NCBI GenBank assembly: GCA_030562195.1
Contig: JAUJPP010000007.1
Coordinates: 19,651,769-19,715,768 of the forward strand
Direction: 5' to 3'
From: Nipponacmea schrenckii
Taxonomy: Eukaryota; Mollusca; Gastropoda; Lottiidae
DNA length: 64,000 nucleotides
The position numbers and the translations under genes were made by a program. Within the stretch, counting starts at the first letter, position 1. The number at the start of each line of letters is the position of its first letter. Positions 1 through 64,000 of the stretch are shown here, piece by piece. Below the pieces are notes generated by a model. The model was not told the origin of the DNA, did not search any database, and was given only the letters and a program-made list of their open reading frames with translations.

Positions 1-342
1 AAAGACAATGTCTAAGATCATATATCTTAATTTTAAAGACAGATGTCCTTGTATGAAGAAATTGCCTTTGCGAAACTTTTTATTTGACACTACTTATCCC
101 AAAATAATGTAATGGACATATAAATGAGAAGTTATCAATTCTGAATCTAAAATGAAGAATTTCATGATTTATCTGAATTCTTTGAAAAAAATCCTTTAAT
201 TTAGGAAACAAAGGCATTGTCTTATAAGATAAAAAATATAAAATTAGACAAAACAATATATAAATGTAAATTAAAAGGGAACATAACAAGATGAACACAA
301 TCTGTAGAGTACATGCTTCATGCAGGTAAGTTAATAGTAAGT

Positions 343-3300
343 TTATACCCATACTTTTTTAGGCTGACCATGTGAACTGTAGCCTTCTTCGTAACTTGTA
401 GGGTCCCCATGTTGCATGGACTGAAAAAAAATATATGACACATTAATTTCAATGCAATCAATAAATACTCAAGTTTATTTCTCAGTTTATGATTTATACT
501 CTGGGGCCTTGTTCTATAAAACTTTACTTGAATAAAATCAAACTTTGAAAAATACTGTAATCAAATTGAGAATAAGAGCCCAGAGTTAATTTAATTTCTA
601 CCAAGCTTTAAATCCCTGAATCCCCTTATTTCTTTATTGGACATCTCACTCTTCCCTTGGGCAAATTTGTGAACCACAATCCAAAACTCTAGATATTCTA
701 TTCACATACCTTTCTTTCCTCTAATTTCCTCATTTTTAATAAATTCCTAATAGCTTCAATCCAACTACGTACTTCTTCTGGGGTATCACACTGTCAGTTT
801 AAAATAAATCAATTAATAATAAAAAGTTTAGAAATAGAATAATAGAAATCTTTAAAAAGCAGACCTGGCAGACAACAAAAAGGTGTAATACATTCCTGCC
901 TAAGTATCATATTCCAAACCAAACTCTTGGTAATTCTGATCACCATATACTGTACCAGTGCCTTCTGTTCAAGGGTAACTTGCTACTTTTCAACCACTCC
1001 AACCTCTATTTTTTTTTGAGAGGTCAAAAGCACAAATCAATAAATGTGGCCACCATGAACCATTTTTTTTATACATTTTGTATCCAGATGTTTGTAATTT
1101 TCTCTTGACAAATTGACCTAATATGCTACAGGAAAGTGACTATTTTTTTACAGTGGTCCTCACTTATAACCTGCTTATACCGAAAAACTGGTAATAACGA
1201 ACAAATTTAAAAGTCCCGTTTTTCACTGCACTAATTTCATTGAAAAATAAATGGATAAAACGAAATGCTAGTAGCGAATTTTCGGTAATAACGAATAGAC
1301 ACCCTGTGTACCAAAGTTAATGGTTATTACGAATGGATTAGTCATAATTAACCGATAATCTCAATCGCACCATAAATCACGGCCATAAATTGTCACCTCC
1401 CGACTATCAATTATTATTTATCAATTAAACTTAATTAACATTTTTTGTAATCCTTTTGTCCTCCTCTGTTCACCCACAGTCCCAAGATATTCATTTTGTT
1501 TACCGGTCAAAACAATAAACATACGGCGAAATCGTATATAACGATAACCGTCTTCAAGTGTCATTCGATTCTCAACATCAACATGGCGATACAAAGCCCA
1601 TAAAATTCAATGACGAAAATAACGACATGCGTGTAGGTGAATTGAAGAGAATTTGGTACGAGGTGAATAAATTTGCTGATGCACCTGATATTGTAAGACT
1701 GGACAATTTTTTAAAAGTCGACGAAGATATTATTATTAAATGACACCACCCCAAAATCTGATGACGAAGAAGAAATCATAGACAATAAAGTTGTCATCAT
1801 TTTCGGACGCTTTTCGAGCTATAAACACGCTACGAAAATGCATGATTATAATTTGTGTGAATTTGCAATAAATTATGTGCTAAAAGTTTAGTACTGTTTA
1901 AAACTGCGATCGTTCCTTTTTTTGGGATGGTATGGGTAATTTTGACTTTATCCAAGATGGCTGACATAGAAAATGATATAACGGATTACGGCTATAAAGA
2001 ACTAATTCGTTCGGTCCCATATGATTCGTTATTGCCAGGTTTCACTGCATATCATTATTGAAATAAAGTACAAATCTAGCTTGGTAAATTTATCCCTTAT
2101 AAAAATAGCAATATATGATTGATTTAATGTATATATTTATATACATACCTGAATGTAAAATATTCGTTTGGCCGTTATTAATTCAAATAAATTGTCTCTA
2201 TTTACATTTGAACTGAAATAACAAAATAATTAAACTTCAATAATGTATGATATATAGGAAGTTATAGGGGAAATAGAAAGTTAGACAATCCATGAAACTA
2301 TCTCAACCTTGCTTCAAACAAACTGACGATACTGAGGTAAGGAACAAGCAATTTATTCTATTATAACACACCCAGCTCCTTGAAGTCCTAAATTATGTCA
2401 AATATAAATATACAAAGATCAGAACATCCTGTACCATGGTGTATCACAGGAGGGCCATATATCAATTAATTCAGAGACAAATATACAATTGATTTATATA
2501 AACTTAATATTTCATAGCCAAAGTCTCTTCCTCTACTGCTGAAGATAATTCAATCAATCAAACATCATTATATTTACCTTGTTGTTTCTTTAGCTTCTAA
2601 AATATCATAGGAAGGAATTGTTCGGATGGGAGTCTTGTCCTACAATTAGTACGATAATATCTATTCTTTAATACAATTCTGTTGTTAAAAAAGACATTTC
2701 CAATTTCAAATATTAAACTTTTAAATGTAAATATCATATTAATTATGACATAATAATGAATACAATGCAGTAAATATAAATTTAACCACACCTAGGTCGT
2801 AGGTAACTAAAGGGCTAGGTCTTCTCATTAGAAATGAGTTTATTTAGAGCATACTGACAGGACAGAGTTTAAGTGAAATGTATTATAAAGGTTATATCTA
2901 TTTTCTAACTTACATGTTCTGATCTGAAGTATGATAATCCTTCTTCGTGAAGGATAAAAAATCTTCTCTTCCAACTCTTTCTCTACAACAAAATAAAACT
3001 TATCACATCTATAGACAATAAAGATTTTCTAAATATATGCTTTCTTAGTTTTTACAGCTGAATTTCAGCAATACAAATTACTTTTGAGAATAGATCTGGA
3101 CATCCTATTCTTATAAAATTCAATAACAATGTGCCATAGAAATGAAGACTGTAGTCACTTTCTGGCTATAATGTAGATTTTGGATACCATGAAGCCTTAA
3201 AGCTGAACTAGATTGCTATCACTGTTGTTTTCTGATGCTGGTGCAAGGTTCTTATCTCAGTCAGCGTGTGAAAGTCTGTTTAGCTTTTATGTTATCTTCA

Positions 3301-5971
3301 TTAATAATTACAGTAAATAAAATGAAATCAATGGAGTTTGACATCCTACTCTTCTGCACCGTATGGGCTAATAAAGATGGCAACGGCATAAGGCGTGCAA
3401 TGAGGGAAATTTTGTCAGGACAGCTGCATTAGCCTACTCTTTTTGCGATTTCCAACTGTCGAGGGATCTTTAACGTGCACAGCCTGTAGCACATGGGGCC
3501 TCCGATTATTGTCCCATCCAAACGACTAGACGCTTTTTCTATGTCAGTCCCTCCAACCTGCATCACTGACAAGGGGAAACAGGGCTAAAAAATCTGAAAG
3601 TTCATCTCGCCCTTTGCCGGGATTGAACCCTGGACCTTCAGGTTAGCGAGCTAACTCACTGAGCCACGTAAAACTTTCTGATATAACATATATACTGTTA
3701 TAAGATTGACTCACCACAGCTCCTTGTTTGACACAGAAACCACATTTCAAGCCAATAAAATTATGTTTAGTGGAATCTTCTCTAATTAATTCACTAGAAA
3801 TGCTGTTCTCTTTTGTACTTGAGCCTGATGTTTTACTCATGGAGCTGGTGGGTGATATTTTACCAGATGATCCAGACTCATCTTCACTCTCAGAATCAGA
3901 TTCTTCTTCTACTGGCTGCAATTAAATAGAAATAATAAACATGACTTATTCATCATAGTGGTTATAAAAGTTCAAAGGTGACTGATTAAAGGTTCAACAA
4001 ACACTTTGTCACCTTAAAAACATTGTTTAAAAAATTAGAAAAAAAGATCAACAACCCTGACCCTAAACTGTTGATTTTTAATTCCCCAATCGACATCAGC
4101 AAATAGTCTTTCTTTGCTTAAATGTGATGTCCTAATCTTACAAACATGTTTCCATGGAAAACCTGTTTACAGCCCCTAATGACTATTCACCATTTGATCC
4201 TGTTAGTTTAGATGATTGGTCCAAGAAAGAAACTCACTGACCTGATCTGGTAACTTACAAACTACACCACCAGCTATTTCTGTAGTATAACTAGTTTGAC
4301 TTAAATCTCCAGCATGCCACTCCATACATCTTTCGCGATTCTTTACTTCACTTTTAGGTACCTGAAATATACCAGCCATTTTAAAACACTATTGTTTTTA
4401 CATACAGTTTTAGTAGATAGGGATTGCTGGGAATTGATAGCTGACTCCAAAAGACTGGCCATGGCAGCAGTTTTCTTACTTTCACAAGCAGTTGAATCCA
4501 CATATCATAATAGCTTAACATTCATCAATCCAATTCACTACATATATATTGAGCTATCACACTGCTAATATTAAATGAAATATACATTACATCATTATTA
4601 GTTTTTTGCCAGTGAATTAATGCAATACATTAGTTACTTTTTAAACCTTTTCCACAAGTATTTCATATTTCTAGCCTTATCTAACCAATGTATATTGTAT
4701 ATTCATATCTGAGGATTATTGCAATATGTAGAGACAATAAAATCATAACTATTGTGTATTGCTTACAGTAATTTTACTGGCATTATTTAAAGCATCAATC
4801 CATTTTTCTAAATCTTCATCATCTTCAGCTTGTAAATAATATCTTCTACCTTCATAATTTATAACTGAAAACAAAAATAGTTTGGATCAGGTCAGATCGA
4901 ACTCAAAATATTCACTATATATTGATTATGTCTAATCAATTACACAACTACCTTTTCATTTGTTACTGGCAAATGTAATAAAAAAAAAAGGAAGAATTCC
5001 ATTTTTGTATATATTTCGGACTGATGCAGTGCCAGTTTTCTACTCTGAAAAGATTTAAAATAATTCACAATAAACTTAAATATGCAAAACAATTGAGATG
5101 TTTTTTTAAATAAGAATTTTTTAAAGAATATAATGTAGGCCTATCAATCTCCATCATGAATTTAAACTAGCACTCAAAACTTACCAAAACAGAAAGGAAC
5201 TTTGGGTCTCAGTCTTCTAGCATCACTAACCTGTATAAGGAATGTTACCATAGTATGAATAGCAAAGACAAACTTGAATAAAGTAAGCTGTCAGGGGAAT
5301 GCTTAAAATTTGCGATTTACTGAAGTGTTTGTCTATTGGAGGGCCATATCATACCATGATAGTTTAAGTCTAACATGAGATATTTGCCATAGATAATATT
5401 ATTTTATTGTAATTATAAATGTAATACAATGTGCATTGTATTTCCTTCCTTAAATGGATCTAATTACTGAAATAAAGTATCTAAATTTCAAAGTGCTTCA
5501 ATGAACCAGAGTATCTAAATTTCAAAGTGTTTCAATGAACTAGAAACATTAAAAACTTACCATGGCCACGTAATGGAGATATATTTCACCTTTTGGGGTT
5601 TGCCAAGCTGGTGGCAAATTCTGAAATAATAAAAAGCATTACATCTGTATTTCAAAAATTAAAGGATGGTAAAGAGGTTTTTCTGAAAATATTAGGCTGA
5701 AGGAATCCATTTCATCCATTTGCACTACTGTATTTCAATTGACATTTGTGGTTTAAACAATTCTACTAAAACTAAGCTATTCATGGCCTCATTAATTCAA
5801 AAACTGCTAACATTCTAAAATATAACTTACACTTGGACTGTCCATATAATAAAAGAGTCTTCCATTATTATGATCTAAGATGAAATATCTCCTAGTAAAA
5901 CTGCCACTGTTTTCAGACTCTTCTATGTTCAGGAAACCACACACACGACCAAGTTTATCCTCAAAAGGCAT
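343..5971 (-). CDS. PLEKHA1: Tandem PH domain protein, TAPP1/2 type (PLEKHA1/PLEKHA2 homolog)
   Basis: TAPP proteins are cytosolic adaptors recruited to the plasma membrane by PI(3,4)P2 after PI3-kinase signalling. Coding exons (minus): 5831-5971, 5561-5620, 5185-5230, 4767-4864, 4406-4474, 4242-4361, 3715-3915, 2914-2982, 2578-2639, 2149-2212, 710-790 and 343-420. All junctions are GT-AG and in phase, giving about 362 residues (human TAPP1 is about 404). The N-terminal PH domain opens MPFEDKLGRVCGFLNIEES, very like TAPP1. A conserved TEIAGGVV segment follows, then a Ser/Asp/Glu-rich linker. The second PH domain (from about residue 235) has KQGAVRKSWKRRFF, the basic phosphoinositide-binding loop of TAPP, and ends with TPEEVRSWIEAI. 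The start is the first ATG after an acceptor at about 6012, so a 5' non-coding exon lies upstream. The last exon runs to TAA at 343-345 and ends VWV, which could be a class II PDZ ligand. Less sure is whether that exon is instead spliced onward at a GTATGG within it. PLEKHA1 versus PLEKHA2 cannot be separated. Confidence 0.93.
1151..2047. mobile_element. Degenerate pogo/Tigger-like DNA transposon remnant
   Basis: This lies in an intron of the tandem PH gene. The left end begins CAGTGGTCC after a TA dinucleotide and the right end, read in reverse, begins CAGTGAAACC. Near both ends and inside are repeats of the motif GG(T/C)AATAACGAA(C/T), at about 1191, 1285, 1320 (inverted) and 2030 (inverted). 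This resembles the ends of Tigger/pogo family elements. A short plus-strand open frame (1558-1740, 61 codons) may be the tail of a transposase, but I see no catalytic motif. The right target-site duplication is not clear, so the exact right border is uncertain. Confidence 0.4.
3320..3668 (-). mobile_element. tRNA-derived SINE, near full length
   Basis: Read on the minus strand, the element begins near 3668 with a tRNA-like head. It has an A-box-like TGGCTCAGTGAGTTAG and, about 30 bases on, a B-box-like GGTTCAATCCC. A body of about 280 bases follows and the element ends near 3320 with an A-rich tail. It lies 46 bases from the donor of the exon at 3715-3915. Fragments of the same body occur at 8044-8070, 35381-35520 and 60994-61115, which shows that it is a dispersed family. 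Confidence 0.75.
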
Positions 5972-6011
5972 TTTGTTGTTACATGATAAAGTCTACTTTA
6001 ATCTTAGTATC

Positions 6012-8515
6012 CTGTAAGTTTGAATGATTTAAAATAAATAATAGCTCATATGGTTAATCTGTTTTCAGTTAAAAAAATATCTGAATATGAACCACCTTTT
6101 TATGACTTGTCAAAAAAAAGCAATAATTAATGAACATTTCTTTACGATAAATGATACTTTGAAGAAATCGGTAGCCTGCATACTTATTGACCTTGACCAT
6201 TTGAGAAACACACTACCTTAAATGCTGGTACCCCACAAAATTTCACCAAATAGAGACTATTCTTATTTTACTTTAACACAAATAAAACCAAATTTTAGGT
6301 CAATTTTTTTTTTATTTTGTTATCAAATCATATCCATATCATTATAAAAAAATGGATAACCAACATTTATTTATCACTAAATAATTTGATAATGTTTTAA
6401 ACAAGTGTAATTATCTATTATTCATTATCTCAGTCCAGGGCACCAAGATTATCTAGGACTTTTTTATTGAATTTTCTGTTACAATTACAAGGGAGATAAC
6501 AAAAAGTAAGCACACTTGATCCAAAGGTTTCAAATAACTTGTTTACAACTGGAAACAAATTGGCAACTCCAACAAGTTTTGTCACCTTATATTTGATATT
6601 TCTATCCACAGATGTTATATTTATTGACTATTCAAGCAATATATTAAAGACATTGCTCATGACAATAAATAAATTGTTTAAGCAGTCGAATTAAAATATA
6701 GACCTAACTGTAGTGGTTACGTACAAAGCCAATAGCTAAAAAAACATTCGAAACGAAACTAATAAACTAGGAACAAAAATTAGCTCTTTATTTTAATTAG
6801 ACTGATTGTTTAAGTAAAATGTTTTCTATCACAGATGCGGATTTACAGAAAACAGATTCAATGGCCACTTTAACTGAGAGATGCTAATTACTCAATTTTG
6901 TTTATAATTGAAAATGAGGAGAATGAACCAAAGTTCACTTTTCCTTGGGGTTGATTTTGGTCTCAATACTAGACAAAGAATGAAATCAAATTTGATCAAT
7001 AATACCTAAAACTAGGAATTTTACTTTTTATTTCTAGGCTTAGATCTATGTAATTTGTATATTGCAGTCTTAAAAGACCAATCATCATGTTAACTTTCAA
7101 AAATAATTATTTTGGACACTCATGGAGTTCAAGGTTCAAATTTTGATGCTATGAAAACTAATACTGATTAGCTTAACTCAAAGTTTCCTATTTCAGAGAC
7201 GAAGTTATGATTAGTCAAACAAATTGCCAACCTGTCACTTTAAATCTTTTTAGCATATCAACTCACTGCCAATAAACATTACTAGAATTCTATTCAGAAA
7301 TTTATACAGTCATAGTATTCAAACATATTGTTCAAAATTAAAATAGCTGCTAATATAAATAGAACCCAATTCCTACTACCAGGGCCATAGAGTAAACAAA
7401 CATGACCTCTTTGAAGAAGTTTAATCTTTACAAATTCGGTAGATCCACCAGTATACATACTTAGCATTAATGAAGTGTTAATTACAACAATCAATATCTT
7501 ACAGGTTCAAAATACTCATAACATAAACATATTCAACTTACACTTACAATGAATGTCACCTTTCAAAGAATATTCGAAAAAAAATTATAAATGAGCAAAA
7601 TTATTTTCAAGTGCGTCCATTTTGTAAAGGGGTATAACTCTGTTTAGCGTTCAGAATTGCACTCCACAGGCATTCGTCACAAATATGTTTAAATTAGCAC
7701 TTTTGTAAAATTATCTTCGCCTCAGTATTCATAAAAAATTGCTTTATTTGTTCTATCAAAGTTGATGGTTTGAGACCACGTATTAAAATAATGTGTGATC
7801 TAAAAATTGATCCTGATGTGTTTTAAAGATATTCAAAAGAAATTTGAAAAAGAATAGGTGAATGCTGCTGTCTTGGAAACAATTTTCCTAATTGTCATTA
7901 CCCCAATCAGAATCAGAGAAGGATGCATATCCCTGTTTCATTTACTGAGATTATGGTTGACCTATACTGACTGATACAGCAAACACTGCCAGGGGATTAA
8001 GAAATGCTGATTGTCTGAATTTCTTATTTTTGTCAATCAACTGAAATAAATGGAGTTTAACGTCCTACGTCAATTTAAAGAAAACAGTTAAAAGATAATA
8101 ATGTTATTTAATTCATAACAATATTTGTAACCAACAATATCACACAAAAATAAATTTTTAACAAATTAATCAAGCAAAAACTAAGTTTGTTTTACACTTC
8201 AACAAAATTATCTAAACTAAGATAATCAACGGCACAGGTTCGCCATTCGTATGTTTGACAGGAATTTTTTTAGCTAAGCTAATCATTTATAGTGTTCACA
8301 GCTCACTGTTAAACTTTGAGCCTTCAAATCCAAGTGTGTTCAGAATTATCCTAGAATGAATGTGAAAATGAACTCTTTTCTTGAGAATCATATAACCTAT
8401 AGAAAAAGATTATGAAATTCATATTTTTTAAGGAATTATATGATCAATGTATGTGTAGCACTAGTACAAAACCAATATGCATACATAGTATATGACAGTT
8501 TTTTTGTTCAAAAGC
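6012..8515. other. Spacer between the PH-protein gene and SFR1
   Basis: AT-rich DNA upstream of the tandem PH gene, presumably holding its promoter and first non-coding exon, and downstream of SFR1. No open frame here looks like protein in either direction. Two dispersed-repeat pieces are present: a short SINE-like piece at 8044-8070 and a second family at about 8225-8360. Confidence 0.6.
8225..8360. repeat. Dispersed repeat family B, copy 1
   Basis: Shares blocks such as TTAGCTAAGCTAATCA, GCTCACTGTTAAA and TTTGAGCCTTCAAATCCA with copies at 12398-12545 and 35572-35675. The copies differ in spacing and by substitutions, as expected for old interspersed copies. No coding capacity is visible and the family is not recognised. 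Confidence 0.6.
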
Positions 8516-9851
8516 TTAATCAAAGTCATCACTTTCACTGTTATACTTCAGAAGATTGTTATCAATTTGTAAATGTTGTATTAAATCATGTAAACTAGGT
8601 TTAGGCTCTGGTACCATTTGTCGTAAATCTCGGATTGCTTCTTGAGAGACATTTCTCCACTTTTCTATCAATACTTCTAACTTACTCAAATCATTCTGAA
8701 AGATAAAATAAGAGATTTATAATACAAAATGAAATTGACTGGAGAATAAAGGGCAACATCCATTTGTTGAGAAACACATCCCTTGATTTTATGCTTCATT
8801 TGTAAGTATATATACTTTTCAACTGATTTAAACTAACAGAGAAAAAATTTAAAGGATTTTTGTTTAAGTGTTAATTTAATCACAATTGATATAGTTTGTT
8901 TAGACTTTCTTAAATACTGAAAGATTCTCGATAACATTGACAAGATGTATAGATGGCTATAGTCAAAATTTAAACAGTATTATTAAGGAATAAATCCCAA
9001 GTTGTCTTTCCATTCACAATGTATTACCTTTTTCCTGTACATCTGGACCATTTTTAATTTTCTCAAACTTTCCTTCTTCTCACCGACACAACTAGTAAGT
9101 TGTTGTTTGATTTCTCTTAAACTATCTACAGAACTGTTTTCTTCAGAGTCAAATTGTGGCACAGTTTTAGAAACTGGAGTTTTTAGAAGATTTAGTTTGC
9201 TTCGTCTTATGCTAGATTTTTTACTAACTGGAGTGCTGAAAGGATCCTGTGTTGTACACGAAGGTGTTCCAGGGTTTGATGAGAGATTAGATTCTGTAAC
9301 ACCCTTTCCATCCTGTAGTAATTTTGTCCCTAGTTCAGTGTTTGTATCTATTTCATCCATACAAATTCTTTTAGCAGTAGGTGTAGAGCACAGTTCATTG
9401 ACATTGTCCTCGGAATGTCTTTTAATAGACCTTGTTGGAGTGGAATTTGGTAACTGGTCATTTTGAGGACATTTAGCTTTACACACGACAGGAGAAAGTC
9501 TTTTTGGAGTCTTGGTGAGCTTTTCGCTCTGAGGACATCTTGTTTTAGAAACAGTTGGGGAAGGTGAAGAGTGATATCTTCCACATCTTTTCAATCTGTC
9601 TTTTAGACTTGAACTTAGCTGAAACAGAGGACACAGTATGTAACCTAAATCTATTAGATTAGACAAGACTTGTAGAATATATCATTCTCATCAGTAAGTT
9701 ACAGAAAACCATGTAAAAATTTTTGTATTTGTAAACGTAGTTTCAATAAATCATTATATATACATAGGATAACAATTGCCTCTAAAATAAAGCTGCAATT
9801 AGAAAATGTACTTACAGTGTTCTTATATGGTGGTGAAGCTAGATTATTCAT
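8516..9851 (-). CDS. SFR1: SFR1: SWI5-dependent homologous recombination repair protein 1
   Basis: SFR1 pairs with SWI5 (yeast Sfr1/Mei5) to stabilise RAD51 filaments during homologous recombination in the nucleus. Three coding exons (minus): 9816-9851, 9028-9618 and 8516-8695. All are phase 0, giving 268 residues (human is about 245). The N-terminal SPPYKNTLSSSLKDRLKR segment matches the human SPYTNSS...LRERLRK region. The middle is low complexity with repeated Ser/Thr-Pro and short repeats of the type (S/C)P(Q)...T. The C-terminal part from LRKLKMVQMYRKK through DLSKLEVLIEKWR to the acidic DDFD end is the conserved SWI5-binding coiled coil and tail. The start is the ATG at 9849-9851; an upstream ATG in the same exon runs into a stop overlapping it. 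NCAPH lies head-to-head 950 bases away. Confidence 0.93.
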
Positions 9852-9882
9852 TGTTGGGTTGCTCTAAGTCATAATTTTCCAT
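9844..9882 (-). promoter_or_regulatory. Overlapping upstream ORF at the SFR1 start
   Basis: The first coding exon appears to begin at 9882, right after a CAG acceptor, and its first three bases are an ATG. That frame has 12 codons and stops at TAA, 9844-9846, just past the SFR1 ATG at 9849-9851. The two overlap in the string ATGAATAA. An overlapping upstream ORF of this kind usually lowers translation from the main start. If the transcript begins inside this exon the uORF would be absent. Confidence 0.5.
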
Positions 9883-10295
9883 CTGAAAAATCATTCATTC
9901 ATAGAGATTTGATGTTAATAAAATTTAGCATGAAGTATTATTACTCCATGCTCATTGTTCAATAGACAATAGTAGTATTATACTATTTTTTACTACCCCA
10001 TTACAATTTATTTGTGGTCTGAATATTTCCAAATTACAAATGCCCTTGTACTATCAGAAAATTGGAGGGAGTTCAAATAAAAGGCTTACAAGTATATTGT
10101 AATATTGTTCAAATAAACACACCGATTGAGACAGAACTAATTAAAGTCTAAAGGCTTATTTCTATTGTCAAATATGTTAGGCTAGTAAGATTTGTTTTTA
10201 CTGGTAAAACGTTCTCTGGCAAGAAATGTCGGCTATTTATAGAAACACGGGAAACCCGAGATATTGCGAGATAACACGAGAAGTGCTGTGGAGAA

Positions 10296-10310
10296 GGCGG
10301 AATCTTTGAA
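10296..10310 (+). promoter_or_regulatory. CDE-CHR-like cell-cycle promoter element of NCAPH
   Basis: GGCGG (10296-10300), then four bases, then TTTGAA (10305-10310). In vertebrate G2/M genes the CDE/CHR tandem has this same core and four-base spacing, and the DREAM/MuvB complex binds the CHR through LIN54. An E2F-like CGGGAAA lies at 10248-10254. The element lies between SFR1 and NCAPH, before a likely NCAPH first-exon donor (CAAG/GTGAGT, 10386-10395). NCAPH is a mitotic gene, so the placement fits. The element is short enough to arise by chance. Confidence 0.5.
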
Positions 10311-10389
10311 AATATTATTGTTAAATTTATGGAAATCATTATTTCTTGCTTAAAATGTGTTATCTCTAAATTCTTGTTCTAGGTACAAG

Positions 10390-10789
10390 GTGAGTTTAAC
10401 CCCCTGAAAATCTGTTTGATTTGATCGTTTGTAGAATTGTCTGGCTTTATAAACTTTGTGCCATCCAAACAAAAACAACATTTCAAACAATTCAACAATC
10501 TGACAGTGCAGTGTCATGTCAGTAAAAACACTGATCAAGATGAGTTAAAAGATAAACTGGTAGTGATTACAGCCATTAACATATTCTAACTATTTGTCTG
10601 TATAGTAGGGTAATCTAAACTAAAATCAGAAGCATATTGTTACATGGAATTGGAAGGGTTATATTATATCCAGGCACAATTATTGAAATATATATACTGG
10701 GTACCTTAGCCTATATATTTTGGGTCCCTTTTAGAATTTTCTAATATTCTAAATTCAATGTTACTTAAAAGTTTTCATTTTAATTTTAG
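10390..10789 (+). other. Probable 5' UTR intron of NCAPH
   Basis: A good acceptor (TTTTAATTTTAG) ends at 10789, nine bases before the NCAPH ATG. A consensus donor (AAG/GTGAGT) lies at 10389/10390. Together they suggest a non-coding first exon ending at 10389, with the promoter near the CDE-CHR-like element. Nothing else is seen in this interval. Confidence 0.5.
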
Positions 10790-10798
10790 TAAAAAACA

Positions 10799-13700
10799 AT
10801 GTCTGTTCGGGAACCATTAACCCCGCTGTCAACCAACAATATGTCAACACCGACATCATCCAAACGACCCAATACCGGTACTGCTTCTAAATTTGTGTCT
10901 CCATCAACTAGTCGACATGCTCATATTCAAACACCTGTAGGAGTTTTTACCAAAGAACATGATGATGCAGCTGAGAAAAGAGATCGTCGAAGGTCAAGAG
11001 TTCTTGAATTACAAAGAAAAGCTGGTACAGCTGGTGGTAGTCCAATCTCTCCAGCTGACAGACGACGATCAACGCCTTTAAATGGTTTAACAGCTAATCA
11101 GTTATCTGATCATTATGCTAGTTGTATTAAACTCTCTACAGAAAATGTAAGATCAATCATTTTTTACTGGAATTGACTTTTTTTAATGTTTTTTTTTCTA
11201 GGAATCAAGACCTCAGTTTGTAGTAGTTAGATAATTTGAGATGTTAATCAATGTTGGTTTAAAAATTTGAAATTACTTAGTTGGGTAGATCTGCCTCTAG
11301 TACTTTATTGAAAAGTGAACCATTATTATGTTTTTGTGATATTTCAGAAAATAAATGCTAAAAATGCCTTTGGTCTTCATCTGATTGATTATATGTCAGA
11401 CTTATTACAGAAAAAAGGATTGGAAAACTTTCAGGTTAGTATTATTTTAGGATCTGAAAATAATTTGTGTTAAAAAGGAAGCACACTTTATACAATGGAA
11501 AAAACTTCTTTGTAGAGCTTTCTCTTTTATAAAGGTTTCTTTAAAGATGTTTATATTGCAAGTGATTTAATAACACAAAAATTTTGTATGTGTCTTTCCA
11601 GGTTGCCAGTACTACATTGGATGCTAGTGCCAAGATTTATGCTGGAAGAGTAGATTTTATTCATTCTGAAACTTATAAAGTATTAACTGGTCTGGGACGG
11701 TCAGAAAAGGACAAAAATAAAGAGGATGGTATGTGAAACTATAAACAGTTTGATTTTAAAAACAATGTACTGTAATATGTTGATAACACACAGAATTTTA
11801 TAGTAAATCAGGCATTTTACCTATATGTAATAAAATTACTGTACTATGGCATAGTAAATTTTTTTAAAAATTGCTTCTAAAATATGAATTTAATACTTCA
11901 CTCAAGCATGATATCATCAATTCATGTTTGTGATGGTTATTTTTGTAGCTGGAGAGGGAGATGAAGATATTGGTGAAGATGAAAGTAATGCAGAGGAAGT
12001 CAACAAAAAGAAGAGAAAGGTAAACCAATTGACATTTATATTCAGCAAAAGACTTCAAGTAATATACTGTATGAGTGCTAATATAGTGTACACACTTTAC
12101 TTAGCTTAGCTTTAACCATCAGTAACACTGCTCACATTATTATTAGAAACTGATAAAATGTGTTCTCCATTTATTACATTCCATCTATATTTTGTAGGTC
12201 AGAAAAAGTCGAACAGTAGAAACTAACTTAAAGAATATAAATGTCAATAAATTTGATTTAGAATTTGAGGTAAGGTTCAAAATTTACACTGCTTTTAAAA
12301 CAGGGTATAAAATATTTCCTTATTCACCTCTACAATATTTTGCATCATGGAAAAGTTTCTTATAAAAAGTGTGTAGATTAGAACGTTGGTTTTTAAAGGG
12401 GCACAGTCTTGATTTGTTTCGGACAATCATCTGACAGTCTCAAACACATAAAATCTTTTGTCTTAGCTTATCAGAAATAGTTTACAGAGCTTGCCTTTTA
12501 AATTTGAGCCTTCAAATCCATGTGTATCCATAATTATCCGTGTTTAAAAATCATAATGTCTTAAGATATTACGAACGTCCCATAATAATGGTACATCTTG
12601 ATAATCAAAGAGTTATAAATAGACTACTGCGCAGGCCCACACTGACAAAACAAAAAGAAAGTAATAACAATTGTAGACTTTGTCAACAGGACACACAATT
12701 TTCAGACTGAATGGAGACCAGCCGCGTACAGCTTGTACAGCTTGTATAGTTTGTACCTATTAAATATAGTTATTTCTTTGTTACTTTTCTCTTTGTACTT
12801 CTTGAACATGAATTTCCAATGTACTATTGTACTATTGACTATAAATATTTTCAGCCAAAACAATAAAAGTTTGAGTATATTCTACTGTATTCTATACTGT
12901 TTATGTTTCAGGTAGATCCTATGTTTCAAATCACATCAGCAGCCTTTGATGAAGGTGGAGTTAGTGGGTTGTTATTGAATAATTTACAGTGTTTTGATGA
13001 TAGTCAAGAATTAATATTAGATTCCTCTACACTGGTGTCTATTATAGATGATAGAAATTTACACCCTAGAGAATGCCAACCTGTAGATACTGGAGATCTA
13101 AAAGGTATGGTATATCAAGAAGAACACATGCATATACATGTACGTGTTTTACTTCTGTTCTAATTTGTCATATTCATATGGTTTGTAATATAAACTTTAT
13201 ATGAAGAAGCCCAATCTAGAGCAAAAACTTAAGATGTAAACCCCATTTTACATTATGTTTTGGTTGGACCTAGATATTATATGCAGAGTGATTGTAGATG
13301 TGTTTATCGAAGGTAGAAAATCTCCAATACCAACTACCAAAGTTTCTAAGTCCTCTTTTTTCTTGGCTTAATCTAATTTTATTATTGTTTTCAGAGTTAT
13401 TTTCTAAGTTGCATATGGAAGAAAAAAGAATATGTCCTGCATTTGAAGACTTCAGATTTACAGAATGGGATGGCTCTGATACTGTGAGTATTGTTTTCAT
13501 GCTTCTTTGAATATTATACCAGAATATTTGGTTATCTCTATTGATACCAGCTTGTAATAAAACTATTAACCCAAGAAATCCATCATTGCATTGATCAAAA
13601 TGAACTCAAAGTTCTAATAAAGTAAAAAATAATGCCACATGCGTTACACTTTTGTGTTTCTCACTTGAATTATTTCTTGTTTCCATGCCTTGGATAAACT

Positions 13701-16700
13701 TTTTGAAGTTTTTGATCATCCTTTATAGATCAATCCCCAAACTTCCTGTGGTTGTTAAAAGTAAACTAACTATAATGTTGATGTTGTTATTGTAGAGTTC
13801 TATCATACCCAAATCATCATCAGAACATGTATTTGATGTGAATGCTGAGGTAGAACCAATCCCAGAACCAGAAGAAGATAACTACAATAGAGATGTAGAT
13901 GTTTTATCTTTTACGGGTGGTGATAGTGATGATGAACATCATGGTATGTCCATTTTATCATACATTGTTTTAATACAGATGTTACTATTATAAAATGTTG
14001 TGATGCGATTGAGTAGCACTTAAATGTAATTGTTAAATTGAAGAATTGTTAAGAACTTTTAAAACTTTTTAAGTGTATCAAATAGCAATATTTTCCCACT
14101 TTGCAAAATTTAGAGGTGCAGTATCTTGTATAAGTGGAATTTCAATTTTCTGACATCTGACTAAAAATTGAAATTTTACAAATAGAAAAAATCAGTGATA
14201 AAAGCTAAGAACAACTCTTTATATTTCCTCTGAAGTACACAAAATGAATAAAGATGGAAATTTATGGTTTCTATGTTGGAATTAAGATTGTTGGAGAGGT
14301 ATTAATATCTATTATTGATTTTGATTAGGGTTTGATCCCGAATCACAAGAAGAAACTATGTCTCATCTATTAGGTGATAATAATACAGCTAAACTAGTAG
14401 AATCAGCTTTTAGAGATTTAACGTAAGTATTGTCTTTATTTGACTACATTGCAAATCTGGTTTATATTATTGAAAGATTATTTTTTTATACCTCCAAAAA
14501 CTTATTTAATGTAAAATAAAATTTTGCTGTAATTTTTGTATGTTTAATATCTAAACTTGTACGTTTAATATATAAGCTGAAAATTGCTTTAATTTGAAAA
14601 GTATGAACTTCATATGAAGATTGAAGTTTGGATGTCAAAGATTGATGTTAGATCTGATTTTGAATGTAGGGTTTAATCTTGTCAGTTTTGTTTACAGGCA
14701 TGGGTCAGTTGGAAGTTTGATGCAGATATTGGCCTCTGAACCTTCAGATTACTCGTATTTTGATAAAACTTTATTAAAATCTTGGGCTGGACCTTCACAT
14801 TGGAAACTTGGACCATTATCAAAAGGTAAGAAATATTCAGAAGAACTTGTTAAAGTTTAGAAATTTTGACTCAGAAAGTCTTATTCTTAAAGGAATCATA
14901 CATGTCCCTGTTCCATAAAAGATCTTTAAAAAAGATTTTGTTGTTATTAATTTTACATTGAGAATACCATATTTATGACAAAATTGATAGTAAGATTTTT
15001 TGTGGAATGGAACCCAGCATGCTGTAGAATTTAATCACAGTTGACCACATTTAACATCAAACGGACAGGGCTCTATAGAAAAATAATTTTGATGTATTCC
15101 TATGGTTCCTGGTATGGTATTTTTGTTTGTTAACTTCAGTGAAGGGAAATATCTTTAGTGTAAAGTACATGTCATTCTTTTGTTTTTGCAGATCCCAAAA
15201 ATGTTCCCAAGACTACAAAAGCCAAAAAAGTCGATTTTACAATAGATTATGAAGGAGATGTTGATTTAGAGAAACCATTCAGAAAATCTAAAGCTACAAC
15301 ATTAACTAAAGCTACATTAACTAAACATACTAAAACACAGACAACCCTACCTGAAGATCAACATTATGATGCTGATAAATTATTCAAATTATTTAATAAA
15401 CCTAAAATTATGGTAAGTTAAATATTTAATATAATTTTCCATTTCGAGTTACTTTGCATATAATTCAATTTTGTAATAAGTTTTTTTACTAAGTCTATAA
15501 TCTAAAATCATCATCTGTTGAGTTGAATCAAGGAATATATAATATGAATTTCTGTTTTTTTTTGGTTTTTTTTGCATCCAGACTCATGTTACATTTATTG
15601 TGTTATTGTACATATGTTACATTTTTGTGTTATCATACATGTGTTATATTTGTTGTGTTATTGTACAAATTTTACAGTTGTTGTGATGTACATAAATGTT
15701 ACATTGGTTATGTTATACATAAATGTTACATTGGTTGTGTTATCATACATTTATGTTACATTGGTTGTGTTATCATACATATATGTTAACATTGGTTGTG
15801 TTATCATACATACATGTTACATAGGTTGTGTTATCATACATATATCTTACATTTGTTGTGGTATACATAAATGTTACATTTGTTGTGGTATACATACATA
15901 TTACATTTGTTGTGTTATACATAAATGTTAAATTGGTTGTGTTATACAAACAGTGTTACATTGGTTGTGTAATCATTAAAAATGTTACATTGGTTGTGTA
16001 ATCATTAAAAATGTTACATTGGTTGTGTAATCATTAAAAATGTTACGTTGGTTGTGTTATCACAAATATATGTTACATATATATTTATGTGTTAATTTAC
16101 ATGTCATACTATTCCATTGACACCTTATGATCTAGTATGTGCCTGTCATTCAATGAGTTTAGGACTATTGTAGATCAAGAGACAAACAGCTAGTGATGTT
16201 GGTGTAGATGAAGCAGTAGAGAATTATGATTATGATAATGCTAATGATAAAGGCAATTACTGTCCTGCTGATGCTGCAGTGGGTACAATTTTTTTAATTT
16301 TTATTTTCATGGCATAGTCTTATAGTTGGCTTTTTGGGCCTCAACATGTTTTTGAATCATTATGTTAAAAAAATGGTTGAAGTTGTTTCTAATCCAAGCT
16401 TATGGCTGTCTTGTCAAACAAATAAATTTTATTTCATACCTTTATAAAAATTAACTTTGTCCCAAGCCTAAGACTGTATCACATTGAGAGAAATTTGTTA
16501 CTACTTTAAACCTGCACTGATCTAATACAAACAAGCCAATAGAACTGGAGAAATTTTGCCAGAGCAGCACAAATTTTAAATGATAATTTAATTTTAGGAT
16601 GATGATGATGATGACGACCAAGGATTCAACTTTACAGCTGCCTGTGGTGATTATAGCCAGGAATCTCAGGAAATGACTCAGAATCCTTCATTACAAGACA

Positions 16701-18165
16701 CGTTATTTGATGGTACAATTCTAGCAGGAGATAAGTTACTAGCACAACCATATAAGGTATAATATGACTAATTTTTAATATTCAGAGTTTTATGTGCAAT
16801 TGGTTATGTAACAAATCAAAATGGTATTTTACACTATGTGGACTCTCCAAGAAATGAGATACAGTCTTTCCTAATCATACTGATTCATTTCCTGTGTAGG
16901 TAGCTAAGATTGATATTGGTTATGCTAAAACAGCCAAGAAATTAGATGTAAGAAGATTAAAGGGTTCTATGTGGAAATTATTAACCAAGAAAGAAGAAGA
17001 AGCCCCTGTGGTAAGTATATAGCTATAAAGAACTCTTGGTCAAAACTAGGATTCCTGAAAGCTTATGGAAGCTGTTTGACTGATTCTGATCAGATTCTGT
17101 TGGCCTTAAAGATTTGAATGTTTGTGTTCACATATTAACTAAACTTCGAGTCTTTGTAATTAACAAGGAACAATATATTTTTTTCCGAACACAAAAAAGC
17201 ACATAATAGCATATGATGCATAATCTTCAAAGGAAGAATGTTCAGTATAATCCTATGTATATTTATGGACCCTTTTGATGTCTAATTTCACAGGCAGTTC
17301 AAACTTTTACCAATTTTTTGTCTGTCAGTTATACTGTCTATTTTCATCACCCATATATAATCATGTACATGTAGTAAGAAATGATTTGTTTATCAGCAGG
17401 AAGATGAGACTGAAAATATAACCATGAATACATCGTGGTCATTCCAATCTTTATTGGAACAATTACCAGAGAAAGTCTCTACAAATACTGCCAGGAATCT
17501 CAGCGTTCCTATTGCCTTTGTTTGTTTACTGCATTTAGCCAATGAAAAGGTATATATTGATTTCAATTTAAATTTTTGATAAAAAATGTTATTGTCTGTC
17601 CGTCTGCATTTCTTCTAAATAATAAAAGTTTTCATTTCATTAGTAGATTTGGCTTTAGTTGATTGACAATGTTAAACTGAAAGTTAGTTGAACTACATGG
17701 AAATAAGCTTGTAATGTTACTGAGAGAATAATTCATTTTTAAAGGAGCCATTTGTATTATACTATTAACAGTTGTAAAGCATAATTAAAGCTGGGTCTAT
17801 CGGTACAGACCTTATTCAAATGTTTCCATATTAAATCCAGAACTTTGAAGCCTCATTCTCCACTCCCATTAAATCAAAACAACTGATTAAGCCAAGCAAT
17901 CTTACAAGATAAAAAAAAGCCAATTGATGATAATGATAAAATTACCTTCACACTTTTCTGAAAAAAGGTCAGTTTTAAGCCCCAATTCAACTGTACTTGA
18001 TCTTACATAGATTATTCCTTCATATGACTCCACCATCTTTTCAATGGATAGCGTAATTTTTGAGTTTTGGAAGAATAAAATCTATAATGCTTCAAAATAT
18101 GTTTATTTCAGACATTAAAGATAACAGGAGAAGAGTTGAAAGATTTAGTTATATGTAAAGATTGA
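10799..18165 (+). CDS. NCAPH: NCAPH: condensin complex subunit 2 (Barren, condensin I kleisin)
   Basis: NCAPH is the kleisin that bridges the SMC2-SMC4 heads and holds the HEAT subunits NCAPD2 and NCAPG, compacting mitotic chromosomes. Sixteen coding exons: 10799-11146, 11348-11434, 11602-11728, 11949-12019, 12198-12269, 12912-13104, 13395-13483, 13796-13943, 14329-14422, 14698-14825, 15192-15412, 16174-16278, 16598-16756, 16900-17010, 17400-17549 and 18112-18165. All phases close, giving 718 residues (human 741). An N-terminal Ser/Thr-rich tail with basic runs is followed by the conserved [16 protein letters not shown] and [15 protein letters not shown] blocks, then acidic linkers. The C-terminal winged helix includes [17 protein letters not shown] and ends [12 protein letters not shown]. 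The start is the first ATG after a 5' UTR acceptor. The acceptor before 17400 is a CAGCAG (NAGNAG) tandem that could add one Gln. Confidence 0.96.
12398..12545. repeat. Dispersed repeat family B, copy 2 (NCAPH intron)
   Basis: Sits in the 642-base intron before the exon at 12912. It shares GGGGCACAG, CAGTCTCAAACACAT and TTTGAGCCTTCAAATCCATGTG with copies at 8225-8360 and 35572-35675, and keeps the same block order. No function is visible. Confidence 0.6.
15585..16075 (+). repeat. Minisatellite, about 30-bp unit, in an NCAPH intron
   Basis: About sixteen imperfect copies of a unit built on TGTTACATTGGTTGTGTTATC, some with an internal CATACAT, in the 761-base intron between exons at 15192-15412 and 16174-16278. 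Units vary from about 22 to 34 bases. Two or three adjacent copies near 15980-16040 are nearly identical, so local copy number may be variable. The open frames through it are a by-product of the repeat. Confidence 0.85.
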
Positions 18166-21100
18166 TGATATGATGATAGGAAGATTGTTGTTATTGTTGT
18201 TTATTGAAGATCTCTCATCATTCATCATGTTTTTAAACAAACAAGTGCTCAAAACATTACAATCAAACCCATAATATATACATGTAGTTCACATTTAGTA
18301 TCCACAAGTCCTGAAAACTGTTTGAATTTTTTACACTAGCACCTTGGATACCAAACATTTAGCCTCAAGATACCATTATGAAAATCAGAATGTATAAATT
18401 TTTAAAATCACATTGTCATTGTGTCATCTTATGTAGAAGTGACTAATCTTATAACTGGATCGCATCAGTTGGATTGTAATCTTTGGAACTTCTGCACTGG
18501 ATCGCATCAGTCGGATTGTAATCTTTGGAACTTCTGCACTGGAGCATATCAGTCAGATTGTAAGCTTTGGAACTTCTCCACTGGATCGCATCAGTCGGAT
18601 TGTAATCTTTGGAACTTCTCCACTGGATTGTATCAGTCGGATTGTAATCTTTGGAACTTCTCCACTTGATTGTATCAGTCAGATTGTAATCTTAGGAACT
18701 TCTCCACTGGATTGAATCAGTCAGATTGTAATCTTTGGAACTTCTCCACTGGATTGTATCAGTCAGATTGTAATCTTTGGAACTTAAGTATTTTCTACTG
18801 TATATTGTATAAAAGGTTTTATTTTTTAATTTATGCACTGAAGAATGGACAAATTTATTGTGCACTTTATGATACAATGCATTTCACAAAATGCTTGCTT
18901 GATTTAAAACCAAATAATGATACATTATGACCAAACTTTCTGAAATTTAAGTACAATAATTCAGGTGGTGAATATGTATTAATCAAACTGATTGGCTTGA
19001 AATATATATTACAGATATCTCTGGACCTTTGATAAAGTATTGTTTTATTTCATCAGCATTGTTAATTTCTGTTCAAATATAATTTGTTAATTTTATTGTA
19101 TATTTTGTACATTATAATGAACTACCACATTATGTAAAACCTTTTAAAATCACAAGATTTTTTAGTTCTTCCTTTCTTTTCTATATTTCTATCTTCATGT
19201 CTAACTTATACTCATCTCAATTTATCATCATCTCAAATAAAACAGATAGCTGTACCTAACTTCTCTTTGTATTTTTGAATATTTGAATGCATGGTGTATC
19301 ATCCAGTTGTGGAACATAAAACCGAGTACCTGTGAGTGATTCAGTTTGTCATATTTGCAAAATACAAGTGTTGTTGCTGCAGCTTAGCTCTCCAATAAAA
19401 TCTGCTACATACGGTAAATATTAACATTAATATCTAGTATCTATACAGTACTGGCAAATCAACTGTCTGGTTCATAAAGGATTAAAAATAACACAGTACT
19501 GAATTGATATTCTTTTTTTACTCACAAAAACAGACAATGTGCTCCATAAATAAAACAACAATACCTTAATATACAATGATGGTCCCAAATACTTCATACC
19601 AAAATAACAATTAAAAAGATAGCACTTTGATAAATCATCTTCATCACAATATAAAATCAGATCAGGAGTCAAGATAAGTCCAAAAAAAATAATAAATAAA
19701 AAAATCAACAACACAAAACAGATATATAAAAACAAAAGTTATTGCACTTGTAGTTTCAGGCTAGTATTCATGTTGATATTTTTAATAATGGAAAGAAAAC
19801 AGAAAACTGTCAGTACCAGTCCTCATGAAAACATGTTGAACATGTCAAAAGTAAGGTGTTGTAATTTTGAGGTGATAATTATTCATTAGTTTTATAACTT
19901 AAATGACATTCTAAACACATGTACTAACAATTTCAGAATCAATTTATCTGGGAAAAAGATCACTTATTCAACAACAAATTTATAAAGCAAGTTGTTGTAA
20001 TTTATTGAGGATATTATCTGAAACTGTTTATTTTCCATTTTAAGAAATACCAACATGAACCGCAGCCATCATATTAAATAATAGAATGATTATGAAGGAA
20101 TGTATCCATACAATAATTAAGTGATCTAAAATGAGATATGTTTGTTTTTTAAATTGAAATACTGTGAATCCTTTCAATGTTTGGGCATCAATTTTTTTAG
20201 ATTTGTACTATAAAGAATGAATTGATTATTTATGTATATCTGTGAATTTCGACAAGAATACTGATGATTTAACAGTATTGTATGACAAATAAAAATCATA
20301 AAAAACAAAAATGAATTGTGATAAAAGCTTATAATATCGGACAAAGGTTCACTTCTAGTAACTATATCTTAAATATCAAACTTAAAATACAGAAGTTGAT
20401 GATTTGGTTTTTCCACAAATGAAATTCCTTACATCATTATATGTAAAACTACATATTATCTTTAAGAAAAGGCACATTCCCAAAATGGCATTAAAACACA
20501 AAATAAAGTTTTGTCACAACCAAACTATTCATGGACATAAAATTTAACAAAATTTCCTGTTCATCTTTTGAGATCTGATTGGTTAATGTCTTGTTACTTT
20601 ATCATCCAATCAAATTCTTTGAATTCATTTTAAATTATTTGAAAAATCATCTATGATATCTGATAATAAGAAAAGACAATATTTCAAAGATTTCAGTAGA
20701 TTTTCGTGGCAATAAATCAGCCAATATAACTGAACATACGAAGTGATTAAATGGTAGGCGTGCTGGTTATATAATGAAAATATAATTTAATGTGTCGTTA
20801 TCTTACGACACAGAATTAAGATATGAGAAAATATATACAAATTTCACAATATAGATATAACCAATTCAATATTAAATATATTTCAAACACACATTAAAAG
20901 CAGTATTTACATGTAAATCTATCAATGCAAGAAGAAAATTATCAACTCATTATTCAAATTGTATGAGTAATTCCTGATACCCAGTGGGAATGGTGCTTGA
21001 TTACTTCTTGTGACAAATTTTTTGCATCTTACAGCAATATCTCATAACAAGATAGATTCACATCTTACAAGAGCAATGAAGATTATGCGATAAAAAAACT

Positions 21101-22592
21101 TACTAACATTCAATAAATTTAGATCAATAACAAACAATACATTAACCATATCCAGATACTTATTTACAAACTAGGGGGACGGTACATTGGTGACTTATTG
21201 AGGCAGTCTATTATTTTATTATGAATGATATGATTGTTGATGGTGCTTTAATGATTCTTTACAAAACCATCCAATGTTTCAATGGGACAATTTGATATCG
21301 AGATCCTATAAAGAATTTAATTTTAACTTTTTTTCCTCTTCATCTAATCTATTCAAATTAATGGTGCTTTGACTAGTCATACTCTTTACTGTTACCAAAA
21401 TTAAACTAAATGATTCTCTGAAAGGAAATTCAAAATCTTTAAGTCAATATACTTTGATTAGAGATTCTTTACCATCTCACTTGACAAACGTTACCTGCTA
21501 ACATTCTTTTAAAATTTAAACATGTGAATTTCTCTGTAAATAATGTTTTGATACAAAACAACCCTCTAAAAGCACCAACAAATGAGGATATTACAATGGA
21601 GGAATGTAAATAAAATGGTCCAAAACAATGATAATAGATCCACAAACATTTTGTAACAAATAAATAAATAAATAACAAATAGGATTCAATTTTTACAAAC
21701 AGCTTCACATCAAATATAAATATATTCCTGTACCCTTTAGTTCTTTACACTGATGATTCTTTAATCTATGAATGTTAATCTGATGATAACTGGACTCTCT
21801 ACTGATACGTTTATAAATTATTATGGTTTTAGTTTTTAACTTAAAGACTATTTATACAGCTCCTTCAATCCAGACCTCATATTCTCAAAACAATCCTAGC
21901 CATCATATGTCCTTTTAACAGTGTTACTAGTACTGTCTAGTGCTAAGATCATTTTGAGAACATAGGGCCAGAATTTCTATTTTTGGAGAGATTTGAATTT
22001 CTGTAGTCATGCGTTATGACCTTTGTATATTAATTAAATTACCCTGGCAGAATTTCCAATTTCAATTAATTTTTGGCAAGCACTGTACAAAAAAAGGGCC
22101 ACTGATATTGGGTACAGGAAAGAAGGACAATATCCTTATCACACTTATTTTAAACATAAGTTATTATCATTATATAAACAATATCATTAATATTATAATA
22201 TCAAGTGAAAAAGTATTATCAATATTTAGAAGTTTTCATGTAAAAATAAATCTAGTCTCTAATATAATATTATGCATTGTTATTTTTCTGGTATTATTCA
22301 ATTATTATTAAAATGACATTTGAGATCTGTTGAAAAATCTTCAAAATAGAAGAAAGCAAATATTTAGCTGATTATTTGAAAAAAATTAATCTTTAAATAT
22401 TCAGAAAAATCTAAGCCTAATATCCTGAAACTGGGTATAGTTTTTTAGGTTTAAAAGATATTCAAAGAATGCAGCTGTAATGAAATTAATACCATTAAAA
22501 AGAATGGATCTGACAGAAATATTGGTGAGAATTGTGTCTATATTCACCGAAGACATTACTGAGCAAAATGAAATTTTTCATGAACTGTATTT
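18166..22592. other. Convergent spacer: 3' UTRs of NCAPH and the LCOR-like gene
   Basis: AT-rich sequence with no convincing coding exon in either strand. It must contain the NCAPH 3' UTR on the left (an AATAAA lies at about 19236) and the LCOR-like 3' UTR on the right. Apart from the 42-bp minisatellite at 18455-18790 I see no structured element. Confidence 0.6.
18455..18790 (+). repeat. Minisatellite of 42-bp units downstream of NCAPH
   Basis: Eight copies of a 42-base unit containing CAGTCGGATTGTAATCTTTG and GGAACTTCT(G/C)CACTGGAT, about 90 percent alike. It lies some 290 bases after the NCAPH stop, so it is probably in the 3' UTR. Because 42 is a multiple of three it stays open in several frames and spells a 14-residue repeat (SDCNLWNF core). 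There is no sign that it is translated. Confidence 0.9.
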
Positions 22593-25500
22593 TTAATTAT
22601 ATACTGGCATGAAGTTATCGTTACTGGTTGTATTTCCATTACTGTTTGTACCATTAGCAGTTGCTGGGAATTCAAATGACGTATCTGATGAATTGGGACT
22701 TTTATTCTGAACTTTGTGTTGTAATTTACGTAGCAGTTCCGATGCTGGCGTACTTAACGCAAACCCTGATGGAAAGAAATTGAGTTCAGGTTTTAAATCA
22801 GGATTGGTGTTAATATAAGGTTGATACCATGGTAACCCAGTAGATGAAGCATCTTTACCTGGACTGAAATTTAATGATGCTTTATTTGAATCAGATTTCT
22901 TGGGTGTCTTTGAAGGGCTTGGTCCTTCTTCAGAATTAGAAGTTGTAGAATTTATTTTTGATTCTTTAGCTGGCTGCTGTTCTCTCAATTTCTTCTGACG
23001 TAATAAATGCCTCTCTTTGACCTTGTACTCAAGAGTGGAATGAGGCACTCCATAATAACTGCCAGCTCTGTGAACACTCATTTCTCCACGTTGAACAGCT
23101 TTAACAGCCTCCATTAGAAGAGCACTGTTGTACTTCCTGTATTGGCCTCGCTTTGGTCTGGTCTTCTTCAAAGCATTCGCATTAGGTGGAATTACCTCTT
23201 CTTTCTTATCTTTTCTGGTTCGTTTAGCAGGACTGTGGTTATTGGAATATTTTGAGCTAGGTATTGTCATTTGAGAAGAAATTTTATTATTGAAATGTGA
23301 TCGTAAAGGACTAGACACATCAGCTTCAGAACTACTGTCTGAACCATCACGAAATCTCATCTTTTCTGTGATGGTCTTCATAATAATATCTTTTAATGTT
23401 TCTCCAATTCTTCCCTCTTCATAAACTTTACCATATAATTTACTCTTCTCTGACAAATGATTATTATTATTATTGTTATTATGTGTAGGACTGGCACCTT
23501 TATAGGACGGAATTCGGATATCTTTTTCATCAGCGCTAACCAATGATGACAAATAGGCTGCAGTTAAGGGTGAGGTGTAAGGATTGCCCAGGGCAAAACT
23601 TGTGGCGTTATCAGTATCTTTATTCTTTTTTGAGGCACTTTTTTGGCACTCCATTTCAAATCGTTGTTCCACCAATTTATGAATTAAATCTGCCAATAAG
23701 GGGAGTTTGAGTTCATTGACGTGTGCAGGTTTTGTGGCAACGTCAAATGTACCATCAATATTGTGTTTCTGGCGAACAATTTCAATTCTTCTCTGCATTT
23801 CTTCAGGTGAAATATCTTCTTTTTGAAATGGGAGAACAAAAGGTAACGGCGGTAAAAAGGCAAAACTTCCTGCCTGCATCAGATCTGTTAATTTCATATT
23901 TTTCTCTAGCTCCTCAATTGAATTAGAATCTTCAGCATTTTGATCATCAATTTCCATTTTAAATATTTTATTTCTGAGAGTGGATCTTGGGATGCCGTAC
24001 AGAGTAGAGGCTCTTCTTGTACCTAGTTTACCACTGCGTATATCTCCAACAGCAGAAACTAAATCGTCATCCGAATAAGCTCTCTTACCATTGGTCAACA
24101 AGTCTTTCTTTGTTTTCCTGCAATAATAATTTTTGTTCTTTTTCAAATAAAAGTTTTACAATATCAAACTTTTCAATTTCATTTCTTTCCATTCAACTAA
24201 ACTAATTTTTATACAAGAGTCTATTGAGGCCTGTACTTCAAGGAGATTTGACACAATGTGTTTGACGATCAAATCAGCTATCCTAGGGTTGAGTTTTTCA
24301 GAGTAGTAGACGTGTTCTTCATCGATAATAAAACGTAGTAACTTACCCTGGCGGAATAGGGAGTTGTGGAACCTTGAGTTGAATTAGAGATTTATTATTA
24401 TTATTAGAACTATCTTCTATATCCTCTTCACTGCCTTCTTTCTTAGCATGCTGTGTATAATACTGGGTACAGAATGGTAGCAAGTCTTGTAGGTATCTGA
24501 GATCTACAATAAAAATAACAAATTTAGTTGGCCAATGTTTATATGATTTACTGATACTGCTACAATTTAGAGAGAATGAGTATCTTCAATTACAAATCCA
24601 TAAATGGTTTCTTAAATTAACAAGTAGCTGAAGTCTACAAAAATATATTCTATGTATCATAATGGCACCTATTCTGTACTGACAGCTCTGTTGCCAGATT
24701 GTATTTATATATTGCTAGAATTTGGAGTCTCTATCTTTGATTCAATAATCAATATATTTTCTCCTCATTCACCATATAAATTCAGGACCAGTATCTTCCA
24801 GATGTTATGATCTGTATCTAATATAATTCAATTAAGACAGTCTGAATCAAATCATTGAAAAATTGTTTATACTTACTAGCATTATCTGGATCAATTCTAC
24901 CCTTCTTAGCATCATCTGTTAGTTTGGTTACTATATCCTTCAAATACAATTATTGGAATTATTACAATAGAATTCACATAACATAGAAAATATAGTTGTG
25001 TTATAGATAGAATCTTCAAAACCTGCTTCTGTCATGAAATTCACAAAATTCATTAAGATAGCTTTTCAGGCAAGGTAACATACACCCACATAGTTTAATC
25101 ATTTTTTGCCTTTGATTCATCATTCCAATGCTCACACCAAGTTTCAAATTTACTAAGCGCATCTTGCTAACCATTCATAGAAAAAAGCGTCAGTTTTGAA
25201 CTTGCCCATCATCTTATCAATTTCAATGCTCACATCAAAATCAATTGAGAATTGTACTCACAACAAATATACAAACAGGAGCAATAACTCAAAAACTGTT
25301 CATCAAAAAATTGTTGAATTAGTACTTGACTGCCATATTATCAATTCCAATACTCACACCAAGTTTCATAAAAATCCAATGAAAATTGTAACTTCTATTA
25401 TACCCACCACAAATGTTAATGGATCGACAGACTGACAATGGCAATATATATCCACATATTCATGTTGTCAAATAAAAAGCATTTTCAAGATTTTCTATTT

Positions 25501-28500
25501 CTTTCATTTTGGTTTTTCAATGCAAACATATAGATCGTTTAACAGAACTCTTGACTTGGTTGCATTGCCTGTAATCCCTGTACATTTCTAAGATACAAAT
25601 TTCTGACTGTAGCATAGAAGATATTGTATTACTATATTAATACAACAACAAAGGTTTTATAAATTTCCAATATACAAGTTGGACCTAAGCATGAAAACAT
25701 GAAATAATATCATGCTTTATTAGGTTAAAAGCAACAGTCAATATACTATTGTCTCGATATTCTTTAGAGGGAGATGAATAAGTCACACGTAATATTAAGT
25801 AATTATGATAATTGACTTACAACAATAGAAGCTAACTTTGATTCACAATATATACAATCTTTTTCTGGAGCAAAATCTTCTGGTGTTTCTCTCTCCAAAC
25901 CTGTTATATAAAAATTAAATGCATATTTTTATATCGATCTCAATCCAAGGAAAACTTTGAATTCAAATATCCAAAAAAGAATATTGAATTAAAAGGGGTC
26001 TTTTTTTAATTTTACTTGCAATCATCCAAATGGTCACTCAATAAAACTTTAATTTTTCTTTTATTATTAGATTTTTATTTTTCATAAAACGTAGAATTTA
26101 TCTTTTTTAAGCTTTTAAAGGGATAATAGGTCTAAGAATGAACATAAAATTTCAAAATTTTAAATTTGGTCAGTAAGAGCTCTATTCGTCAGTAAATATA
26201 CCTGTTGCCTAAGTTTTGTGAGTTTTCAAGATTTTAAAAGATTCTGTAACTTTATGACACCAGGTAAGTTCACTGATGATTATATACTCATATTGACCAT
26301 TCTTGGGGTACTAAAATTTATCTTCATGCTAAGATCTATTATCCCTTTAAGGATAAGGCTCCAGAATCAGAAGTTTAAAAATAGTTCTCGAAATGGACCT
26401 TTAAACTATTGTGAAAGGACGAAGGATCTCGCTTAGATTTCAAAAAATTATCCAGGTTTTGTACTTTGAGTTTTTCTTTTAAAAACATCTGTACTGCAGG
26501 CAACCCTCAAACACACGTTTTATGGATTTCTAATTTAAGCTATAAATTACATTTTAACAGACATTAAGATGAAAATAGACCCTGAAAACCAACTTGACTA
26601 AAGGTTAATATCAGAACAATAATAACTCGCTCTTTCCAATTACCAATTAATCAGCTGACATTTCATGACTACTTTCTCAATTAATATCCTTTTGTTTTAA
26701 TGTCATGTTCAAATAATACAAAATATTGATATCTATATAACACAATAACTGATTGAGGACAAAACAAACAACAGCCCTGATAAGTAGCATGGACCAATGA
26801 CAAAACTTATGCAAAAATTTTTTTTAATGAAGACATACAAATTTAATTTTGTTTATATTACATAATATTTGAAAGTCAGTTGTCCTATATATTGTATTTT
26901 ACAGACATGAGATAAATCTGGGATATCACCATATATAAAAGAAGAAGTGTTTAACTCAATAGGACTCTTAAGCATGGTCTCTTAGAAATGTCACAACTAT
27001 CAACATATTTCTACTGGTTACCTTAAAGTAGGTAAACCTTGTGTTTTGGACTGAGTTTATAAATTTATTGGGATAAAACTTGCATTGACATATAGTATCT
27101 TTTATAAATATGAGCACAATTATGAAATGCCTGAATATTGTGCGAGTAGTAAGTTGGCTAAAACGCACATCACAAGTAGCTATTTAGAAAAAGTGAACCA
27201 CAACGACAAGCGACATGTTTTAAATATTGGTCTGTTGTAAGCTGGAAAAACCTAACTATCAATTATCTAATATAAACATCAACAAAAATACAATTGTTTT
27301 CATATTCAAATGAATTAAGGAATAAAAATGCCAACATTTAAAGATAATAAATTAATGCTAAAGATTATGCCAAGAGGCAAGACATCAAGGTCATGTAAAA
27401 GGAAGCCTGCTATGAGCAATGAGTTGAAGTCTATTTTCAGTTTGTCCTTCAGACCAATGGTTAATAAGGTAATTACATTACTTAACACACATGTTATTAC
27501 TAGGCTAATTACCACTTAGAATTTGTCATCAACATTTCTTCTCTTAACAATTTGTGTACAGATTGAACTACTTCAAAATAATTTGATTGTAAAACTATAT
27601 CATATTTGTATATATATTTCGAAAAACATTAAAGAAATACTGCTTACTTTTAGTTTAACATTCTACAGGGTTAATACTAGACATACAAGTACAGGATACT
27701 ATAAGCTCCTATATAGTATTCGTTTTTCAACATGCCTCATATAACTATTAAGCATTTCTCTTTAGAGAAAACCTCCTACACGTTAGGAAATGCTATGTCA
27801 CATGAATTTTGACCTCATTAATAAACACACAAAGCTATAACGATGTTTTGTATTGTAATTATTAACACACAAAAATTGTGAATATCGCGAGTATGAAGAA
27901 AGCCCCAAGATCACCAAATAATCAAAGACAGTCTTACCATTATAACAGTTGTTTATTGTATCTGAAACTTTATTTCCACCGAAATGACCTGCTATGGCTT
28001 CATATGCTGAAAAGAAAAAAGAAAAATTTATATTACAAATTTATATATATCAATCTCTATTTTTTTTTAGCTCGTTTTCTCAAATGATCACTGTTAAAGT
28101 GTTAAGATGAAAATTCCTAAATTTGGAGTCTTATATCTAAATAAGATATGAGTCTAGGCAATCTTTTAAAAAAAAATCTTAAATAAAATAAATTTCTTTA
28201 TGAAAATTTTAAAAGGTGAAAATATTCTCCATAGTAAGTTATCAACAAAAAGTGTCAAATTAAATCACCATGACTTGAAATAAAGTCAATTTTTAAAGAA
28301 TAACTCCACTGAAAAAATCAATAATATTACTAATATGTATAAAATTTACAGGTGAGTTAGCAAAAGTCATTTTTAATAAATGACAAATCGTTGTCCTATA
28401 TCTAATATTTACCCAAATACTTCAAAATCTTGACAAGACAACATCAACTAACATCTGCCGATAATGCACAATAAAAAATTAATTTTGCCCAAATTTTGAG

Positions 28501-29277
28501 ACAAAGAAAGAACTGTCAGGTATGGCTAGCCGAAGCTTCAACATCTGTGTCACCTTTGTTTGTGCTCAATATATTGGGTTCATGACCTATGCTCATTATA
28601 ATAACCTGCTCTGTGGAAAAGGTCAGTCAGAAAACTTAAAAACTAGACCAGTTATGGTATTCTTGACAGTATATCCTTTGATATTCAATAAAATAAACTG
28701 ACAAAATAACAATAATGATTAAAATGTAAATTTAATTATAAAAAATTTCCAGTTGAAAAATTTCAATTAATAATGAATTTGGTGGTAAAATGGCGGTTAT
28801 GAAAATTGGTCAATACGTCATAGAAGAAACACAATATGCCAATTGGTAAATTTCTAATTAAACCGATCGATGTTCGGATGAAATCCCAGGTAAAGGAAAA
28901 TACCCATATAACTTTTATCGAAGTTATTTCAAGAAAATAAAAATAGAGATTCAAAGTAGATTGTAAATGATGAATGAATTTGTGATAAACACCAAAAATT
29001 CGCCATGAAGGTTGATCGCTGTCGAAGGTGCAGAATTATCGATCCGTCTGCTAGCAGAGGAAAGAATGCCCGAATGTTGACGAAAATTTTGACAATTTTT
29101 AAAGCAAATTTTCTCGCCTTCTACGCAACAGATTTTTGTCAAAATTACACCAAATTAAAGAATTAAACGTTAGAAATATATACCTATTAAAACTGGAACC
29201 TTTTTTCCCCAGGAAATAAGTTCTTTTCGGAATGATCTTCTTTCCTGAGCACACCTCGGGTTCCCGCAATCAACCAT
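22593..29277 (-). CDS. LCOR/LCORL/E93 (Mblk-1)-type transcription factor with two psq-like HTH domains
   Basis: Nuclear DNA-binding corepressor family: vertebrate LCOR/LCORL, insect E93/Mblk-1, nematode MBR-1. Exons (minus): 29184-29277, 27938-28006, 25821-25900, 24877-24937, 24347-24503 and 22593-24117. Phases all close, giving 661 residues. The N-terminus CGNPRCAQERRSFRKEL and the cysteine pair CIYC match the start of LCORL (CRSPRCAAERRGFRREL, CSFC). Exon 5 ends with LIQLKVPQLPI, like the LKIPQLR motif of LCORL. The last exon has one psq-type HTH at about residues 170-215 (AYSDDDL...YGIPRSTL) and a second at about 480-530 (RGQYRKYNSALLMEAVKAV...YGVPHSTLEYKVKER), the family signature. Basic and Ser/Asn-rich linkers separate them. 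Two HTH copies resemble E93/Mblk-1, while the N-terminus resembles LCORL, so I leave the symbol open. E93 controls metamorphosis in insects; its role here is unknown. Confidence 0.93.
24159..24383 (-). other. Protein-like open frame across an LCOR-like intron
   Basis: The 229-base intron 24118-24346 and the end of the preceding exon carry a 75-codon open frame that differs from the exon frame. It reads as ordinary protein (contains EEHVYYSEKLNPRIADLIVK). It ends in TAA at 24156-24158 and would be in the same frame as the last exon beyond that stop. The splice sites on both sides (CCAGG/GTAAGT and TTGCAG/G) are strong and keep the main protein in frame, so this is not part of the main product. 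Confidence 0.35.
25110..25440. repeat. Dispersed repeat family C, copy 1 (LCOR-like intron)
   Basis: Contains two internal repeats of the type CCAATRCTCACACCAAGTTTCA followed by AATTGTA, and ends near GGATCGACAGACTGACAATG. The same modules occur at 56360-56790. The repeat is non-coding and I do not recognise the family, though this sort of module is common in mollusc genomes as I recall them. Confidence 0.65.
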
Positions 29278-30166
29278 ATTTGACCGTGCTTTGCTGTAAA
29301 CGTCACGACAACATGTGCTCAATATTCATGACGTTTTCTGTACAGGTGTGATCAGTGTAGATTGACAGTTATTCCAATTAATAAACAGGTGGTAATTAAT
29401 CCTTTATCCTATTATGATTACCTTTGTCTGGATTGAAATTCTTATGACTGGGGAATATCTGATAATATTAGCATACTTATTGTGCAACAAAGTTATATTT
29501 AGTGTCACAATTATGTAAGTGAATATGACAGTTATTCCTGAATATGACAGTTAGGGGGGAAAATTTGTTTATTTTGAAATCATAAATGAAAAATATTTGT
29601 TAAGTGAACGGAGAACATAACTAGGTCTGTAACAGCAACTATTATTTTAAATGCTAGCGAAATATGTTTCAGTTTAAATTAAAATTAGATGGTTTGTAAA
29701 TTATCCTTTAGTACAAGATTTTCCCTACAAAATAATACAAAAAAATATAATTGTGGTAGGGCCTACTATATTTATTTCCAGTTCAAGTTTTGGATAACAG
29801 TATTTATTAATCACAATACATCATAATCTTTCCTTACTTTAAGTTTCATGTCTTCAAAAAAGACAGTTTTATTCAATGTATCCACAACTTCAAAACAACA
29901 AAAGCATATTTATTTCACTATTCTTATGAAGGCTCAAATTCACATAAAACACAAAGAATACCTATCTGAACAAGTAAACAAGTAAAACAATTCCAGCAAA
30001 AAAGCAAAATTTGGGAGCAATACATGTATATGTACTAGTATAGTCATTGATTCCGCATACAAGAAAAACTATCAGGTGTATACTTAATGCAAGCCACATC
30101 AATTCATACTTGACTAAACAGATCATGTGAGAAGATAGCGGAGCAATAAATTATTTGAACAATTAA
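29278..30166. promoter_or_regulatory. Head-to-head spacer, LCOR-like gene / MORN4
   Basis: Presumed shared promoter region for the two divergent genes. Close to the LCOR-like start lie two inverted CRE-like half sites, ACGTCA at 29300-29305 and TGACGT at 29329-29334. The rest is AT-rich and I see no further element or exon, although MORN4 must have a non-coding first exon or a start within this interval or the repeat that follows. Confidence 0.35.
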
Positions 30167-30171
30167 TGTAT

Positions 30172-30366
30172 TGTCTAGTCATAATAATGAGTACAGGGAT
30201 ATATAATTTGATGTATTTTCTAGACATAATAATGAGTACAGGGATATATAATTTGATGTATTTTCTAGACATAATAATGAATACAGGGATATATGATTTG
30301 ATGTATTTTCTAGTCATAATAATGAATACAGGGATATATGATTTGATGTATTTTCTAGGCATAATA
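30172..30366 (+). repeat. 45-bp tandem repeat duplicating the MORN4 splice acceptor and start codon
   Basis: Four copies (periods start at about 30191, 30236, 30281, 30326) of a 45-base unit made of ATAATGAGTACAGGGATATA, AATTTGATG and TATTTTCTAG. The next, fifth occurrence is the real MORN4 exon start (TTTTCTAG acceptor, ATG at 30367, then MSTGVYN). Each unit repeats both the polypyrimidine/AG acceptor and the ATG context. The unit is 15 codons long with no stop, so every upstream ATG is in frame with MORN4. Confidence 0.85.
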
Positions 30367-30729
30367 ATGAGTACAGGGGTATATAACTACCCTGATGGTA
30401 GCACATATAGTGGGGAATGGAATCCACAAAATCAAAGACATGGGTATGGCCATATGAAATTTACAGATGGATCACAATATTGGGGTTATTTTGAAAATGG
30501 CTTGTGTTCAGGTTATGGATTAATGAAGTTTAAGGATGGATCCAGGTAAACAATTCTTTAATTCCTATTCTTTGATAGAGCGACAATAGAATAAATATCC
30601 ATGAAAGAGCACATGCCTAGGTCAGAAGCTATAACTATACATTTCCATGTGCTGTTAATGGTATTATGGTTAATTGTAAACTGACCTGTGTTTACTATAA
30701 TTTGGACTGGGGCATCATTATTATTCAAG

Positions 30730-30762
<33 letters not shown>

Positions 30763-32124
30763 TAATTTTACATGGGTCAGAATTAGGCCCAATACACAAG
30801 GACATGGTCCTGTCTCACATTCAGCCCATGGGGCAATACATTGGAAAAAAAAAAAAGAAAAAAGTCTTATAGTATCAGTTCATCACCATCATCTGAAAAT
30901 AATAGCTTCAACTGATATCTTAAAAGTGATTCAAGATTCATATAAAAATTATAGAAAACCTCTTAATAATTCCTTTAATGTGGGAATGTAGCCTATATTG
31001 GAATTGTGCTTAAGTGACCCAATTATATTACACAAGAGTCTTTACTAACCCTAAAAATAAAGAAATATTATATAATATAGTCTTATAGTATCAGTTCATC
31101 ACCATCATCTGAAAATAATAGCTTCAACTGATATCTTAAAAGTGATTCTGGGTTGGTCAGATATTGATTTAAATTAAAATGCTAATGTTTTGGCAAGTTA
31201 TCAATTCTCCAGATATCTGATATGTCTATCAAGGCACTCGAGTTATTGCCATTGACTGAAAAATAGGCTGAGATAAAATATTCTTCTGCATATTCTTATG
31301 ATCTGGAGTAATATTTATTATGGTTGAGCTACTTATACAATCAACATTGTGTTTTGATAATTAGTATTTTTCTTCCTGTTAATTTTGTAGCTATGCAGGA
31401 GAGTATAAGGCAGGGAAATTTGATGGTTTTGGAGTTTTTACCAGGTGTGATAATATGAAATTTGAGGGGGAGTTTAAAGAGGGTCAAATATGGGGCTTAG
31501 GTAAGATTTACTGATCAATCATTGACTGCAGGAAAGACATAAAAATCCATTTCATATTCTTTAATGTATCATTTTCCAAATCACATTTTGTCTATTTATT
31601 TGATAAATATATCATACTGTCTCATAATCATCCAATCTTACTTTGTCAACATCAGGGCTTTTGATTTGGAAATAGTTGTCAGACATGTCTGTCTAAAATG
31701 TTGGGTTGAAAAGAGGTGAACATTAGTACAGTATATTCAGAGAGTAAAGTGCCATTTATGATAATTATTTCCTCACAATCATGGCATTCAAGTAAAATGT
31801 TATATAAGGTCTAAATGAACTTTCAGATTGTTCAGGTGGTTTCTCCATTTTTATGCTGGTCAGAGGCACTGACATAGAAGAGCATCTAGTCATAAGGAAC
31901 GGACAATATGTAAAACTTGTATTACTTATAAGAGGTAAAAAAAATTTCAAGATTCCCTAAATCAAATTTTTTCAGGTTTAGTATCATTTTCTAACAATAC
32001 CCATGGTCTACCTAGAAATGAAGGATATTTTGAAGGGAACAAGATTATTAGAAGAGAGAAATGTCCAGGAATTATAGAAAAGGCAAGGATGGCAGCGTCT
32101 AAATCAAGATCTAACGCAGCATAA
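30367..32124 (+). CDS. MORN4: MORN4: MORN repeat-containing protein 4 (retinophilin)
   Basis: MORN4 (fly retinophilin/undertaker) binds class III myosin tails and localises with them in actin protrusions such as rhabdomeres and stereocilia. Coding exons: 30367-30545, 31391-31500 and 31976-32124, all in phase, 145 residues (human 146). MORN repeats follow one another: YPDGSTYSGEW, FTDGSQYWGYFENG, FKDGSRYAGEYKAGKFDG and CDNMKFEGEFKEGQ. They are followed by HGLPRNEGYFEGNKIIRREK, the conserved MORN4 C-terminal segment, and a basic tail. I chose the ATG nearest the MORN repeats because it matches the length of the family. Upstream in-frame ATGs within the tandem repeat could give longer forms. The intron between exons 1 and 2 contains an (AAT)n run at 30729-30763 and a direct repeat. 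Confidence 0.95.
30729..30763 (+). repeat. AAT trinucleotide microsatellite in MORN4 intron 1
   Basis: About eleven AAT units with one interruption. It lies in the first MORN4 intron, 180 bases after the exon 1 donor. Confidence 0.9.
30863..31148 (+). repeat. Direct repeat pair of about 69 bp in MORN4 intron 1
   Basis: The segment beginning GTCTTATAGTATCAGTTCATC and ending CTTAAAAGTGATTC occurs at about 30863-30932 and again at about 31080-31148, essentially identical, with about 147 bases between. Such near-identity in intron sequence points to a recent local duplication or an assembly artefact. Confidence 0.8.
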
Positions 32125-32919
32125 ATTCAAATATATACATGTACCTACACTTTATCGAAAAGTAAATTGGAATGGTATTGAATAGGTTCTTTAAAGCAGC
32201 ATTCTGTAGGTTAAATTTTTTTTGTTCCAACTTAATCTATCTGAATTTTTAACTAAAAAAATCCCACTGTCAAGTTTTAAATGCCAAAACTATCTTAAAA
32301 GTTTACTAACTTTTCATATTCGTTATTATTTATGTTAGGTGTAATAACACAACAGAACTTTAAACCAAAATAAACTTTTATTTATAGAGAAATATGTCTG
32401 CTACTTATGAAGAATTTAAAACAAAATCAGTCTGATAAAGTAGATACATGGAAATAGCATATTTTAGAATTATTTTCAAGTAGAATTTATGAGGTTTTTG
32501 AAAATATATATTTTGCATTTTCGACCCTTGAAATCTATAAGTAAATAAAAAATAAATTTGCAGATTGAAGTATTTCATTAAGGTTAGGGATAGAAAATGG
32601 TGGATTCTTTCATTATTGAAATGAAAAATACATCTTAGTTATTAGTTGTTATTAATTGTTTGAGCATAGTATAGCTGCTTAATATCAGATTTTTTAGGTA
32701 TATTCTGGTTTGTATTGTTTTATAGCCATGTCTTTCATTTGCAAACTTTTCTTTGAAGATAAAGGTAAGGCAAAAAATGCCTTTTCAAAATTTTTTGGGT
32801 TTGTAGAATCTCTATCATAACTATAAAAAATTTACATACTGATCCAATCGGGTAATTTGTTTGAATCAAAAGAAATAAAGCTTATCAGGTTATACTGATT
32901 CTGCATTGTTGCTATCACA

Positions 32920-33105
32920 ATATTGTAATTCCATTCATGATATTGTAATTCCATTCACAATTTTGTAATTCCATTCATGATATTGTAATTCCATTCATAG
33001 TATTGTTATTCCATTCATAAAATTGTAATTCCATTCATAAAATTGTAACTCATTTATATTTTAATTTCATGCATAATATTGCCATTCCATTCATAATATT
33101 TTAAG
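32920..33105 (+). repeat. Short tandem repeat, about 18-20 bp unit
   Basis: About ten degenerate copies of ATTGTAATTCCATTCATRAT in the MORN4 downstream region. Copies become less regular toward the right. It probably lies in the 3' UTR or just past it. Confidence 0.85.
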
Positions 33106-35380
33106 CTTATTATGACATTGTAATTTATATCTATATTGTTATTAACAAGCTTATGGTTCTATTCATAATATTTTAATTATATTTATGTAACTATATGTTC
33201 TCTGTTGATACAACTCGTGATAAATTTTTTAATATATATTAAATTTGCTATATTTTTGTAAGATTTATTTTATCTCATGTTATAATGTTACTCAGCATAA
33301 TATTTTACTTCCATTGTGTATTTTTATATGTTGTTAACTGCTGTACTAATAAACTGATTTTTAAAGATATTGATCACAAACTTTATCATAGAATAGGATC
33401 CTGAAGAGCTTAGACATTCAAGGAATCAAGTACAATATTCTGGAAAATATCAATGAGTCCACCCTGGAAAGAGTGATAACCTGTTCCAAAAGCACAAAGA
33501 TGGGTAAAAAGGCTGTAGTTAATAAAATATATTTATTCTAAAAGTAATAAAGTTAGCAGATGTTTAAAAGGCGTCTGAAGTAATAAATATCATATAGCAT
33601 AAAAATAGAAGACTGTTGACATAAACATTGAAAGGATAAAATCACCTTATTTTGAATTATTACTTTGCACACTTTCACTGGTTGGAACACTATATTATGA
33701 CTTTCAGGTATTGTCCTTGATATTATCGACCCTGATTCACTTCAGAACTTCTTACATGGCATAAGAATTGTTTTGAACTTTGAACTGTCTTGTCTGATCA
33801 ATAGATTACTTAAGGGAAGACAAAACAGTTTTATTGAATTGGACAATTGGGGCCCTGTTCTCCAAAACGTGGGTAAGATAAAAAAAAATTAGGAAATACT
33901 GAAATCTAATTAGATAATAAAGCCAAAGTAAGGTTTAGTGATTGTCTAATTCACCAAAAACAAAATATATTAGTATTCCAGTCACCTAATTGGTCAAACA
34001 ATAAAATCAATTGCAAAGTCAGATTTTACTATTATAAAAGTAATTATCCAATTACTGTATTTGCTAAAATCTTGATTTTATCTGACTTAAGTTTGCAAGA
34101 ATAAGGCCTCAGATGACTTGAACACTAATATCATTGAAAGTTACGTTTGAGAGAATAACGCTCCTGGACACGGAACACAGAGCTTATTTTTAAGTTATCT
34201 ATCATTTCTATGAAAATAAATGCAACAAATTTGACCAATCAAAGATCTCTAATTCATTCAGTAAGGAGTTTTTGTGATAGTATAACTTTATATATTTCTT
34301 TCATTAACATTCAATTTTAAAAAATATTTATAAAACATGTAATAAATGAATAACTAACAAAAAAAAACAAATGGCAGTAAAAAAAAATCTGATTTAAATG
34401 CAGATTTAGATGTTCTGTTTTGATGGTTTTTTTGTGGTTGACCTAACATGCCTCCATTATCTTATTATTCTCTTACCTAGAGTTCAGTCTAGTTTTATTC
34501 CTATACAGAAAAATGTTGTTACAACTTATGCTGATAGATCCTTCTTAAAAGTTGGAAAATATTACAAGTTATTGCCTCATGTGTAATATGTAAAAGATTA
34601 AACTGAACATTTTTTAATTGAATATTTCAAGACCTAGAACATAGATAATAATTCACGGATGTCACCTAGAGTCACCAAGAGAATAACATGAAACAAATCA
34701 TCTACAGCTGCACATCAGATTGATCAAAAAGCATGAAATTATTGTATAATAACGAGAGGTTAAAGCTTATGAAAAACAACCTTACAAAATGATTAAGAAT
34801 AATAGATATAAATTCCTAGCATTTACTAAATGAATAAAATAAATATAAAAAAGCTGAAAATGGGACTAAATATTTATATATTTTTATTAAAGTGATTGTT
34901 ATCCATAGAAGTTCTTTAATGTTTATGATCATCACTAAATGCCTATCAAACTGTCTAAATATTTATAGTTGGTCAACAATATTCAGGCATATTAAAAAGC
35001 CTCTAAAATTTCAAGATACAGTTTCTTTCACTTTAAGATAGAATAAGCATGCCACTGAAATTTTTTCTACTTCATGATTTATGTGTAGAATCCTTGTTTG
35101 TTTATTGACTCCACATGTGTAACTTATTGAGTCACTGTAGCTTCTCTGAACATACATGTATCAAACAATGTAATATTGTATGTCCATTTGTTTGCAATTA
35201 ATATGTAAAATAAGGAATATTCATGAATATTGTCGACTAACAGCAACTTATATAACAATACAGTATATAGCCTCACTATTTTGATTATCATGATTATTAA
35301 AGCCATAAAAAATAACAAGAAGTGAATGCTGTTTCTTTCAAAAATCTACAACCCATGATCAGTTTCACAAAGCTTAAAAT

Positions 35381-35520
35381 TCCTCTGTCAGTGATGCAGG
35401 ATGGAGGGGCTGACATGGCAAAATTGTCCAGTCATTTGGATAATAAACGAGACCCTGTGTGCTTCAGGCTGGGCACATAAATTTCTAAAGACCCATAGAC
35501 AGTTGAAATTAGCAATATAA
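35381..35520 (+). mobile_element. Fragment of the tRNA-derived SINE family
   Basis: The body and 3' part of the SINE at 3320-3668, in the opposite orientation. It shares the order of blocks for GATGCAGG...GGGGCTGACAT, GTCCAGTC.TTTGGAT, and GTGCTTCAGGCTGGGCAC followed by AGACCC.TAGACAGTTG. The tRNA-like head is missing. Confidence 0.6.
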
Positions 35521-35571
35521 ATTGAAATGAAGTATGAGGCTTAATTATTATCTTGCCTCCTTTAAAAGGAC

Positions 35572-35675
35572 AGGTTCACTATTCGTTTGAACAATCATCT
35601 TAGTCTCAAACACATGACTATTTAGCTAAGCTAATCAGTAAGTGCTCACAGTTCACTGTTAAAATTTGACCACTT
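35572..35675. repeat. Dispersed repeat family B, copy 3
   Basis: Shares ACAGGTTC.C.ATTCGT, TCTCAAACACAT, TTAGCTAAGCTAATCA and CACAGTTCACTGTTAAA with copies 1 and 2. It lies about 180 bases downstream of the TIR-SLOG stop codon, perhaps in its 3' UTR. Confidence 0.6.
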
Positions 35676-35853
35676 GTCATTTCAATCTGTGATGTAAGGA
35701 AAAGACACATAGAGAAATAGAAAGTAAAACGTTTGAGGTAGTTTTAACTTTTGGTAAACAAATTCATGCCTGTCTCACTGATTTTGTTGGATTGTGGATT
35801 TTTGACTTATAGCTTGAGATAGTGAAATACAAAGCATTAACAAAAAATTAACG

Positions 35854-38800
35854 TCATGGTAAAATTAAGGTACTTGTGGACGTCAAAGTTGGGGTGATAG
35901 GAGAAGTATGGGGAGAACTCTTCTTGTTTGATTTTGTTAATGAATATGAGGAAGGAATGTTTGATTTATCACAAGAAATATTTTGAAATAAACTGTCTAT
36001 TATATTAAATACAGCTTGACCAATCTGCTCTGGTGATACAGATTTCCTATCTAGTAGATTCCAATCTGACTGACTAACACCATGTGGAACCTGAAAACAT
36101 GCAGTTAGTTAAACATAAAATTGAAAAACTAGTTATTTGAAATGGATATTCCCAAATTGAACATATATTATGAAAATCTATAAACTTTCAAATTCTAAAC
36201 AAATCAAAAGGTGATATTAAAATATGAATACACAACCCAGATAATGGATATCCAGTTTTTTCAATAGTTGAAACATGTTCTTAGTCATTAGAGAACATAT
36301 TTATTCAAAAGGTTACACGGTAAAATCTGAATTTCTTATTCTTTAGTTTTTTTTTTTACCACCTCTTTAATACCGTTAATCTCTTAATTAACGAAATTAA
36401 TTGACCGGTATTGTTAGGAGTCTCATTGACTTAACATGATTGTTTCGTAATTTAATTTTTAATAATTTTTTTTTTAAACGTCACTGACCTATAGGCCCTA
36501 TTTGATGTCCGGCGGAGCCTATTTGCAAACGGTCATTTTCGTGTGACTGCAGGTCATGTCCGGCATATAGAGTCAAATCAACAGCCCTGATGTGAATTCC
36601 TTAATGGCACAACAATATGTGACAATTTCTAAAAATTGTTGTACCCTTGAGTAATTAGTGCTCCTGAATGCAGGGTCTGAATTGCTGAATTGTAACATTC
36701 AAGGTTCAAAGGGTTAACTTAGATTGGTCCAAAAAAAAATTAATTCTGAAAGAGGTTCAGAACTTCAATAAACTCTTAAAAAATAACTTACATGAAATAT
36801 TTTGTCTGGTACTCCAAATTTACCAGCAGCAGCTCCTCCTGTACAAGCTACAGGTATAACAATACGATCATTCCATACAAACTCTTCAGCTTCATGGGCT
36901 GCTCCTGGTCCTCCTGCAAAATTTTATTACTATATGTGTTATCAATCTAGGCAAGGAAAGAACATTTGATGATAAATTTATACTTGACTAATTGGGGCCA
37001 TAAATTACTTTTGTCAAACAAATAAATGTACCATGAACTGGCTTTTGAGAAGAACATATGACCAATATTATAATTCTTCTGCTACAATATTTATATATTT
37101 CTGATTCCCCACCTTTGATTAAGAATATACTTACCTTCGATCAAAATACAGACATCAAAACACTTCGCCACAATAGTTTCTCTTTCCCGAACACTGTCAC
37201 CACAAAATAAACTTTCACCAAATGGTACCTTTTCAAACTTGCCATCACTACCTTGTATAGCTTGTTCACTTCTGTCCTAATAACAGAATGAGATATTATC
37301 AAATAGTATTAGCTAATATGCATTTGTATAGCATTTCAATTTCTTCAGTTTATGATAGATTCTATGATTCTTTGGAAAACAAAACTTTTTTCAAATTTTC
37401 CATCAAACACTCAATCTACACACAAAAAATTACCATAACTTAGCAATTTAGTCAACAAAAGTATGAACTTTAGACCAACATAATATAAAATATATTAGGC
37501 TTCCCAAATATATGAAATAACAGCAGTGGATATTTTAAAAAGTAAGTAATATATCAGTCTACCTGTGTGTCCCTCTCTGGTAAAATATGCCACACTCTAT
37601 TCTTTCTATTTAGTTTTTGATTTTTCTCAAAGAAAGCCTTACTCAGTGTTTCTCCAACACCATGGAAACCCCCAGTTACCAGTCTTATATCTTCTCTTCT
37701 AGCCAGTCTTGTTCCTATTGCTCTATTATATTATGTATATTAACAATTGTTTAAAAACATTTTCAAAATTATAAAATACTTTACAACCATCATTTATTTG
37801 AGGTAAAAGTAATTGAATTCTTGCAAAGATTAAAGCAACATTTTAAGAGTAAACCTATCTAATAAATGTTTGAGTCTTAAAAATATATCCAGTGCATCAT
37901 GTGTTTTTGTCAGTTAACAGATCTTTACAAATACTTGGAAGTTGTGCAAGTTTATTCTCCTAATAAACTAATAAATACTACTCAAAAAAACAAACAAAAA
38001 ACGAAGTCTTCATACCTACAGATACTCTCTGTTGTATCATTATAAAATTTGGTACTACCCGAAATATACACACAATATGGGTTGTTGATGGACTTCTTTA
38101 TATAATTTACCTATCAAAAAAATCATGTTTATCAAAATTTTGGGCTATCACCCACAGCAAATATTTTGACAATTTAAATTTTTATTCGCCTGTAATTTGA
38201 ATAATTTGTTCAGATTATAGTAAGGATGAATATTGATATTATGTATTTCTACTACTGTTTTTTAAAAGGAAACTGAACTAAGAAGCACTACTACTGTTTT
38301 ATAAACATGTAAATACATTAGGCTTAACCAATGCTTCTGAGAGTCGTTCTGCTATCAGCTTTTAACTTTATAACTTATACAGTAACTATATATCATTAAA
38401 GCCTAGTTTATCTTCAAGTATATATAGAGTTACACTACTACCTACCATAGTGTTTATTTTGGCATCATTTATCTCTATCTGTAAATTATCCTTGTTTCCT
38501 GATTGTAAACATCGATTGATCTGAGACAGTAAAAACTCCTTATAGCCATCTTGATTTATATTCTGAAAAATTTGAAATACTGATACATGTAATGAGTCTC
38601 ATTTTTCTGTTCCTGATAAAATTGTTCTGTTAAATGAATTTCCGGTGATTAAAACAGGTCAATCCAATAAATGTATTTCCATTCAAAAACTAGAGTTGTG
38701 TCCCTTCCTATTTGGAAACCACAAGTGTCACCACAAAAAAAAACCATAATAGACAGGCTAGAATGGAAGATTAATAGTAGCACTATACAATAATGTTTCT

Positions 38801-41800
38801 GATTCATTGTATCAAGAAATGATTATTATGCAAAGCATGTCCATAGCATCAACAAAAAATGAACTTAAAAATAGAAGTTTTGAGTAGTTCAACAAAGAGG
38901 CTATAAAGAACTCACGTGAAAATGATATATATATGTACTTACATGGAAGGGAGTTGAACCAATTAACATACTTAACCAGCCTGGTATACGAACATCTTGA
39001 TATTGTAATGGTATAACAGGTTTCCTTTGTTCACAGTAAAATACCTATAACATTATCAACTTTGATTACTTGACTGGACTGAATACAGTACTCAGTATAA
39101 TGTTGTTATTTTTTTTGATTACTGTATATTGACAATGCATATTCAGACAGCTGGGTTGTGCTATAAAACTTCAAATTGCACGAAAACTTCAAAATTTTTT
39201 TGTCTATCAACACTCTTTCATTATTTTAATACTATTTGATGAAAACTTTCATTGAACTTCAAAAAATTGCTATTGTTCAAATTGACTGGTGTTTGTGTTG
39301 GATATATCAAAGGATGTTCCAAAATGGATGGGGAATAAATAAGAAGAGACAATTCACCTGTTGTTGACAAGTTTTAGAAGTAGTAAAATCTTTCGACAGA
39401 ATAATTAATACTAGATCAGCTTGATCAGCTTTCTCTTGGAAATATTTAATATAATCATTATCTATTGGTAATACACCATTTTCACCATCTGTTGTATCAT
39501 TACTACATTCTGTAAATAAAAACAGTCTCTAAGTCTAAGCAATAGATGTGATATATGTATTTGTAAGTTCATATCTGATTAGAGCTACAGAGAGAAACCA
39601 GTAACCAATTAGCAAGAATTTGTTAAGATGCAAATATATTTGAAAAAAAGTTAAAAATATAAAAGTGTTAAATTGTCCATCTGTCCATAGTGGTTTTATT
39701 ATCACTTACATCAAATGAATAAGAATTTATTACAAAGAGTATCTTATTTGGTTTTAAGCCAAAAAATCAACCAATTCTTAATTTTCACCCACGTAACCTA
39801 CTAGGTACTCGTTAACAGATTGAGGTCATTGTTTAAAATTTGCTTAAAAGGTATTAAAGATATTTAAGCACTTGAAAAACTGTTCCTGTTACACTAATGG
39901 AATAATTTGTCTTATTAAACACATTTAAACACTTTCCCAAACCATACCTATTAAACTATCTTGACTTGGTGGTAGCGTATCAGAGTCTACAATATCAGGA
40001 TCTCTTTCATTAGAACACCATACTTGAAATCCATGATTCATCAACCAATTCTTAATATCATTGCTCTACAAAATATAGTGTTATTTATTAAACTTGAACA
40101 TTATAGTCATGATCATTGTAAAATCACTATAATTGTTTTAATGATTTGAAATTAAATCATTATGGGGGAATAAACACTGTGTTATCATGTCATTAGACAA
40201 ATGACCTTGTGAAGAGTGAAAGTGTTTCTCACACAAGATCATTCCTTAAATATTAGGCAAATAGATTTCCTTAAATAGAATAAGATGCAAACATCATTAT
40301 ATCCGTTAGAAGAACAAAAACTTTAAAATATGTAAAAACATGAGAAATTCATCATAACTTCTGCCTTAAAAAAAAATAGTAAGGTTTAGATTTTATGTTT
40401 ACACTAAGAAACTTACAAATGTTTTTTGAGCAGGATGGACACAGAGAACAATATTACGTGCATCATTGTTTTCGCTGTCATAGGAAACTTGAGCTAGAAC
40501 TTCAGTTGGTAGTTTACCAGCAAATGTCTTCATTAATGTTTTCTGTTGAGAGAACAGTTCAATTAAGTTAGTTGTGAATCATTTCTAATATACAAAAAAA
40601 TTTCAACTTTGAGTAAAAGGATAGCCATTAATCATTGCTTAAATATATAATGATAGTGTATTTTTGCTATTCTGGATTCTATGTTTTTGTTTTTATCAGT
40701 TCTTGCATTCATTGAAAATCTCCTTTACAAATCGGCTCAAGCTTATAAATTTCATTGAGGAATCAAAACATATGTCTATGAGATAAGATAAGTTCTTGTT
40801 GAATACAAACAAGGACAAAATATTCTACAGCGTTAAACAAGGATCACTTAAGCCATAATAGATAGAATTAAATAGAATTTAATGAATGCTTACCCTTCTA
40901 GTTAAAGATGGTATTCTTTCTAATTCCATACCGACTAGTTGTTCTAGTCTATTAGCTATAGATTTGGCTACATGAGCTATATATTCCTTATTCCAGTAAC
41001 CAATATCATTAGCTCTTTCTTCTCCATATGTAATCTTATCTGAAACAAATAAAATGTATACCATCAAATATCTGTATTATATTATTCTTTGCTTTAAATT
41101 CAAATTAATGAGTTTGTGATGTTAATCATTAGTTATCCTTTTATTATATTCAAAATACTTTAAAAATTGGGTAACAGATGGGATGAAAAGTTTCCCATTT
41201 CTTATCTAAATGACAGTAATTCACAATAAATTTCATTTTTCCTCACACGTATAGAAGCTTACCATGTTCTAGCTGCTCCACTGTCTTCCATGCTACATAT
41301 TGAGTTGTAGCAAACTGTATAGCTAAACATCTTGGTGGCCATGTATCCAGAAAATTAATAGGGAGAATGTATTTCCCTAAAACATCAGCTAATTTCACCT
41401 ACAATAGATATTAGAAGTAAAAAATAAGAACTTGAATATCAGAACATAGTATTTCGGCATTGCTTTACAATTAATACATTGAACAATATTTTAAATAGGC
41501 AAATAGATCTGTTTGACACATTTAATATATATGTCATAAGAAATGACAAGCACTCTGTAATAGCATCAAACTGAATGTTGTCAAAGATCAAGTTTATGCG
41601 ATACAATCCTCATAAGACACCCAAAATTGTGCAAATTACGCACTTTCAGAGCCTATAAAATTACTCTTAAACTATCAAAAAATGTCAAGATAACTTCAAT
41701 TTAAACGAGATATAAACTGTAGTCTTGATTGTGCTCAAATGAAATGTTAATACAAATACAAAAAATATATAAATATGACTTATTAAATTGAAATAAATGC

Positions 41801-44800
41801 CTACCTCTCTATTGGTCCACTGTGTTTCACCATAACGTGGTGTTATTAATGGTAAAAATATCTGACAATTACTAACAGCATAGTTTAATGAATCCTGCCA
41901 ATCAACACCCGATTTTATTTCATGGACGTCCTGAAAAGATATCAGATATAATATCAATCAAAAATCTAGTTTCATGAATATGGATGAGATTTTAAATGCA
42001 CTAACACCTGCTCTGCCTTTAATTAAGGGAATTCTTATGTTCAGTTGTTTTACACTGATGAAGTTTATCCTGGCAATAGACAACTGACATCATCTATTCT
42101 ATGTTCTACTAATTTTAAAACAAATATACATTTAATTAAATTCTTCCAATAAAACTTACCAAATAAACACTGAATCCAAGGGAAGACAACTGTTGTTTTA
42201 AATTCAGAGCATGTTGAGCAGCCTCTGCTCTTACATAACTTATCAGTAACTGTTTAGATGGTATAGAAACACTCTCTACACTAGAACATATGGACTTGTA
42301 CGTATCATCTTTACTCGTACAAAATGTCAGCTCTTTCATTCTAAACAAAATGAAAGTTGGTGGATTTAAAAAAAAAATTTATTATTTTATTTGCTCTTAT
42401 GCGGAAAATAAGAAATACTATACAGTGTGAATGAACAAAAACCTGCACTAAAGCAACAGAAGAACCTATCAGATTTTATGTTTTTCTACAACTAACTAGG
42501 CTTTCTATCTATGGTCTCCTGTTCAGACAAAATTATGCATAACACAACATCAAAGAAACGAAAGCATGTAACTGTCTTCATAATCCATATCTGACTCAGG
42601 CTTTTATCAGGTATAGGAAACAGTCAACAATATAAAATATACAAAACTCCTTTAACCTTACCTTTTAATCTTTTTTCTAGGAGGTGTATTTGATAATAAA
42701 GAATTATCATTATAATCAGTGGTAGACAGGTGGTTGTCGAGGTATATTATTTCAGGTGACAGGGTAATACATGACTCATTCACTACCTCTAAAACAGTCA
42801 TTCTGTCTTCTTGGTTCTTTCTTACCGGCCAACCATTATTATCAATAAATATAAACCTATCTGACAAATCAATCTACAATAACAGTCAGATATTTAATTC
42901 ACTTCATCTTGATCTACTAGTGCAAACTATTAAATATCAAACCAGAAATGATCAGACTAGCTTCTATAAATTTCTTTAAAAGGACTCTGAGTTTGACTTA
43001 ACCTGCAGTTGTTAAAGAAGAAATTGATTTGAAAAGTTCAAATCTACAATTTAAATGGTAATCTAGTTGCTGAAATCCAGCCTAGCTAGCAAACTAAATA
43101 CAATCTCAATAGTAAATTATACCTCATTGTATATCAAAGTGCGCAGTTGTGACAGTCTGCTGTTGTAGTTAATAAAAATAGATCCCAAGGCCAGCCCTGA
43201 ATTCAACTTCACTCCAATCTTTGGTTTATCTGAAAGAAAATGATGATATATCATTCAATTATTCCTGAAATTTCTCAATGCAGTTTATCTACTATTGTAT
43301 CCTTTAGCCTTCATGTCATATAGGCTAAGGAAGGTCAAATTCATCTATGAAAAATATATATTTGCACCTTTAAAGCCGATAGTGATCAATTAAAGCTGGT
43401 AAGTAGCGGTTTTTTTTTCTGAAATAACATTTAATGCAAAGTTCTCTAAACCAAACTGAAAGTAACAACAGTCTCAATTGTATAATTCTCTTATCACATT
43501 AATAATATATAGGCCTAGAATATTATATGGTATACGAAGAATATAATTATAACATCTCCACTTACCAAATTTGTGTTTAATGAATAAAGTTTTATCTTTT
43601 GATAAAATCACATTCAATTTAAACTGAGATTCTTGACTCTCAGAAATAGGCCACCTGGAAAAATTAGAAATATGATAAATTACCTTTTTCCTTGATCTCA
43701 TTGAGGGAAAAATAAACAGTCTGAGAAAATTAGAAGAATTATGCGTTGACTATGATAAAATGACGGATAGGCCCAAAGAATAGAAAAATACCACATTATG
43801 AGATAAAATAAAAGGAGGGGGTAATATATACATCATAGTGTTTCTATTTATCTCATGTTCTGCCTACTGGTGAATTCCAACCACAGATGAATTTAAATAT
43901 ATACTTTATTATATAAATAGGTCAAGAATATAAGTATAAATAAGTTACAATGGAAAACTAGAAACAAAATATAACTTCCCTATATGAGGCTGTTAATTAC
44001 GGATGATCATAATAATTTATCATCTGATGAGATCTTTCTCAAGGAATTTAGAAAGTGAGAAGGATATTAAATGATTTTAATATCCTTCAAGGCTGTGCAT
44101 TATAATTTTAATTCTTATTACATTTGGTTGCACACAACCTTACATTTTTTTGCTATTCTTACCTTTGTTTTGTACAGAAACTATAACAAGCAGGAAGACT
44201 TGGCAGTTGTTTTAATAATTCATTCCGTAGTTGATCTAAGGTGTATTTCTTTTCTTTAGGTAACGGTAATACCACCAAACCTAACTTTGTGACTGATTCG
44301 CCACATTCTGATAATAAATTCACCCCTATCAACCATGGTTCATCTTCATCTAAAATACAACAAAATATCAAATTATCTATGAATCTCCCAAAGATCTAAT
44401 AAGAATAGAAAATCAAAAAAAAATAAATTTCTGTACCTTGGAATGGCAGGATTTGTCTATCAATCTCTGCTTGTCTGACTCAACCCCTCTACCCAAGCGC
44501 AGCTGTCAAAGTTGTCTTGGTTGGCCTATGGCCTGTCACTGTCAGTAGGCCTAGCCAAAAAATAACCTTTGCAATTAACAACACAAGTCAATCATATAGG
44601 CTATCATTCAGAACAATTATGAATACTGACATTGCTGATTAGAGATTAGTACACCAAGCAAAGCATGACAAAAGTCAGAGATTAGAGAAAGTACAATATG
44701 AATTACATAGGCCTATTTGAGTGACAAGTGTAATTTCATAGAACTTAAGTTAATGGTCATTCCTTTTTCAGTGTAGAATAACTGGAGTACAGAAACCTTC

Positions 44801-44886
44801 TTTTAGGAAACAGATTAAAGGCATGACTATAAATAATAGCATGAAATATAAAATAAAATTTCATTTTTCCCACCTTCGTCAGCCAT
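35854..44886 (-). CDS. TIR-TIR-SLOG protein with duplicated N-terminal domain
   Basis: I know no named ortholog. Nineteen exons (minus): 44874-44886, 44163-44349, 43566-43654, 43123-43229, 42662-42873, 42160-42340, 41805-41930, 41263-41398, 40894-41039, 40417-40542, 39948-40065, 39358-39509, 38943-39044, 38446-38562, 38016-38110, 37563-37722, 37135-37276, 36792-36913 and 35854-36090; all phases close, 855 residues. Residues 28-85 and 105-160 are two copies of one domain (LxQLR, then WP(I/V)xxxQE). A basic PPRKKIKR (about 196-203) could be a nuclear signal. TIR1 (about 232-395) starts QLLISYVRAEAA and has QWTNREV with Glu305 where SARM1 has its catalytic Glu. TIR2 (about 428-600) has CQQQVF, with Gln530 there. 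SLOG (about 612-790) has YISGST, VTGGFHGVGET and EGGPGAAHEAEE, a GGxGxxxE motif as in LOG/DprA folds. TIRs often cleave NAD+; SLOG domains bind nucleotides or ADP-ribose derivatives. A signalling or immune role is inference. Confidence 0.85.
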
Positions 44887-45564
44887 GCCCGGTGAAATTT
44901 TAATTATGCCAGATCTGATTGCGAAATAGTCAAATAGTTTGCAATCTGGCAAATCTGTATATTACGCGCGTCTAACGCTACTTCCTCTATAAACTAATAA
45001 AAATAAATTCATTAATTTCGTCGGCAAATCTCTATTTATCAGTAAGTAGATCACATTTTAATTACACCGACGAGATCTCTTGAATGTCTGTACGATTACT
45101 GCTTCTGAATAGATAATGTAGCCTACTAAATGCATCAATTTTGCCAGTAATCGTTGTAGGCCTAGTTTGTCTTTACACCTTCTTGAATAAACTTTCCAGA
45201 TTTTATCGCATCTGTTTCTATCTATTGTAGATCTAGGCCTAGATCTATATTTATTTTTTTAGAATTTAGATATGGACTATTTTTGTATTTATCGAATGTT
45301 CAATTAAAATTATAACACAACACAATCTGTTAGACAGAAGATAACGAATACCAGTTACCGTTTTGACATGTTGGGTTGGTTACCAATATTCTAATAAATC
45401 ACTTGTGCAGTAGTGATGCACTAATTTCCCATATAAATTAAATAGGCTATGATTATACTTTATGATACATCTAACATTGGTAAATTTAATTATCTAGGTT
45501 AGAATGAGAATAATAATGCCTGATTTCACTAATATAAGAAGACATGCTTGTTTTTCCATTGCAG
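44887..45564. promoter_or_regulatory. Head-to-head spacer, TIR-SLOG gene / R3HCC1-like gene
   Basis: At most 680 bases separate the TIR-SLOG ATG from the first recognised R3HCC1 exon, so promoters and the missing R3HCC1 start must both be here. I could not fix the start: several ATGs occur but none leads to a convincing donor in phase. No other feature was recognised. Confidence 0.4.
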
Positions 45565-50521
<4,957 letters not shown>

Positions 50522-50943
50522 TTTTGACTAAAATATCAACCTGATGCTAAACAAGTTCAAGAAGTTGAGAATCAACTGAAATGTTTCAATTGCTTCAAAT
50601 GTCTGTGAAGAAAACACAGAAGTTAATGCAGAAAATGCTAAAGTAAAGCTTATGAAAGGACTGTTATTGTTTTGAAGAACAAATATCAGAGATTATTTTG
50701 TAACATGATAAAAGATTGAAGAAAATTGATCAGAATCGGTTGAAAAAGTGCTGATGACATGACAATACATATCAGATATGTAGGTAATGCCAAGTGTTCT
50801 AAAAGCTGGTATACAAGAATTCCACGCCTACGAGAAGCAAGGAGGTAACCTTCAGCTGTGTTTTTGACAATAAATATTGTAACTTGGAAGGAGAATACAA
50901 GTGGTATTGTTATCATAACACCTTATGGTCTTAAAACCCTTCA

Positions 50944-51078
50944 GCAAGTTTGAACTGTATATATGAGAATATCTCATTGGATAGATCAGCAAGTTTGAAC
51001 TGTATATATGAGAATATCTCATTGGATAGATCAGCAAGTTTGAACTGTATATATGAGAATATCTCATTGGATAGATCA
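50944..51078 (+). repeat. Three exact copies of a 45-bp unit
   Basis: The unit starts AGCAAGTTTGAACTGTATAT and ends CTCATTGGATAGATC. The copies are identical, which indicates recent duplication, and lie about 420 bases past the R3HCC1-like stop, probably in its 3' UTR. Confidence 0.93.
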
Positions 51079-54000
51079 ACTAAAAATTTATAAGCTTATA
51101 CCAGAGATCCTTTGTTTTTATCTATAGTTGTATTTACAGTAGGTAGCTTTGAAAAAGATATGTTTGTCAATTTTAAACCATAGATTTTTGTCCAGAATAC
51201 AAAATTCTTGTTATTGATTATGTACATTTGCTGATGATTAATTGTTTTTGATTAAGTATATATATTTTAGATAAATGGTACATCTTCAAGTCTCATATGA
51301 AATATTTTCTTTTTCCATTATTTTGAATGAAATTTGCTTGCCAAACTTTTGTTTGTTGTAATTTTATTTATATATGAATTTTTTATTTGCATAAATTTTG
51401 TATCTAAATTAAGAAAATCTTGAAAAAGTTGAAATAGTTTGTCTTAGTTCAGATCTCTCATACATATTCATCTTCATAGTTGTCATGGTATTATGGACCT
51501 GGAACTTTCTGTGTTTTACCAACATTTTACATGAAATTATAATTCATTTCGTTGACATAAAACTTCAAAAGGCATTTTATAATTGACATTGAATGAATAG
51601 TTCACTGGAAATAAAATGACTGATAAAAAAAAGGAATTTGAACAGATGGAATTAATACTGTGGATTGTTTAAGACTTTATAGGATTTGAATGATATTTAG
51701 AGCACACATATAACACAAGATGGTAATTATGGGATAAATACTTGTGTTGAAACGTTATGTACAGGTATAAAAGAAGTGTGAATTTACCCAAAATTATTAT
51801 CTTGTCTTATATGTGTTTAAGAGCTTGCTTTTGTTTCTTTGAACACATCACAAACTACACATGATAAATTTATACCAATATTTTCGTATCTGGAGGTCAC
51901 ATCTGAAACCTTTCTGGGTTTCAAGCAAACTTATAAATACCTGGTTTCTTAAAGCATACTAGTTGCTTGATTGATATTTTTTTCAGATTTAACAACTTTT
52001 AAAGCTCAACTTGATCCGTCAAAGAACAATGAAATTTATTTATTTTTTTTGTAAAAGAATGAAATGCTCTGTATTGTAAATTTGTAGATAATAAATTATA
52101 CTAACGTACAAGTATGTGGTTTCCAGTTACCTTCATGAAGAATTTGTCTATTTTATTTGTATATTTCTATGAAAGAAAAGCTTCACTCTCTATTGCTTAT
52201 GAAATATGATTGAAATATTCATCAAAGTTCTGCAAATTATTTCACAGTATAGTTATATTAAGAGGCATAAGATATAGTTAAGGAAGAGAGCCAAGAACAA
52301 AATCTTGAGGTTATTAAGGGGATATATCATTATATGATCAATTACCATAATAATAAACACTTTCATCTTAAAATTTATTATTTCATACATTCTATACAAG
52401 AAAAGGAAACAAGTAGAGTACAGAAACATTTCTAGTACTCACAAGAATAAAACAATGTTCACTGGAGATTTTGCAACAGATATATTATGTATCTTGAGTT
52501 CTTCTATTGATACAGAACCCAAACATTTCCAACAGAATTCATTTTGTTGTAGCAAATGAAAAGTTTCAGAACCACTGTTATGTTTATCTTTGCTCATCCA
52601 TAGCAGATATTGGAAAGAACTTATAAGAGCAGCATTATCAAATTGTTGCATTATATATACGTACATTGATATTTACTGTTGCAAAGCCCCCTCTTCTAAT
52701 AATGAGATTGCTTATATCATAACTTAAATTTCATTTATTTCATCAAAATGTAAGTTAGTTACTAACACAAATAAAAATTAACATTAAAAAAAAAATTGAA
52801 TCGTAAGTTTTGAATATTTTAAATTCTAAATTCATGATGTTGGCAAAAATCACAACCACTCAACCGGGCAAAAAAAAAAACTGAAATAAAAGGGCACAGC
52901 AAAAACAAAGATAGCACTTAGCATGTAAATAAAGCAATGCACCAACAGGACATTAGACAATCACTGTTCTAGTTACAGTGAGAACAGAATGTTGCACTTC
53001 AAACAATGTTTAGTTAAGTATACATTTGTATGCATTTGAAGCATTAACACAAGTAGTACAATTTCTTTTAGGGTACTACTTTAAATACCTTCAAATAATA
53101 TATGAACTACATGTATAGTTTTGGGAAAACTGGCATAAATTCAGACAAACATCAATGACAAAATGGTCGGAATCAAAGACATGATGTTATGTTAAAATTT
53201 TTGAAAATTAAAAATTGGATTGTTCTTACTAAAATCCTTTATGTTATATCAAGTCTAACTGTTGACTTGGAGACAGTTTCACATTTTGCTATCTAACTTT
53301 TAAAAGCAATTAACCAAGTCAAATTTGCCTTCCAAAATGTAATTGTTTAATTTCTCTAGTAAACAAATGGCATTGACTTCTGGCACAAATGATATAAAAC
53401 AGGAAAACTTATATCATCAAGAAAAATATAACAAAACTTAACAAAATTCAACATCAACCAAAAACTACAGATTAACTAACAAATGACTGTAATATAAAGT
53501 TAAATACACTTGATTTTAACATAAAACCAACAAATCTATTGTTAAACCAATGATATTCAGTTAAGAATTGAACTTTATAGCCAGTGCTTTCATGAATCAA
53601 AGCCTTACTTACGTATACATCTGTTGAACTTGATATGAATTTACAGTTTCAAATAAATTGATGCAGGACAAACATGTTAAAATCTAGTGTAGACACTTTA
53701 AAAATTTATTTTGTTTGCATAATTTTATTCTTAACAGAACAAACAAAAATTGAAGATAATGTTAGTAGAGGTAAATATCAGGAAAATATCAGCAAAATAA
53801 AACGAAGAAAGTCATTTCCTTTTATCTAAGACTTAAAATATAACTTTTAATTTTGCAGAAAAGATAAGTTTTAGACATATGCCAAGCATGAATATATTAA
53901 GCAACATTGCTAAAAGCTAAACCTAATAGCAATATGTAGTAACATAATGAAACTGGACAGTTAAAATAATATTGATATGTTTAAAGTAAGTAGACATAGT

Positions 54001-56359
54001 TTAAAGGCTACAGTCCTCTGGTTATTGGTTCCACAGCTCTTTCTAGTTTTATTTAATTTTTCACAACAATAAATTTAAGGCTGGAAATGACTTTTTAAGA
54101 TTTGGCTGTCTTTGTATTTTACAATACAATTTTTTACTGCAAACCCTTGATTAATTGATCAATTATTAATAAAACCAAAAACCTGATTTCAATTTGAAAC
54201 ATGTTTAGCTGTTGGTGAATAACAAGAGTTCCTCTATATAAGGTTAAATATCAAACACCATAAGTACAGTTCAAATAATGCTTCATTTCATCTCTTTAAA
54301 TTCTAGTCTCTAGAAAGGGAGACAACTTCCTTGTCAATCTTCAATTTAAAAACAAAACTAAGTTTTCATTAATATCAATTTTGAATGAGTATTTCAAGCA
54401 TAAACTAAGCTTTAAAATTTCCACACTGACATCTGAAAGGGAAGCATTCCATTTTTAATTAGGGTAACATAATTGATCACTTCACTAGTTTTGTTCATAA
54501 ATCTGCATAAAGAAATTTATAATAATCATAATGTTCTTAGGTTTAATAGCTACCACTTATGGCATTCTAATCTACTTGAATACAGCAACCAATCACACAA
54601 ATATTTATCATCCAGCATCAAGATTTGTCTACCAAATCATCAATTTTGGCTGAATTAGTTGCAATTGTAAAGAGTCTACTAATACCAAGGATAATATAAT
54701 AGTCTTTCAGATCAATAATAAAACACAAAAACCAAAACATCACACAATATCTCAGCATTAGTCACTAGTTAATAAATACTATTTATTGTTTATTTTTGGG
54801 TTATTTCATCTGGGTGTAAATATTTTAAATCTGCAATGAAAAAAAAATTAAAAAGAATTAAACATATTGTACATTTTAGTTAAACAGTCAATACATGTAA
54901 CAAAACAAGGGTGGCACTCAATTACAAAGTTGCCCGGTGTTATAGTGTTACAGCTCACCATTAAAACTATAGGATTGCATGTGTCTAGAAATATCCACTG
55001 TTCTTTTCAGAAAATAGAAATACAATGTGAAAGATCTGTTAAGGTATTTTTGAAGGAATATTGCTATTCTTGCACATTTATAGTTCTCCTGAAGGCTAAT
55101 TACATACATCCAAGACCAAAATCAACCCCCAAAATGGCCAAAAACAGCTTCTGTAAGCATTTCATACACCTTCCTACTATCAGTGCTGTTACCTGTATGG
55201 TGTGGAAGAAATTCCCTACATAACAAAAACATAATTATTCAAGTATCAAAAAAAGTAACTCTAGACCTTACTTTTCATATGTATTTATATAACTTGTTGC
55301 CAAGGCTTTTTATCTAAACCTTTATGATCATTTATATGTTTGTATCTACATTTTTCACCATATATACACCCAGTTGTTCTCCAAAAATAACATTCATCAC
55401 CATTTACCGGACCGCTTTGTTTTGGAAGATTTCGAACTCTGAAAATATACATTTATCAATTGATGCTCCAGTTATTCTTCATAGTTTAACTGTCAATATA
55501 CATTACTGAATAAATTTGGAAATTCAAATGACAATACTTTATTATAAATGGTGTAAGGCATTTAAAATAGATCGAAGACTACAATGTTTCTCAAGAAGAT
55601 GATAGTTAAATGAAACTCTGAAAAACACATTGAATCCATATTAACAATTGACAACTGAGTTAGTATTTTAATACAACTCCAGTGCCACTGATTGTTAATT
55701 CGAACACAATAATTGTTATATGTTCTCTTTAGTAGATTTGTTTTTTTCTTCTCTTCAAATTGGATGGGAAATGTTTGTGGACAGTTTTTTTTAAAAAGAT
55801 CAGTCAATTCAAATAGTTCTAGTAGTTATGTCTAACCAAGAGGCAAGAGGCAATCATTATCACATCAATATTACGAATACAGGGTGTGGTAAATTTGTGT
55901 GCGGTCACATCTTCTGGTAATGTAATCAATCAAAATAAAGCAAAGGTGGCTACATTAAAGGTATTTTCAGTACTGTAGCAAATTTATGAGACTAAAGTCT
56001 ATGAGTAGTAAATTTGTCATTTACTAATAAAGAATATCAGAGTAACTTAAAGTTATTCATAATAAACATATCATTACAACACTCTGAATATGCAAATTTC
56101 TAAATAGATTGCATAATAAAAATAAAATTTCAATGTTTATGTTAGTTATAGGGACTGGGTATGAATTAATAATACTACTACAACTAAAAGAGCATGGCCA
56201 CTTAATTACAACATCAAGAGAGAAAAAACTTCAAAATATCAATCAAAAATAATAAAAGTCATATTTGCAGAGAATTTGAAATATAAAGATAGCTTGCCAG
56301 ACAAAGTTATATACGCCAACTGGCAGCATTCAATTTAAACAATAATTCGGGCAATAACT

Positions 56360-56790
56360 AATAAAGCATTCATGAAAATTTTTTATCAATGTAAATGCTC
56401 ACACCAAGTTTCATCGAATTCCATTGAAAATTGCAGCTTCTATTGCACCCACATCACAACTCTGACCCGATTTTATAAAGTCAAAGGCAAAAAAATCGTC
56501 AAAATTGAAATTGGCAACCATCTTTCGAATTCCAATGTTTATGCCAAGTTTTATTAAATTTCATTGAAAATTGTAGCTTCTATAGTGTCTACAATAAAAT
56601 TGGAAGCAATTTTACTGAGTCAAGGGCAATAACTCCAAAACTCTAAAATTCGGACTTGACCATCAGCTGCTGAATTCCAATGCTCACACAAAGTTTCATT
56701 AAAATCCGTTCAAAATTGTAGCTTCTATAGTGTCTACAACAAATGTTGACAGATAGACCGACGGACAAGGGTGACAATATACATCCTTAT
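56360..56790. repeat. Dispersed repeat family C, copy 2, with internal tandem modules
   Basis: Three modules of about 150 bases each carry AATGCTCACACCAAGTTTCAT (or a close variant), CCATTGAAAATTG and AGCTTCTATAGTGTCTAC. The block ends GACAGATAGACCGACGGACA. It is the same family as 25110-25440, which has two modules and the same end. Confidence 0.7.
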
Positions 56791-57468
56791 TTAAGTGGGC
56801 AAATAAAAATGACTGGTCCACTTACATTGTAGACTAAACGATAATAATAATAGACCTGACACATAGTTTTCATTACAATTTAATCTATCCCCAAATAACA
56901 AAATTAACAATATAGCCTTTATTTCAGAACAACTTCAGGTGTGCTTTTATATCTTTCTTGGCCATTAAGAGTAAACAATAACATGCACAAGAACATGCAT
57001 AACAGCAAAATACATCAATACGGCAAACAAGACACAAAAAAATAGCATCAAGAAAATCATAATCAGCCTTCTATAAAATCAACACATACATTATTCTTTT
57101 CAGAAAGCATTTAATAAACCATATTTAATTTATGACTTGACCTGCATTGCCCTGAGAAGATTTGTCCAGTTCTAATCACACTGAGAGGAGTAGGTATAAG
57201 AAAAGACACCAATAGGCAAGAGGAAAATGGAAGTATAAAGCTAGTTAAGATAACATTCCAACAACAAACAAGCTACATTTATCATTCAGTGTCCCACCCA
57301 AATCAAGGGAGTTTAATTTGATTGAGGGCACTCGTGGATATGAGCTAATGATGAGCCCCACCCAAGAGCTGAGAGAAGTGTCAAGGACCTTGATATCCAT
57401 CACCCATCAAAGACAACAGACCTAACAAGAAAGGAGATTTAAAAATAGAGCTTGTATAACATACATAC

Positions 57469-60400
57469 CATCTCCTCTGCTCTACGGTAGCGAGCGCGGC
57501 TGTTAATATAAAGGCAATGGTCAAGTCAGTAACGTCAGTCAGAAAAGGGGAGGTAATAGATCAGAAGAGGATCTCTGAAGAAAAGCTCAGATTCAGAGGG
57601 ATCATTTCATACAAAGCCTTTCTTAAAGAATTATTTACATAAAACTCAGAAATCAGTTTTGATTATGTATTACTACTCTGTGTAACTAGCCTACACTAAA
57701 GACATAAGGTACAAGGGTAGATCTAGTCGGAATACTAAACATTTATGACATGACATGAATAGTAGTGCACACAACCGCCATACATCATGCTAGATCTACA
57801 AGCCATGCCCAATACACTGTTTATATGATACATGAATATAAATAGATATATAGGTCATGCATATATTCATACGCATTCATCTTTTAATCAAGTCTATTGA
57901 TTAGTAAATATAATAGAATCATACATTGAAATCAGTCTAAAGAATATCTTGTCTTCCTTGATGGTTAGTTTTATTAACACTTGAGACTGAAGAAATTGAT
58001 TTTACTGCATTTATTCCAATTAGAAAATCACCACTATCAGGCTAATATTTGTTAAGTTTACAATGGTTAAATAATCATAATAATGGTTCTTCTTGAAAAA
58101 AATAATCATTTACTTAAATCTCATTCATTTTGAAGTGCTTTAATACCTGCAAAAAATTATTCAATACAAATCCGTCTGAAAATGCCTGAACTTCAACATT
58201 TCTTATTTTAATATTTAAGACAAGATATGAATTGGAATGATTTAAATCTTTTAGATTAATACTCACTATCATTAGTAAATAAAAATAGAAAACATTCTGT
58301 CAATTATAAGTGAAGTAAGAAGCTGAGAGTTACTCACCCTTGTTGCTGTTGTAGTTGTTGTTTAGGAGCAGGTGTTACAGTAGGTGGTGGCGATACTGGG
58401 GTTGTTTTACGTAAAGTAGTTTGACCGTTATTGGTTCCTGTGATAGGATGATCAGGGAATCGAACTAATAATTTTTGACCTTCACATTCTTCCCCCTGAA
58501 AGAAATAGGAAGAAAAACTTGCTGAATTAACTGCTTAAATACTAGTCTATGGGTGGACATTGTCGTATTAACTACAGTCAAGTCATAGTGTTATGTTTCA
58601 ACATTTTAGTTAGATCATTGATAATTGCCAATAATCACTTGAGTTGTCTGCTTATAGAATAACAAATTTAGTCCCACTTACTACTACTCCTTACTTCTTC
58701 TTAGTATTAATACATTGATAAACTTTCTTTATAAGAGATCAGCCTAAGGCTACAATCCAAACATTTACGTTCAGTGTTTATAATGTATAAACGGATTGTT
58801 AGTCTTCAATATACGATTATGGATAAACATATTTTATATTACATTAGAAAGTATCTATTATACCTTTGATTAAAAGGCCGCTATAGCTTTTCAGCAGACT
58901 CTTTTTAATTTTATATATCTTACATAAACACATATTTTTCTGGTAAAAACGGACATTTAACAGTTCCATTCTAACAATAATACGACAGACTATTGTGTCA
59001 TTAACACAATATTTCATTCATATTTAATGAGCAAATACCCTACATTTTAACTAATGATTTTATATAAAAAAAATAGTATAAATGGTATAGTGCAGTTTAA
59101 GCGAGTCTCATTTAAAAACATACTTATAATTTGTGCTTCTATTTCTATTTCCGTATATGTTCTGTATAAACAGAAGATTTCTATCCATTAATCAATTCGT
59201 GGACCAATAAAGATCGTCAATACAGAAATAATTTTGAGTATTTTTCCAACGAAATCAGCAAGTCGATGAAACATCCCATTTTGTCTATAAACTCTCACAC
59301 TCTAAACAATATTTTGAAAAGATGACATATAAATAAATAATATTTATAATTTGGTATAAGGGAGTATTAAGAGGTCTCAATTAAACAAACCGACTTAAAT
59401 CAATTTGGTTTATTATTACAAATAACTAATTTCTAATATGAGTCCAATATCATATAGATTATCAACTATCATGTGAGATCTTTTTTTATTCAGAAATATT
59501 GAAAGATACTCTAAGATTTATTACTTACCTAGAAAACATCTGCATTAATTTTTTTTCTGATACCTGAGGTAAAACATTTCCCACCCATAAAGCTGTTAAT
59601 CCTTCGACATTACGAGGACTACAATAGATAAGAACAAGATATATGGATTATATAATATCTTTCATAATACTGATTAAAATCTTTTTTTTATATATTATAT
59701 TCTTATTCAATGTTTTTAAGTTTAAAAAATGTAATTTATAAGTCACTTTACTTGCTGCTCAATATACATTGCAGAATCATAGGGTCAATCAGGTTGAGGA
59801 GTTTAAGACTGGGACAAATACCAACAAATGTTAACCAAGATACAAGAAGACAAAACTTACTCCATTTTAACATCTGATAATGAGGAAGAAGATTGTTGAG
59901 TTATAAAAGTATTATGATTGACTGTAGATAGACTAGTAGGTTTTATCACTGGTTCATCATCATCTGATAGGTATACTTCATTACTAATATTCATATCACC
60001 TACAATAATATATACATAATATATACACCTTGACAGGCAACCACCTACAGATCTGTAAGCTACTTGATTCAATAACATACATGGTATGTTGAGATAAAGT
60101 TGCCACTTCAATTCAAAAAGATTTAATCATCATTCAAACCTAAAAGATTTTCTATAAGGTAGCAAACAGAAACATATGTTTAAAGCAATAAATCTTTATA
60201 AGACCCTACCAGATTATCTCTTGTGAGGTTCTATAGCACAGCGGTTAGAGTGTTGGTTCTTTATGGCATGGCGTCAATTTGAATATGTTGAATATGTCGG
60301 AGTTCTTATCTCAACCGGAGTAAGAAGTCTGATGACCTTGAATAAGTCATCTTCACTCACAATTGCAGTCCACCCAGCTGTAAATGGGTCTGGATAATCC

Positions 60401-62646
60401 GGGAAAGATCAATGCCAACATGTTTGGCCAAGGACCAGCTGGTAGATAGGATCCCTGTCACGCAAACTTGTGAACCAAAGTTGTGACCCTGTAAAAGGGT
60501 TGTTTCTTTCATTTCTTTCTTTCTTGGGTTATCATATCAGAATGAAGAAACATACATACCAATTCCTGCTAATAATGAATCTAAAGCCGTTTGGACAGAA
60601 CCAAATTTTTTTATTGCACCTTCTGCTTGCTGTTTTGTAAAACCCATTTCCTACAAACAAAAAATTACAAATGATTTCTTTATTTGCTATATGGATAAAT
60701 TTTCAAACTTGAACATGGAAAAGTCTCCAATTCTTCAAATAGCAGAATTTCCAGAAGCCTTGCATTCAGGCTACATCTTGGAAAACACATTTATTTAGAA
60801 AAAGCTAATTGTTAACTGTTTAAAAGATCCTGATTCACAGAGTGAAAAGCAAACTGGTACATACTGTAAGTTGATATGTCCGAACTCGTGACAGTTCTTG
60901 AACAGCCTCCTCACAATTTTTGTCTAATTTTAAAACCTGCATAAATGATTTTTCTGCATCGGGATAAGACTGAAATAATAAAAACTAAAATGAATGGAGT
61001 TTTACGTCCGACTCTTATGCACTTTATGGACTAATATAGCAGGCAAGCCCTTGCGATGTGCAATGTGGAAATTTTGCCACGACAGAAGCATAACCCCACT
61101 CTTTTTTATTTATCTTAAAATGAAGATATCATAACCAAAAGAAAATAAAAAAGAACAGTGAAAAAAATATGAGAAATGTGGAACCTATTAAAGAGCGGCA
61201 TCAGATTTCCATAAGAAAAATTGAAAAAGTCATATAGCAGCTATAAATGTACAGAACCATTAATATTATTAATGAATTGTCCATTAAATATATCAACTTG
61301 TATTTCGTCTTTAGTTTCTACAGTTAAAACTTGATAAATACGTTTAATGTACAATACCTTTAAACCTGCTAATGCACGACCTTTTCTAAAATAACCTTTA
61401 GGCCAGTCTTTTGATAAACATATTGCCTTTTCTGCATCTTTTAAAGCTCTGAAAAATACATTTTAGGACATTGGCAATAGTTGAAATCTTTATTAATTAT
61501 AATATAAAATCTCTAGAGTAGCATGTAATCTTGATAAAATTAATCGTTCAAGTAAGTTGCTCAGATTGAGTCAAATTGCTCTCAAATTGCTACCCTTATA
61601 AGAAGCACATTCATCAAATATCAAGCTAAATTAAATTCATGTCTTTACCATTTGTCCTTCAAACTGGCAATTCAACGTTAATCTTATTCAACACAGATTC
61701 AAATAAAGAACTTACTTATCATACTGCTGCATTCTGTCAAAACAATAAGATCTATTACCGAAAAACCTGAAAAATAAAATAACATGCTAATATTAATCCT
61801 TAATTATAACAGAATAATAAATTAATTAAATTTTTTGATAAAATACAATATGAAGTGATCCAATGATTTATTATGATATATAATAACAAACAAACAAGAA
61901 TTCCACCTATTTCAAAGAGCTCTGTTATTTTTTCTTCATATAAGCAATGTTTTTTTGATCATGGCCAACACTGAAGCCTGAGATATATCATTTGTGAATT
62001 GAAGAGGCTTTATATACCTAAAATCCTTGGGATCTAGTTTAATGGCTTCAGTAAATAATTCAATAGCTGCATTATAATGTTCTAGTTGTGCCATTTCATT
62101 GCCTCGTACTGAAATTCAAATTTAAACAGTTTAATCATCATTAAAGGCAAAACAATGTAAAATCTTAAAAAACTTTTCCTTTCTAAAACATAAAAGGATA
62201 TTTCAAATAGATTGAGAAGATACTTACTTGCTAATTGTCTACTTCGTAAAACTATAGGATCTAAACCTTCCGCCTACAAGAGACAAAAATCTTCTTAAGA
62301 GCAACCTTATATGATATCATCCATGTATTTCACAACTTAATAATAATGTGCGAGTTCACTTAGAAAAGAAAACCTGACCAGATAAAATCAGAAAGGTTAG
62401 TTTATCTACTAGTTTTCTTTTTTTTCTTTCAATATATTTGTGACAGAGCAACAAACTATTAATGAGTTTGAGTAATCTGATAAGCAATCATTCAAACTTA
62501 TCAATTACCTCTTCTTCACTTCTGGTAGATTCTTGATTATTTTTTAAACGCTTGTCTTTTCTATTCTGTGGTGTCGTTTCATTAGAACTGCCTTTCTTTT
62601 TCTTGTTTATAACTTTTTTAAAAAATGCTGGGTGAGATTCAAAGTC
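57469..62646 (-). CDS. TTC31-like TPR/UBA/RRM protein, both ends incomplete
   Basis: Exons (minus): 62509-62646, 62228-62273, 62018-62108, 61716-61766, 61358-61448, 60865-60969, 60560-60650, 59861-59999, 59529-59618, then a damaged exon near 58864-58970, 58338-58495 and perhaps 57469-57499. A basic N-terminal part (NKKKKGSSN) leads into TPR repeats: NEMAQLEHYNAAIELFTEA, FFGNRSYCFDRMQQYDKAL and DWPKGYFRKGRALAGL, which resemble human TTC31. A UBA-like segment (EMGFTKQQAEGAIKKFG) follows, then an acidic linker and the start of an RRM (LTALWVGNVLPQVSEKKLM). The exon at 58338-58495 has CEGQKLLVRFPDHP, the RRM end, then a Pro/Gln tail. That exon closes either at donor GG/GTGAGT or, read through, at the TGA inside it (58334-58336). 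The start codon lies to the right, unresolved or outside the window. TPRs suggest protein binding, the RRM RNA binding; the real role is unknown. Confidence 0.75.
58864..58970 (-). pseudogene. Damaged RRM exon of the TTC31-like gene
   Basis: This lies between intact RRM exons, with an acceptor-like TTGTTAG and a donor GTATAA. Across its frames it shows RRM pieces in the right order: GTVK, LPEKY.VF, KESAEK, then AFNQ. They fall in different frames, separated by small length changes, several in A or T runs. The 107-base length does not keep the phase that both neighbours need. It may be a decayed exon or a local sequence error. Confidence 0.5.
60221..60530 (+). mobile_element. tRNA-derived SINE, second family
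   Basis: Starts GAGGTTCTATAGCACAGCGG, then TTAGAGTGTTGG, an A-box-like tRNA head. It is followed by a central domain with GCAGTCCACCCAGCTGTAAA and TGGGTCTGGATAATCC, and ends in a (TTTC)n tail near 60505-60533. It sits in a TTC31-like intron. I recall a comparable central domain in mollusc SINEs, but the exact family name is not certain. Confidence 0.65.
60994..61115 (-). mobile_element. Fragment of the first tRNA-derived SINE family
   Basis: Begins TGAATGGAGTTTTACGTCC and continues with GGACTAATA.AGCAGGCAA, GATGTGCAATG, AATTTTGCCACGACA and CCCACTCTTTTT. These match in order the region 3325-3445 of the complete copy. The tRNA head and middle are missing. It lies in a TTC31-like intron. Confidence 0.7.
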
Positions 62647-62744
62647 CTAGAGAAGAAAATGGGCAAGTGAATAAAAAAATTTGCCATTGACAGATCTGTC
62701 ATTAAAAACACATGTTAATTAGAATTGCTTACAATTATGAACGT

Positions 62745-63830
62745 ATTTCGAGAGCCTTAAAATATTATGTAGGCTAAATTTGCAATTACCTACATCTAGA
62801 CAATATATTGAATATCATTTGACCTAGTTTTCAAAGTCATAAAATAATTAGGTCACACCTTCCGTAACGGTTAATGATGGCGAAAATATGAAAATTATCA
62901 ATTTTTGCTGTATTTAAGTACACTTATCTCTATGAATTTTTTAAGTAAGCCAAATTAAAAAAATATCTACTCGTAGACAATATATTGAATATTATTTGAC
63001 CTAATTTTCAAGGTCATAGATTAAGTGGGTCACACCTTCCGTACCCGTTAAAGTGACCTAATTTTGAAAAAATCGAAATTTAAATAATTCGAAAGAAAAT
63101 ACGAAATTTGAAAATCGGTCTCCAAGAAAAGGTAGATAATGATCCATTGTATCTATGTGCTAAATTTCATCAAAATCGGTCTATCAGTAGTGTCTGAATT
63201 TCGGATTTAAGAATTGTAACGAAAATTCAAAATGGCGGCCGATATGGCAGCTTGACCTAATTATTTAGGTCAAATCAATTACTATTGACAAGTTATTTAT
63301 AAAACAGCTTTCACTTTTCACCTAGCAGTTATAGACCGGAAGTTACGTAATTACGTCATTTGAGGCTAAACCGGAAGTGGAATTTTTTTTTCACATTTTT
63401 TCAAAAATTATAAACATATCGCCTATCAACTGGTAAAGTTTCAAAATTTTACCATTTATATTAAAGGAGAAATCACGGTCTGAAATTTTTGCCGATGACC
63501 CTTGAATATTGAATTGCAAATCGTGGGTAAAATTTTTAACCTAATTGCATAAAACCTATAATTGTTAGTTGACAAATACATTGAAGTTTTCAAATCTGAA
63601 AATCCGGTCAAAATCGAACTGAAAATAAACTTGCTAAAGCAAAAAAACCTGAACTTCCGGTTCTCACTTCCTGTCAGAGATAGAACTTCCGGTTTTGTTT
63701 TATTTGATAATAGAAATCATTCTAAGATCAACTGTAGATTTAGAATTTCTGCACCTTTTACCAGTTTGTCTGCAAACTCATCCAAGAATTACAAAAAAAA
63801 AAAAAAAAAAAAAAAAATAAAATAATCCGA
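62745..63830. repeat. Compound dispersed repeat ending in poly(A)
   Basis: Non-coding block in the presumed 5' intron or upstream region of the TTC31-like gene. It contains a duplicated module: AGACAATATATTGAATATYA through GGTCACACCTTCCGTA at about 62797-62870 and again at about 62977-63047. After it come several ACCGGAAGT/ACTTCCGGT motifs (63336, 63370, 63655, 63686) and a run of about 26 A near 63791-63817. The A-run followed by a sharp change in composition suggests a retroposed 3' end read on the plus strand. Confidence 0.55.
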
Positions 63831-64000
63831 ACGATTACAATACGTTTTCGACAAAGTCGAAATACGTAATTATCCCAAGCACACCAAATGTGATCAAGAT
63901 GAGATGATACAAACTCTATGGTGTTTTTAAGAAATGTGGATGTAACAACCAACAGGTGCATTGGAAATATAACGTATTTCCACATTTTTACATTTGTATA
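63818..64000. other. Right window edge
   Basis: About 180 bases after the poly(A) run with no recognised exon or element. A small inverted repeat, TTTCGACAAAGTCGAAA, lies at 63845-63861. Confidence 0.4.

What the first reader, a model, noticed from the sequence alone, without database searches (positions are those of the whole stretch)
35854..44886. Animal protein that joins TIR domains to a SLOG domain, Thoeris-like in layout
The rebuilt 855-residue protein carries a NAD-cleaving-type TIR, a second TIR and a SLOG/LOG-like Rossmann domain. In bacterial Thoeris defence the TIR protein ThsB makes a cyclic ADP-ribose isomer that is sensed by the SLOG domain of ThsA. Animal SLOG domains are known mainly from TRPM channels. 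A one-chain enzyme plus sensor in an animal nuclear gene would be a self-contained NAD-derived signalling module. Seen directly: the domains, motifs and all 19 splice phases. Inferred: the signalling link and any immune role. I do not know whether this architecture has been reported.
Basis: partly seen in the sequence, partly recalled or inferred. Interest (0 to 1): 0.92.

Follow-up and report, generated by a model that had tools for sequence, protein, structure and literature searches.

The report
Animal TIR–SLOG NAD-signalling protein
One animal gene, likely from a limpet, encodes a single protein that joins a TIR domain with the NAD-cleaving glutamate, a second TIR without it, and a SLOG domain related to the one bacteria use in Thoeris antiviral signalling; the same uncharacterised protein occurs from sponges to sea stars and is predicted to link NAD breakdown to nucleotide sensing.

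Summary
The minus-strand gene at 44886-35854 splices into 19 exons with 18 GT-AG introns and gives exactly 855 residues. It is an ancient animal gene: relatives with the same layout occur in molluscs, annelids, nemerteans, a priapulid, chelicerates, echinoderms, hemichordates, Trichoplax and sponges. No listed name says more than 'TIR domain/motif-containing'.

TIR1 keeps the catalytic glutamate in 118 of 119 sequences. TIR2 has glutamine there in 117 of 121 and weakly resembles MyD88/TLR TIRs. The C-terminal domain is a SLOG: of 14 members scanned, 14 match Pfam LDcluster4 and 12 STALD; profile-profile E against nine ThsA-type SLOGs is 1.6e-11. A viral-contig scan with it confirmed one locus, a phage Thoeris operon. 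TIR1's best NCBIfam match is a Thoeris type III TIR, below that model's cut-off.

It is not a Thoeris system: no SIR2, no operon, and one of three ThsA ligand residues is missing. I favour a SLOG-gated NADase, a counterpart of SARM1. I saw no paper describing the architecture, but two likely ones could not be read.

The parts
35854..44886 (-). whole gene, start codon to stop codon, 19 coding exons
   Evidence: 18 GT-AG introns, 855 aa
44874..44886 (-). exon 1 (MADE-)
44163..44349 (-). exon 2
43566..43654 (-). exon 3
43123..43229 (-). exon 4
42662..42873 (-). exon 5
42160..42340 (-). exon 6
41805..41930 (-). exon 7
41263..41398 (-). exon 8
40894..41039 (-). exon 9
40417..40542 (-). exon 10
39948..40065 (-). 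exon 11
39358..39509 (-). exon 12
38943..39044 (-). exon 13
38446..38562 (-). exon 14
38016..38110 (-). exon 15
37563..37722 (-). exon 16
37135..37276 (-). exon 17
36792..36913 (-). exon 18
35854..36090 (-). exon 19 with stop codon
42736..44341 (-). residues 8-178 (exons 2-5): two repeats of about 80 aa sharing a (N)GWPI/VxxxQE-like motif, ubiquitin-like by eye only
   Evidence: repeat 1 vs repeat 2 hhalign probability 99.1, E 9.5e-19; no Pfam family above its cut-off and no PDB match; coordinates
41279..42267 (-). residues 228-345 (exons 6-8): TIR1, NADase type
   Evidence: 52 of 118 columns at least 95% conserved; coordinates
41805..41807 (-). codon of E305, catalytic glutamate of TIR1 (last codon of exon 7)
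   Evidence: aligned with the glutamate of SARM1 WVHKE; 118 of 119 sequences; coordinates
38488..40464 (-). residues 426-590 (exons 10-14): TIR2, degenerate, weakly MyD88/TLR-like
   Evidence: (TIR_2 in 9 of 9 members scanned); coordinates
39358..39360 (-). codon of Q531, TIR2 position equivalent to E305 (last codon of exon 12)
   Evidence: Q in 117 of 121; coordinates
35956..38457 (-). residues 601-822 (exons 14-19): SLOG domain
   Evidence: coordinates
37181..37183 (-). codon of R721, taken as equivalent of ThsA R371 and LOG R99
   Evidence: R in 111 of 121
36891..36893 (-). codon of E744, taken as equivalent of ThsA E403 and LOG E122
   Evidence: E in 105 of 121

Best explanation
This is a conserved animal protein in which a SLOG domain likely senses an NAD-derived or other adenine nucleotide and is predicted to switch an attached NAD-cleaving-type TIR domain (TIR1) on or off. 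Shown: the domains, the retained TIR1 glutamate, the glutamine in its place in TIR2, the retained SLOG arginine and glutamate, and the conservation across animals. Inferred: TIR1 is an active NADase or cyclase; SLOG binds ADP-ribose, a cyclic ADP-ribose isomer or a related nucleotide; TIR2 and the N-terminal repeats hold or assemble the complex, TIR2 perhaps with MyD88/Toll-type TIRs. In this reading it is a SLOG-gated counterpart of SARM1 built from parts like those of Thoeris, with TIR1 itself as the output because the chain has no SIR2 or other recognised effector domain.
For: TIR1 is the most conserved part of the protein (52 of 118 columns at least 95% identical, against 14 of 200 for SLOG 601-800, 14 of 165 for TIR2 and 3 of 171 for the N-terminal repeats) and E305 is kept in 118 of 119. 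Its best solved relative is SARM1 (E 5e-8 with an 8-sequence profile) and its best curated defence models are Thoeris TIRs. SLOG passes the Pfam STALD and LDcluster4 cut-offs and, of 14 members chosen, 11 match a PADLOC ThsA model. SLOG aligns over 183 of 222 columns with nine ThsA-type SLOGs (E 1.6e-11), while the other three segments do not (probability 8% or less). Of the three residues reported to coordinate 3'cADPR in ThsA (R371, K388, E403; passages of PMC10022894) two have counterparts (R721, E744). TIR2's eight best PDB hits are TLR/MyD88 TIRs, all weak.
Against: No structure model could be made and nothing is known about activity, ligand or expression after challenge. K388 of ThsA falls on P739, lysine in only 1 of 121 animal sequences. 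E744 is replaced (L in 11, I in 2, G in 1; two gaps) in oysters, mussels, scallops, octopus, one Tachypleus copy and Priapulus while E305 stays, so at least there TIR1 does not need an intact SLOG pocket. The SLOG profile found TRPM2 (E 0.0018 for the whole chain, 0.076 for its best stretch) but no ThsA chain in the PDB at E up to 10. LDcluster4 outscores STALD, and NCBIfam lists TIGR00725, not ThsA, for SLOG.
Confidence: 0.5

Rival explanations
1. SLOG is an enzyme, not a sensor: TIR1 cleaves NAD+ and SLOG then cuts the adenine-ribose bond of the product, LOG-like, to finish or end the signal.
For: The two proposed LOG catalytic residues (R99 and E122, 23 apart; passages of PMC4979012) match R721 and E744, also 23 apart; both are present in 98 of 121 sequences. 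The loop EGGPGAAHE resembles PGGxGTxxE. LOG 5ajt is among the weak PDB hits of the SLOG profile (E 0.16). Viral SLOGs were proposed to act both as sensors and on such linkages (PMC9503650, passage).
Against: The threonine of the LOG motif (phosphate contact) is alanine here and in 84 of 121 family members, threonine in 3. R721 and E744 are also the ligand residues of the ThsA sensor, so they do not tell the two apart. E744 is lost in whole bivalve groups.
Confidence: 0.2
2. A TIR scaffold or adaptor without enzyme activity, like many animal TIR proteins; SLOG and TIR1 are kept for structure.
For: TIR2 lacks the glutamate and its best, weak PDB hits are TLR/MyD88 TIRs. Invertebrate ecTIR-DC proteins have been guessed to be adaptors or regulators (passages of PMC6321704).
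Against: E305 is kept in 118 of 119 sequences, in the most conserved domain, whereas TIR2 shows that the family can do without the residue. TIR1's best PDB hits are SARM1 and bacterial TIRs, AbTIR among them; plant TIRs and SIGIRR come lower.
Confidence: 0.15
3. A true Thoeris-like relay in animals: TIR1 makes a diffusible cyclic ADP-ribose isomer that is sensed by SLOG of the same or another molecule as an immune alarm.
For: Profile matches of both halves to Thoeris components; the single viral locus confirmed with the animal SLOG is a phage Thoeris operon.
Against: No SIR2 or other recognised effector; K388 missing; TIR1 gives no ThsB_TIR hit and no hhalign match to TIR proteins beside ThsA; no infection data.
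Confidence: 0.15

Closest known systems
Thoeris type I (ThsB TIR + ThsA SIR2-SLOG)
   Same: A TIR paired with a STALD-type SLOG; counterparts of R371 and E403; TIR1 matches a PADLOC ThsB model and SLOG PADLOC ThsA models
   Different: One chain in an intron-rich animal gene; no SIR2; no K388; TIR1 is TIR_2 type with no ThsB_TIR (PF08937) hit; extra degenerate TIR and N-terminal repeats
Thoeris type III TIR protein ThcB4 (NCBIfam NF058526)
   Same: Best curated NCBIfam match of TIR1 (E 3.2e-18; also best for P0002, P0047 and P0087)
   Different: 65.7 bits against a membership cut-off of 220; only the TIR segment matches
SARM1
   Same: Animal NADase TIR, catalytic glutamate aligned; gating by a nucleotide-binding domain (recalled) is the model proposed here
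   Different: SARM1 uses ARM and SAM domains (recalled); here SLOG, a second TIR and N-terminal repeats
TRPM2 N-terminal SLOG-like region
   Same: Best PDB hit of the SLOG profile (E 0.0018): GGPG loop and an arginine before it
   Different: Ion channel; threonine where E744 is (GGPGTLHT)
LONELY GUY phosphoribohydrolases
   Same: Arginine and glutamate at the same spacing of 23
   Different: Motif threonine replaced by alanine; weak sequence match (E 0.16)
ecTIR-DC proteins (Gerdol et al. 2017), TIR survey group 18 (PMC7075850) and TIR atlas clades 10-13 (PMC13142454)
   Same: Invertebrate TIR proteins outside the standard model animals; the atlas calls its all-eukaryotic clades uncharacterised (section 5 read); group 18 holds mollusc and echinoderm TIRs with diverse architectures (passages)
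   Different: Gerdol 2017 was seen only in reference lists, so whether this family is one of theirs is unknown; neither the atlas nor the survey text holds the word SLOG

Membership tests
TIR domain, NAD-cleaving type (TIR1) | TIR fold by profile | tested here: met
   TIR_2 E 3.3e-23 (82.9 bits for the whole protein, cut-off 28), best stretch 236-343
TIR domain, NAD-cleaving type (TIR1) | catalytic glutamate | tested here: met
   E305 aligned with SARM1 WVHKE; 118 of 119
TIR domain, NAD-cleaving type (TIR1) | NAD+ cleavage | not testable with these tools
   no assay
TIR domain, NAD-cleaving type (TIR2) | catalytic glutamate | tested here: not met
   Q531; Q in 117 of 121, E in 2, L in 1, H in 1
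SLOG superfamily | profile match over the domain | tested here: met
   LDcluster4 at E<=0.1 in 14 of 14 members scanned; 183 of 222 columns aligned with ThsA-type SLOGs
SLOG superfamily | Rossmann-like fold in a structure model | not testable with these tools
   job failed, then tool switched off
STALD (ThsA-type SLOG) | curated Pfam cut-off | tested here: met
   26.4 bits for the protein, cut-off 24; E<=0.1 in 12 of 14 members, but LDcluster4 scores higher
STALD (ThsA-type SLOG) | 3'cADPR-coordinating R371, K388, E403 | tested here: not met
   R and E have counterparts, K388 does not
Thoeris defence system | SIR2-SLOG (or other) effector gene | tested here: not met
   no SIR2 or TM-macro effector among the families listed for the 855 aa
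Thoeris defence system | separate thsA and thsB genes in one bacterial operon | tested here: not met
   one 19-exon gene
LOG phosphoribohydrolase | catalytic Arg and Glu | tested here: met
   R721 and E744, spacing 23 as R99 and E122
LOG phosphoribohydrolase | PGGxGTxxE motif | tested here: not met
   EGGPGAAHE in the window; alanine for threonine in 84 of 121

The most novel reading that the evidence does not exclude
Animals since the time of sponges carry a one-molecule descendant of Thoeris-type signalling: TIR1 turns NAD+ into a cyclic ADP-ribose-type messenger, SLOG reads it in the same complex, and the MyD88-like TIR2 hands the alarm to Toll-type signalling. Vertebrates, flies and roundworms lost it, which is why it went unnoticed.
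Probability: 0.25. Interest if true: 0.95.

Novelty: new variant of a known kind. Interest (0 to 1): 0.8.

Why it matters
TIR-to-SLOG nucleotide signalling is known from bacterial antiviral defence. Here the same two domain types sit in one conserved animal protein present in sponges, Trichoplax, echinoderms, hemichordates and protostomes, with the catalytic glutamate almost invariant. If it works, animals have a second nucleotide-gated TIR NADase besides SARM1 and a possible direct link between bacterial-style NAD signalling and Toll/MyD88-type TIRs. It is testable at once in sea urchins, oysters or Trichoplax, and the bivalves and octopus that lost the SLOG glutamate are natural mutants.

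Tried and rejected
Thoeris system proper: rejected, no SIR2 and no operon. Gene split: not supported, because probable transcripts and gene models from many animals keep the whole chain. A short Batillaria model (P0121, 393 aa, TIR2-SLOG part only) looks like a partial public model. Recent bacterial transfer: not supported. Short patterns from the whole-family alignment and from its SLOG gave no confirmed relative in the 84,980-species prokaryote collection (17 and 99 pattern matches, none confirmed); the family tree follows animal phyla in the main, but it was rooted arbitrarily on three sponge sequences and puts the annelid Dimorphilus beside a priapulid and arthropods, with low support at several deep nodes. 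TIR1 as a ThsB_TIR relative: hhalign against eight single TIR proteins beside ThsA genes gave probabilities below 1%; three more TIR genes cut at locus ends were left out, and the test is weak, since TIR1 against TIR2 gave only 66%. Standalone SLOG relatives: the SLOG alone as query found two proteins, one from the snail Batillaria and one unnamed. Plasmids gave no match to the animal SLOG at E up to 10 and phages only a 39-bit match with E 0.1, in two records of one phage. TIR-SLOG single chains on plasmids: of 93 records matching the ThsA SLOG 40 were listed; 34 were annotated SIR2 family (7 of these with a TIR gene under the same match), 4 hypothetical and 2 without a feature. None was seen; that does not exclude them elsewhere, and the Pfam name STALD itself says 'TIR-associating'.

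No title or abstract start in the listings of 9, 11, 17, 18, 27, 76 and 78, and no passage that I opened, describes this architecture in animals; one search showed only 20 of 1,669 papers, and (six gene names) found no paper. Burroughs et al. 2015 (DOI from memory) is not held, and Gerdol et al. 2017 was seen only in reference lists; these are the likeliest places. I did not read supplements. The Rfam scan of the window at gathering scores was empty. A scan of viral contigs for a member of the unnamed clade found nothing. My notebook says 35 sequences for that clade; the tree has 34.


Full report
What is there. On the minus strand, 44886 to 35854, the sequence holds a 19-exon gene. Every one of 18 introns is GT-AG, the frame is continuous, and the product is 855 aa. 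A Lottia gigantea protein is 87% identical over the full length (P0001), so the window is likely from a related limpet; I infer this from that match alone, since the genome search did not complete. The L. gigantea model carries 29 extra residues where exon 18 meets exon 19; none of the other 119 homologs has more than 10 residues there, so the window model is the better one at that place.

The family. The protein search found 215 hits, of which the best 120 are listed. Named sources include gastropods, a chiton, bivalves, an octopus, nemerteans, annelids, a priapulid, spiders, a scorpion, ticks, a mite, a horseshoe crab, a sea spider, sea stars, sea urchins, a brittle star, crinoids, hemichordates, Trichoplax and the sponges Corticium and Oscarella. 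No vertebrate, insect, nematode, cnidarian or prokaryote is named among those 120, nor among all 117 hits of a second search with a distant member. Many rows carry no name, 95 hits were not shown, and both searches scored only the roughly 8000 candidates sharing most words, so this is not proof of absence. A tree follows the animal phyla in the main, with exceptions and an arbitrary root. The names given are 'uncharacterized', 'hypothetical', 'unnamed', a CDS number or 'TIR domain/motif-containing', except one metagenome record called 'predicted Rossmann-fold nucleotide-binding protein' (P0136). Short contigs of the source labelled lgn and a EukProt transcript hold the whole protein in one frame, which speaks for a single mRNA.

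TIR1 (228-345). Pfam TIR_2 E 3.3e-23. The best PDB relative is SARM1, with the glutamate of WTNRE (E305) on that of WVHKE. E305 is present in 118 of 119 sequences that have a residue there; the exception is Littorina (K), and two sequences have a gap. TIR1 is by far the most conserved segment. Among defence models, PADLOC gives ThsB (PDLC00434, E 1.4e-13) and NCBIfam gives Thoeris type III ThcB4 (E 3.2e-18, 65.7 bits against a cut-off of 220). Against this, Pfam listed no ThsB_TIR hit at E up to 10, and hhalign of TIR1 with eight of eleven TIR proteins that sit beside ThsA genes was negative (three cut at locus ends were left out). That hhalign test is weak: single target sequences, a shallow TIR1 profile, and only 66% for TIR1 against TIR2. 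I take TIR1 to be a TIR_2-type domain and not a ThsB_TIR.

TIR2 (426-590). TIR_2 matches 9 of 9 members scanned. The position of E305 is Q531, glutamine in 117 of 121. The eight best PDB hits are TLR and MyD88 TIRs, all weak (E 0.0033 for the best, then 0.072 to 0.11). I read it as a scaffold TIR of the Toll/MyD88 kind that lost or never had activity.

SLOG (601-822). LDcluster4 and STALD both pass Pfam's cut-offs. Of 14 members, chosen from 121 sequences, 14 match LDcluster4 and 12 match STALD at E up to 0.1, and 11 match a PADLOC ThsA model. I scanned the viral contig collection (2.9 million) with the animal SLOG profile: of 59 pattern matches one was confirmed, 34% identical over residues 153-210 of the query. 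That locus, L001, encodes ThsB (PF08937, E 5.3e-26) followed by ThsA with SIR2 and STALD (E 1.2e-52), a phage-borne Thoeris operon. A profile of 120 animal SLOGs against nine SLOGs of ThsA type (two from viral contigs, seven from plasmids; the Ligilactobacillus one is a hypothetical protein without SIR2) gives probability 97.4 and E 1.6e-11 over 183 of 222 columns. The other animal segments against the same profile give at most 8%.

The pocket. In ThsA, R371, K388 and E403 coordinate 3'cADPR (passages of PMC10022894), and S288 and F357 are further STALD residues (passages of PMC7272460). In the hhalign alignment, R721, P739 and E744 pair with R373, K390 and E407 of the phage ThsA. I take these as the counterparts of 371, 388 and 403 by the spacing 17 from R to K; the second spacing is 17 against 15, and I had no B. 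cereus sequence to check. The plain MAFFT alignment places this stretch differently, so the assignment rests on hhalign. R721 is R in 111 of 121 and K in 7; E744 is E in 105 of 121; both together in 98 of 121. Position 739 is P in 94 of 121 and K in 1; S621, opposite a ThsA serine, is S in 63 of 121. The LOG catalytic pair R99/E122 (passages of PMC4979012) has the same spacing of 23 as R721/E744, so a LOG-like hydrolase cannot be excluded. Against a ThsA-like reading: the PDB search with the SLOG profile listed TRPM2 (E 0.0018) and a LOG (E 0.16) but no ThsA, and NCBIfam gave TIGR00725 as its best SLOG hit (E 9.7e-6).

A natural experiment. E744 is leucine in 11 sequences, all in the oyster, mussel and scallop branches, isoleucine in the octopus and one Tachypleus copy, and glycine in Priapulus; all keep E305. 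Either SLOG gating was lost there or SLOG is not essential for TIR1. This weighs against my model and is the first thing to test.

N-terminus (8-178). Two repeats detect each other (probability 99.1) but no Pfam family passes its cut-off and no PDB chain matches. The pattern reminds me of a ubiquitin-like fold; that is by eye only.

Mechanism. Committed reading, confidence 0.5: SLOG is a nucleotide switch for the NADase TIR1, with TIR2 and the N-terminal repeats as assembly parts. Shown are the domains and residues; enzyme activity, ligand, gating and immunity are inferred. Rivals are a LOG-like second enzyme (0.2), a plain scaffold (0.15) and a true Thoeris-like messenger relay (0.15).

Novelty. 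TIR-SLOG signalling is described for prokaryotes (passages of PMC7824862 and PMC9503650), and Pfam domains are already precomputed for these animal proteins in the database searched, TIR_2 and in part LDcluster4. In the listings and passages seen I found no description of an animal TIR-TIR-SLOG protein. The TIR atlas preprint (PMC13142454: outline, section 5 and passages) reports uncharacterised eukaryotic TIR clades without the word SLOG, a TIR survey (PMC7075850, passages) likewise, and Gerdol 2017 could not be read. I file it as a new variant of a known kind.

Noticed in passing
window 41805-41807 and 39358-39360: Both TIRs are cut by a phase-0 intron exactly after the catalytic position (WTNRE| and CQQQ|), a shared intron site that hints at a common origin of the two TIRs inside animals.
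   Followed up: no
34 of the 120 proteins (list) and many more: An unnamed clade (labels ena, lgn, jgi, some ncbi) has full-length members read as one open frame; pairs list contigs of identical length (193008, 156873, 248218, 300724 bases), suggesting neighbouring copies in an intron-poor host. Host unknown; perhaps demosponges.
   Followed up: partly
SLOG position 744 in P0065, P0069, P0071, P0076, P0077, P0079, P0081, P0082, P0084, P0090, P0095, P0110: SLOG glutamate replaced (L, or I in the octopus) in the oyster, mussel and scallop branches and octopus while the TIR1 glutamate stays.
   Followed up: partly
P0025, P0034 (land snails Candidula, Bradybaena): TIR2 has E at the Q531 position and SLOG has K at R721 in these two; five other sequences of the same gastropod branch show the K with Q531 kept.
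   Followed up: no
P0007 (Littorina saxatilis): The only sequence with another residue (K) at the TIR1 glutamate in the alignment; not checked for alignment or model error.
   Followed up: no
L001 1203-3207: A 14.8-kb IMG/VR contig carries a complete-looking ThsB plus ThsA (SIR2-STALD) pair.
   Followed up: partly
P0001 (Lottia gigantea model): 29-residue insert between the residues of exons 18 and 19, not seen in the other homologs listed: likely a retained intron in the public gene model.
   Followed up: partly
window 22596-24155 (-): Open frame with HTH_psq domains in two stretches (Pfam E 7.7e-27).
   Followed up: no
window 10793-13160 (+): Probable exons of a condensin subunit 2 gene (Cnd2, E 1e-12 for the piece at 12867-13160; 0.0091, below the cut-off, for 10793-11173).
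   Followed up: no
window 30139-30546 (+): MORN-repeat exon (E 6.5e-8).
   Followed up: no
window 46617-48263 (+): 549-residue open frame, lysine- and serine-rich by eye, no Pfam match at E up to 0.01; a divergently oriented neighbour of the TIR-SLOG gene.
   Followed up: no
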